Shown: positions 1-42,927 of the stretch, in pieces
Layout: each line of letters starts with the position of its first letter
How positions within the stretch are numbered: position 1 is the first letter of the stretch
NCBI GenBank assembly: GCA_002729235.1
Contig: PBTY01000071.1
Span: 1-42,927, forward strand
Length of the DNA stretch: 42,927 bases
Source: Rickettsiales bacterium
GTDB lineage: Bacteria; Bacteroidota; Bacteroidia; Cytophagales; Cyclobacteriaceae
Direction: 5' to 3'
Made by a program: the position numbers and the translations under genes
The notes under the pieces: generated by a model
What the model saw: the letters and a program-made list of their open reading frames with translations, nothing else
Told to the model about the DNA's origin: nothing
The model's database searches: none

Positions 1-1
1 G

Positions 2-574
2 CTAAAAATTGAGTTAATCTCCAAGCATTTCAAAGAGATCATGGAGATTCTTGGACTTGATTTAACAGACGACAGCTTGCAAGGTACTCCTCGTAGAGTA
101 GCTAAAATGTACGTTCAGGAGGTTTTTAGTGGGTTAAACCCAAATAATAAGCCGAAAGCAAAGCTATTCGAGAATAAGTTCAAGTATGATCAAATGTTAG
201 TAGAAAAGGATATTACCTTCTACTCTCATTGTGAGCATCATTTTGTACCGATATATGGCAAAGCACATGTTGCTTACTTCAGTAGTGGCAAAGTAATTGG
301 CTTGTCCAAAATCAATCGAATTGTTCAGTACTATGCGAAAAGACCACAAGTACAGGAGCGTTTGACTATGCAGATCGCTAACGAACTAAAAGATGTATTG
401 CATACTGAAGATGTAGCAGTTGTATTGGATGCAACACACATGTGTGTGTCTTCTAGAGGAGTAAATGATACCAATAGTATGACTGGAACTGCATTCTTTG
501 ATGGTAAATTCAATGATCAAAATGTTAAAACTGAATTTTTGAATTATATCAATACCAAATCTGACTTAAGATAA
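2..574 (+). CDS. folE: GTP cyclohydrolase I (5' end cut by window)
   Basis: FolE converts GTP to 7,8-dihydroneopterin triphosphate, the first step of folate and pterin synthesis, in the cytoplasm. The ATG at 41 is an internal Met: the frame stays open to base 2, and the extra codons (LKIELISKHFKEI) match the helix that normally precedes this point in FolE, so the true start lies left of the window. Visible motifs are the TPRRVAKMY segment, the zinc and active-site stretch SHCEHHFVP, the region from KINRIV to RPQVQERLT, a second zinc Cys in THMCVSSRG, and the closing MTGTAFFDG. The stop is 2 bases before the SDR gene, so the two are almost certainly co-transcribed. Identification is firm; only the N-terminus is missing. 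Confidence 0.96.
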   Translation, partial: LKIELISKHFKEIMEILGLDLTDDSLQGTPRRVAKMYVQEVFSGLNPNNKPKAKLFENKFKYDQMLVEKDITFYSHCEHHFVPIYGKAHVAYFSSGKVIGLSKINRIVQYYAKRPQVQERLTMQIANELKDVLHTEDVAVVLDATHMCVSSRGVNDTNSMTGTAFFDGKFNDQNVKTEFLNYINTKSDLR

Positions 575-576
575 CC

Positions 577-1278
577 ATGGATTTTGCTGGAAAACACATA
601 GTGGTTGTCGGCGGAACGAGTGGAATAGGTGAAGCCGTAGTTTCAAAATTAATAGCAGCAGGAGCAGAGGTAACGAACATCGCAAGACGAGAGAACAATT
701 CAGTATCAAATATTTCACTTGACGTTACTTCTGAATTTGATGCAATTGATGGATTGCCTGACCAGATTGATGGTTTAGTGTATTGTCCTGGAAATATCAA
801 CTTAAAACCTTTTCAGAGCCTGAAGCCTGAACAATATCTAGAGGACTTTAATCTTAATGTCCTAGGAGGAATAAAAGTGCTTAGAGCTTGTTTGAAGAGC
901 TTAAGACAATCCGAGACATCTTCAGTTGTCTTCTTTAGTACAGTAGCGGTTCATCAAGGCATGAATTATCACACAAGTGTTGCTGCCTCAAAAGGAGCTT
1001 TGGAAGGTGTGGTGAGATCGTTGGCAGCTGAGTTTTCTAGGCATAAAATTAGGGTTAATGCAATAGCTCCCAGTTTGACTGATACGCCACTTGCTGCAGC
1101 TTTGCTTTCTACTGAAGACAAGAGAAGAGCATCCGAAGATAGACACCCAATAAAAAGTATAGGTTCAGCTGAGGAAATTGCTGCAGGAGTCATCTACTTA
1201 CTGTCAGATGCTACTAAATGGATGACCGGTCAAATACTTCATATTGATGGAGGGATGTCATCTGTTAGACCACTTTAG
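577..1278 (+). CDS. Atypical short-chain dehydrogenase/reductase beside folE
   Basis: A 233-residue single-domain Rossmann oxidoreductase of the classical SDR type. Seen: the dinucleotide-binding GGTSGIG (12-18), an acidic Asp49 after the third strand, Asn94 (NVLGG), the catalytic-Ser strand FFSTVA (Ser121), Lys139 in AASKGALEG, and the C-terminal TGQILHIDGGM. Odd: the usual YxxxK Tyr is absent. The residue four before Lys139 is Val135, and the nearest Tyr is Tyr131, eight before it. I recall similar Bacteroidota relatives with a hydrophobic residue there, so this is probably a subfamily trait rather than decay. The substrate is unknown. The 2-base gap to folE makes a pterin-linked role possible but unproven. 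Confidence 0.85.
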   Translation: MDFAGKHIVVVGGTSGIGEAVVSKLIAAGAEVTNIARRENNSVSNISLDVTSEFDAIDGLPDQIDGLVYCPGNINLKPFQSLKPEQYLEDFNLNVLGGIKVLRACLKSLRQSETSSVVFFSTVAVHQGMNYHTSVAASKGALEGVVRSLAAEFSRHKIRVNAIAPSLTDTPLAAALLSTEDKRRASEDRHPIKSIGSAEEIAAGVIYLLSDATKWMTGQILHIDGGMSSVRPL

Positions 1279-1338
1279 AGAAAAAGTCAAAACATTTTCC
1301 TAAAACAGATTTATTATATCTGAAACTAAACTACCGTT

Positions 1339-1602
1339 ATGGGGCGACCACCAGAAGCATTCATGATATTTAGGGAAGAGTTGCGGAAAGCTCAATTAGA
1401 GAAGGACCGTCTCAAAGAGGAATATGAAAAGAAAGTCGAACAGATCTCGAAGGAGGTGGGTATATTAAAAGAACAACTTTCAGCACAAGAGAACATGATG
1501 AAGTCTGCTTTTGAATATGTAAATAAACTTGAAGAAGAATTAGAGGACTTCAAGAAAAAGGTAGATGGAGATAATGAGAAAAATAGCTTTGGATATCACT
1601 AA
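1339..1602 (+). CDS. Small coiled-coil protein of unknown function
   Basis: An 87-residue, highly charged, mostly helical protein. Residues about 10-75 show heptad-like spacing of Leu, Ile and Val among Lys and Glu (for example KAQLEKDRLKEEYEKK and VNKLEEELEDFKKK), which indicates a coiled coil. There is no signal peptide or membrane segment, so it is probably cytoplasmic. The start could be the ATG at 1339 or the Met at codon 9 (1363). I chose 1339 because MGRPPEAF reads like a natural N-terminus. It lies 60 bases after the SDR and 12 before the next gene, in line with the operon. No function is recognised; a scaffold or partner of its neighbours is only a guess. Confidence 0.65.
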   Translation: MGRPPEAFMIFREELRKAQLEKDRLKEEYEKKVEQISKEVGILKEQLSAQENMMKSAFEYVNKLEEELEDFKKKVDGDNEKNSFGYH

Positions 1603-1614
1603 TGCGATAAGGAT

Positions 1615-2061
1615 ATGAATGATGTTGCAGAAAAGAGTTTGACTGATCTCGGGTTTGTTAAAACCTATTCAAATGAATTCGTCGACGTATTTACCAATCA
1701 ATCAATTGGAATCATTGGTTGCGTAATTACCTCGGATTATGTTCCCATTAGGTATTTTATTGAGACATTCAAAGAAATCAGTATTCTCGCACGCTCAAAT
1801 CAATACACAAAGTTCATTTTTGATAAGCGAAACCTAAGAACCTTTCATCAGCCTTCCATGGAATGGTATTTCCTCGATTGGAAGACCGAGATGGTTGAAT
1901 ATGGATTAACAAAGCATCGCAAATTACTTCCAGAATTGGATTGGTTTGTCAAAGCAGTTCAGATCGCTAGAGATCCATTACTTAAGAAAATGCCTCACTC
2001 TGTTATTAACCGTCTTGATATCCGGTACTGTGATTCTCTAGATCAAGCCATAGCAGAATGA
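1615..2061 (+). CDS. Unknown protein, possibly STAS/SpoIIAA-like fold
   Basis: A 148-residue soluble protein that I do not recognise by sequence. The pattern of hydrophobic strands and amphipathic helices (strands near IGIIGCVIT, KFIFDKRNL and KLLPELDWF, with helices between) looks like the alternating fold of SpoIIAA-like/STAS proteins, which is an inference from layout only. There is no signal peptide. Its last four bases (ATGA) contain the start of the next gene, so it is translationally coupled to the flavin reductase-like protein. It may belong functionally with that enzyme or with folE and the SDR upstream. Confidence 0.7.
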   Translation: MNDVAEKSLTDLGFVKTYSNEFVDVFTNQSIGIIGCVITSDYVPIRYFIETFKEISILARSNQYTKFIFDKRNLRTFHQPSMEWYFLDWKTEMVEYGLTKHRKLLPELDWFVKAVQIARDPLLKKMPHSVINRLDIRYCDSLDQAIAE

Positions 2062-2681
2062 TATTCTTAACGGAAGATATCAACAGACTAGAAACCCGGT
2101 ATCGCGGTAATTTAATTAATAGTATAACAGGCTTCAAAAGTGTTTCTCTGGTTGGGACCAAAAGCGATAGAGGGCTGACCAATCTCGCACCTATAAGTCA
2201 GATTGTTCATGTTGGGGCCAATCCACCATTGTTGGGATTGCTATTTCGTCCGAATGTGGTACCCAGGCATACATTAGAGAATATCCAAAAAACTAAATGC
2301 TTTACAGTCAATCACATCAATGCAGGCTTTTTGGAAAAGGCTCATCATACAGCTGCCAGGTGGGAAGGAAGTGAGTTCGATCATTGTGGTCTCTCGGAGC
2401 ACTATATTAATGGGATAGAGGTTCCATTCGTGGGAGAATCACATTTGAAAATAGCATGTGAATTAAAAGAACAGCTAGAAATTCAGAGTAATGGTACTCA
2501 TTTCCTCGTTGGTCAGATTACCTATATTGAAATACCGGATGAAACACTCTCTCCTGATGGTTATGTTGATATTGAAGCTGCGGGAACAATAACCTGTTCG
2601 GGATTGGATAGTTATCATTCTACCTCACGTTTAGCCAGGTTTACTTACGCCAAACCAGATCATCAACCGAAAAAATTGTAG
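2058..2681 (+). CDS. Flavin reductase-like, FMN-binding split-barrel protein
   Basis: A 207-residue protein matching the flavin reductase-like domain family (DIM6/NTAB type), small FMN-binding proteins that reduce flavins or use bound FMN in redox reactions. Seen: the early strand SVSLVGTKSDRGLTNLAPIS, the PLLGLLFRP strand, the TLENIQKTKCFTVNHI segment that commonly follows, and an HTAARWEGSEFD region near the flavin site. It starts inside the stop of the preceding gene and is the last gene of the folE-SDR run. The next gene has its own promoter. The physiological substrate cannot be read from sequence. The family is clear; the precise activity is not. Confidence 0.85.
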   Translation: MIFLTEDINRLETRYRGNLINSITGFKSVSLVGTKSDRGLTNLAPISQIVHVGANPPLLGLLFRPNVVPRHTLENIQKTKCFTVNHINAGFLEKAHHTAARWEGSEFDHCGLSEHYINGIEVPFVGESHLKIACELKEQLEIQSNGTHFLVGQITYIEIPDETLSPDGYVDIEAAGTITCSGLDSYHSTSRLARFTYAKPDHQPKKL

Positions 2682-2863
2682 CATCATTTAATTATGAAAG
2701 TCTGAATTTTTTCAAGGCTTTGCTCAAACCAAGATCATTTTTTTAACAATTGTGACTAATACTAAGTCAAACAATACAATTAAAGTAGAACAATTGGAAA
2801 ATTGGTAATCTGATCAAATAAAAGCTTGCCTGTTTTTACATTTTCATAATTCATTAAGGCTGT

Positions 2864-2871
2864 TATCTTTG
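2864..2871 (+). promoter_or_regulatory. Bacteroidota-type -7 box of hppA
   Basis: TATCTTTG fits the TAnnTTTG -7 consensus of Bacteroidota vegetative promoters exactly and lies 28 bases before the hppA ATG. A T-rich stretch about 20 bases upstream (TTTTC near 2841) could act as the -33 element, though it lacks the usual TTG. The rest of the 218-base gap 2682-2899 holds nothing else I can name. Confidence 0.5.
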
Positions 2872-2899
2872 CTCATCTTTTGAAAAACCTAATAAAAAT

Positions 2900-5242
2900 A
2901 TGAGTTACTGGATATACGCAGTGCCCGTGTTGGCACTGATCGGGATCGTTGTGATGATCATCAAATCACAATGGGTTTACAAACAGGATGCAGGTGATGA
3001 CAAAATGCAATCACTGGCTAATCACATCCGAGAAGGAGCATTAGCATTTCTAAGTGCTGAATACCGTGTATTGGCCATTTTTGTTGTGTTCGCAGGTATT
3101 CTACTAGGGGTAATTTCCACTTTAGTTGAGACGACACACTGGTTCATTGTAGTAGCCTTTGTGATTGGAGCTGTTTTCTCTGCAGTGGCAGGAAACATCG
3201 GTATGAGAATAGCTACAGCTGCTAACGTGAGAACAACCCAGGCGGCTAGAACTAGTTTGCCACAAGCATTGAAGGTGTCATTCACAGGTGGTACAGTGAT
3301 GGGGCTGGGTGTTGCTGGTTTAGCAGTATTCGGGTTGAGTATCTTGTTCATTCTTCTGTTTACCTGGTTCATGGGTGGTAATTGGACTTCCAATGACGAC
3401 ATGACAATGGTTCTTGAAGCTTTAGCAGGTTTTTCACTTGGTGCTGAGTCCATTGCATTGTTTGCACGTGTTGGTGGTGGTATTTATACCAAAGCGGCTG
3501 ATGTTGGTGCTGACCTTGTTGGTAAGGTAGAAGCAGGAATTCCTGAGGATGATCCTAGAAACCCGGCAACTATTGCCGATAACGTAGGTGATAACGTAGG
3601 TGACGTAGCAGGTATGGGGGCTGACTTATTTGGTTCTTATGTAGCAACTGTGTTAGCATCGATGGTGCTTGGAAACTATGTGATCCGCGATATGGGTGGA
3701 TCCATTACAGATGAATTTAATGGTATTGGTCCAATTCTTTTGCCTCTTGTCATTGCTGGGTTAGGTATTCTATTTTCTATTGCCGGTACACTATTGATTA
3801 GAATATCAGATAATAATGCGAAAGAGGCTCAAGTTCAGAGCGCTTTGAACAAAGGAAACTGGGGATCAATCATCTTAACGGCAATCGCATGCTGGTTCGT
3901 GATACAGCACTTGCTGCCAGAAACTATTTCAATGAGTTTCTTTGGTGAGGGAGTTAAAACGCTCTCTTCCCGATATGTATACTATGCAGTTCTTGTTGGT
4001 TTATTCGTAGGTGGAGCTATTTCTTACTTTACTGAATACTACACAGGTCTTGGTAAAAAACCTGTATTAGATATCGTTCAAAACTCTGCAACAGGTGCTG
4101 CAACCAACATTATTGCAGGTTTGTCTACTGGTATGATCTCTACTTTTGCTCCAATTTTATTATTCGCTGGTGCGATTTGGGGAGCATATGAGTTAGCAGG
4201 ATTCTACGGTGTGGGTATTGCCGCTTCAGCTATGATGGCTACTACTGCCATGCAGTTGGCCATTGATGCTTTCGGACCTATTGCGGATAATGCCGGAGGT
4301 ATTGCCGAGATGAGCGAGCTTCCAGAAGAAGTGAGAGGTAGAACAGATATACTGGATTCAGTAGGTAATACGACTGCTGCTGTAGGTAAAGGATTTGCCA
4401 TTGCTTCTGCTGCCTTGACAGCTTTAGCCCTTTTTGCTGCATATGTGACTTTCACTGGAATTGATGGAATTAATATTTTCAAAGCTGACGTACTTGCCGC
4501 ACTATTTATTGGTGGTATGGTACCGGTAGTATTCTCAGCCCTAGCCATGCGATCAGTAGGTAAGGCAGCTATGGAAATGGTAAAAGAAGTAAGACGTCAG
4601 TTCAAAGAAATTCCTGGTATCATGGAAGGAACAGGCAAGCCTGAATATGGTAAGTGTGTTGATATTTCGACTAAGGCAGCTATCAAAGAGATGATGCTTC
4701 CAGGTGCAATTACCATTACTGCCCCAATTTTGATAGGGTTCTTAATGGGACCTGAGGCTCTTGGTTCATATATGGCTGGTGTTGCTGTATCTGGTGTGCT
4801 ATGGGCTATCTTCCAAAACAATGCTGGTGGTGCATGGGATAATGCTAAAAAGTCATTCGAAGCAGGTGTAATGATCGATGGAGAAATGACTTACAAAGGA
4901 TCTGATGCTCACAAGGCAGCAGTTACAGGTGATACTGTAGGTGATCCATTCAAAGATACTTCAGGACCATCCATGAACATCTTGATCAAATTAACTTGTC
5001 TGGTAGGTTTGGTTATTGCACCAATTTTGGGAGAGATCTATGGAGGTGTTTCTCATAGTGCTGCTAACACAGAAGTAATTGAGCAGGTTGTTGAGAAAAA
5101 AGAAATCAAAGTAACCATTGAAGGAGAAGATGAGGAAAACCTAAAGGCGGAAATCACTATTACAGATGGTGAAGAAACCGAAACAAAAACGGTTACTGGC
5201 ACAAAGGCTGAAATTGAAGCAGCAATAGAGGAGAATAAGTAA
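2900..5242 (+). CDS. hppA: K+-dependent membrane-bound ion-pumping pyrophosphatase
   Basis: An integral inner-membrane pump that hydrolyses pyrophosphate and exports H+ and/or Na+. At 780 residues with about 16 membrane segments it is full length for the family. Substrate motifs are present: [20 protein letters not shown] (192-211) and DNVGDNVGD (Asp227, 231, 235). Ala493 and Gly496 in [10 protein letters not shown] mark the K+-dependent class. The transport Glu usual in helix 6 is absent (GADLFGS, Gly245), but Glu183 sits in helix 5, the arrangement I recall for the Flavobacterium johnsoniae H+ pump. About 60 acidic residues follow the last helix, a non-catalytic tail of unknown role. It is monocistronic, with its own promoter box and a strong terminator. 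Confidence 0.97.
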
Positions 5243-5263
5243 TAGTTATTACATTAATCTAGC

Positions 5264-5300
5264 AAAAGGCGCCTCAGGAATTTCCTGAGGCGCCTTTTTT
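5264..5300 (+). terminator. Intrinsic terminator of hppA
   Basis: A perfect inverted repeat (arms 5264-5280 and 5282-5298, core GGCGCCTCAGG) sits 22 bases after the hppA stop and runs into a T tract. The A tract before the stem also makes it usable on the opposite strand. Confidence 0.93.
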
Positions 5301-5420
5301 ATTAGATACTCATGATTCAATTATTGTCTTATAACTAATATTTTGACTCATATATCGAAATCTATACTTTAATAAAGTGATTGTAACTACCTGTAAAATA
5401 AGCTGTTAAAAATAATTTAA

Positions 5421-5428
5421 TATATTTG
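5421..5428 (+). promoter_or_regulatory. -7 box before the 5450 gene
   Basis: TATATTTG matches TAnnTTTG exactly, 21 bases before the ATG at 5450. It overlaps an in-frame TTG at 5426, which is why I reject that codon as the start. No good -33 TTG lies at the expected distance. Confidence 0.5.
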
Positions 5429-5449
5429 TGTAAATCAACACCGCAAATC

Positions 5450-5854
5450 ATGTTGAAAATCACACGTCTCAACCTCATATCACTTGTCATATGGCTAAGT
5501 GTAACCCCCTTATTTCTGTTGGCAACTTCTGCGGCTGAAAAGGATAAATTTGAAGAGTTGTCAAGTCAGCTTAGTGAAGCGATTGACGCAAGGAATTTTC
5601 AGGCAGCACGAACCACAATGGAAGAAATGATGCCGTTGATGAAGGAGATTTTAAAAGAAAATAAAAAAGAGCTTTCAGAGCTGAAAAAAGGTGATAGTCC
5701 TGAAGAGGATGTTCAGCTTTTTGAAAAGAAATTGACTCGAAAAACGGAGTTGTACGAATCATTTAAAAAGCTGGTTGATGTTTCTCCGGCTGCCCTTCGA
5801 GGAAAGAGTCAGATGATTAAAGATGGTGTAATTGAATTCGTAGAGCTCATCTAA
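5450..5854 (+). CDS. Secreted helical protein of unknown function
   Basis: A 134-residue protein starting at the ATG at 5450; the upstream in-frame TTG at 5426 overlaps the -7 box. Residues 1-29 form a signal peptide-like stretch (hydrophobic LISLVIWLSVTPLFLLATSA). The mature part is charged and probably all helical (AIDARNFQAARTTMEEMM, then a Lys/Glu-rich segment and KKLVDVSPAALRGKSQ). There is no Cys for lipidation and no known motif. It is a single gene flanked by terminators on both sides. Probably periplasmic; function not recognised. Confidence 0.75.
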   Translation: MLKITRLNLISLVIWLSVTPLFLLATSAAEKDKFEELSSQLSEAIDARNFQAARTTMEEMMPLMKEILKENKKELSELKKGDSPEEDVQLFEKKLTRKTELYESFKKLVDVSPAALRGKSQMIKDGVIEFVELI

Positions 5855-5885
5855 GATATTTTTGTTTACTGATAATTATTCACTA

Positions 5886-5917
5886 CCCCTTTTCAAATTT
5901 CGAGAAGGGGTTTTTTT
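5886..5917 (+). terminator. Intrinsic terminator after the 5450 gene
   Basis: Stem arms CCCCTTTTC (5886-5894) and GAGAAGGGG (5902-5910), one mismatch, followed by seven T, 32 bases after the stop. Confidence 0.85.
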
Positions 5918-5978
5918 CTGTTCTATTGAAAAGATTCATTGGATTTTATCAGTTTTGTGACTCATCAGAGCAAGCAGT

Positions 5979-7238
5979 ATGAATCGAATTGGAGTTGTTA
6001 TTGCATTAAACCTTTTATCATTAGTCGTACTAGGCCAAACTTTGAGTTATCAGGAGGTTGAAGGTTTGGAAAAGATTGTTGAGGGTAGAGTTAACTCTGA
6101 GTGGGCCATGAGTCAGCCTTATGTAATCATGATCAGCATTGATGGATTCCGATATGATTATGTTGAAAAATACGGAGCTTCAAACATTCAGTCCATCATT
6201 GATAATGGTGTTTCGGCAGAACGGATGATTCCTTCATTTCCAAGTAAGACATTTCCTAATCATTACACCATAGTCACAGGGATGTATCCTTCAAATCATG
6301 GACTAGTGAGTAATGAGTTTTATAGTAGAAGTAAAGATTACTGGTACAAAATAAGGGATAAGAAAGCTGTAACCGATTCTTCCTGGTATGATGGAGTTCC
6401 TATTTGGGTTTTGGCGGAGCGTCAGCAAATGCTAGCAGCTAATTTCTTTTGGGTAGGCTCTGAAGCACCTATTGGTGGGGTCATATCCACCTATTCTTAT
6501 GCTTACACCAGCCGAATAGCCAACGAACATCGTGTAGATAAGATGATTGATTGGTTGGACTTACCTGAAATTCAAAGGCCACATTTGATTTTAGGGTATT
6601 TCTCATTGGTTGATGATGCTGGGCATCGTTATGGTCCAGATCACGAAAAAACTAAAGAAGCGGTTCTTGAGATAGATCGGATCATTGGAAAACTATTGAT
6701 AGGAGTAGAACAGACCAATTTGCCTGTCAACATCGTTTTGGTATCAGATCATGGGATGACCAATATTAACAGAGGTATAGTTTTACCAGAGGTAGTTGAT
6801 TTGGATGATGCTCAGGTGGCATACAGCTTTCCGCCGATGATCTATCAGCCAGATTCTACTAAGTTGGAAAAGTTGTATCAGGACTTGTTAACGGTAGAAA
6901 ATATAGATGTCTATAAGCAGGATGCGGTTCCCGATTACTTGTCTTTTAATAATAATGAAGATTGCATTGGGGATTTGATTCTGATTTCTCAAGCACCAAC
7001 AGTGATTTTAGAGAGGCCTCAAGTAGTCACTGGTGGTACTCATGGGTTCAATCCTTTTGATCATGAAGAGATGGGAGCCATTTTTTATGGAACTGGTCCA
7101 GATTTTAAAGTTGGACTTGAAATATCTCCGTTCCAAAACATCCATGTTTATCCATTAATAGCTCAAATACTAGGATTGAATTACACTCATCAAATCGATG
7201 GAAAACCTGCTGTTTTGAGCTATACGATAAGAAAATAA
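5979..7238 (+). CDS. NPP-type nucleotide pyrophosphatase/phosphodiesterase, exported
   Basis: A 419-residue alkaline phosphatase-superfamily enzyme of the ectonucleotide pyrophosphatase/phosphodiesterase type, which cleaves phosphodiester or pyrophosphate bonds in nucleotides or related substrates. A signal peptide covers residues 1-20. Two-zinc site residues are visible: Asp55 (SIDGFR), the catalytic Thr91 in PSKTFPNHYT, Asp212 and His216 in DDAGHRYGPD, Asp257-His258 in SDHGM, and His355 in GGTHGFNP. The length is normal for bacterial NPPs. It is exported to the periplasm or surface, where it probably takes part in phosphorus scavenging. Substrate specificity cannot be assigned. It stands alone; the next gene is 42 bases on. 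Confidence 0.93.
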   Translation: MNRIGVVIALNLLSLVVLGQTLSYQEVEGLEKIVEGRVNSEWAMSQPYVIMISIDGFRYDYVEKYGASNIQSIIDNGVSAERMIPSFPSKTFPNHYTIVTGMYPSNHGLVSNEFYSRSKDYWYKIRDKKAVTDSSWYDGVPIWVLAERQQMLAANFFWVGSEAPIGGVISTYSYAYTSRIANEHRVDKMIDWLDLPEIQRPHLILGYFSLVDDAGHRYGPDHEKTKEAVLEIDRIIGKLLIGVEQTNLPVNIVLVSDHGMTNINRGIVLPEVVDLDDAQVAYSFPPMIYQPDSTKLEKLYQDLLTVENIDVYKQDAVPDYLSFNNNEDCIGDLILISQAPTVILERPQVVTGGTHGFNPFDHEEMGAIFYGTGPDFKVGLEISPFQNIHVYPLIAQILGLNYTHQIDGKPAVLSYTIRK

Positions 7239-7280
7239 GCGATTTTTTGATTTGGCACACTTTTGGTAATATGTGTATGC

Positions 7281-7676
7281 ATGTTACAATTTTTAGATTT
7301 GTTTCTTACGGTATTTCATAGTGCGTTTGTGCTATTTGTTGTCTTTGGGTGGACTATCCCAAAATTTCGGAAATACCATGTTACCGCTATTTTATTGACT
7401 TTGGTAGCCTGGCTTTTGCTCGGGTTATACAAAGGAGTGATTGGTTACTGCCCTTTGACTGATTGGCACTGGGATGTCAAAAGAGCATTGGGAGAGACCA
7501 ATATACCGAGTTCATTCATAGAGTATATGGTTGAGAAAATTCTCGGTTTGAACTTTCCTTCTTTAATGATTGACGTTGCTACTGTTACTGGTTTAGTATT
7601 TGGTGTAGTAATGAGTGTAGTTGTTTATCACAAGCATGTGAAAAGCCATTCAAAAGAGCCCCATCAAATGGCTTGA
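7281..7676 (+). CDS. DUF2784-like small membrane protein
   Basis: A 131-residue inner-membrane protein with three or four hydrophobic helices (LDLFLTVFHSAFVLFVVFGW, ILLTLVAWLLLGLY and a C-terminal VTGLVFGVVMSVVVY). The conserved-looking GYCPLTDWHWDVKRALGE segment between helices fits DUF2784 proteins, whose function is unknown. I start at the ATG at 7281; the frame opens earlier at a TTG (7263) but those codons (VICVC) are unconvincing. It follows the NPP gene by 42 bases and may share its transcript. A TTTGGCAC sequence lies at 7251-7258 but its -12 half is poor. Confidence 0.7.
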   Translation: MLQFLDLFLTVFHSAFVLFVVFGWTIPKFRKYHVTAILLTLVAWLLLGLYKGVIGYCPLTDWHWDVKRALGETNIPSSFIEYMVEKILGLNFPSLMIDVATVTGLVFGVVMSVVVYHKHVKSHSKEPHQMA

Positions 7677-7827
7677 GTTAAGATGCTATTTTAATCAAGG
7701 CATCTTGAACTATTTCAGGATTCATTTATTCTTTTTGGTGTAAAAAAATTCCCGATCAACAGGAAAGTTGGAGGTGAGTATAATATTCTGTTAACTTGTA
7801 GATTGATTTGTTAAGTCAACCTAATAT

Positions 7828-8229
7828 ATGAGTCGTCCAGAGAAACTTGAGATACTTTATGTAGATGATGAGCCAGCGAACTTGAGGAGTTTCAAGTCGG
7901 CGTTCAGACGTTTGTATAAGGTTCATATTGCTGAGCATCCTACACAAGCTATGGAGTTAGTGAAAGAAAAGGATTTGAAAATCGTGGTTTCGGATCATAG
8001 AATGCCAGATCTAGTAGGAACGGACTTCCTCAGAGAAGTACACGCTTATAATGATAAGATCAAGCGCGTTATATTGAGTGGCTTTGTTTCTAAAGAGGAA
8101 TTATTAGAGGCAAACAATTCTTTCGGCTTACATGCTTACATCCCAAAACCATGGGATTTTGAGGATGTTAATGCAACTTTTGAAAGGTTACTCTCGCAGG
8201 AAGAGTCTCCAAAAATGAATTACGAATAA
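7828..8229 (+). CDS. Stand-alone response regulator receiver protein
   Basis: A 133-residue single CheY-like receiver domain without an output domain. Seen: acidic pair Asp13-Asp14, phospho-acceptor Asp56 in VVSDHRMP, Ser84 at the Thr/Ser switch position (ILSGF), and Lys107 in IPKPWDF. The PKPW ending is common in receivers linked to HD-GYP and histidine kinase systems. It probably receives phosphate from a sensor kinase encoded elsewhere, since no kinase is nearby. It is transcribed alone and ended by a strong terminator. Just downstream lies the candidate sigma-54 small RNA; any link between them is only positional. Confidence 0.92.
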   Translation: MSRPEKLEILYVDDEPANLRSFKSAFRRLYKVHIAEHPTQAMELVKEKDLKIVVSDHRMPDLVGTDFLREVHAYNDKIKRVILSGFVSKEELLEANNSFGLHAYIPKPWDFEDVNATFERLLSQEESPKMNYE

Positions 8230-8250
8230 GTTTAAGAAATTGATAAAAAT

Positions 8251-8286
8251 AAAACCCTTCTCTTTTCTAAAAGAGAAGGGTTTTTT
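8251..8286 (+). terminator. Intrinsic terminator of the receiver gene
   Basis: Perfect stem CCCTTCTCTTTT / AAAAGAGAAGGG (8255-8266 and 8269-8280) followed by six T, 25 bases after the stop. The A tract before it makes it symmetrical. Confidence 0.92.
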
Positions 8287-8393
8287 CATTTTGATAAAAA
8301 ATCAAAAAGCTAAAATTCCCAAAATCCTCTCTTAATGTCTTTAAATCCTCTTTTTAGAATGTTTACCTAAAATTCTGGATTCACTTTCTTGTT

Positions 8394-8410
8394 TTGGCAC
8401 GGTAATCGCT
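8394..8410 (+). promoter_or_regulatory. Sigma-54 (RpoN) -24/-12 promoter
   Basis: TTGGCACGGTAATCGCT fits the sigma-54 consensus YTGGCACGRNNNTTGCW at all but one defined position (C for the second T of the -12 half). The invariant GG (8396-8397) and GC (8408-8409) have the exact required spacing. This places the transcription start near 8421. No gene begins until 8665. Sigma-54 promoters need an enhancer-binding activator; I see no obvious binding palindrome within 150 bases upstream. Confidence 0.6.
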
Positions 8411-8420
8411 ATTTAGTAAT

Positions 8421-8511
8421 CAGGTTAGTTAATAAAATATTTAAGAATAACTTTTTAGTTAGGTTAGGTTGGTGATTAGCTCCCCTCGTTCCAGAGGGGG
8501 GCTTTCTTTTT
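8421..8511 (+). ncRNA. Candidate sigma-54-dependent small RNA
   Basis: The interval from the predicted sigma-54 start to the terminator T tract is about 91 bases. It contains no ATG and no plausible ORF. Internally it is AT-rich with repeated GTTAG motifs (GGTTAG, AGTTAGGTTAGG) that could be single-stranded target-binding sequence, and it ends in the hairpin at 8478-8503. A promoter and terminator this close together with nothing coding between them is the usual layout of a bacterial small RNA. It is a prediction from sequence only and I know no named family that it matches. Confidence 0.45.
8478..8511 (+). terminator. Intrinsic terminator in the 8230-8664 gap
   Basis: Stem AGCTCCCCTC (8478-8487) with GAGGGGGGCT (8494-8503), one wobble pair, loop of six, followed by TTCTTTTT. 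It follows no coding sequence: the receiver gene already has its own terminator at 8251-8286, so it appears to serve the candidate small RNA. Confidence 0.85.
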
Positions 8512-8581
8512 ATTAACAGGTTTTGATGGGGTTGTTAATCCAATGCTTTCAGATATTTAAGTAAGGATAAGTAGTCAAGAT

Positions 8582-8589
8582 TACATTTG
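8582..8589 (+). promoter_or_regulatory. Possible -7 box of the DoxX-like gene
   Basis: TACATTTG matches TAnnTTTG exactly, 75 bases before the ATG at 8665, with no clear -33 TTG. The rest of 8512-8664 holds nothing I can name. Confidence 0.33.
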
Positions 8590-8664
8590 GTTAACAATTG
8601 GTATTGGTCTTCTTGATTGATAAAAATGATTTTAATTATCTTCAATTAACTAAACTATAACCCT

Positions 8665-9051
8665 ATGAAAATCATCTTTGAATGGCTACTCAGCATTCTC
8701 GCAGCATTTCTTCTTCTACAAACCCTATTTTTTAAGTTTTCTGGAAGTGACGAAAGTATTTACATTTTTACTCAAGTAGGCATGGAGCCATGGGGACGGT
8801 ATGCATCTGGTATTGCAGAGTTAATCGCTGGTATCTTATTGTTATGGCCTAAATACCGTGTTTATGGAGCTCTCCTTGCTCTTGGGGTGATCTCCGGGGC
8901 TATATTTTTTCATTTGACAAAGCTGGGTATAGAAGTAATGGATGACGATGGGTTGCTGTTTTACTATGCAATAACAGTATTCATGAGTTGTGTGCTTCTA
9001 CTTTTTATGAGAAAAGAAGATTTGCCCTTTATTGGAAAACAAACCGCATGA
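8665..9051 (+). CDS. DoxX-like four-helix membrane protein
   Basis: A 128-residue inner-membrane protein with four predicted helices (about 5-24, 47-62, 66-86, 98-115). The arrangement FFKFSGSDESIYIFTQVGMEPWGRYASGIAEL, a short loop and then a helix beginning with a Gly/Ile/Ala-rich segment, is the usual DoxX/DoxX-like pattern. Members are linked variously to quinone chemistry and redox defence, but no catalytic residues are defined, so no reaction is assigned. It lies 18 bases before the helicase gene and may be co-transcribed with it, though the functions do not suggest a link. Confidence 0.78.
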   Translation: MKIIFEWLLSILAAFLLLQTLFFKFSGSDESIYIFTQVGMEPWGRYASGIAELIAGILLLWPKYRVYGALLALGVISGAIFFHLTKLGIEVMDDDGLLFYYAITVFMSCVLLLFMRKEDLPFIGKQTA

Positions 9052-9069
9052 CTTTTCAATTAGCAATGT

Positions 9070-11532
9070 GTGGATGAAGTATTAAAGCCCGGATATGACT
9101 GGTTTCGTCACAAGAAATGGAAGCCTTTTTTATTTCAAGAGGAGGCTTGGAGAGCATATCTAGAGGGTAAAAGTGGTTTGTTAAACGCACCGACAGGTAG
9201 TGGTAAAACCTATGCACTGTGGATTCCAACTATCCTGGAGTTTCTGAAGGAAAACAAGCCAGAGGAAGTTACACCAGAGGTTAGAGTACTTTGGGTTACT
9301 CCACTCAGGGCACTCGCTAAAGACATTCAGCGTGCCATGCAGGAAGTCTGTGATGATTTAGATCTCCGCTGGGAAGTAGGTTTGAGAACTGGAGATACTA
9401 CATCTAGCCAACGCCAAAGCCAGAAGAAAAAGGCACCTCAAGCATTGGTCATTACTCCTGAAAGTATCCATGTGCTGCTAAGTCAAAGTGACTATCCGAA
9501 TTTCTTTAAAAACTTAAGAGCCATCATCGTAGATGAGTGGCATGAGATCTTAGGAACCAAAAGAGGAGTGGCTACAGAATTGGCAATTTCGAGGTTAAAG
9601 GCATTGAATGGACCTCAGCTAAAGGTTTGGGGTATTAGTGCGACTATTGGTAATCTACCTCAGGCTAAGAGGGTGCTTTTGGGAGAAGACTTATATAAAG
9701 ATAGTGTCACCATCAAAGCTGATATAGATAAACAAGTGGTGATCGAGTCAGTGTTGCCGGATGAGGTGGAAAAGTTTCCCTGGACTGGTCATTTAGGCAC
9801 CAAACTATTGCCTAAAATCATTCCCATCATCAATCAATCCAAAACAACATTATTATTCACAAATACGCGCTCTCAAACAGAGTTATGGTATCAGGCCATA
9901 TTGAAATTTGCTCCTGAATTATCAGGTGTTATTGCCATGCATCATGGATCCATGGATAATGATATTCGAGGTTGGGTGGAAGATGCCCTTCATGCCGAGA
10001 AATTGAAGTGTGTGGTATGTACTTCTAGCTTGGATCTTGGAGTGGATTTTCGTCCAGTGGATGTGGTCATTCAAGTAGGTGGCCCAAAAGGGATCTCACG
10101 TTTTTTTCAAAGAGCTGGAAGGAGTGGACATCAACCTGGTTCAACATCTAAAATATTCTTTGTGCCTACCCATTCTTTGGAATTGGTTGAAGGAGCGGCT
10201 TTGCGAGAAGCCATTATCGATAAGCAATTTGAGAGCAGAAAGCCATTAGAGAAGAGTCTGGATGTGTTAATCCAGTATCTAGTGACTCTTGCTGTAAGTG
10301 GAGGCTTCAAACCCCTTCAGATTCTTGAGGAAGTAAAAAATACATACTCTTACCGTCTGCTTACAGCTCAAGAATGGCAATGGTGTCTGGAATTTATCAC
10401 TACTGGAGGGAGTACACTTGGGCAGTATGACGAGTTTGCTCGGGTTTACAATGATGATGGGGTTTATAAAATTCTCAATAAGAAAGCAGCAACCAAGCAC
10501 AAGCTGTCAATTGGAACTATCGTTGGAGATCCTGCACTAAAAGTTCGATTCATGACTGGTGGATATATTGGAACAATCGAAGAAAGCTTTATTTCTCGAT
10601 TGAATCCTGGTGATTCTTTCTGGTTTGCAGGCAAGAACCTGGAGTTTGTCCGAATAAAGGATCTGACTGTTTTGGTGAAGAAATCGTCTAAAAAGAGCGG
10701 ACTGACTCCTCAATGGATGGGAGGAAGGCTACCGCTTTCATCCATGCTTGCTGACAAAATTCGGGAGAAATTCGAGCAAGCAGTAGAAGGGAGGTATTCC
10801 GATATTGAAATGCGGACGATCAAGCCTATTCTGGATTTGCAAGCAAACTGGTCTGAGATTCCATCACGAAAAAAGCTTCTGATTGAAAAAACGAAGACTC
10901 GGTTTGGCCATCACATTTTCATTTATCCTTTTGAGGGAATGTTCGTACACGAGGTGTTAGGTGGAGTAGTGGCCCTTCGCATCAGTCGTATTCAACCGAT
11001 TTCTTTTTCTATCTCCATGAATGACTATGGTTTTGAACTATTGTCTGATCAGGAGATTCCAATTGAAGAAGCTCTCGAATTAGATTTATTTAATGAGGAG
11101 AATCTTTTTCAGGACATTCAGGAATCGATTAATATGACCGAAATGGCCCAACGCAAGTTTAGGGATGTAGCGACCATAGCTGGACTTATTTTTCAGGGAT
11201 ACCCTGGCAAAGGGATACGCGCAAAGCATCTTCAGGCTTCGTCCGGCATCCTTTTTAAAGTGTTTGAGGAGTATGATCAGGACAATCTTCTAGTTCGACA
11301 GTCGATGGAGGAGGTTTTGACCTTACAGGTAGAACATAGCAGGCTTTTAGAAGCCATGCGTAGAATCAATGAGCAGAAAATAGTTTTGAAAGAAACAATC
11401 AAACCAACACCTTTTGCGTTTCCAATACTCGTGGATATGTTTCGAAGACAGAACCTTACTTCCGAACAATTATCCGATCGGATAGCCAAAATGCAATTGC
11501 AATTAGAACGTGCTGCCAATAAGAAGAGTTGA
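9070..11532 (+). CDS. Ligase-associated DNA damage response DEXH-box helicase (Lhr-like)
   Basis: An 820-residue superfamily 2 helicase of the Lhr-like kind found with DNA ligase, exonuclease and PdeM in a predicted DNA repair set. Seen: Q-motif region WKPFLFQEEAW, Walker A APTGSGKT (40-47), Walker B DEWH (155-158), SAT motif ISATIG (189-194), motif IV LLFTNTRSQTE, motif V SSLDLGVDF and motif VI QRAGRSGH (346-353), then a long C-terminal region typical of Lhr proteins. The start is GTG at 9070: an in-frame stop lies 9 bases upstream and no ATG is available. PdeM follows two genes later. The ligase and exonuclease partners are not in the window. Confidence 0.92.
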   Translation: MDEVLKPGYDWFRHKKWKPFLFQEEAWRAYLEGKSGLLNAPTGSGKTYALWIPTILEFLKENKPEEVTPEVRVLWVTPLRALAKDIQRAMQEVCDDLDLRWEVGLRTGDTTSSQRQSQKKKAPQALVITPESIHVLLSQSDYPNFFKNLRAIIVDEWHEILGTKRGVATELAISRLKALNGPQLKVWGISATIGNLPQAKRVLLGEDLYKDSVTIKADIDKQVVIESVLPDEVEKFPWTGHLGTKLLPKIIPIINQSKTTLLFTNTRSQTELWYQAILKFAPELSGVIAMHHGSMDNDIRGWVEDALHAEKLKCVVCTSSLDLGVDFRPVDVVIQVGGPKGISRFFQRAGRSGHQPGSTSKIFFVPTHSLELVEGAALREAIIDKQFESRKPLEKSLDVLIQYLVTLAVSGGFKPLQILEEVKNTYSYRLLTAQEWQWCLEFITTGGSTLGQYDEFARVYNDDGVYKILNKKAATKHKLSIGTIVGDPALKVRFMTGGYIGTIEESFISRLNPGDSFWFAGKNLEFVRIKDLTVLVKKSSKKSGLTPQWMGGRLPLSSMLADKIREKFEQAVEGRYSDIEMRTIKPILDLQANWSEIPSRKKLLIEKTKTRFGHHIFIYPFEGMFVHEVLGGVVALRISRIQPISFSISMNDYGFELLSDQEIPIEEALELDLFNEENLFQDIQESINMTEMAQRKFRDVATIAGLIFQGYPGKGIRAKHLQASSGILFKVFEEYDQDNLLVRQSMEEVLTLQVEHSRLLEAMRRINEQKIVLKETIKPTPFAFPILVDMFRRQNLTSEQLSDRIAKMQLQLERAANKKS

Positions 11533-11533
11533 T

Positions 11534-11541
11534 TATTTTTG
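11534..11541 (+). promoter_or_regulatory. Possible -7 box before the DUF2147 gene
   Basis: TATTTTTG fits TAnnTTTG and lies 26 bases before the ATG at 11568, immediately after the helicase stop. This would allow DUF2147 and pdeM to be transcribed separately from the helicase. No clear -33 element. Confidence 0.35.
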
Positions 11542-11567
11542 GCAGCTTAAATTAACCCCGTAGAAAT

Positions 11568-11996
11568 ATGAAAACTGTATTCTTGTTATTATTCACCTTA
11601 CTGGTAACTGGTTTAAATGCTCAATCAATTGCTGGTCAATGGAAAACGATCGATGATGAGACTGGAAAGCCACGCTCAATTGTAGAAATTGAAGAGCGAG
11701 ACGGCAAGTATTATGGAAAGATCGTCAAATTATTTAGAGAAGCGGGTGAAGAGCAAGATCCGGTTTGTGATGAATGTCCTGGTAAGAAAAAGAACCAAAA
11801 AATTATTGGGATGGAAATTATCACTGATATGGAGCCGGTCAAAGGAGAAAATGTGTTTGAGGAAGGCGAAATTCTGGATCCAGAAAGTGGCAATGTTTAC
11901 GACTGTAAGTTGTGGATTGAGGATGGTAAATTGATGGTCAGAGGATATGTGATGTTTCTTTATCGCACTCAAACCTGGCTGCCATATGAGGGGTAA
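11568..11996 (+). CDS. DUF2147-family secreted protein
   Basis: A 142-residue exported protein. Residues 1-18 are a signal peptide (VFLLLFTLLVTGLNA). The mature part begins with IAGQWKTIDDETGKPRSIVEI, the typical opening of DUF2147, a small beta-barrel-like domain of unknown function, and ends with the matching VRGYVMFLYRTQTWLP. A CDEC pair near residues 67-70 could be redox-active or bind metal. Its stop overlaps the start of pdeM by 11 bases, so the two are coupled in translation even though one product is exported and the other is a nuclease-like cytoplasmic protein. Confidence 0.88.
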   Translation: MKTVFLLLFTLLVTGLNAQSIAGQWKTIDDETGKPRSIVEIEERDGKYYGKIVKLFREAGEEQDPVCDECPGKKKNQKIIGMEIITDMEPVKGENVFEEGEILDPESGNVYDCKLWIEDGKLMVRGYVMFLYRTQTWLPYEG

Positions 11997-12651
11997 TTTG
12001 GAACTACTTGGTGCCAATTATACCTTTTCGTTTTTAAATCAACACTTCGTTCTAGATGCCGATAGAGCTATTTATTGGCAAGAGGAGCAGTCATTAATTG
12101 TAGCAGATTTGCATTTAGGTAAGGCTGGGCATTTTCGCAAACATGGAGTACCCATACCCAGGCAGGTGCATATTACTGATTTACAAAAACTTAATTCATT
12201 AATAGATCGATATCAACCTAAGCAAATCCTCTTTTTAGGTGATTTATTTCACAGCGATAACAACGAAGAGTGGATTGATTTTATCAATTGGTCAAATCAT
12301 CATACACAGCTCGATCAAATATTAATAGAAGGTAATCATGATATACTGGATGAAGGGTCATACAAACAAACCAGGATGAGCGTGGTTACAGAGTATAGTT
12401 CTGGGCACTTTTTGCTTACACATGACGAGGTAGATACTGATCAATACAATATTTCCGGTCATGTCCACCCATGCATTCGCTTAAGCGGTATTGCAAGACA
12501 GGGGGCCAGATTGCCATGCTTTATCTTTGGGAAGAAAAAAGGGCTTATACCAGCATTTGGAGAATTCACAGGAAATCATCCAATCAGAGCGACTAAATCG
12601 GATCAAATCTTTGCGGTTGCTGAAGGCCAACTCATTGGTTTGGTCGGGTAA
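11986..12651 (+). CDS. pdeM: Ligase-associated metallophosphoesterase PdeM
   Basis: A 221-residue calcineurin-like metallophosphoesterase matching the family annotated as ligase-associated DNA damage response endonuclease PdeM. The metal-binding blocks are in order: Asp41-x-His43 (DLHLGK), Gly85-Asp86 (LFLGDLFHS), Gly-Asn-His-Asp 116-119, His146 (LLTHDE) and GHVHP (158-162). HFRKHGVPIP after the first block is characteristic. There is no signal peptide, so it should act in the cytoplasm. It starts 11 bases inside the DUF2147 gene. With the helicase at 9070 it forms part of the predicted repair set; no DNA ligase is visible here. Confidence 0.92.
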   Translation: MRGNLELLGANYTFSFLNQHFVLDADRAIYWQEEQSLIVADLHLGKAGHFRKHGVPIPRQVHITDLQKLNSLIDRYQPKQILFLGDLFHSDNNEEWIDFINWSNHHTQLDQILIEGNHDILDEGSYKQTRMSVVTEYSSGHFLLTHDEVDTDQYNISGHVHPCIRLSGIARQGARLPCFIFGKKKGLIPAFGEFTGNHPIRATKSDQIFAVAEGQLIGLVG

Positions 12652-12749
12652 ATCGATTATTTTACAGAAATATACCAGCTATTCATCAAGTATGAGGTTA
12701 CTTTTTGACCGTGTAATGTATTTAAAGGAAGAGCGAGAGCTCTGGGTGT

Positions 12750-13289
12750 ATGAAGGATAGGGAGATTCTGGATAGAATAAGCAAAGGAGACGAGCGAGCC
12801 CTAGACTACCTCTACAAGAAGTACTACAAGATGATGACCAACATCGTTTTGAAAAATAATGGTACTCTTGATGAGGCTAAAGATGTCTATCAGGAGGCTT
12901 TGGTGGTTTTCTGGCAAAAGGCCGCAAGTGGTAAACTTGTGCTTACTTCCAAGATTAGCACCTTCCTTTACAGTATATGCCTAAATCAGTGGCGAAAGGA
13001 GCTTGATCGTAAAAGCCGATTGAGTAGTGAAGAAGTTGATAAGGAGGAGTTTCAGAGCCACGATGAACAGGAGAGATATAAAATTGTGATGCAGTGTATC
13101 AGTGAGCTGGGTGAAACCTGCAAGCGGATATTAACTTATTATTATTTTGATGGTCTGAACATGTCAGATATTGCTGAAAAAATGAACTTTGCAAATACTG
13201 ATACGGCCAAGACCAAAAAATATAAGTGTAAAAAGAAATTAGATAGTTTAATAAGAGAACGCTACACCACAACTGACTTTTTTGATTGA
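12750..13289 (+). CDS. ECF-type RNA polymerase sigma factor
   Basis: A 179-residue sigma-70-family ECF factor. Region 2 covers about 10-85 (ALDYLYKKYYKMM, DVYQEALVVFWQK, SKISTFLYSICLNQWRKEL) and region 4 about 105-165 (CISELGETCKRILTYYYFDGLNMSDIAEKMNF, a helix-turn-helix). The ATG at 12750 is followed by the typical MKDREILDRISKGDERAL opening. It overlaps the next gene by one base (TGATG), whose product looks like its membrane anti-sigma factor. The recognised promoters cannot be read from this window. It starts 98 bases after pdeM, enough space for its own promoter, though none is convincing. Confidence 0.95.
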   Translation: MKDREILDRISKGDERALDYLYKKYYKMMTNIVLKNNGTLDEAKDVYQEALVVFWQKAASGKLVLTSKISTFLYSICLNQWRKELDRKSRLSSEEVDKEEFQSHDEQERYKIVMQCISELGETCKRILTYYYFDGLNMSDIAEKMNFANTDTAKTKKYKCKKKLDSLIRERYTTTDFFD

Positions 13290-14212
13290 TGAACCCGACA
13301 CAGCACCATCAAATTGAAGCTTATCTGAGGGGCGAACTGAGCCCTGAACAGTTGAAGGATTTTAATAATCTTTTAGCTAATGATCCCTCCTTTGCTCAAA
13401 ATGTACGTTTTGAGGAGAAGATTGTCGAGGGATTATCTGAGGTGCGCAAAGCAGAATTAAAATCGAGACTTGACGCTATTGATGTTGCTCCTACAGGATG
13501 GATGGGTATCGGTCAGATTGGTAACAGTGCTCTGGTAAAAACTTTAGGTGGAATTGCAGTTGTTTCATTAGTTGGTACATTGGTTTATACCAATCTGGAT
13601 TCTGAACAAGTATCGGCTATCGATGAAGATAAAGTAATAACAACAGATATCAATTATCCAGTAGAGCAAGAAGTTATTAATCTGCAATTGAATTTAATTG
13701 AAGAATCGGCTGCTTCAACTGAAGATATTCAAGAACAATATGCTCAACAATCTGAACCTGAATCGATTACAGAAGAATTAGAAGAAGCTACACAGTCAGT
13801 AGTAACCAACACAAAGACTCCTGATGAATTTGATTTGACTGTAAACGTGCCACAACCTGGTGATTTGGATAAAGAGGAAGGATTAGTAACTCCTGATTCT
13901 AACTTACCGGAAATATCTACTACGGATGAAGTGGCCAATAAAGAAGTCACTCCAGTGGATGTGGAGACGGTCAACAGGAAAAATGAAACCTTGAAGTTCA
14001 AGTACTTTGATGGAAAGCTTTTCTTGTATGGAGATTTCAATGAGCAACCTTATGAAATCATTGAGATTAATGGTGCTAAGGAACGAAAGCTCTATTTATT
14101 CTTTGAGAACAAGTACTTCAGTATTGATATCACCGACAAGGTGAAAGAACTCAATGAGATTGAGAATCCAAAGTTGATCAACGAACTCAACATAATTCGC
14201 AACAATAAGTAA
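13289..14212 (+). CDS. Membrane anti-sigma-like protein paired with the ECF factor
   Basis: A 307-residue protein starting at the ATG at 13289, which shares one base with the sigma-factor stop. The N-terminal 50 residues (IEAYLRGELSPEQLKDFNNLLANDPSF, then FEEKIVEGL) look like the helical cytoplasmic sigma-binding domain common in Bacteroidota anti-sigma factors, without a zinc HxxxCxxC motif. One membrane helix follows (about 84-102, LGGIAVVSLVGTLVYTNL). The remaining 200 residues are a periplasmic, very acidic, low-complexity linker and a short Lys-rich domain (KFKYFDGKLFLYGDF). Sigma-binding is inferred from position and layout, not from a strong domain match. Confidence 0.78.
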   Translation: MNPTQHHQIEAYLRGELSPEQLKDFNNLLANDPSFAQNVRFEEKIVEGLSEVRKAELKSRLDAIDVAPTGWMGIGQIGNSALVKTLGGIAVVSLVGTLVYTNLDSEQVSAIDEDKVITTDINYPVEQEVINLQLNLIEESAASTEDIQEQYAQQSEPESITEELEEATQSVVTNTKTPDEFDLTVNVPQPGDLDKEEGLVTPDSNLPEISTTDEVANKEVTPVDVETVNRKNETLKFKYFDGKLFLYGDFNEQPYEIIEINGAKERKLYLFFENKYFSIDITDKVKELNEIENPKLINELNIIRNNK

Positions 14213-14241
14213 TAGGCTCACACTTTTCCCTTTACATTATT

Positions 14242-14249
14242 TAGTTTTG
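14242..14249 (+). promoter_or_regulatory. -7 box of the ftsX operon
   Basis: TAGTTTTG fits TAnnTTTG exactly and ends 7 bases before the ftsX ATG, so the mRNA would have almost no leader. The upstream stretch TTTTCC (14224-14229) is a weak -33 candidate. Confidence 0.4.
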
Positions 14250-14256
14250 AGGCGGG

Positions 14257-15147
14257 ATGGAACAAAAAACCCGTAAAAAACGAAAATTAGGTAGTTACCC
14301 TTTTGTTAGTGTTACTTTAAGTATCACGCTAGCACTATTTGTAATAGGCCTGTTTGGGATGTTGGCTCTTCATGCCAATAAACTGACTACCGTCATTCAG
14401 GAGAATATCGAATTGCAGGTATTTCTCGATAAGCAAATTACTACAAGTGAGATTACTAGAATTAATCGGACGATAGGTTCTAAATCATTCGTTTTGAAAA
14501 AGGATGACGGGCCTGTAATTAGACATGTATCCAAAGATGAGGCTGCTAAACAGTTTATCTCTGAGACTGGTGAGGATTTTACCGAATTTTTAGGGGATAA
14601 CCCTTTACGAGATGTTTTGATCGTGAACATAGATCCTGTTCATCAAGCTGCAGATTCATTGAGATTGATCAAGGCTGATCTTGAAAAGATCACCGGTGTA
14701 TATGAGGTGTCTTATGTGGAATCGTTGGTTGAAAGCATCAATCAGAATCTTACTAAAATTGGGTTAATTCTTGTTGGATTTTTCTTAATTCTGCTTTTAG
14801 TGGTAGTTATTTTGATTAATAATACTATCAAACTGGCCTTATTCTCACAGAGATTTTTGATACGAAGTATGCAGCTAGTAGGCGCTACTTCTGGATTTAT
14901 TCGCGGACCTTTTCTGAAAAGATCAGTGTGGTATGGACTATTAGCAGGGACTTTTTCAAGTCTTTTGCTGTTCTTCCTCATGGCCTATGCCAATAATCAA
15001 ATCGAAGATTTAGATCAATTACAAGATATTCAAAGCCTTGCCTTATTATTTGGGGCAATCATTCTTTTAGGGATGTTGGTAGGTTTCCTAAGTACTTACC
15101 GGGCTGTAAGAAAATATTTAAAACTCTCTTTAGACGAACTATACTGA
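14257..15147 (+). CDS. ftsX: Cell division ABC-transporter-like permease FtsX
   Basis: A 296-residue FtsX. With the ATPase FtsE it couples septum formation to activation of cell-wall hydrolases in the periplasm. Seen: a Lys/Arg-rich cytoplasmic start, helix 1 (about 22-43), a periplasmic domain of about 120 residues (FLDKQITTSEI to VSYVESLVESIN), then three more helices, with SQRFLIRSMQLVGATSGFIRGPFLKRS before the third (the conserved ATxxFI block). Four membrane segments and length are as expected. ftsE is not in the window. It is the first gene of the run ending with gldC. Confidence 0.95.
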   Translation: MEQKTRKKRKLGSYPFVSVTLSITLALFVIGLFGMLALHANKLTTVIQENIELQVFLDKQITTSEITRINRTIGSKSFVLKKDDGPVIRHVSKDEAAKQFISETGEDFTEFLGDNPLRDVLIVNIDPVHQAADSLRLIKADLEKITGVYEVSYVESLVESINQNLTKIGLILVGFFLILLLVVVILINNTIKLALFSQRFLIRSMQLVGATSGFIRGPFLKRSVWYGLLAGTFSSLLLFFLMAYANNQIEDLDQLQDIQSLALLFGAIILLGMLVGFLSTYRAVRKYLKLSLDELY

Positions 15148-15148
15148 T

Positions 15149-15376
15149 ATGTCAGATAAAAGCAAATTTGCCTTCCAAAAGGCTAACTACATGATTATGC
15201 TAGTGGGGGTACTTACCCTTATTGTTGGGTTCTTTATCATGTCATCAGACGGTGAACCATATGGATTTGGTTTCATGGGATTGACATTGGGACCAATAGT
15301 GGTCATGCTAGGTTTTATTATTGAGTTCGTAGCGATTTTCTACAAACCAAAGAGTGACTCTGCTAAAGGCGAATAA
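15149..15376 (+). CDS. DUF3098 small membrane protein
   Basis: A 75-residue protein with two helices (about 14-32 and 43-65) separated by SSDGEPYGFGFMGLTLGP. FAFQKANYMIMLVG and this loop match DUF3098, a Bacteroidota family commonly next to ftsX. The start ATG is 1 base after the ftsX stop and the stop is 3 bases before uppP, so it is co-translated with division and envelope genes. Molecular role unknown; a small accessory of FtsX or the envelope is an inference from its place. Confidence 0.88.
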   Translation: MSDKSKFAFQKANYMIMLVGVLTLIVGFFIMSSDGEPYGFGFMGLTLGPIVVMLGFIIEFVAIFYKPKSDSAKGE

Positions 15377-15379
15377 TTC

Positions 15380-16177
15380 ATGACTTGGATTGAGGCGTTG
15401 ATCCTTGGGGTCATACAAGGACTTACAGAGTTTTTACCTGTAAGTAGTAGTGGTCATTTGGAAATGGGTAGTGTATTACTCGGTGTTGCTTCCAGTGAAA
15501 ATCTTTTGTTTGCAGTGATTGTTCATGCTGCTACCGCTCTAAGTACTATAGTTGTTTTCCGGCAGGATATATTGGATATTTTTAAAGGTCTTCTCGAGTT
15601 TAAGTGGAATGAATCCTGGGACTTTGCCATAAAAATTATCATTTCAATGATCCCGGTTGGGATAGTTGGAGTCTTTTTCGAAGATCAGATTACTGCGTTA
15701 TTTACAGGTAACTTATACCTGGTTGGAAGTATGTTACTATTCACTTCGGCACTTTTGTTCTTTACTCACTTCAAGAAAGACAATGATCAAGAGGTGAGCA
15801 AGCCTAAAGCGTTTATCATTGGCTTGGCGCAAGCGATAGCCATTCTTCCAGGTATCTCCAGGTCTGGATCTACAATTGCAACGGCATTACTTCTCGGTGT
15901 TGAAAAAAGTAAAGCAACTCGATTTTCTTTCTTGATGGTGCTGGTGCCAATTTTGGGAGCAAGTATGCTCAAGCTAAAAGATTATTTCGAGGAACCAACA
16001 GCCTACGAGGGTTTAGGTGTGTTACCAATGATTGTAGGTTTCTCGGCTGCTTTTATCGCTGGATACATCGCGTGCAAATGGATGGTAGGAATTGTAAGAA
16101 AAGGTAAGTTGACATACTTTGCTGTTTACTGTTTAGTTGTTGGGTTAATTGCAATACTTTCACAGGTTTGGAGCTAA
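15380..16177 (+). CDS. uppP: Undecaprenyl-diphosphatase UppP (BacA)
   Basis: A 265-residue inner-membrane phosphatase that recycles undecaprenyl diphosphate to the monophosphate lipid carrier for peptidoglycan and other envelope polymers. The two signatures are intact: QGLTEFLPVSSSGH (15-28; catalytic Glu and the SSSGH serine/histidine) and PGISRSGSTIATALLLG (with Arg in the P-loop-like part). Multiple hydrophobic helices fill the rest. Family members also give bacitracin tolerance when abundant. Its 3' end overlaps truB by 10 bases. Confidence 0.96.
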   Translation: MTWIEALILGVIQGLTEFLPVSSSGHLEMGSVLLGVASSENLLFAVIVHAATALSTIVVFRQDILDIFKGLLEFKWNESWDFAIKIIISMIPVGIVGVFFEDQITALFTGNLYLVGSMLLFTSALLFFTHFKKDNDQEVSKPKAFIIGLAQAIAILPGISRSGSTIATALLLGVEKSKATRFSFLMVLVPILGASMLKLKDYFEEPTAYEGLGVLPMIVGFSAAFIAGYIACKWMVGIVRKGKLTYFAVYCLVVGLIAILSQVWS

Positions 16178-16851
16178 ACGAATATACCGAAGGTAAGATC
16201 TTACTGATCGACAAGCCATTAACCTGGACATCCTTTGATGTGGTCAAAAAGTTACGATATGCATTGAAGGTTAAAAAAATAGGTCATGCTGGCACTCTTG
16301 ATCCCTTGGCTACGGGCTTGTTGCTTATAGGGACTGGAAAGTTCACCAAAAAGCTTAATGAACTTCAGGGACTGGATAAGGAATATGAAGGGGTGATCAC
16401 CATCGGTAAAATAACCCCATCCTATGATCTGGAGACTGTGTTTGAAAATGAGACCAGTATAGATCACCTCACAGAAGAAGACCTAATAAATGCCACTAAA
16501 AAATTAACTGGTCCATTGGATCAGATTCCACCTGCTCACTCTGCAGTCCGGATCAATGGGGAAAGAGCATATAAAAAAGCTCGTAAGAATGAGGAGGTGA
16601 AGATTGATCCTCGGAAAATAATAATTCACGAATTTGCTCTCACCAAAATTGATGGTGCTGATGTGCATTTTCGAATAGCGTGCTCAAAAGGAACATACAT
16701 TCGTAGTATGGCTCGCGATTTTGGAGAGCTATTAGGTGTTGGGGGGCATTTAAGTGCTTTGCGACGCACCAAAATCGGAGACTTTTCAGTCGACGATGCT
16801 GATCAACTGGATGATTTTATTAACCAAATCAAGCAAGATGCACCTAGTTGA
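16168..16851 (+). CDS. truB: tRNA pseudouridine(55) synthase TruB
   Basis: A 227-residue enzyme that makes pseudouridine 55 in the T-loop of tRNAs. Seen: EGKILLIDKPLTWTSFDVV, the catalytic GHAGTLDPLATG (Asp in TLD), the tRNA-binding GLDKEYEGVITIGKITPSYDLET and GSFxQxPPxxSA-like PLDQIPPAHSAVRI, and the late CSKGTYIRSMARDFG. It lacks a large PUA extension, as shorter bacterial TruBs do. No ATG is available before the conserved LLIDKP block, so the TTG at 16168 is the likeliest start, overlapping uppP by 10 bases. ribF starts 14 bases inside its end. Confidence 0.95.
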   Translation: MELNEYTEGKILLIDKPLTWTSFDVVKKLRYALKVKKIGHAGTLDPLATGLLLIGTGKFTKKLNELQGLDKEYEGVITIGKITPSYDLETVFENETSIDHLTEEDLINATKKLTGPLDQIPPAHSAVRINGERAYKKARKNEEVKIDPRKIIIHEFALTKIDGADVHFRIACSKGTYIRSMARDFGELLGVGGHLSALRRTKIGDFSVDDADQLDDFINQIKQDAPS

Positions 16852-17767
16852 GGACTTAAAAGATTTTGTTCCTCCACACTACTCAGTGGTTACTTCTGGT
16901 ACTTTTGATGGCGTCCACTTTGGACATCAAAAGATTCTCAAGAAAATCATTCAAATAGCCAAGGAAAAAGGAGGTAAGAGTGTAGTTCTGACCTTTTGGC
17001 CACATCCCCGGTTTGTTTTACAACAAGGTAAGAGTGATCTCAAATTGCTGACCACTTTTGAAGAGAAAACTCAGCTTTTAGATCAAATTGGAATTGATTA
17101 CCTGGTTAAAATTCCATTCACCAAAGAATTTTCAGAGTTGTCTTCCGATGAATTTATCAGACAGGTACTCGTGGAGAAACTCAATACGCAAAAGTTAGTG
17201 ATTGGCTATGATCATCGGTTTGGAAAGAATCGTGAAGGAGGATTTGATTACCTGATGGAGCACTCACAAGACTATGGCTTTGAGATTGAAGAAATTCCCC
17301 GTCAGGATATCGAACATGTAGGGGTAAGTAGTACGAAAATTAGGGAGGCATTGTCTGTAGGGGAGATTCATATTGCGAATGAATTTCTTGAGCGAGAATA
17401 CTGTATTTCTGGATTTGTAAAAGATGGAGATCGAATTGGGAGAAGCATTGGTTTTCCAACTGCTAATCTGGATATACCAGAATCTTACAAGTTGATTCCT
17501 GCCGATGGCGCTTACGCAGTAAGAGTGGAAGTAGATGGCGAATCTTACCAGGGAATGCTCAATATCGGTCAACGACCAACGGTATCTGGTCAGGAGCGTA
17601 GAATAGAAGTGAATATTTTCGACTTTAATCAAGATATTTACAATCATCGTGTGAAGGTTGCTTTTGTTCGGTTGCTGAGAAAGGAGCAAAAATTCTCCAG
17701 TATAGAAGAATTAAAAGAACAGTTAAACAAAGACCGGCTTCTCGCGATTGATATACTGAATCAATAG
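16838..17767 (+). CDS. ribF: Bifunctional riboflavin kinase / FAD synthetase RibF
   Basis: A 310-residue cytoplasmic enzyme that phosphorylates riboflavin to FMN and adenylates it to FAD. The N-terminal adenylyltransferase part has TSGTFDGVHFGHQKIL (HxGH-type nucleotide site) and LVIGYDHRFGKNREG. The C-terminal flavokinase part has GDRIGRSIGFPTANL and DGAYAVRVEVDG followed by MLNIGQRPTV. I use the ATG at 16838, which overlaps truB by 14 bases; the frame extends further upstream but only inside truB. FMN and FAD from it would serve the flavin-dependent proteins elsewhere in the window. The truB-ribF order is common in bacteria. Confidence 0.96.
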   Translation: MHLVEDLKDFVPPHYSVVTSGTFDGVHFGHQKILKKIIQIAKEKGGKSVVLTFWPHPRFVLQQGKSDLKLLTTFEEKTQLLDQIGIDYLVKIPFTKEFSELSSDEFIRQVLVEKLNTQKLVIGYDHRFGKNREGGFDYLMEHSQDYGFEIEEIPRQDIEHVGVSSTKIREALSVGEIHIANEFLEREYCISGFVKDGDRIGRSIGFPTANLDIPESYKLIPADGAYAVRVEVDGESYQGMLNIGQRPTVSGQERRIEVNIFDFNQDIYNHRVKVAFVRLLRKEQKFSSIEELKEQLNKDRLLAIDILNQ

Positions 17768-17774
17768 AAAAATT

Positions 17775-18587
17775 ATGAAACAACTAGTTGTGTACATAGT
17801 AATTCTTGTGACGGTTGCAGGATGCGCCTCTACAGGAAAAGTATCTTCCTTATTATTTTCCCCGTCTGACGATCGTAAATTAGGAGAACAGGTTAGTCAG
17901 GAAATTGAGTCAAACCCTCAGGAGTATCCGATTCTCTCTCAAACTCAATATCCAAAAGCTTACCAGTACTTGAACTCCATGAAAGATGCCATCCTGAAAA
18001 GTAATGACATTGACTATCTGCAAGAGTTTGCCTGGGAGCTTAAAATAATTGATAATGATGAGGTGCTAAATGCCTTTTGTACTCCTGGAGGATATATTTA
18101 TGTGTACACTGGACTCATAAAGTATTTAGAAAATGCGGATGATTTGGCTGGTGTGATGGGACATGAGATCGCTCACGCAGATAGACGACATTCTATCAAG
18201 CAGATGGAAAAGCAATATGGCATCTCGATACTCATGAGCATTGCCTTAGGAAACGATCCTAGTCAATTGGCGCAGATTGTAGCTCAGCTGGCAGGAACCG
18301 GAGCGATTTTGAGGTTTAGCAGAGCTGATGAAGCTGAGGCGGATGAGTTTTCTGTAAAGTATCTCGCGGATACTAAATACGCTTGTAATGGAGCAGCTTC
18401 TTTCTTTGAGAAGCTAATTAATGAAGGTCAGACAGGCGGAACACCAGAGTTTTTAAGTACGCATCCTAGTCCATCTAGCAGAGTGTCGGATATCAACAAA
18501 ACTGCCTCCGCAGAAGGATGTAGCACTCAAACAATTAGTGAATCTGGCATGACTTATGCTGATTTCAAGGCTAGTTTACCTAAATAA
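17775..18587 (+). CDS. M48-family metalloprotease lipoprotein (first copy)
   Basis: A 270-residue lipoprotein zinc protease. The signal peptide ends in a lipobox with Cys17 (TVAGC). The zinc motif is HEIAH (130-134) with the third ligand Glu186 in ADEAEADEFSVKYL. The conserved NAFCTPGGYIYVYTGLI lies just before. M48 proteins of this BepA/LoiP-like type sit in the periplasm and degrade or help fold outer-membrane proteins. It lies 7 bases after ribF and 15 before a close homologue, so the pair looks like a tandem duplication. Confidence 0.93.
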   Translation: MKQLVVYIVILVTVAGCASTGKVSSLLFSPSDDRKLGEQVSQEIESNPQEYPILSQTQYPKAYQYLNSMKDAILKSNDIDYLQEFAWELKIIDNDEVLNAFCTPGGYIYVYTGLIKYLENADDLAGVMGHEIAHADRRHSIKQMEKQYGISILMSIALGNDPSQLAQIVAQLAGTGAILRFSRADEAEADEFSVKYLADTKYACNGAASFFEKLINEGQTGGTPEFLSTHPSPSSRVSDINKTASAEGCSTQTISESGMTYADFKASLPK

Positions 18588-18602
18588 TTAAAATTGACCG
18601 TC

Positions 18603-19412
18603 ATGAAGAAAACGAAATTTCTAGTACTAGTTGGCTTGATTGGTGTCATGGGCACTTTTTGGTCCTGTGACAAAAACGGAGACATTGTATTGTTCTCTAT
18701 CGAAAATGATAAACAACTTGGAGAGCAGGTTGCTGCAGAGATTGAAGCAGATGAGAGTTTTGTGATACTTTCTCCTGAGCAATATCCTGAAGCCTATAGC
18801 TACTTGCAAGCAATGACCGATGATATTCTCAGTTCGGATAAGGTGACTTATAAGGATGAGTTTGCATGGAAAATCCATATTATTGATGATGATGTCTTAA
18901 ATGCATTCTGTACACCTGGGGGGTATATTTATGTATATACTGGACTAATCAAGTACCTGGAAAATGCCGATGATTTGGCAGGAGTCATGGGCCATGAAAT
19001 TGCTCATGCGGATCAGCGCCACTCTTCCAAACAACTGCAAAGAGCCTACGGTATTCAAATTCTGTTGAGTATCGCATTAGGTCAAGAGTCAAGTCAGCTG
19101 GCACAGGTAGTTGGTCAAATCGCTGGTACAGGAGCAACGCTGGCCTTCAGCAGAGATGCAGAGTCTGAGGCCGATGATTACAGTGTAGAATATTTGTCAG
19201 ATACGGATTATGCTTGCAATGGAGCAGCTTCTTTCTTTCAAAAGTTATTGGAGTCTGGACAAAGTGGTGGACCTGAATTTTTAAGTACACATCCGAGTCC
19301 GGATAGCAGAGTGGAAGATATCAATACCAAGGCAGATGAATTGGCTTGTGATAAGACTCAGATCACTGAGACTGGATTTACATACGCAGATTTTCAAAAC
19401 AGTTTACCATAA
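18603..19412 (+). CDS. M48-family metalloprotease lipoprotein (second copy)
   Basis: A 269-residue paralogue of the preceding gene, with long identical stretches such as FCTPGGYIYVYTGLIKYLE and ADDLAGVMGHEIAHAD, an intact HEIAH (131-135) and a matching EAESEADDYSVEYL third-ligand helix. The lipobox Cys is Cys22 (FWSC), giving a different signal peptide and a different N-terminal linker from copy one. I use the ATG at 18603 rather than the TTG at 18594. The two copies differ mainly near the N-terminus and the C-terminal tail, so they may have different clients. Its stop touches gldC directly. Confidence 0.93.
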   Translation: MKKTKFLVLVGLIGVMGTFWSCDKNGDIVLFSIENDKQLGEQVAAEIEADESFVILSPEQYPEAYSYLQAMTDDILSSDKVTYKDEFAWKIHIIDDDVLNAFCTPGGYIYVYTGLIKYLENADDLAGVMGHEIAHADQRHSSKQLQRAYGIQILLSIALGQESSQLAQVVGQIAGTGATLAFSRDAESEADDYSVEYLSDTDYACNGAASFFQKLLESGQSGGPEFLSTHPSPDSRVEDINTKADELACDKTQITETGFTYADFQNSLP

Positions 19413-19745
19413 ATGAAAAAGTCAGAGATAAAGATTTCTGTAGAGTTAGATGAGCAGAATATTCCAGAGAAGATTACCTGGGATGCAGATGAGAAGCAAG
19501 GGGAGGGACCATCAGAAACCAAGTCTGTGAGTTTGTCCCTTTGGGATGACGAAACCAAGAATACCTTAAGAATTGACCTTTGGGCAAAAGACATGCCTGT
19601 GGAGGATATGAAGCGTTTTTACATTGATTGCATAGGTGGAATGGCGCAATCAATCTTGAATAGTACCGGTGATGAGTTCATGTCCTCTGAGCTAAATGCA
19701 GTATGCGATCGATTTGTTACTCATTTAAAGAATGAAATGAGTTAA
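19413..19745 (+). CDS. gldC: Gliding motility protein GldC
   Basis: A 110-residue protein matching GldC, a small soluble protein needed for full gliding motility in Flavobacterium. The opening KKSEIKISVELDEQNIPEKITWDADE, the KSVSLSLWDDETKNTLRIDLW block and DMKRFYIDCIGGMAQSI are typical. There is no signal peptide, so it is cytoplasmic or membrane-associated. Its exact biochemical role is not established. The ATG follows the protease stop with no gap, tying motility to envelope proteolysis in one transcript. A strong terminator closes the operon after it. Presence does not itself prove that the cell glides. Confidence 0.93.
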   Translation: MKKSEIKISVELDEQNIPEKITWDADEKQGEGPSETKSVSLSLWDDETKNTLRIDLWAKDMPVEDMKRFYIDCIGGMAQSILNSTGDEFMSSELNAVCDRFVTHLKNEMS

Positions 19746-19765
19746 TTAAAATACAATAGAATGAT

Positions 19766-19802
19766 AAAAAGCCTGTCAATTTCGTAATTGACAGGCTTTT
19801 TT
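19766..19802 (+). terminator. Intrinsic terminator of the ftsX-gldC operon
   Basis: Perfect stem GCCTGTCAATT (19771-19781) / AATTGACAGGC (19786-19796), loop of four, then six T; flanked by five A, so it could also work in reverse. Confidence 0.93.
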
Positions 19803-19835
19803 AGTTGTATAGATTGTAAATAATATCATTTCAAA

Positions 19836-19851
19836 TGGCGCAATAGCGCCA
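19836..19851. promoter_or_regulatory. Palindrome upstream of the TonB receptor
   Basis: TGGCGC-AATA-GCGCCA is a perfect 6-base inverted repeat with a 4-base spacer, 63 bases before the receptor ATG. It has no T tract, so it is more likely an operator or RNA hairpin than a terminator. Regulator unknown. Confidence 0.35.
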
Positions 19852-19865
19852 ATGTTGGTATTTTT

Positions 19866-19879
19866 ATCTAATATTAGAT
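19866..19879. promoter_or_regulatory. Second palindrome upstream of the TonB receptor
   Basis: ATCTAATATTAGAT is a perfect 14-base palindrome, 35 bases before the receptor ATG, around where a -33 region would lie. Operator-like, but AT-rich palindromes also occur by chance. Confidence 0.3.
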
Positions 19880-19913
19880 TTTAGTCTAGCATAAACATTA
19901 ACTCATTTATAGT

Positions 19914-22910
19914 ATGAAGCTTACTTTACCCAAATCATTATTGAGTTTGGTTTTGATGATGCTTGTATCCATTGCGTATGGTCAGGTATCTATAAAAGGA
20001 CAGGTAACTGATAAAAATACCGGAGAAGCCCTAATAGGGGTGAGCATTCTTGTTAAAGGAACTGTTCTTGGAACAATCACTGATGTAGAAGGAAATTTCA
20101 CATTGGATGTGAAATCCCCACCCCCAGTCTCATTGATTGTCTCCAGCGTCGGATATGAACGACTGGAATTGGAAGTGAATCAAGCCTCTGTTTCAAGTCT
20201 GAAAATTGAAATGGTGGAATCCTTTATGTTAGGGCAAGAAGTAGTAGTCTCAGCTTCTAGAGTTGAGGAGAATATCCTTCAATCGCCTGTGAGTATTGAG
20301 AAAATGGATATTTTGGCTGTTCAACAAACTCCGGCTGATAATTATTACAAAGGCATCCAATATTTAAAAGGAGTTGATGTGACCCAGAGTAGTATCAATT
20401 TCCAAATTGTCAATGCAAGAGGGTTTAATTCAACTGGAAATACACGTTTTGTTCAGTTAACTGATGGAATGGATACCCAAGCTCCGGCACTAAACTTTCC
20501 TATTGGTAATTTGAATGGGCCATCAGAATTGGATGTAGAAAGTGTAGAATTCATTTCTGGAGCACAATCTGCTTTGTATGGTCCGAATGCTTTTAATGGA
20601 TTATTAAGAGTTACAAGTAAATCCCCATTTGATTATCAGGGATTTAGTGCTTTTGCCAAAGCGGGAGTAAATCATATCGGAGCAGATGAGAGCGCAGGAG
20701 CTCCGGCGACTCCACAACCAATGTTTGATGTTTCTCTTAGATATGCTAAGGCATTTAATGACAAGTTTGCATTCAAAGTAAATTGGAGCTATATGAAAGC
20801 TGAGGATTGGTATGCTACCGATTATCAGACTGATAGAGAAGCCCAGCGCCAAGGAGACCTTCCATACAATCCTGGAAAAGATGCTCCAAATTATATGGGA
20901 GATGAAGCTGGAGTAAACTTGGCTATACTTAGCTTTTCTTCTGCCTGGAGAAGTTTGGGTAATCCACTAAATAACTATTATGCATTGAATGGAGGAAGTA
21001 CACCTGTTGATGTTCAATCCTTTGCGAATAATGGATTTCTCCCAAATCAGGTAGTTACTGTAACTCCTTTTGAAGAGCATGAGCTTATCGACTATGGTGC
21101 TGAAAATATGAAAGCAAATGTTGGATTGTACTTTAGACCAACTGATAGGTTGGAGCTGAGCTATTTATACAATGCAGGTTTTGGTACAAGTATCTATACA
21201 GGAGCACAACGATATTCCTTAAAGAACTTTGGAATACAGCAACATAGAATTCAAGCAAAAGGTGATAATTGGTTTTTAAGGGGATATGCAACTTTAGAAA
21301 ATTCAGGAGATTCTTATATCACCGAGTTTTATGCAAAACGGGTTACAGATTTATCTATAAGTCAAGCGCCATTAGCAATTCCTCAAGATGTGAGTGTATG
21401 GTTAGGTACCTATGGGTATAATTATCTAAGGTATTTACAGAATAATCTAGGCTATAATCCTAATAGCAATAGTCCAACGGAGGTTACTCAGGCCCAGCAA
21501 ATTGAAGCTTATCAATTTGCAAGGGAACAAACTGAAGCTCTTTATGACATTGATTTTAGTTCAGATGCAGGTAAAAGAATCCTTGATAATGCCTTGAATG
21601 GAGTTGTTCCAACTGGTCCTAAATTCAATGATCAATCAAAACTTTATCACGGAGAATTTCAATATGATTTCAAGAACGAAATCGAGTTCATGGAGTTGTT
21701 GGCAGGTGCTAGTTTTAGAATGTACGACCTTCAGTCCAACGGTACAATTTTCCCAGATAGTGAAAGCAATCCGATCACTATTTCTGAATATGGTGCATAT
21801 ATGCAAGGAACGAAGCGAGTATTGGATGACAAAGTAAAACTCATTGGATCTATCAGGGTTGATAAAAATCAGAATTTCAACGCAGTTTGGAGTCCTCGAA
21901 TTTCAACTGTTGTCTCACCAGTTAAGAATCATAATTTTAGATTTTCCTATCAAACTGGATTCCGAAATCCGACTACTCAAGGACAGCATATCAACTTGAA
22001 TATTATATCATCAAGACTATTAGGAGGTTTACCTCAGAACCTTGAAAGATATGAGATTGGAACAAATCCTTACCTATATACATTGGAGTCGGTTGACCAA
22101 TTCGCTGGTCATATTTTCGCGGCTACTCCAGCTCAGCAGCAGGACCCTGCATATATTGGTACCGCATTAGCATTACTGGATCCAATTGACAATTTTACTC
22201 CAGTTAAACCTGAGCAGGTAAAAGGATTTGAATTGGGGTACAAGAGTTTAATCAACAATAAATTGATGATTGATTTGGTAGGTTATGTTAATAATTATAA
22301 CAATTTTATCGTACAGCAAAGGATGCGTAGAGCGGCTTTGTATACAACCAATCAAGCTGCTGCTGATGCAGATCCGTTGTTGTCTTACAATGCTGATGCA
22401 AGCCTTGAAGGGCAGCCTAATCCATTTACCTTGTTGAATGGTACTGCAGATAATACCTATCAGGTTTATACCAATGCCACAGAGTCAATTAATGCAATGG
22501 GTTTTGCTGGTGAAGTAACTTATCTGATGCCAGGCCACTATACTTTTGGTGTAAACTATAGTTGGAATAAATTAGATGCTAATGATTCTGAGGATTTTGT
22601 CTTTGGATTTAATACTCCAGAGCATAAATTCAATTTAAAGTTTGGCAATAGAAAATTAACAGATGAGATAGGGTTTAATATTGTCTATAGATGGCAGACA
22701 GATTTCTATTGGGAAAGCTCATTTGGTGATGGTGATATTCCTGCGTATGGTACACTTGATGCTCAGGTTACATATAAAACTCCTGTTAAGGCCCTCGTGA
22801 AAGTTGGAGGATCTAATATTTTGAACAACTATTACATTCAAAGTGTTGGCGCACCAAATATTGGGGCTATCTATTATGTGTCAGTTACGTTTGATAGCAT
22901 GATGAAGTAA
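19914..22910 (+). CDS. TonB-dependent outer-membrane receptor with carboxypeptidase-like domain
   Basis: A 998-residue outer-membrane receptor. A signal peptide covers about 1-23 (SIAYGQ). Residues 25-105 are a carboxypeptidase-like regulatory domain (IKGQVTDKNTGEALIGVSILVKGT, then VSSVGYERLELEVN). The plug follows (VVVSASRVEENILQSPVSIEKMD, then VNARGFNSTGNTRFVQLTDG and SVEFISGAQSALYGPNAFNG). The rest is a beta barrel with many aromatic strands, ending in YYVSVTFDSMMK. No SusD-like gene follows, so it is not a SusCD polysaccharide pair. The ligand is unknown. It is flanked by a terminator on each side and is monocistronic. Confidence 0.93.
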   Translation: MKLTLPKSLLSLVLMMLVSIAYGQVSIKGQVTDKNTGEALIGVSILVKGTVLGTITDVEGNFTLDVKSPPPVSLIVSSVGYERLELEVNQASVSSLKIEMVESFMLGQEVVVSASRVEENILQSPVSIEKMDILAVQQTPADNYYKGIQYLKGVDVTQSSINFQIVNARGFNSTGNTRFVQLTDGMDTQAPALNFPIGNLNGPSELDVESVEFISGAQSALYGPNAFNGLLRVTSKSPFDYQGFSAFAKAGVNHIGADESAGAPATPQPMFDVSLRYAKAFNDKFAFKVNWSYMKAEDWYATDYQTDREAQRQGDLPYNPGKDAPNYMGDEAGVNLAILSFSSAWRSLGNPLNNYYALNGGSTPVDVQSFANNGFLPNQVVTVTPFEEHELIDYGAENMKANVGLYFRPTDRLELSYLYNAGFGTSIYTGAQRYSLKNFGIQQHRIQAKGDNWFLRGYATLENSGDSYITEFYAKRVTDLSISQAPLAIPQDVSVWLGTYGYNYLRYLQNNLGYNPNSNSPTEVTQAQQIEAYQFAREQTEALYDIDFSSDAGKRILDNALNGVVPTGPKFNDQSKLYHGEFQYDFKNEIEFMELLAGASFRMYDLQSNGTIFPDSESNPITISEYGAYMQGTKRVLDDKVKLIGSIRVDKNQNFNAVWSPRISTVVSPVKNHNFRFSYQTGFRNPTTQGQHINLNIISSRLLGGLPQNLERYEIGTNPYLYTLESVDQFAGHIFAATPAQQQDPAYIGTALALLDPIDNFTPVKPEQVKGFELGYKSLINNKLMIDLVGYVNNYNNFIVQQRMRRAALYTTNQAAADADPLLSYNADASLEGQPNPFTLLNGTADNTYQVYTNATESINAMGFAGEVTYLMPGHYTFGVNYSWNKLDANDSEDFVFGFNTPEHKFNLKFGNRKLTDEIGFNIVYRWQTDFYWESSFGDGDIPAYGTLDAQVTYKTPVKALVKVGGSNILNNYYIQSVGAPNIGAIYYVSVTFDSMMK

Positions 22911-22932
22911 TTAAATTAAGGAAAATATGAAG

Positions 22933-22963
22933 AAGCCTAACTCTATTAGAGTTGGGCTTTTTT
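22933..22963 (+). terminator. Intrinsic terminator of the TonB receptor
   Basis: Stem AGCCTAACTCT / AGAGTTGGGCT (22934-22944 and 22948-22958, one wobble) followed by T tract, 23 bases after the stop. Confidence 0.88.
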
Positions 22964-22986
22964 ATTGATTGTACGATATTCGAACA

Positions 22987-23805
22987 ATGGAAGAACCAAA
23001 CTTCAATCACTTTCATCAATTAAGGAGCAAGCTTTATGTCATTGTCTTTGGTACTGATACTCCAGCGGGTAAGGCTTTTGATGTTTTTCTACTCATCGTT
23101 ATTTTAACCAGTATTGTTTCGGTGATGCTGGAAAGTGTCAGCGAGTTGAGAAGTCGATATGATGAGGTTTTTACTTCACTGGAATGGTCCTTTACGGCAT
23201 TTTTCACCTTAGAATACTTGCTACGAATTTTCATCACAAGAAAGCCATCTTCTTACTTATTTAGTTTTCTAGGAATTGTCGATTTAATCGCACTGCTGCC
23301 AACCTATATTTCAATTTTTACAGTTGGGGGTAGTTATTTGGTGGTCATTCGAGCTATTCGATTACTAAGAGTTTTTCGAATCCTCAAGCTTACACGGTAT
23401 CTGAGTGAAGCACAGGTGCTTGCCTCCGCTCTGAGAGGCGGACAGCGTAAAATATTGGTGTTTATGGGAGCGGTAACGACATTGGTGATGATTACGGGTA
23501 CCCTGATGTATTTGATTGAAGGTGGTCAGAACGGGTTCACGAGTATTCCCAGAAGTATCTATTGGGCAGTAGTTACTGTAACGACAGTAGGATATGGAGA
23601 TATTGCCCCTCAGACCGTATTGGGACAATCATTTGCAGCGTTGCTGATGCTTACAGGCTATGCCATCATTGCAGTACCAACAGGCATTGTAACCTCTGAA
23701 ATCAGGAAGATTGAAAAAGCTGAAGGTAAAGAATGCCGTCGTTGTAAATCTAATAATCCGTTATATGCTAATTACTGTATGAAATGTGGTGAAGCGTATA
23801 AATAA
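22987..23805 (+). CDS. Voltage-gated-type K+ channel with C-terminal zinc ribbon
   Basis: A 272-residue six-helix ion channel. The S4 voltage sensor is clear, with Arg122, 125, 128 and 131, Lys134 and Arg137 spaced three apart. The pore helix and filter TVTTVGYGD (197-205) give K+ selectivity, followed by S6 and the gate helix. After S6 and a short linker comes ECRRCKSNNPLYANYCMKCGEAYK, where Cys250, 253, 264 and 267 form a zinc-ribbon pattern in the cytoplasm. I start at the ATG at 22987; the frame opens at a TTG 18 bases earlier. It probably sets membrane potential. The ribbon may be a regulatory or assembly domain. Confidence 0.93.
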   Translation: MEEPNFNHFHQLRSKLYVIVFGTDTPAGKAFDVFLLIVILTSIVSVMLESVSELRSRYDEVFTSLEWSFTAFFTLEYLLRIFITRKPSSYLFSFLGIVDLIALLPTYISIFTVGGSYLVVIRAIRLLRVFRILKLTRYLSEAQVLASALRGGQRKILVFMGAVTTLVMITGTLMYLIEGGQNGFTSIPRSIYWAVVTVTTVGYGDIAPQTVLGQSFAALLMLTGYAIIAVPTGIVTSEIRKIEKAEGKECRRCKSNNPLYANYCMKCGEAYK

Positions 23806-23840
23806 GAAAAGGTCATCCAGCTAGATGACCTTTTCTTATT
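23801..23840. terminator. Bidirectional terminator between channel and fasciclin genes
   Basis: A 17-base perfect inverted repeat (23801-23817 and 23824-23840, core AAAAGGTCATC / GATGACCTTTT) that overlaps the channel stop. It has A and T tracts on both sides and so serves both convergent genes. Confidence 0.93.
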
Positions 23841-23861
23841 TAATATATTTATAATTCTGTT

Positions 23862-24827
23862 TTATTGAATAACTCCCAATAATGGATACACAGTAGAGTT
23901 AGGATATTTTACAGCTTGCGCAGCAACGGCTCCAACTCCATTCACAGCACCTGCAGCAGCGATTGTTACTGTTGTTCCAGCAAGCGTTTGTGCTTCAGTA
24001 TCACTTAGAGTAGAGTAATTACCTAAAATAATATGTCCTCTAATTATCGCATCCAGTGTAGCTGCATCTGTTGCACTAACTAGTTCTGCTGTAAAGATTG
24101 GTGTTCCTTGTGCCTCATCAAGTGGCGCAAATACCGTAACTCCACTTGCATCACTTTGTGAAAGAGCAACCAAAGCTCCTAGAATTGTTGCCGCTTGTTC
24201 TTTACCAGCATCTGCTTTAGTAATTGCAGCAGCTAGGTTAGAATATGCTGATGACAAAAGAATTGGTTGAGCAGCTGTTCCTAAAGTAGCTACAATTACG
24301 TCACCAATTGATGGTGGTATAAGTACCACATCTACAACATGAACGTAACCATTCGTTGCTTCGATTGAGCTAGTTATTATTGATGGTGAAGTAGCACCAG
24401 AGCTAAGTGATCCATCAGCGTTCACAGTAATCATTTCACCTTCAGCTGTTAAAAGAGTGCCCGATAATTCACCTGCAGCAAGTTTTGCCGCTGTATGTAA
24501 ATGGTATGTTAAAACAGCAGTTTGAATTTGAGCAGAAACAGGATCGAAACTCTCCAAACCAAGTGTTGTAAGTAGCTTAACAAGAGCATTATTACTAGGT
24601 GCAAATAAAGTCATCTCTCCTTCTGCTGAAAGCGTCGTATTCAAGCCTTCTTCGTCCATCAAAGCTTTCAAGTCAGATAATTCTGTGTTTTCAGACAAGA
24701 TCTCATAGATGTTTTTTTCTGGTCCTGGATCTTCATCCTCACCACAGCTAGTTGTAAATACAAGCCCAATTACTACAGCGACCAACGCCAGAGCTCTAAG
24801 TGGGTTCATTAGATTGTTCTTCATCAT
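23862..24827 (-). CDS. Fasciclin (FAS1) repeat lipoprotein
   Basis: A 321-residue lipoprotein with a signal peptide ending in Cys28 (VFTTSC). Two FAS1 domains follow: about 38-170 (NIYEILSENTELSDLKALMDEEGL, MTLFAPSNNALVKLL, LTYHLHTA, NGYVHVVDVVL) and about 190-321 (YSNLAAAITKADAG, VTVFAPLDEA, IIRGHIILGNY). FAS1 domains mediate adhesion or extracellular matrix contacts. The second domain lacks the usual closing VHVID-type block, ending in YPLLGVIQ. It is the only - strand gene between 1 and 25,800. Confidence 0.93.
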   Translation of the reverse strand: MMKNNLMNPLRALALVAVVIGLVFTTSCGEDEDPGPEKNIYEILSENTELSDLKALMDEEGLNTTLSAEGEMTLFAPSNNALVKLLTTLGLESFDPVSAQIQTAVLTYHLHTAAKLAAGELSGTLLTAEGEMITVNADGSLSSGATSPSIITSSIEATNGYVHVVDVVLIPPSIGDVIVATLGTAAQPILLSSAYSNLAAAITKADAGKEQAATILGALVALSQSDASGVTVFAPLDEAQGTPIFTAELVSATDAATLDAIIRGHIILGNYSTLSDTEAQTLAGTTVTIAAAGAVNGVGAVAAQAVKYPNSTVYPLLGVIQ

Positions 24828-24879
24828 CTTCAGTTTAAATTGTTCGTAAGTTAATGTTCTCTAAACAATAAGAGACCTA

Positions 24880-24907
24880 TAAAGTTATTAAAAAATTTAT
24901 TATGCAA
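24880..24907 (-). promoter_or_regulatory. Possible promoter of the fasciclin gene
   Basis: On the - strand TAACTTTA (24880-24887, one mismatch to TAnnTTTG) is preceded by a TTG at 24905-24907, 17 bases upstream, a spacing usual for Bacteroidota -33/-7 promoters. The divergent TonB gene begins at 25022. Confidence 0.38.
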
Positions 24908-25021
24908 GCATACTAATTTTATCATTCAATTACCATCCCTAAATCATATGCACCATTGATAACGGTCATATGTAATTTTTTATGAGTTCATGACCTTAGT
25001 ATAAACAAACCACAATAAGTC

Positions 25022-25843
25022 ATGAAAGCGCAAGTAAATACCCCCCAAAAAGTTCCGGGCTTGCAAGAAGCCCACTTGCCTCACTTGTTAGAGGCCAATG
25101 AAGTCTTACATAAAAATCAAAAAATAAAGCTTGATGAATATAATGAATTGATGCGCGTAAAACGAGAGCGTCAGGCATTGGAAATCGAGCGTAAACCTTT
25201 ATTCTTTTTCATAGGGTTGAGTTTGAGTTTGCTCTTTGTAATTGTCGCATTCAATTGGAAGACTTATGATAAGACCAATCTGGTAGACTTAGGCCAGGTA
25301 AACACGGAGTTCGATGAAGTATTGGATATGCCTCTAAGTCAACAATTGCCTCCACCTCCTCCAAAGAAAAACCTTGAAGTGTTTGAGTTGAAAGAGGTAG
25401 AAGATGAAGTGCTGATAGAAGACATGGATCTTAACCTTGATATGGAGATGACTGAGGATCTGGCTGTAGAGGATGTGGTCTATGAAGATCTTGGTTTAGA
25501 GGTGGAAGAAGAGGTTGTGGAAGAGATCTTCCAGGTAGTAGAAACCTGGCCAGAGCCAGATGGTGGAATGGCTAGTTTCTACAGCTACGTCGCTGACAAT
25601 ATGGAATACCCTGAGATGGCCAGAAGATTGAATATTAGTGGAGTGGTATTCGTACAGTTTGTAGTAGAAAAAGATGGTAGTATCACAGATGTGAAAGTAG
25701 TAAAAGGAATCGGTGCAGGATGTGATGAAGAGGCTGTAAGAGTAGTGAGTGGAGCGCCGGCCTGGCACCCTGGTAAGCAGCGTGGTATGCCAGTACGAGT
25801 TTATAGAACTGTCCCAATACGGTTCATTTTGAGAGAACGTTGA
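25022..25843 (+). CDS. TonB-family energy transducer with cytoplasmic N-terminal extension
   Basis: A 273-residue TonB-like protein that transfers proton-motive energy from the inner membrane to outer-membrane receptors. Unlike short-headed TonBs, about 59 residues (charged, with coiled-coil-like KIKLDEYNELMRVKRER) precede the single membrane helix (60-78). A short proline run QLPPPPPKK follows, then a strongly acidic linker (about 125-178), then the C-terminal TonB domain from about 190 (EYPEMARRLNISGVVFVQFVVEKDGSITDVKVVKGIGAGCDEEAVRVV, ending VRVYRTVPIRFILR). ExbB and ExbD are not in the window. It could serve either receptor here. A terminator follows. Confidence 0.94.
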   Translation: MKAQVNTPQKVPGLQEAHLPHLLEANEVLHKNQKIKLDEYNELMRVKRERQALEIERKPLFFFIGLSLSLLFVIVAFNWKTYDKTNLVDLGQVNTEFDEVLDMPLSQQLPPPPPKKNLEVFELKEVEDEVLIEDMDLNLDMEMTEDLAVEDVVYEDLGLEVEEEVVEEIFQVVETWPEPDGGMASFYSYVADNMEYPEMARRLNISGVVFVQFVVEKDGSITDVKVVKGIGAGCDEEAVRVVSGAPAWHPGKQRGMPVRVYRTVPIRFILRER

Positions 25844-25862
25844 TTGGGTTATTGTTGGTTTG

Positions 25863-25893
25863 GCCCTCTGATGGACGATCAGAGGGCTTTTTA
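25863..25893 (+). terminator. Intrinsic terminator of the TonB gene
   Basis: Perfect stem GCCCTCTGAT / ATCAGAGGGC (25863-25872 and 25878-25887), five T after it, 19 bases past the stop. Confidence 0.92.
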
Positions 25894-25895
25894 TA

Positions 25896-26384
25896 TTAGA
25901 TGCTTTTCTTGGTTAACTTTTTATGCAAATCCTCCATTAGCATCAAGGCGGCCGGACCGTACCATGGTCTCAATTCCATCTTCAATCTTCCTGCCTGGAT
26001 TGCAGGGTCAGTATTCGTTAGGGCTTCAGCTTCTTCAATCGTTTCCACTGCGAAAATGTAAATACCCCTCACAGCACCATCATCCATAAATGGCCCAGCA
26101 ACAACAAGCGTACCTTCCTCAGCCATTCGAGTAATATTGTCTAAATGAGCACGTTGTAAATTAGCTGCAGTTACAGAATCCTGATCTCTATTGGGACCAG
26201 CCACCAGGTTGGCCATGATGTATGTGCGCATACCATAGGCATCTGCACCGGCTTTTTGTGCTAAAAGGGAGTCATAGACCGGTGCTGATTCGCTCTTTTT
26301 GGCAATCGGTGATTGAGACTCAGGAGTACTACAGCCTATTGCAATTGCAGCCAGGGTTACTAATAAATAATGGTTAAGAGACAT
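25896..26384 (-). CDS. YCII-domain lipoprotein
   Basis: A 162-residue lipoprotein (Cys18, AAIAIGC) with a YciI/YCII-type domain in the last 110 residues (RTYIMANLVAGPN, then AHLDNITRMAEEGTLVVAGPFMDDGAVRGIYIFAVETIEEAEAL, then RLKMELRPWYGP). His and Asp in AHLDNI and AGPF are the typical conserved positions of the family, whose members are mostly cytoplasmic. Export here is unusual. The role is unknown; YCII relatives include muconolactone isomerase-like ferredoxin folds. Its 3' end is directly after the TonB terminator on the other strand. Confidence 0.88.
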   Translation of the reverse strand: MSLNHYLLVTLAAIAIGCSTPESQSPIAKKSESAPVYDSLLAQKAGADAYGMRTYIMANLVAGPNRDQDSVTAANLQRAHLDNITRMAEEGTLVVAGPFMDDGAVRGIYIFAVETIEEAEALTNTDPAIQAGRLKMELRPWYGPAALMLMEDLHKKLTKKSI

Positions 26385-26469
26385 GATTAGTTGGTTTGAT
26401 TCTTGTGTTGGACATTGCTAATCATCAACAAAACAGTTAATTTAAATTTTGAGATTAGCCAGTTTAAAT

Positions 26470-28182
26470 ATGAAAACTAAGGATTATCATCCAAAGAACT
26501 ATCAAGAACTGCTTGCAAAATACCGCAAAGTGTCTCCAAAAATATTGGAGGTAGAATCATCTAAGATAGATAAAAGGGCATCAATTGCTTCCGGTTTAGA
26601 GGTCTATTCAGGTGAATGGGGTGACCTTCAGAAAGCTCACTTTCTAAAAAGAATTCTATTTGGATTGATCCCAGAAGATCTAAAGGCTTTAGACGGTTTG
26701 TCCTTCGAACAGTCAGTGGAATTGATATTATCGCAAGGGGAAGTTCCTTCTGCTCCGGTCAATGATTATAATGATGCTGGTGATGGAATAGAAGACCCTG
26801 AAATCGCTTATGGAGAAACCTGGATTAACTCGGCATACGGTGGGGATTATGAAGGTCCACGTACCATTTCTTTAAAGAATTGGCTAATCAGCAATGCCGT
26901 CAATCAATCGGTTAGTCTGGAAGAGAAAATGATTTTCTTCTGGCACAATTTATTGCCCATCCAAACCTGGGGTATTTTCTATTCCAAGTTGTGTTATCAA
27001 TATTTTGATATGCTTCGGACCAATTGCTTTGGTAATTTCAAGACACTCATTAGAGAGCTTACTTTGAATCCAGCCATGTTGTTATATCTAAATGGGACGT
27101 ACAACAACAAAGAAGCACCCGATGAAAATTACGGTCGCGAATTGCAAGAATTGTTTTGCATAGGAAAAGGACCAAATGCTGGATTCACCGAATCAGATGT
27201 GCAGGAGGCCGCCAGGGTCCTTACTGGATGGGTGGTTGATTGGGAGAATTTTCATGCCTCTGGAGAACTTCAGGTATTTTTCTATCCACCTTTTCATGAA
27301 GAGTCTGATAAGCAATTTTCTTCTTTTTATGGTGATCGTCTGATCGAAGGAAAGACCGGGTCTGCAGGTGCGGAAGAATTGGATGAGCTCCTCGATATGA
27401 TTTTTGAAAATGATGAGACCGCTCTGTATATCTGTAGAAGATTATACAAATTCTTCGTGTATAATGAAATTGATGCAACAACCGAAGAACAGATTATTGT
27501 ACCACTTGCTCAGACATTTAGAGCAAATAACTACGAAGTGTTGCCAGTAATCAGGCAATTGCTTTTGAGTGCACATTTTCATGATACTGCAAACCACGGG
27601 GCCATGATTAAAAGCCCTTCGGAGTTTCTCATTGGGCTCTGGCGGACATTTGGAATGGGAGTGGAAACTGAAGATTTAAAATTGCTTAAAGATCAACACT
27701 CCAGTTTGCTTTGGCAGATGGCCAACATGGGATTAGAGCTAGGTGATCCTCCAAGCGTATCTGGCTGGCCGGCTTATTATCAGGAGCCTTCTTTTGATAA
27801 ATATTGGATAACCACAGATACCATAACTAACAGGGCTCTTCTTGGCGATTCGATGGTTTACTGGGGGTATTGGATTAATCCAGATCTCCAAACACCAATC
27901 GATTTTATCCCTTTCTTGAAAAGACTTCAGAACCCAGAAGACCCGAATCTGATGTTGCAGGAGTGCTCGTTATTGATATTGGGGATACAGTTGGATGAGA
28001 CCTCTCTCAACAACCTTAAAGCCATTTTGCTCTCTGGACAACAAACAGATAGTTACTGGACAATAGCCTGGGGCGAAATGATCCAAAATCCGGGAGATCA
28101 AGAATATGAAATGGTGGTTGTTAACCGGTTGAAACCGACCTTCCAGCATTTGTTACAATTAGGTGAAGCTCAATTAATGTAG
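26470..28182 (+). CDS. DUF1800-family protein
   Basis: A 570-residue protein of the DUF1800 family. Seen: the opening AHFLKRILFGLIPEDLKALDG, LEEKMIFFWHNLLPIQ, NPAMLLYLNGTYNNKEAPDENYGRELQELFCIG (the most conserved block), VQEAARVLTGW, and the later FFYPPFHEE and DPPSVSGWPAYYQ. The function is unknown; it always appears with DUF1501 proteins. The start is the ATG at 26470, after an in-frame TTG at 26449. No signal peptide is apparent, in contrast to its partner two bases downstream. The gene pair is a fixed unit in many Bacteroidota. Confidence 0.92.
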   Translation: MKTKDYHPKNYQELLAKYRKVSPKILEVESSKIDKRASIASGLEVYSGEWGDLQKAHFLKRILFGLIPEDLKALDGLSFEQSVELILSQGEVPSAPVNDYNDAGDGIEDPEIAYGETWINSAYGGDYEGPRTISLKNWLISNAVNQSVSLEEKMIFFWHNLLPIQTWGIFYSKLCYQYFDMLRTNCFGNFKTLIRELTLNPAMLLYLNGTYNNKEAPDENYGRELQELFCIGKGPNAGFTESDVQEAARVLTGWVVDWENFHASGELQVFFYPPFHEESDKQFSSFYGDRLIEGKTGSAGAEELDELLDMIFENDETALYICRRLYKFFVYNEIDATTEEQIIVPLAQTFRANNYEVLPVIRQLLLSAHFHDTANHGAMIKSPSEFLIGLWRTFGMGVETEDLKLLKDQHSSLLWQMANMGLELGDPPSVSGWPAYYQEPSFDKYWITTDTITNRALLGDSMVYWGYWINPDLQTPIDFIPFLKRLQNPEDPNLMLQECSLLILGIQLDETSLNNLKAILLSGQQTDSYWTIAWGEMIQNPGDQEYEMVVVNRLKPTFQHLLQLGEAQLM

Positions 28183-28184
28183 TT

Positions 28185-29729
28185 ATGAAGAGAAGATCGT
28201 TTGTAAAACATGTAGGGCACAGCCTGGCGGTTCCGGGTATTCTTGGATCCATGGGATTCAGAATGCCTAATTCCAAAACCTTGTCTGATCTACTAAGAAT
28301 GGCAACCGATACAGATAGAGTATTGGTGATGATCTACTTAGAAGGTGGTAATGACGGACTAAATACCGTGGTGCCCCTCGATCAACTCTCTGCATTGAGC
28401 TCCGTGAGACCTCATGTGATTCTACCGGAGGATAAATTGCATACACTCTCAGATGCCAATATCGGTCTTCACCCGGCACTGAGTGGTCTCAAATCATTGT
28501 ATGATGAAAACAGGTTTCAGATCCTTCAGAATGTTGGCTATCCACAACAGAATTATTCTCACTTCCGATCTACAGATATTTGGATGAGTGGCTCTGATTC
28601 TAATGTGTTGGTGAATTCCGGATGGTCAGGACGTTTTCTGAATGACTTGTATCCGGGATACCCAGATGACTATCCTAATGATTCTTTTACAGATCCTTTG
28701 TCCATTGAGTTAGGGTACGGGAGTTCATTGTTATTCCAGGGGCCTCAGTCATCTATGAGTATGGTAATCAGTGACCCTAATTTCTTTTATGAATTGGTGG
28801 ACAATGAAGATCGAGAAGTACCAGATACATTGGCCGGGGATAAACTGAAGTACATTCGAGTCATTGAAAAACAATCGCAGCAGTACGGCCAAGTAGTGAA
28901 AGCAGCTGCTGATAAAGTGAAATCACAAGCGAATTACCCTCAGACATTCCTCGCTCAGCAGCTGAAAATTGTCAGTCGATTGATAGCTGGTGGAATGAAA
29001 ACCCCAATGTATCTCGTTAGACTTGGAGGATTTGATACGCATGATGCACAGGTAGAGTCATCGGATCATACTACAGGTGAACATGCAGAACTCTTGACGG
29101 AACTGAATGATGCCATCATGGCTTTCATGGCTGATCTCGAGCATTTAGGTACTGAGGATCGAGTAGTTGGGATGACATTCTCTGAATTTGGTAGACGAAT
29201 TGTCTCCAACGCGAGTTTGGGTACAGATCATGGTGCTGCTGCACCAATGTTCTTCTTCGGAAATGCAGTTATGGGTGGAGTGACAGGGTCTAATCCAATA
29301 ATATCTTCTAATGCAGATTATGATGATAACCTTGAAATGGAGATAGATTTCCGTCAGGCCTATTCATCTATTTTACAGCAATGGTTAGGCGCCGATGCCA
29401 CTGGAGCAGAATCAGCACTTTTCCAGGATTTTGAGCAGATTGATATCATTGGTACTCGGGTGTTGGCAACACCTCCAAAGCAAGGAGATGGTTTGTTGGT
29501 TTACCCAAATCCATTGGCATCCGTGTCTACCATACGGATGGCACCAACTCGAGAACGTATTTCACTGGACTTAATTGATTTGACTGGACAAAAGGTAGCG
29601 ACCATGTACAATGGAGTCGTTAATCAACCAAAGGAAATTCAATGGAACTCGGATCAATTACCAAAAGGCAGGTATTTTGTGGTGATGCGAGGAGCTACTA
29701 CCAATCGTGTCTTTGGCGTTGTGAAGTGA
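28185..29729 (+). CDS. DUF1501 protein with Tat-like signal and type IX sorting domain
   Basis: A 514-residue secreted protein. The N-terminus MKRRSFVKH carries the twin-arginine-like motif (RRSFVKH) and a hydrophobic stretch, a typical DUF1501 leader. The central DUF1501 domain has IYLEGGNDGLNTVVPLDQ, IGLHPALSG, NYSHFRSTDIWMSG and GFDTHDAQV, plus TFSEFGRRIVSNASLGTDHGAAAP. The last 75 residues (from YPNPLASVSTIR, about 440-514) are a type A type IX secretion sorting domain ending in FGVVK. It is co-transcribed with DUF1800 and probably displayed on the cell surface. Its substrate is unknown; DUF1501 belongs to the alkaline phosphatase/sulfatase-like fold group. Confidence 0.95.
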   Translation: MKRRSFVKHVGHSLAVPGILGSMGFRMPNSKTLSDLLRMATDTDRVLVMIYLEGGNDGLNTVVPLDQLSALSSVRPHVILPEDKLHTLSDANIGLHPALSGLKSLYDENRFQILQNVGYPQQNYSHFRSTDIWMSGSDSNVLVNSGWSGRFLNDLYPGYPDDYPNDSFTDPLSIELGYGSSLLFQGPQSSMSMVISDPNFFYELVDNEDREVPDTLAGDKLKYIRVIEKQSQQYGQVVKAAADKVKSQANYPQTFLAQQLKIVSRLIAGGMKTPMYLVRLGGFDTHDAQVESSDHTTGEHAELLTELNDAIMAFMADLEHLGTEDRVVGMTFSEFGRRIVSNASLGTDHGAAAPMFFFGNAVMGGVTGSNPIISSNADYDDNLEMEIDFRQAYSSILQQWLGADATGAESALFQDFEQIDIIGTRVLATPPKQGDGLLVYPNPLASVSTIRMAPTRERISLDLIDLTGQKVATMYNGVVNQPKEIQWNSDQLPKGRYFVVMRGATTNRVFGVVK

Positions 29730-29765
29730 TTAGCTAGTAGAAAGATGCTAATTCTTTTTTTAAAT

Positions 29766-29904
29766 GCCGTCTCAAAGTGATATTTGGTCATCCTGAACTT
29801 GATTCAGAATCTTTAACTTAATTCCGAAATCAATTGATTCTGAAATAAACCTGTCTGCCGACAGGCAGGTTCAGAATGACTATTATTCTGAGCTTTGAGA
29901 CGGC
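29766..29904. repeat. Nested inverted-repeat intergenic element
   Basis: The ends are perfect 12-base inverted repeats GCCGTCTCAAAG (29766-29777) and CTTTGAGACGGC (29893-29904). Inside are a second inverted pair, GATTCAGAATC against GATTCTGAA (about 29811 and 29835), and a near-palindrome CCTGTCTGCCGACAGGCAGG (29850-29869). GTCATCCTGAAC (left) pairs with GTTCAGAATGAC (right). The whole can fold into a long hairpin, sits between two convergent genes and ends in a T tract on the + strand. The segments resemble intergenic repeats common in Bacteroidota genomes; a mobile MITE-like or REP-like origin is inferred. Confidence 0.7.
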
Positions 29905-29917
29905 TTTTTCAAGATAT

Positions 29918-32824
29918 TTACTTACTTCCTTTTCGCTTAGGTCGCTCACGTGGAGCTTTGATGCTCAATTTGGATTTACCTTCATCATTACCCATAGTAA
30001 CCGTTACAGTATAATCCCCAACCTGTAGATAGTACGAGCCGTTTTCTTTGGCTTCAATAGCTTCTTCTAGTTCTAGTTTTTCTTTCAGGTTTGATGTTTT
30101 TGACTCATCAAATGTGAAATCATAATCGATGTAATTGATTCCTGCATCTAAATCAACATCCCACTCTTTTAATACTGCATCATCGATGCTTATTGAAATT
30201 TTACCTTTACCAGATGATTTGGTGTATACTTCAAAAGTGGTGGATGGTTCATATGGTCCACCCCAGTAATAACCCACATTTCCCCATCTATCAGAGAAAG
30301 TAGCTCCTTCTGAGCTGAAAATCTTAACAGCATCGGATGTTTCTGGTAACTGTTGCAGAGCAGATACATCTGCCACGAAAATGGATCGGCCATGCGAACC
30401 AAGAATCAGGTCGTTTTCCCGAGGATGAATCACCAAATCATGAATGGCAACTGCTGGTAAGTCTTTAGCAAATGCCATATAGCTCTTGCCTTTGTCCAAA
30501 CTTACATAAGCTCCATGATCAGTTCCTATGTAGATGATATTCTCATTCTTCGGATCCTCTTTAACCACATTCACTGGTTCTTTTGGGAGATTGTTGCTGA
30601 TGGAAGTCCATGACTTTCCATAGTCATTGGATACATAAACCATTGCTTCAAAGTTGTCCCAACGGTATCCATTTAAACTGGCGTAAACTCTACCTTCTAC
30701 ATGGTTAGATGCTTGCACCTGACTCACCCAAAAATCTTTAGGAAGTCCAGATGAGATGTTCATCCATGTTTGTCCAGCGTCTTTAGAAACGTGAATCAAT
30801 CCATCGTCACTACCCGTGTAAATCAGACCAAATCGTAGTGGTGATTCCGAGATAGTAGTTAGGGTTCCATAACTCACATCACCCTTCTTGCCTCCATTAG
30901 TCAAGTCACCAGATAATGTTTCGAAATCAGATCCTTGATTCATTGATCGGTGAAACTTGTTACTTCCGAAGTAAACTATGTCCTGATTGTGTGAGGAAAG
31001 CATAATCGGTGCTTCCCAGTTCCAACGGTATGGCGCATCACCTAGTTCATGGGTTGGAGTAATATATTTCCTGTCACCATTAGCCATATCTATTCTGAAG
31101 TAGTTACCGAATTGATAACCGGTGTAGATCAAATTGTTGGTGCGAGTGTCAATGGCTACTTGCATGCCATCACCACCCATCAATCGCTCGTAAGGATATT
31201 TGCCTTCTTCATACCAGGAGTAAGAGTACTCATAGTTACTTGGACCTTTCCAAACGCCATTGTCCTGTAAACCTCCATATACATTGTATGGCTCAGCCAT
31301 ATCGTAATTGATCGAATAGAACTGACCAACCTGGGTGGAATTACATTTGATCCAGGTTTCACCATTGTCATAAGAGATATTTACTCCTCCATCATTTCCA
31401 TTGATAAGATGACCCGGGCGATTAGGGTTTACCCAAAGTGCATGGTGATCAGCATGTACATTTTGTGAGGAAGTAGCTTCCCATGTTTTTCCTCCATCCA
31501 TTGATTTAACCAATGGAACACCTACTGTATAGATGATGTCTGGATTTTGACCATCTACGCTGATTTGTCCGAAATAGTATCCATACGAATAAACCAAAGC
31601 TTCGATATAGTCTTCATGAGTCTTAGCCCATGATTTACCCCCGTCAGTTGATTTGTATACCTCAGCTCCTTTCACAGGTGTATCGAATAACATACTGTTG
31701 GCATCTTCCAGATAGATAACCAGATCCACAGGCTTTACTTTGCCAGATTCCACATCTTTTTTCAAGTCTACTGCATTGATTTCTCTCGGGAATCGCTCAC
31801 GATCCAGGAAGTCATTGATATCATTGTCTGTCAAGGCTAGAAACGCATCCATGGTAGTGTTTCTAAGTAAATCTCTCGTAACTGGATAGGTTTCTTCTTC
31901 TTCAGAATCTCGTCTATCCTGATTATCTAACATGGCATAAATGATGTTTGGATTGGATGGAGCATAAGCCAATCCGACTCTACCCATTCCATCAGTATCT
32001 GGAAAACCAGAATCGCCTTCAGAGATATTGGTCCAGGTTTCCCCTCCATCTGTAGACTTGTAGATGCCGGACCCAGGACCAGATTCCACAAAATTCCAAG
32101 CCTTGCGGTCTTTCTGCCACGCTGCGGCTAAAAGTTCTTCAGGGTTTTTAGGGTTGATTACCATGTCTATGATGCCAGATTGATCATTAACGTATAAGGT
32201 TTTCTTCCAGGTTTTTCCACCATCTGTGGTCTTGTAAACACCACGTTCAGGGTTGTCGCTGTAGAGGTGCCCTAGAGAAGCCACCCAAATAATGTCAGAG
32301 TTGGTTGGGTGAACAATCACTCGCCCGATGTGATGCGTTTCTTCCAATCCCAGGTGTTGCCAGGACTCGCCATTGTCATCTGATTTAAATAGCCCATATC
32401 CAGAATAACTAGATCTACTGGAGTTGTTTTCACCACTTCCAACATAGATGGCACCTGTGTTCCAGTCCACATCAATGTCACCAATAGTCATCACAATTTC
32501 ATTATCGAAAAGAGGGGTGAAAGAGGTTCCTTCATTTTTGGTTTCCCACAATCCACCTGAAGCGTACGCTACGAAAAAGTGAGTAGGATCTTTAGGATCC
32601 ACTTCCAGGTCCACCACACGACCACTCATGATTGTTGGGCCGATGTTTCTGAATGGAATGTTTTTGATAAGTGAATTATTGATCAACTGCTGTCGTTGTT
32701 GAAAACCAGCCCATCTCATTTCAGCTGTTGTTGATCCAGGTGTTGTTGTTTTTTTCTTTTTTTGAGCTGATAGGTTATTACTGCATATCAGCAGTACAGC
32801 TAGTGAAAACAGGGTCGTGCGCAT
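29918..32824 (-). CDS. Secreted beta-propeller protein (VPS10/sortilin-like, BNR repeats)
   Basis: A 968-residue exported protein starting at the ATG at 32822-32824 (an earlier in-frame codon at 32848 is TTG). A signal peptide covers about 1-21, ending SAQ. The rest is rich in sialidase-type Asp-box motifs (SxDxGxxW) spaced through it, such as SDDNGESWQ, TTDGGKTWKK, STDGGETWT, SMDGGKTWEA and SKDAGQTWM, which build two beta-propellers like those of VPS10/sortilin and glycosyl hydrolase-type proteins. Between them lies an acidic insert around NDINDFLDRERF. A C-terminal beta-sandwich ends in a Lys/Arg-rich tail (RPKRKGSK), with no type IX domain. Probably cell-surface or periplasmic; ligand unknown. 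Confidence 0.92.
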   Translation of the reverse strand: MRTTLFSLAVLLICSNNLSAQKKKKTTTPGSTTAEMRWAGFQQRQQLINNSLIKNIPFRNIGPTIMSGRVVDLEVDPKDPTHFFVAYASGGLWETKNEGTSFTPLFDNEIVMTIGDIDVDWNTGAIYVGSGENNSSRSSYSGYGLFKSDDNGESWQHLGLEETHHIGRVIVHPTNSDIIWVASLGHLYSDNPERGVYKTTDGGKTWKKTLYVNDQSGIIDMVINPKNPEELLAAAWQKDRKAWNFVESGPGSGIYKSTDGGETWTNISEGDSGFPDTDGMGRVGLAYAPSNPNIIYAMLDNQDRRDSEEEETYPVTRDLLRNTTMDAFLALTDNDINDFLDRERFPREINAVDLKKDVESGKVKPVDLVIYLEDANSMLFDTPVKGAEVYKSTDGGKSWAKTHEDYIEALVYSYGYYFGQISVDGQNPDIIYTVGVPLVKSMDGGKTWEATSSQNVHADHHALWVNPNRPGHLINGNDGGVNISYDNGETWIKCNSTQVGQFYSINYDMAEPYNVYGGLQDNGVWKGPSNYEYSYSWYEEGKYPYERLMGGDGMQVAIDTRTNNLIYTGYQFGNYFRIDMANGDRKYITPTHELGDAPYRWNWEAPIMLSSHNQDIVYFGSNKFHRSMNQGSDFETLSGDLTNGGKKGDVSYGTLTTISESPLRFGLIYTGSDDGLIHVSKDAGQTWMNISSGLPKDFWVSQVQASNHVEGRVYASLNGYRWDNFEAMVYVSNDYGKSWTSISNNLPKEPVNVVKEDPKNENIIYIGTDHGAYVSLDKGKSYMAFAKDLPAVAIHDLVIHPRENDLILGSHGRSIFVADVSALQQLPETSDAVKIFSSEGATFSDRWGNVGYYWGGPYEPSTTFEVYTKSSGKGKISISIDDAVLKEWDVDLDAGINYIDYDFTFDESKTSNLKEKLELEEAIEAKENGSYYLQVGDYTVTVTMGNDEGKSKLSIKAPRERPKRKGSK

Positions 32825-32978
32825 TTCTAATTTGTTAGATACTTTCAACTTATTGGACTCATAAGTTAGTAAATTTTGCCAGTTTAGATTATTTCAATTT
32901 GATACAAGGACAATTGGTTTTTTATATGGTATTAACACCGTTCTTATATAAACTTGTGATAGCGCAATACAGATCATT

Positions 32979-33320
32979 ATGACAAAAATTTATCACAACC
33001 CCAGGTGTAGAAAAAGCAGAGAGACACTTCAAATTCTCGAGGGCAAAAACGAATCTATAGAAATCGTTGAGTACCTGAACGAACCACCATCTAAAGATGA
33101 ATTGAAAAAAATCCTTGATATGCTGGGCATGAAGCCTGAGGCACTGCTCAGGAAGGGGGAAAGTATTTATAAAGAGCAGTTCAAGGGAAAACAACTCACT
33201 GATGAGGAGTGGATCGATGCAATGATTCAGAACCCTAAGTTGATAGAACGACCCATCGTTATCAAGAATGGTAAAGCTGCATTAGGCAGACCTCCTGAAA
33301 ATGTAACAGCTATTTTATAA
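32979..33320 (+). CDS. ArsC-family (YfgD/Spx-like) arsenate reductase homologue
   Basis: A 113-residue thioredoxin-like protein of the ArsC family. Seen: the N-terminal strand IYHNPRCRKSRE with active-site Cys10, then EYLNEPPSKDELKKILDMLG, RKGE (Arg58), ERPIVI (Arg92) and the closing LGRPPENV. HNPRCRKS is typical of the YfgD-like branch of arsenate reductases rather than the well-studied ArsC. No ars regulator or arsenite pump is nearby, so a role in arsenate resistance is unproven; it may act on other thiol substrates. It lies 18 bases before the quinone oxidoreductase-like gene and may be co-transcribed. Confidence 0.9.
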   Translation: MTKIYHNPRCRKSRETLQILEGKNESIEIVEYLNEPPSKDELKKILDMLGMKPEALLRKGESIYKEQFKGKQLTDEEWIDAMIQNPKLIERPIVIKNGKAALGRPPENVTAIL

Positions 33321-33338
33321 GTCTTCTTATTTCGAAGC

Positions 33339-34301
33339 ATGCCTAAAGCGATTATTTGTTCACAGCCCACAGGACTGAATTCACTAGAATTTGGTGAATT
33401 GGCTATTTCAGATCCTGCCGATCATGAAGTGTTGATAAAGGTTGCCTATGCAGGAGTGAATTATCCGGATACTTTGATCATTCAAGGGAAGTACCAATTT
33501 GTACCAGATGGTCCGTTCGCACCTGGACAGGAGGTGTCAGGGGAAGTAATCAAAGTAGGAAAAGGGGTTGAACATGTTGTTGAAGGAGATATTGTGATAG
33601 CCTCGATGACCTGGGGAGGATATTCGGAAGTAACAAAAGCCCACGCTGATAATGTGTATTTGCTGCCACCAGGTATTTCTATGGAAAAAGGTGCTGTTAT
33701 TCTGGAAACCTTTGGAACTGTAATACATGCACTCAGAGATCGTGGTGGTGTCAAAGCTGGAGAGACTATGGCTATTCTCGGTGCATCCGGTGGAATTGGC
33801 TCAGCAGCTATCCAATTGGGTAAAATATTTGGAATACAAACAGTAGCTGTTTGCTCAACAGAGGAAAAACGCAAAGAAGCTTTGTCAAATGGTGCCAACA
33901 TTGCTATTGGATATGATAATCTGAAAACTAGTCTCAAGCAGTTTGATGTGGATGTAGTTCTGGATCCGGTTGGTGGTGAAATGGCTGAACAGGCTTTCAG
34001 GTCTTTAAGGTCGGGCGGTAGACACCTGGTAGTGGGTTTTGCATCAGGAAAGATTCCTTCAATTCCTCTTAATTTACCGCTCTTAAAGAGTGCTTCGATT
34101 GTTGGTGTGTTTTGGGGTAGTTTCTGGAGAGAAAACCCTTTGGCCAATCGCTCGAATATCCTGATGGTCCTTAAATGGATCGCTCAAAATAAAGTTGATG
34201 TACCATTGGGGAAAATCTATCCATTGAGAGAAGCGGCAGTTGCTCTTGAAGAACTAATGGAGAGACGAGCTATTGGTAAGTCCGTTTTGAAGGTCTCTTA
34301 A
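33339..34301 (+). CDS. NADPH:quinone oxidoreductase-like, zinc-free MDR enzyme
   Basis: A 320-residue medium-chain dehydrogenase/reductase of the quinone oxidoreductase/zeta-crystallin type. Seen: NYPDTLIIQGKYQ (the usual substrate-loop of this group), GQEVSGEVIKVGKGVEHVVEGD and the nucleotide-binding AILGASGGIGSAAIQLGKIFG (about 143-165). No zinc-binding Cys/His set is present, as in the zinc-free enzymes. NADPH-dependent reduction of a quinone or enone is the expected chemistry; the substrate is unknown. Its stop overlaps the convergent LpxR-like gene by 4 bases (TTAA shared by both). Confidence 0.93.
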   Translation: MPKAIICSQPTGLNSLEFGELAISDPADHEVLIKVAYAGVNYPDTLIIQGKYQFVPDGPFAPGQEVSGEVIKVGKGVEHVVEGDIVIASMTWGGYSEVTKAHADNVYLLPPGISMEKGAVILETFGTVIHALRDRGGVKAGETMAILGASGGIGSAAIQLGKIFGIQTVAVCSTEEKRKEALSNGANIAIGYDNLKTSLKQFDVDVVLDPVGGEMAEQAFRSLRSGGRHLVVGFASGKIPSIPLNLPLLKSASIVGVFWGSFWRENPLANRSNILMVLKWIAQNKVDVPLGKIYPLREAAVALEELMERRAIGKSVLKVS

Positions 34302-35245
34302 AACCGCTGATTCATCCGAATCCCTACATAAGTGTGGTTGATGGCTTCTTTGTTCTCTTTGGTTCGCCAATATCGGATAATACTCAAATCATAACGAGGC
34401 CAGCTAAACATTACGCCAAATCGATGTTGAATGACCCATGGTTTAGCTTCAACAGTGAAAACCGACTCTTTCCCAATTAATCCCCCCTCCAGGGTACCAT
34501 TGTGCATGACATACTCCAATCCAGGGCTGTAGAAGAAGTAAAATTCCTCTGTTTTATTTTGTTTGTCTTTCCGCTTATTTCCCAGGGATGATGCCACAAA
34601 TGAGGATTGATGTATTGGTCTTAGTTCACCTGTTCTGAAAATAATTTCTTGTCGCACATTGTTGTATACAGTACCCAAACTAAGATTGGTTTCGGTGGAA
34701 ATTTCAAATCGATAAGATGAATAGAAAGGGTGAATGTAGCGGGTATACAAGTTAATCAAAGGAGCATCGTTTATTTGATACTGCCATCCGTTGGGGTGTG
34801 GCATTCCAAACCAATCGTGCCAGGTTTCTTGCTGTTCGCCAATTTTAGAGCCAGGACCAAGCCAACCGACTTCCAATTCTGTTTTGAGGTAATTATTCTT
34901 TAAGAAATAGTACTCATTGGCCATGCTGACAGACATAATGCCTGCATAGGGTCTATCCATTTGCTCCAATCTTGACCAAACAATATTGTATGCAGTATAC
35001 ATTCGGTGGTTGAAACGGAAGGACCTGATTCGCTTAGAATTTTTGCCACTATCCAGGAGGTATCTCACCTCAGGGTAGATACCACTGCTATAGTAATGAT
35101 CACGAGAAAGATCCAGTGTGAAAACGTCATTATCTACCAATAACTGGTAATCAAACGTCAGGTAGTCTTTTTGAGGTGATTTGTTCTGAGCATTGATTGA
35201 ACAAATAGTAACTAATAGAAATATTGAAATTAGAGCTCCTCGCAT
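34298..35245 (-). CDS. LpxR-like outer-membrane lipid A deacylase (DUF2219)
   Basis: A 315-residue outer-membrane beta-barrel of the LpxR/DUF2219 family, which removes the 3'-linked acyl chain from lipid A in Salmonella. A signal peptide covers 1-19. Seen: DNDVFTLD (Asn39-Asp40), SRDHYYSSGI, MDRPYAG, and the signature WHDWFGMPHPNGWQYQINDAP with the likely catalytic His143. Aromatic strands and a terminal Phe (MNQRF) fit the barrel. If active it would reduce acylation of the cell's own lipid A. Activity is inferred from family. Its start is 38 bases from bioF on the other strand. Confidence 0.9.
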   Translation of the reverse strand: MRGALISIFLLVTICSINAQNKSPQKDYLTFDYQLLVDNDVFTLDLSRDHYYSSGIYPEVRYLLDSGKNSKRIRSFRFNHRMYTAYNIVWSRLEQMDRPYAGIMSVSMANEYYFLKNNYLKTELEVGWLGPGSKIGEQQETWHDWFGMPHPNGWQYQINDAPLINLYTRYIHPFYSSYRFEISTETNLSLGTVYNNVRQEIIFRTGELRPIHQSSFVASSLGNKRKDKQNKTEEFYFFYSPGLEYVMHNGTLEGGLIGKESVFTVEAKPWVIQHRFGVMFSWPRYDLSIIRYWRTKENKEAINHTYVGIRMNQRF

Positions 35246-35252
35246 GAGGCGA

Positions 35253-35278
35253 CAAATATAGAGATTTAGCTATTTTGC
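35253..35278. promoter_or_regulatory. Overlapping divergent -7 boxes of lpxR-like gene and bioF
   Basis: On the - strand TATATTTG (35253-35260) matches TAnnTTTG exactly, 8 bases from the LpxR-like ATG. On the + strand TATTTTGC (35271-35278) is one mismatch off, 6 bases from the bioF ATG at 35284. Both lie in a 38-base gap, so the two promoters must compete for the same DNA and both messages would have almost no leader. Confidence 0.42.
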
Positions 35279-35283
35279 AGCCT

Positions 35284-36390
35284 ATGAATTTAGACTTCCT
35301 CCAGCATAAATTAGACGAACGGGTCCAGAAAGGAAATGTGCGGTCACTTCCTAAAAACAGCAACCTGCTAGACTTTCTAAGTAATGATTACCTTGGATTG
35401 TCTAGAAATCAGGAGTTAGCAAATGCTATCCATGATAGATGTCGAACTGAGGAAGTTCCCAATGGAGGTACAGGTAGTCGATTATTGTCGGGTAATCATC
35501 AATGGTACGAAGAAGCGGAGGAATTACTGAAACAAGTATTCCAGGCGGAATCCATTCTACTTTTTAACTCAGGATATGCCGCCAATCAAGCATTGGTGTC
35601 AGCAATTGCAGATAGAGGAGATACAATTCTTTATGATCAGTTGGCTCATGTTTGTCTTAAAGAAGGTGCCTGGTTAAGCAAAGCTGAAACTGTCGCTTTC
35701 AGACACAATGATCTGAATGATCTGGAGTCAAGATTAACTCGTTCGAAAGGACGTTGTTTCGTGCTTACAGAGACTGTTTTCTCCATGGATGGCGACATGG
35801 CTCCACTTGTTGAAATGGTCGAATTGTGCGAGAAATATGAAGCATATCTAATAGTAGATGAAGCTCATAGTACTGGCGTTTATGGAGAGGGAGGAAGTGG
35901 TTTGTTGGCCCAAATGGGGTTGGAAGATCGTGTCTTTGCGCGGGTTTATACTTTTGGAAAGGGGATGGGGGTTCATGGTGCCTGTGTTGCTGGATTACAA
36001 ACACTTAAAAACTATCTCGTGAATTTTGGTCGCCCGTTTATTTATACAACTTCCTTACCTCCACACAGTGTGATTGCCATTACAGAGAGTTTTAAATACC
36101 TCAACGAAAATCTTGTTCTACAGAACCAACTGAAGGATAAAATAATCGCATTTAGATCGCTTTGGGAGGATAGTTTGAGCCAAACGTCTATCCAGCCAAT
36201 CATGATTGGGGATAACGAAAAGGCACGTCAAGTCTCACTTGAATTACAGAAGTCTGGGTTTGATGTAAGGCCCATTTTATCTCCAACTGTCAAATCAGGA
36301 ACAGAGCGATTGCGAATAAGTCTTCATGTGCATAATAGTGATGAAGAAATAGAAAAGCTGGTTAGCGTTCTAACCAGCCAAATATCTTAA
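35284..36390 (+). CDS. bioF: 8-amino-7-oxononanoate synthase BioF
   Basis: A 368-residue PLP enzyme that joins pimeloyl-ACP or -CoA with alanine, the first ring-forming step of biotin synthesis. Seen: NDYLGLSRN, NGGTGSRLLSGNH, FNSGYAAN, VDEAHSTGVYG (Asp192, His195) and the PLP lysine Lys226 in YTFGKGMGVHG, then GTERLRISLHVHN near the C-terminus. I use the ATG at 35284; the frame opens 9 bases earlier at a TTG. bioD and bioA follow, but menB lies between on the opposite strand, so bioF is on a separate transcript. Confidence 0.95.
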   Translation: MNLDFLQHKLDERVQKGNVRSLPKNSNLLDFLSNDYLGLSRNQELANAIHDRCRTEEVPNGGTGSRLLSGNHQWYEEAEELLKQVFQAESILLFNSGYAANQALVSAIADRGDTILYDQLAHVCLKEGAWLSKAETVAFRHNDLNDLESRLTRSKGRCFVLTETVFSMDGDMAPLVEMVELCEKYEAYLIVDEAHSTGVYGEGGSGLLAQMGLEDRVFARVYTFGKGMGVHGACVAGLQTLKNYLVNFGRPFIYTTSLPPHSVIAITESFKYLNENLVLQNQLKDKIIAFRSLWEDSLSQTSIQPIMIGDNEKARQVSLELQKSGFDVRPILSPTVKSGTERLRISLHVHNSDEEIEKLVSVLTSQIS

Positions 36391-37233
36391 TCAAGGTATC
36401 CACTTGATATCCGAAAAGTCCGGTTTTCTCTTTTCAAGGAATGCATTTCGACCTTCTTTAGCTTCATCAGTCATATAAGCCAGTCGTGTTGCTTCACCAG
36501 CAAAGACCTGCTGACCCACCATGCCATCGTCAGTAAGGTTGAAAGCAAACTTGAGCATTTTAATCGAGGTAGGAGACTTCTCCAGAATTTCTAGTGCCCA
36601 ATCGTAAGCAGTGTCTTCCAATTCATCATGAGGAATCACTGCGTTGACCATTCCCATGTCGAAAGCCTCCTGTGCTGAGTAGTTTCTACCAAGGAAGAAG
36701 ATCTCTCTCGCTCTTTTTTGACCTACCATTTTCGCCAGGTAGGCAGAACCATAACCGCCATCAAAGCTTGTTACATCGGCATCTGTTTGCTTGAAAATGG
36801 CATGTTCTTTACTCGCTAGAGTCAAATCACAAACCACGTGAAGCGAGTGACCTCCACCAACTGCCCATCCCGGAACAACTGCTATTACCACCTTTGGCAT
36901 GAAACGAATCAATCGCTGTACTTCCAGGATATTTAAACGAGGCATCCCATCATCGTCTACATATCCCTGATGTCCACGAGCATTTTGATCACCTCCTGAG
37001 CAGAAAGCCCACTTACCATCTTTTGTTGATGGTCCTTCACCAGAGAATAATACCACACCGATTTTGGTGTCTTCACGAGCATCCAGGAATGCCTGATAAA
37101 GCTCTCCAACCGTTTTAGGTCTGAACGCGTTTCGTACGTTTGGTCTATTAAAAGCAATACGTGCTACACTGCCGCACTTTTTGTAAGTGATGTCTTCAAA
37201 TTCTCTAACGGTGGTCCAATTGGCTTTACTCAT
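36391..37233 (-). CDS. menB: 1,4-dihydroxy-2-naphthoyl-CoA synthase MenB
   Basis: A 280-residue crotonase-fold enzyme that closes the ring of o-succinylbenzoyl-CoA to form the naphthoate skeleton of menaquinone. Seen: IAFNRPNVRNAFRPKTVGEL, CSGGDQNARGHQGY (oxyanion-hole and bicarbonate-type loop), VVPGWAVGGGHSLHVVCDLTLAS, DADVTSFDGGYGSAYLAKMVGQKRAREIFFLGR and the closing EGRNAFLEKRKPDF. Its stop abuts the bioF stop with no gap, so neither gene has room for a separate terminator. It splits the biotin genes; other men genes are not in the window. Confidence 0.96.
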   Translation of the reverse strand: MSKANWTTVREFEDITYKKCGSVARIAFNRPNVRNAFRPKTVGELYQAFLDAREDTKIGVVLFSGEGPSTKDGKWAFCSGGDQNARGHQGYVDDDGMPRLNILEVQRLIRFMPKVVIAVVPGWAVGGGHSLHVVCDLTLASKEHAIFKQTDADVTSFDGGYGSAYLAKMVGQKRAREIFFLGRNYSAQEAFDMGMVNAVIPHDELEDTAYDWALEILEKSPTSIKMLKFAFNLTDDGMVGQQVFAGEATRLAYMTDEAKEGRNAFLEKRKPDFSDIKWIP

Positions 37234-37287
37234 GATAGGGATGTTTAATTATGGATTGCAAATATGTACAAAGTGAAATTAATACCA

Positions 37288-37321
37288 TTTGACTTACTTA
37301 AATGTTCCTGATATAACTTCG
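37288..37321 (+). promoter_or_regulatory. Promoter of bioD-bioA
   Basis: TTTG (37288-37291) is followed after 22 bases by TAACTTCG (37314-37321, one mismatch to TAnnTTTG), and the bioD ATG is 4 bases downstream. Spacing fits Bacteroidota -33/-7 promoters; the leader would be essentially absent. No BirA-type operator is evident. Confidence 0.42.
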
Positions 37322-37325
37322 CTAT

Positions 37326-37931
37326 ATGAATTATTTCGTGACAGCTATTCATACAGATAGTGGCAAAACCCTGGTGAGTGCGATCCTAACAGAAATGTTG
37401 GAAGCCAATTACTGGAAACCCATTCAGTCTGGTGAACCCAGGGATACAGAGTCAGTAATGAACCTGGTTTCTAACTCATCAAGTCAATTTTTTAAAGAAG
37501 CCTATTTACTGAATACTCCTGCATCACCACATGCTTCTGCTAAGATTGATGGAGTAGAAATTGATTTGAACAAAATCCATCCACCAGTTTCCAATAAGGA
37601 TCTGATTATTGAAGGAGCAGGGGGAGTTCTGGTCCCTTTAAACGATAAGGATATGGTCATTGATATTGCGGCAAGGATTCCTTGTGAGGTGATTCTGGTC
37701 TCCAATTTATACCTTGGGAACATTAATCATACCCTGTTGACATATGAATTGTTGAAGGCAAAAGGGTTGAAAATAAAAGGACTGATTTTTAACGGAGAAT
37801 CCAATCCAGAAAGTGAAAGAATCATTGAACTGTACACTGGATTGAAAGTGCTGCTGCGAATAAAACAAGAAGAAATGATAGATCAAGCTGTGGTGCGTAA
37901 ATATGCTGATCAATTAAAGGAGAACTGGTAA
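37326..37931 (+). CDS. bioD: Dethiobiotin synthetase BioD
   Basis: A 201-residue ATP-dependent enzyme that forms dethiobiotin from 7,8-diaminopelargonate, CO2 and ATP. The P-loop is AIHTDSGKT (7-15), with His in place of the usual second Gly of GxGTDxGKT but with the GKT intact. YWKPIQSG, IIEGAGGVLVPLN, VSNLYLGNINHTLLTYE and KGLIFNGES follow in the family order. The C-terminus is somewhat short but complete. The stop directly precedes the bioA ATG, so the two are one operon. Confidence 0.94.
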   Translation: MNYFVTAIHTDSGKTLVSAILTEMLEANYWKPIQSGEPRDTESVMNLVSNSSSQFFKEAYLLNTPASPHASAKIDGVEIDLNKIHPPVSNKDLIIEGAGGVLVPLNDKDMVIDIAARIPCEVILVSNLYLGNINHTLLTYELLKAKGLKIKGLIFNGESNPESERIIELYTGLKVLLRIKQEEMIDQAVVRKYADQLKENW

Positions 37932-39203
37932 ATGAATCAATTGGAGAAAATCGATCGAGAGAATATTTGGCACCCATTTTCACCCCTTGCTGGCAATAAA
38001 CCCATAGGGGTTAAGAAAGCCAAAGGAGTATACATACATACGCAGGATGGCCGAAAAATTATTGATGCCATTTCTAGTTGGTGGGTGAACATTCACGGGC
38101 ATAGTCATCCCAAAATCAACAAAGCCATCAGTCGACAGGCTGCGAAAATGGAGCAGGTCATCTTTGCTGGATTTACTCATAAGCCCGCTGTGGATCTGAG
38201 CAAGACTTTGAAGAAGTTATTGCCTCCGAATATTTCAAAAATCTTCTTTTCTGATAATGGAAGCACTTCGGTAGAGGTGGCCATCAAATTAGCGATACAG
38301 TTTTGGTACAATCAGGGTAAGCCAAGGAGAAAGATAATCGCGCTGGAGGGTGCATATCATGGGGACACTTTTGGAAGTATGTCCGTAGCAGAACGTAATT
38401 TGTTTAGTGCTCCTTTCAATGATTTTTTATTCGAAGTGGAATTTGTTCCTTTTCCAAAAGGTGATGGATCCGAATCCATTGCCAAAATGAAGGAATTAGC
38501 TGGTGAGGATACAGCCGCGTTTATTTTTGAACCATTGGTGCAAGGTGCCGCAGGTATGCAGATGTATGCACCTGAAGTATTGGATAAATTGATATCTATT
38601 GCTCAATCCAAGCAGATCCTTTGTATTGCCGATGAGGTGATGACAGGATTTGGAAGGACAGGTAAAATGTTTGCTTGTGATTATTTGCAGAATGATCCAG
38701 ATATATTCTGTTTATCCAAAGGAATTACTGGTGGTTATCTACCAATGGGAGTTACGGCAGTAAGTCAGACGATTGTTGAGGCTTTTGATGTAGCGGACCG
38801 ATTGAAGGCTTTTTTTCACGGACATTCTTATACTGCAAACCCATTGGCATGTGCTGCGGCTAACGCCTCTATGAAGTTGCTGCTAAAGAAAGATTGTCAG
38901 CAAGATATTGCTCGAATAGGAGCATCACATAAAGCATATGTTGAAGGTTTTACACCTAATGAGAGGGTTGATGAGATTAGATATCGTGGAACCATTCTGG
39001 CCATAGAGCTGAAAGCTGATGACGCGGGCTATACTAGTGATATCAAAGAGCGCATTTATGATTATTTCATGAAGCGCAACATGTTGCTTCGACCATTGGG
39101 CAATGTGATCTACATCATTCCACCGTATATTGTGACAAATCAAGAGCTTCAGAAAATGTATAAGGCCATAGATTCTTTCTTAAAGGAATTGCTAAACGAT
39201 TGA
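37932..39203 (+). CDS. bioA: Adenosylmethionine-8-amino-7-oxononanoate aminotransferase BioA
   Basis: A 423-residue class III PLP aminotransferase that makes 7,8-diaminopelargonate with S-adenosylmethionine as amino donor. Seen: NIWHPFSPLAG, ISSWWVNIHGHSHPKIN (substrate Trp-Trp pair), SDNGSTSVEVAIKLA, EGAYHGDTFGSMS, EPLVQGAAGM, IADEVMTGFGRTG, the PLP Lys in CLSKGITGGYLPMG, and FFHGHSYTANPLAC. It abuts bioD, and its end overlaps the next ORF's upstream codons by a few bases. Together with bioF and bioD it covers three steps of biotin synthesis; bioB and early-chain genes are elsewhere. Confidence 0.96.
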   Translation: MNQLEKIDRENIWHPFSPLAGNKPIGVKKAKGVYIHTQDGRKIIDAISSWWVNIHGHSHPKINKAISRQAAKMEQVIFAGFTHKPAVDLSKTLKKLLPPNISKIFFSDNGSTSVEVAIKLAIQFWYNQGKPRRKIIALEGAYHGDTFGSMSVAERNLFSAPFNDFLFEVEFVPFPKGDGSESIAKMKELAGEDTAAFIFEPLVQGAAGMQMYAPEVLDKLISIAQSKQILCIADEVMTGFGRTGKMFACDYLQNDPDIFCLSKGITGGYLPMGVTAVSQTIVEAFDVADRLKAFFHGHSYTANPLACAAANASMKLLLKKDCQQDIARIGASHKAYVEGFTPNERVDEIRYRGTILAIELKADDAGYTSDIKERIYDYFMKRNMLLRPLGNVIYIIPPYIVTNQELQKMYKAIDSFLKELLND

Positions 39204-39205
39204 CT

Positions 39206-39862
39206 ATGAGGATATTATTATTGCTATTGACAATGCTTGGCGCAACAACTATTTTGGCTCAAACGCAATCTGGACAAGCCTCTTTTTATGGGGGTCAATT
39301 TCATGGTCGGCCTACTGCTAGCGGTGAAGTGTATGACATGGAAAAAATGACTGCAGCCCATCGTACGCTGCCATTTGGTACCATGATACGTGTTACGAAT
39401 TCCAGAAATGGAAAGTCAGTTGTCGTCAAAGTGAATGATCGTGGACCTTTCGTTGATAATCGGATTGTCGATTTAAGTTTTGGGGCCGCTAAGGAGATAG
39501 AGATGATTAACGATGGAGTAGTTGAAGTTACGTTGGAGGTCATCCAAAAAGATCTTGCACCGACACCAGAAATCAATAATGCATTCTTTCATATTGAGGT
39601 TAATCGGTTAAGACCTAGTGGTTATGGGGTGCAAATCATGAGTTTTGCTCAAACGGATAACTATGTGACTTTCGTTGAACAATTACAGAAAAAATACCAA
39701 TCAGCAAACATTGTTTTGCAGTCGAAGATGGTTAACGGTCAGAAAGTAATTGGTGTCATTATGGGCCAGTATAGCACCCGATCAGAAGCTGAATCCTATA
39801 AGCAGAGTTTGATTAACGATTATCCGGATAGCTATATCATTGAGTATTCCAAGTTTCATTAG
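39206..39862 (+). CDS. RlpA-like septal lytic transglycosylase with SPOR domain
   Basis: A 218-residue exported protein. A signal peptide covers 1-19 (ILAQ). The double-psi beta-barrel domain follows: QASFYGGQFHGRPTASGEVYD, TAAHRTLPFGTMIRVTN (the catalytic Asp and His region), then VKVNDRGPFVDNRIVDLSFGAAKEI. After a linker, residues about 138-215 form a SPOR domain (YGVQIMSFAQTDNYVTFVEQLQKKY to YKQSLINDYPDSYII) that binds denuded peptidoglycan at the septum. RlpA proteins cleave glycan strands without stem peptides. I start at the ATG at 39206; it begins 2 bases after the bioA stop, so it may read through from the biotin genes. Confidence 0.92.
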   Translation: MRILLLLLTMLGATTILAQTQSGQASFYGGQFHGRPTASGEVYDMEKMTAAHRTLPFGTMIRVTNSRNGKSVVVKVNDRGPFVDNRIVDLSFGAAKEIEMINDGVVEVTLEVIQKDLAPTPEINNAFFHIEVNRLRPSGYGVQIMSFAQTDNYVTFVEQLQKKYQSANIVLQSKMVNGQKVIGVIMGQYSTRSEAESYKQSLINDYPDSYIIEYSKFH

Positions 39863-39959
39863 TGGCCTAATGTAAGTAAGCCGACTTATTCAGACCTATT
39901 TGGATATTTAGCTCAGATTACATTTTAATGAGCAATACTTTCGCCAAAACAAAAAACTC

Positions 39960-40718
39960 ATGAAGCGAATCATTTGGATATCTATACTGGCTATAGCCTG
40001 CCAACCAACCACTGAAAAGGCTCCTTATACCAACCCAACTCATCACATTGCGGAAATAACCAAAGTTATGAATGCTCATGGAGGATTTGAAAAATGGGAA
40101 TCCATGAAGACTTTAGAATATGAGTTAGAAAATGGTGAAACTCAACTGATTTCACTCAAGGATCGAAAGGTTTTATTGGAAAATGAACAGCGCACTATAG
40201 GTTTTGATGGTACCAATGTTTGGGTAACCCCAGATACAGTTGACGCAAGTGGTGCCAGATTCTATCACAATCTATACTTCTATTTCTTCGCTATGCCATT
40301 TGTGCTTGGAGATCCGGGTATTACTTATGAGAAGGTTGATCCAAAGGAATTCAAAGGAGAAATCTTATCAGGTGTCAAAATAAGCTATGGGGAATCTACA
40401 GGTGACTCTCCGGATGATAATTATATCCTTTGGTATGATCCTTCTTCTTACAACATGAAATGGTTAATGTACACTTCCACCTACAGAAGCGGTGAACCAA
40501 GTGATCGGTTCAATTTGATTAAGTACAATGACTGGATTGATGTGAATGAACTTAAGTTACCTACCAGGCTTCAATGGCATGTCTATAAAAATGATACCAT
40601 CGGAGAGGTGAGGGGAGAGGCATTATTTGCTAATATCACTTTGTCTGTTGATGAACCAGTAGATTCACTTTTCGCGATGCCATCTGATGCGCAAATAGCA
40701 CCAGGACCTCAACAATAA
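39960..40718 (+). CDS. DUF6503-like putative lipoprotein
   Basis: A 252-residue exported protein with a short leader ending in a possible lipobox (LAIAC, Cys14). The mature part, from HHIAEITKVMNAHGGFEKWESMKTLEYELENGE through GFDGTNVWVTPDTV, FFAMPFVLGDPGITYEKV and a late LPTRLQWHVYKN, has the look of the LolA/LppX-like fold annotated as DUF6503 in Bacteroidota. Such proteins may carry lipids across the envelope, but I cannot support an activity for this one. It stands alone, followed by a strong terminator. Confidence 0.78.
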   Translation: MKRIIWISILAIACQPTTEKAPYTNPTHHIAEITKVMNAHGGFEKWESMKTLEYELENGETQLISLKDRKVLLENEQRTIGFDGTNVWVTPDTVDASGARFYHNLYFYFFAMPFVLGDPGITYEKVDPKEFKGEILSGVKISYGESTGDSPDDNYILWYDPSSYNMKWLMYTSTYRSGEPSDRFNLIKYNDWIDVNELKLPTRLQWHVYKNDTIGEVRGEALFANITLSVDEPVDSLFAMPSDAQIAPGPQQ

Positions 40719-40748
40719 AAAAAGACCACAGGAGATGTGGTCTTTTTT
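40717..40748 (+). terminator. Intrinsic terminator of the DUF6503-like gene
   Basis: Stem AAAAAAGACCACA (40718-40730) / TGTGGTCTTTTTT (40736-40748), loop GGAGA, at the stop codon. Symmetrical A and T tracts. The gap 40749-40903 beyond it holds a GGCC...GGCC hairpin-like stretch near 40797-40824 that I cannot assign. Confidence 0.92.
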
Positions 40749-40903
40749 GTCTAGATGATGATAGGTTGATAAGCGCTCAAGAGCGAATAAGCTGGAGGCC
40801 ATGTAAGTAAGTTACCTATAGGCCATTGGGACAACAACTTGAGTGGAAGATTCGGGTAGTGGAAATGGCTTTTTGTGAAGTAATCAAGATGCCGTTAAGC
40901 ATT

Positions 40904-40931
40904 AAAAAAACCCGCCAGAAGCGGGGTTTCT
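40904..40931 (-). terminator. Intrinsic terminator of the heme-type receptor
   Basis: On the - strand AAACCCCGC-TTCTG-GCGGGTTT is followed by a T tract (40904-40907 read as A on +), just after the stop of the - strand receptor at 40933. Confidence 0.88.
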
Positions 40932-40932
40932 A

Positions 40933-42927
40933 TTAGAACTTTGCTGAGAGTGACAAGATGAAATTCCTGCCTGCTCCAGAAACTCCAGAGCTATATGGTC
41001 TATATCTCTGGTCCGTTAGGTTTTCCATTCCTGCAGTCACCATCAGAAACTCACTGAGCTGATATTGACCTTTTACATTGAGTGTGTACCAGGCTGGGGA
41101 ATAGGTTTCACCATTTTCATCAGCAGCATAGATCTCGTCTTTTCCTTTTTCATCTTCAGCTAGATTTTCATGACTTCTTTCACCTTGATATTGTGCATAG
41201 AACTGCAGTTTGAGTTTGTCATAGTCATAAGTCAATCTACTTAAGCCGAACCATGGCGCCGCATGTCTTGAGTTGCTAACTGTTCCATCATCCAGCTCTT
41301 CCTCTCCGTGTTGGAAATTGTAGTCAGTACTGAGACTGAAGCCATTGAGCATTTTCCAATTGAAGCCTATTTGAAGACCATATACGTCGGCTTTGGCTGC
41401 ATTCTGAATGGCTTGCACCTGGCTCAGCTCTCCATCATAGACAATGCTGTCCTGACCATTGAGGGTATAATCTCTTCTTACCAGGGCATTGTTTAATATG
41501 GTGCGGTAGCCAGTAATATCAATCTTAAACCGATCCGCAAACACTTTAGCTATTCCAATATCCAAATTGTAAGCATACTCTGCTTCAAGATCAGGATTTG
41601 GTACGACTACAGAACCAGGCTCACTGTCAAAGACTTTTCCAACATCATCCACATTAGGGGATCGAAATGCAGTTCCAAAATTGGTTCGGATGACTGTCGT
41701 TTCGTTTGGTCGCCAAACTCCACCAAGACTTCCTGTTAGTGCTCCTTTATTAATGGAAGCGGTTTCAAACGGAAAAGGGTAAAATTCGGTATCAAATACT
41801 GCGTCCAGAATGAACTGATTGTATCTCAGTCCAGCTTGAAGGGTCACATCTTTTGATAGCTCGTATTCATCATTCAAATAAACTGCAATGGACTGCCAGG
41901 TTGATTGAGGATATCTGGCCGGACCATTCACTTTTTCACCTGTGGTGATATCTTCATCTATTCCTGTGGATTTTACATCATTGTTGACATATTCCAATCC
42001 ATAATACAATGTATTGGTTGGGCTCAATGCTTTCACCAGGTCTGTATTTATTGAATAGGCCAAAACTTCCTCTTCTCTTATACTTCTGGTGCTACCATTT
42101 AAGGATCGATCAATTCTGCTTTCTTCAAATGTTTGCTGAGCCAATCGAATAGTCAGTTGATCATAAATGGCATTGGATGCGTAATTGGAAATAGAAAGGT
42201 TATTCATCAGCCATTTCTGAGGTCCGTAATTCCATTCTGCATATCTGGCGGTTCCGTTTCTCACACGATTATGACGATCATAGCGTCCGTAAGGTGAGGT
42301 CTCTGAAAAATGAAACCCATATTCGAAATTCCAATTAGCGTTTGGCTGAAACCTCACCTTTTGCATGAGGTTTTGCTGGCTGTATGCAGTTGGGATTTGA
42401 AGCAAGGGATCATCTTGAGTGATTACCCGATCCACACTGTCTATGCGCTGCACATAGTATGGCTTTATGTAATCATCTGGTCCGTTGCTACCTTGACGCA
42501 AGTGGTCATAATCCCACGAGCTAAATGAAGTGGCAAAACCCCATTTTTTCCAACCAAAATTCACATCAAAGTGAGCAGTTTTCTCTTGATTGGCAGAAGA
42601 ATATCGCGTTACAGCCTTTCCATTGATTATTGGCTCATCGTCTAATGAAAGTTGTGGAGTAAGTGTCTGAAAGCTCATCACCCCACCAATGGCATCACTA
42701 CCGTAGATGACAGATCCAGGTCCAAAAAGTACTTCAGCGTTTTCAATAGTAAATGGATCCAAATTGATCACATTTTGAAGATTTCCGCCTCTGAATATGG
42801 CAGAGTTCATCCGAACACCATCCACAGTGTAAAGAAGCCTATTCGTTGAGAATCCTCGAATCATGGGGCTACCTCCGCCTTGCTGGCTCTTTTGAATAAA
42901 TACTTTACCACTTATTCCCAGTAAGTC
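40933..42927 (-). CDS. TonB-dependent receptor, heme/hemoglobin type (5' end cut by window)
   Basis: At least 664 residues of an outer-membrane receptor, cut at the right edge: the frame stays open to 42927, giving DLLGISGKVFIQKSQQGGGS just before the Met at 42864, which is plug sequence. The plug continues MIRGFSTNRLLYTVDGVRMN and LFGPGSVIYGSDAIGGV. The barrel carries FRSPNVDDVGKVFD and VVPNPDLEAEYAYNLD, variants of the FRAP and NPNL motifs of heme/hemoglobin receptors, and ends in NFILSLSAKF with terminal Phe. Heme as ligand is inferred. The signal peptide and N-terminal plug lie outside the window. Confidence 0.9.
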   Translation of the reverse strand, partial: DLLGISGKVFIQKSQQGGGSPMIRGFSTNRLLYTVDGVRMNSAIFRGGNLQNVINLDPFTIENAEVLFGPGSVIYGSDAIGGVMSFQTLTPQLSLDDEPIINGKAVTRYSSANQEKTAHFDVNFGWKKWGFATSFSSWDYDHLRQGSNGPDDYIKPYYVQRIDSVDRVITQDDPLLQIPTAYSQQNLMQKVRFQPNANWNFEYGFHFSETSPYGRYDRHNRVRNGTARYAEWNYGPQKWLMNNLSISNYASNAIYDQLTIRLAQQTFEESRIDRSLNGSTRSIREEEVLAYSINTDLVKALSPTNTLYYGLEYVNNDVKSTGIDEDITTGEKVNGPARYPQSTWQSIAVYLNDEYELSKDVTLQAGLRYNQFILDAVFDTEFYPFPFETASINKGALTGSLGGVWRPNETTVIRTNFGTAFRSPNVDDVGKVFDSEPGSVVVPNPDLEAEYAYNLDIGIAKVFADRFKIDITGYRTILNNALVRRDYTLNGQDSIVYDGELSQVQAIQNAAKADVYGLQIGFNWKMLNGFSLSTDYNFQHGEEELDDGTVSNSRHAAPWFGLSRLTYDYDKLKLQFYAQYQGERSHENLAEDEKGKDEIYAADENGETYSPAWYTLNVKGQYQLSEFLMVTAGMENLTDQRYRPYSSGVSGAGRNFILSLSAKF

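Follow-up and report, generated by a model that had tools for sequence, protein, structure and literature searches.

The Qrr RNAs of Vibrio are about 100 nt long, end at an intrinsic terminator, and occur several to a genome, with all copies driven by sigma-54, and Rfam includes a model of them. CrcZ and CrcY of Pseudomonas, likewise paralogs under sigma-54 control, contain a short motif in repeated form, and CrcZ titrates Hfq via A-rich motifs. In the Bacteroidota, a phylum that is not known to have Hfq, Bacteroides and a small number of flavobacteria are the main sources of knowledge on small RNAs, and no protein is known to take the place of Hfq there. FopS and GibS of Bacteroides are described as RbpB-associated RNAs that pair near the start codons of SusC-type genes, with copies that are mostly intergenic and one that is derived from a 3′ UTR; the same report states that a FopS model was deposited in Rfam (PMC11697453). 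In Flavobacterium psychrophilum, the conserved small RNA Rfp18 is described as having one region that is predicted to pair with several target mRNAs (PMC9723704).

The locus compared here with these systems lies in a window of 42,927 nt (the whole stretch of DNA that was analyzed). As far as the published description goes, the window family resembles FopS and GibS in consisting of multicopy noncoding RNAs of Bacteroidota in which a single conserved block is combined with an intrinsic terminator, and a pairing role for the conserved element would match the arrangement shown for FopS (PMC11697453). The two differ in that FopS copies are described with housekeeping sigma-ABfr promoters whereas the window RNA has a sigma-54-type site, and in that the conserved block sits at the 5′ end of FopS but abuts the 3′ terminator in the window family (PMC11697453). 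No match of FopS or GibS to the window was found in the Rfam copy used, which may not hold the FopS model. Rfp18, compared with the window RNA by description only, is similar as a conserved Bacteroidota small RNA with a single pairing region, which in its case is the third stem-loop (PMC9723704). The family resembles CrcZ and CrcY in its paralogs with a repeated short motif and in probable sigma-54 control, whereas its motif is G/U-rich and abuts the terminator.

The earlier note had named Qrr as the closest parallel. A predicted sigma-54 promoter, a length of ~91 nt, an intrinsic terminator, and several copies per genome fit this comparison, whereas family members outside the type represented in the window (type A, see below) have no sigma-54 site, and the parallel proved a loose one: comparison with the Rfam covariance models gave no match to Qrr or any other family at gathering scores over the whole window, and the six sub-threshold matches in 8300-8600 (up to E 5) included neither Qrr nor any known small RNA of such kind. 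Literature searches on the letters of the element, on small RNAs of Marinoscillum, and on sigma-54-driven small RNAs in Bacteroidota found none. We regard the window RNA as a member of a paralogous small RNA family whose unusual trait is probable sigma-54 control of one copy; its previous description as an orphan is wrong, since the locus has paralogs. The family is compact, with a single invariant 16-nt element and copies under differing promoter types, and so opens the sigma-54 regulon as well as the question of pairing or protein binding to direct tests.

Promoter site and predicted transcription unit

The letters of 8394-8411 (TTGGCACGGTAATCGCTA) place GG at 8396-8397 and GC at 8408-8409, a spacing of 12, and depart at a single position from TGGCACG-N4-TTGCW, the sigma-54 -24/-12 consensus used for scoring, in agreement with the near-consensus, correctly spaced site reported for this gap beforehand (Table 1). 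Across 20 stretches of 20 kb from the same genome plus the window (443 kb of 6.55 Mb, both strands; 885,182 positions), it was the sole site scoring at least 11 of 12. Thirty others scored 10, and the 12 others at 10 or above that keep both GG and GC all lie inside open frames of at least 234 codons, while the 8394 site lies in a gap. The genome encodes rpoN (PF04552, one match, E 1e-55), and the sigma-54 activator domain PF00158 gave nine matches, five of them full-length (E 2e-66 or better) and four weak and unspecific. One full-length activator domain is found at G000:C72:57960-58460, on the same contig outside the window and ~50 kb from the RNA gene. An inverted-repeat scan upstream of the -24 gave no clear activator site. 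Sigma-54 most likely switches on the predicted small RNA gene at 8421.

Table 1. Features at and around the small RNA locus, in window coordinates
Feature	Position	Strand	Basis
Single-domain response regulator receiver	7828..8229	+	Pfam Response_reg PF00072 E 2e-17; upstream neighbor in 6/6
Separate terminator behind receiver gene	8251..8284	both strands in scan	16-nt perfect inverted repeat
Sigma-54-type -24/-12 promoter TTGGCACGGTAATCGCT	8394..8410	+	consensus score 11/12; ortholog conservation
Predicted small RNA, ~91 nt	8421..8511	+	start inferred 12 nt past GC
Conserved element TTTTTAGTT-AGGTTAGGTTGGTGAT (possible pairing seed or site for a protein)	8452..8476	+	94% identity in genus
Small-RNA intrinsic terminator	8478..8511	+	10 pairs + T tail; covarying helix in 31 sequences
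DoxX-like membrane protein	8665..9051	+	DoxX_2 E 2e-5, slightly under cut-off; synteny

In a DNA search with 8380-8520, each of the five remaining Marinoscillum genomes proved to have the locus, and the gene order—receiver gene, RNA, DoxX-like gene—is syntenic in all six, with the DoxX-like gene directly next downstream in four and a 530-aa gene intervening in G002 and G004. The -24 TGGCA is retained in six of six orthologs and the -12 GC in four (GT in G003 and G004), the second T of TTGC is substituted in all six, and the promoter scores were 11, 11, 11, 9, 10, and 10 of 12. Mean pairwise identity across the six genomes was 0.38 over 60 alignment columns preceding the promoter, 0.78 over the promoter itself, 0.36 in the interior between promoter and element, 0.94 in the 29-column element block around AGGTTAGGTTGGTGAT, and 0.51 behind the element, which leaves two conserved islands at the locus, the promoter and the element block. 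The earlier note's expectation that promoter and hairpin would be conserved in near relatives around a variable interior was thus borne out. Of the repeated GTTAG motifs that it named as candidate seeds, the 3′ block at 8457-8476 is the only conserved one; the GGTTAG at 8423 is not conserved.

The hairpin at 8478-8503 has seven G-C pairs among its 10 and is followed by TTTCTTTTT; its fold energy of -20.0 kcal/mol (z -4.8) was equaled by none of 200 shuffles, and it is present in both the lowest-energy and the centroid fold. An intrinsic terminator about 90 nt past the predicted start with no ATG between had been proposed, and the hairpin, its T tail, and an ATG count of zero in 8421-8511 accord with this, as does the perfect inverted repeat at 8251-8284 with the claim that the receiver gene has a terminator of its own. 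Because there is no ATG and the spacing between promoter and element is free—a variable distance that argues against a coding role—we judge the RNA to be noncoding. Promoter, lack of an ATG, terminator, and synteny together mark 8421-8511 as a predicted free-standing noncoding transcription unit. At sequence level, the anatomy of the gene, the conservation of its promoter, and its membership in a family (below) are established, and the earlier reading of the interval as a candidate small RNA is supported by the conservation of promoter and hairpin and by the presence of rpoN.

Extent of the RNA family and its copies

Within the taxonomic family, the 16-mer AGGTTAGGTTGGTGAT occurs with at most one mismatch at 87 places in 63 of 295 genomes and exactly at 28 places in 24 of them, compared with 64 places, one of them exact, for the reversed 16-mer in the same 295 genomes. 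The places with one mismatch are therefore mostly background (59 versus 63 reversed), whereas the exact ones are not (28 versus 1). A hairpin with a T tail stands directly behind all 28 exact elements, a count made up of 27 distinct places plus G002, whose element flanks equal those of the window. Scanning a collection of 84,980 species returned 25 stretches, 20 assigned to genomes of the family and five to unrelated taxa; no hairpin follows any of these five exact matches, nor, by eye, any of the four exact matches in viral contigs.

The hairpin begins 0 to 2 nt behind the element in 31 aligned members, and its helix covaries: 81.6% of cells are paired, and there are 54 double-change cells against 20.1 in shuffled alignments, none of 500 being as high, with two of the five covariation measures falling within the shuffle range (double-change pairs, 112/500 as high; further pair types, 39/500). 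The 21 sequences from outside the genus showed the same behavior, and R2, a covariance model built from these 21 only, matches 8448-8513 at E 4e-14 in 469 kb. It also detects all five orthologs (E 5e-10 or better) and, within the window's genome, a pair of diverged copies (4e-8 and 9e-7); all of these E-values are rough. Across the class, R2 at E 1e-6 found 4 of 295 genomes, the window's genome among them. The family is most likely an undescribed one; in its members the 5′ part varies, AGGUUAGGUUGGUGAU is nearly invariant, and the terminator that follows immediately differs in sequence from copy to copy.

Another model, R1, matched 85 of 390 genomes across the order at E 0.001 or better; most of the 28 loci inspected looked, by eye, like other terminators with a partial TTAGGTT and were not counted as members. 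L169-L172, which belong to another taxonomic family (E 1e-7 or better), carry TTAGATTAGGTTGGTGAT before the hairpin and may be true relatives. A general terminator element was also considered and rejected: among 65 terminators in 443 kb, the one at 8478 matches the element at 16 of 16 positions, L240 at 12, and the rest at 10 or fewer (two controls reach 10 and 11), and because only 2 of 65 reach at least 12 matches, the element is not a general feature of terminators.

The 8421 locus, type A, is present in all six Marinoscillum genomes, and there are two or more additional copies in the genus. Type B, found in six of six if the weaker G005 copy L149 is counted, is flanked by a divergent gene on one side and an S1/P1 nuclease gene on the other. 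In this setting the upstream gene starts alike, by eye, in 20 of the 29 loci compared (15 from other genera); the single upstream gene examined by domain search corresponds to the beginning of Mfd (UvrB_inter; TIGR00580, fragment match), and the nuclease assignment was checked for two of the downstream genes. The most widespread copy has a divergent mfd-like gene on one side of its gap and, in many cases, an S1/P1 nuclease gene on the other (L074 1253-1614, L038, L069-L073, L084-L097). Type C (AGGTTAGGCGGTGAT) is again present in six of six genomes; in the window's genome (L371:2807-2877 = G000:C21:44806-44875) its neighbors encode a peptide methionine sulfoxide reductase on one side and an M61 peptidase on the other. 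Type D (L372) is more diverged and stands behind a coding frame, and downstream genes differ among the copies. Element-like TTAGGTTAGGTTGGT or TTAGATTAGGTTGGTGAT was seen directly before terminators at L318, L320, L378, L372, and L169-L172, some of these loci being at apparent gene 3′ ends and some outside the taxonomic family.

With no shuffled control for either observation, TGGCAY at promoter distance was found in type A only and is absent from non-A members, and 15 of 26 non-A members have TGNAACNTT at a distance of 75-90 nt upstream of the element. The latter is perhaps an ECF-type -35, which would place the mfd-linked copy under an ECF-type promoter; the CGT -10 box described in flavobacteria (PMC9723704) lends this reading some help.

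Pairing or protein binding by the conserved element

We favor, with somewhat more confidence than doubt, a reading in which the locus encodes a sigma-54-driven, free-standing small RNA of a paralogous family whose element is a shared seed pairing with mRNAs near start codons. Sigma-54 polymerase, with opening brought about by an enhancer-binding activator encoded in the genome, would initiate near 8421, and transcription would end at the 8478-8511 terminator to give a noncoding RNA of ~91 nt. The element would act as the shared base-pairing seed, binding mRNAs near start codons through its complement AUCACCAACCUAACCU, and paralogs under different promoters (sigma-54; perhaps ECF-type, mfd-linked) would feed different signals into one target set. 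Transcription, dependence on sigma-54, and base pairing, with repression as its sign, are the parts of this scheme that we infer. If the pairing reading is true, AUCACCAACCUAACC-like start regions are expected in the bound mRNAs.

Removing 23 element loci and the genus's own copies from the 87 places left a target set of 50 distinct places; the loci excluded as elements include L086 and L089, which have no hairpin directly behind, and the retained places include L267, which has one. In the strict window, defined as complementary one-mismatch sites 10-35 nt before a frame start, sites at start codons were found at 7 of 50 places and, in the reversed control, at 3 of 64 (p 0.08; p 0.039 with two homologous control rows merged). 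In a wide window on either strand, 12 of 51 places lay near a start codon versus 6 of 29 control places, the control being drawn from 30 of 64 loci. The 12-mer CACCAACCTAAC before ATG occurs at 34 places in 30 of 295 genomes, against 41 for the backwards pattern; among the 30 of these 34 places that were inspected, at least 10 are the RNA genes themselves and five precede a frame of at least 150 codons starting there. A CACCAACCTAAC immediately preceding the start codon ATG of a long frame was present in 3 of 28 RNA-bearing genomes versus 2 of 267 without the RNA (p 0.007, with groups set post hoc). Genome-wide, the element or its complement at up to three mismatches showed no excess, either in the window's genome (93 versus 137 reversed) or over six genomes (515 versus 606 reversed), and the element is no more open than its surroundings in the predicted fold (mean unpaired 0.46 versus 0.45).

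Because these pairing tests are weak, with no genome-wide excess and an element that is not especially open, protein docking is a serious rival and the main one, though we lean against it. It accepts the gene and its family as real and has the element dock an RNA-binding protein, which could be either a chaperone or some regulator titrated by the RNA, with the invariant GGUUAGGUUGGUGA and the terminator forming a portable 3′ module and any target pairing left to the variable 5′ part. Such docking would suit the close spacing of element and hairpin in the 31 members regardless of promoter or 5′ part, the related copies seen by eye at apparent gene 3′ ends (type D at L372, L378, L318, and L320), the recurrence of GG every 4-5 nt in the element, and the lack of a clear target excess, and RbpB of Bacteroides is described as binding a multicopy small RNA family (PMC11697453). 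A narrower form, in which Cytophagales RNAs share AGGUUAGGUUGGUGAU and the terminator as a portable 3′ module for docking an RNA chaperone, a counterpart of the Hfq-binding tail, seems to us unlikely; if it were true, sigma-54-driven, perhaps ECF-driven, and 3′ UTR-derived RNAs would all carry the AGGUUAGGUUGGUGAU module. Against docking, an invariant string of 16 nt is long for a protein site, few terminators carry the element (the two at 12 matches or more), and complementary sites before start codons are weakly enriched in RNA-bearing genomes.

The remaining rivals concern the promoter and the hairpin. We think it quite unlikely that the small RNA gene is real but transcribed by another holoenzyme, the -24/-12 likeness being coincidental or decayed, a reading compatible with either a seed or docking: the missing -12 GC in two of six genomes and the restriction of TGGCAY to type A would fit it, whereas the 8394 site is the best of 885,182 positions and the promoter persists as a conserved island between diverged flanks in six genomes. 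Very unlikely, in our judgment, is a cis-acting leader or attenuator whose hairpin governs read-through into the DoxX-like gene at 8665. That gene does lie on the same strand and comes next in four of six genomes, yet the 530-aa gene intervenes in the other two, paralogs precede S1/P1 nuclease or other genes, and both predicted folds retain the terminator hairpin. A promoter-like sequence standing by chance next to a leftover terminator, without a transcript, is scarcely credible: that the gene is known here from sequence alone leaves some room for it, but conservation, covariation, and paralogs all speak against it.

As to the favored reading, in which the element pairs with mRNAs, the candidate targets had no gene in common by eye; among the candidate genes, again by eye, are those for a GH32 enzyme, for permeases of sugars and of gluconate, and for small secreted proteins. 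The best target candidate in the genome that contains the window is a one-mismatch complement at L370:4719-4734, which stands just before a 114-aa frame (no Pfam family) that is followed by a globin gene.
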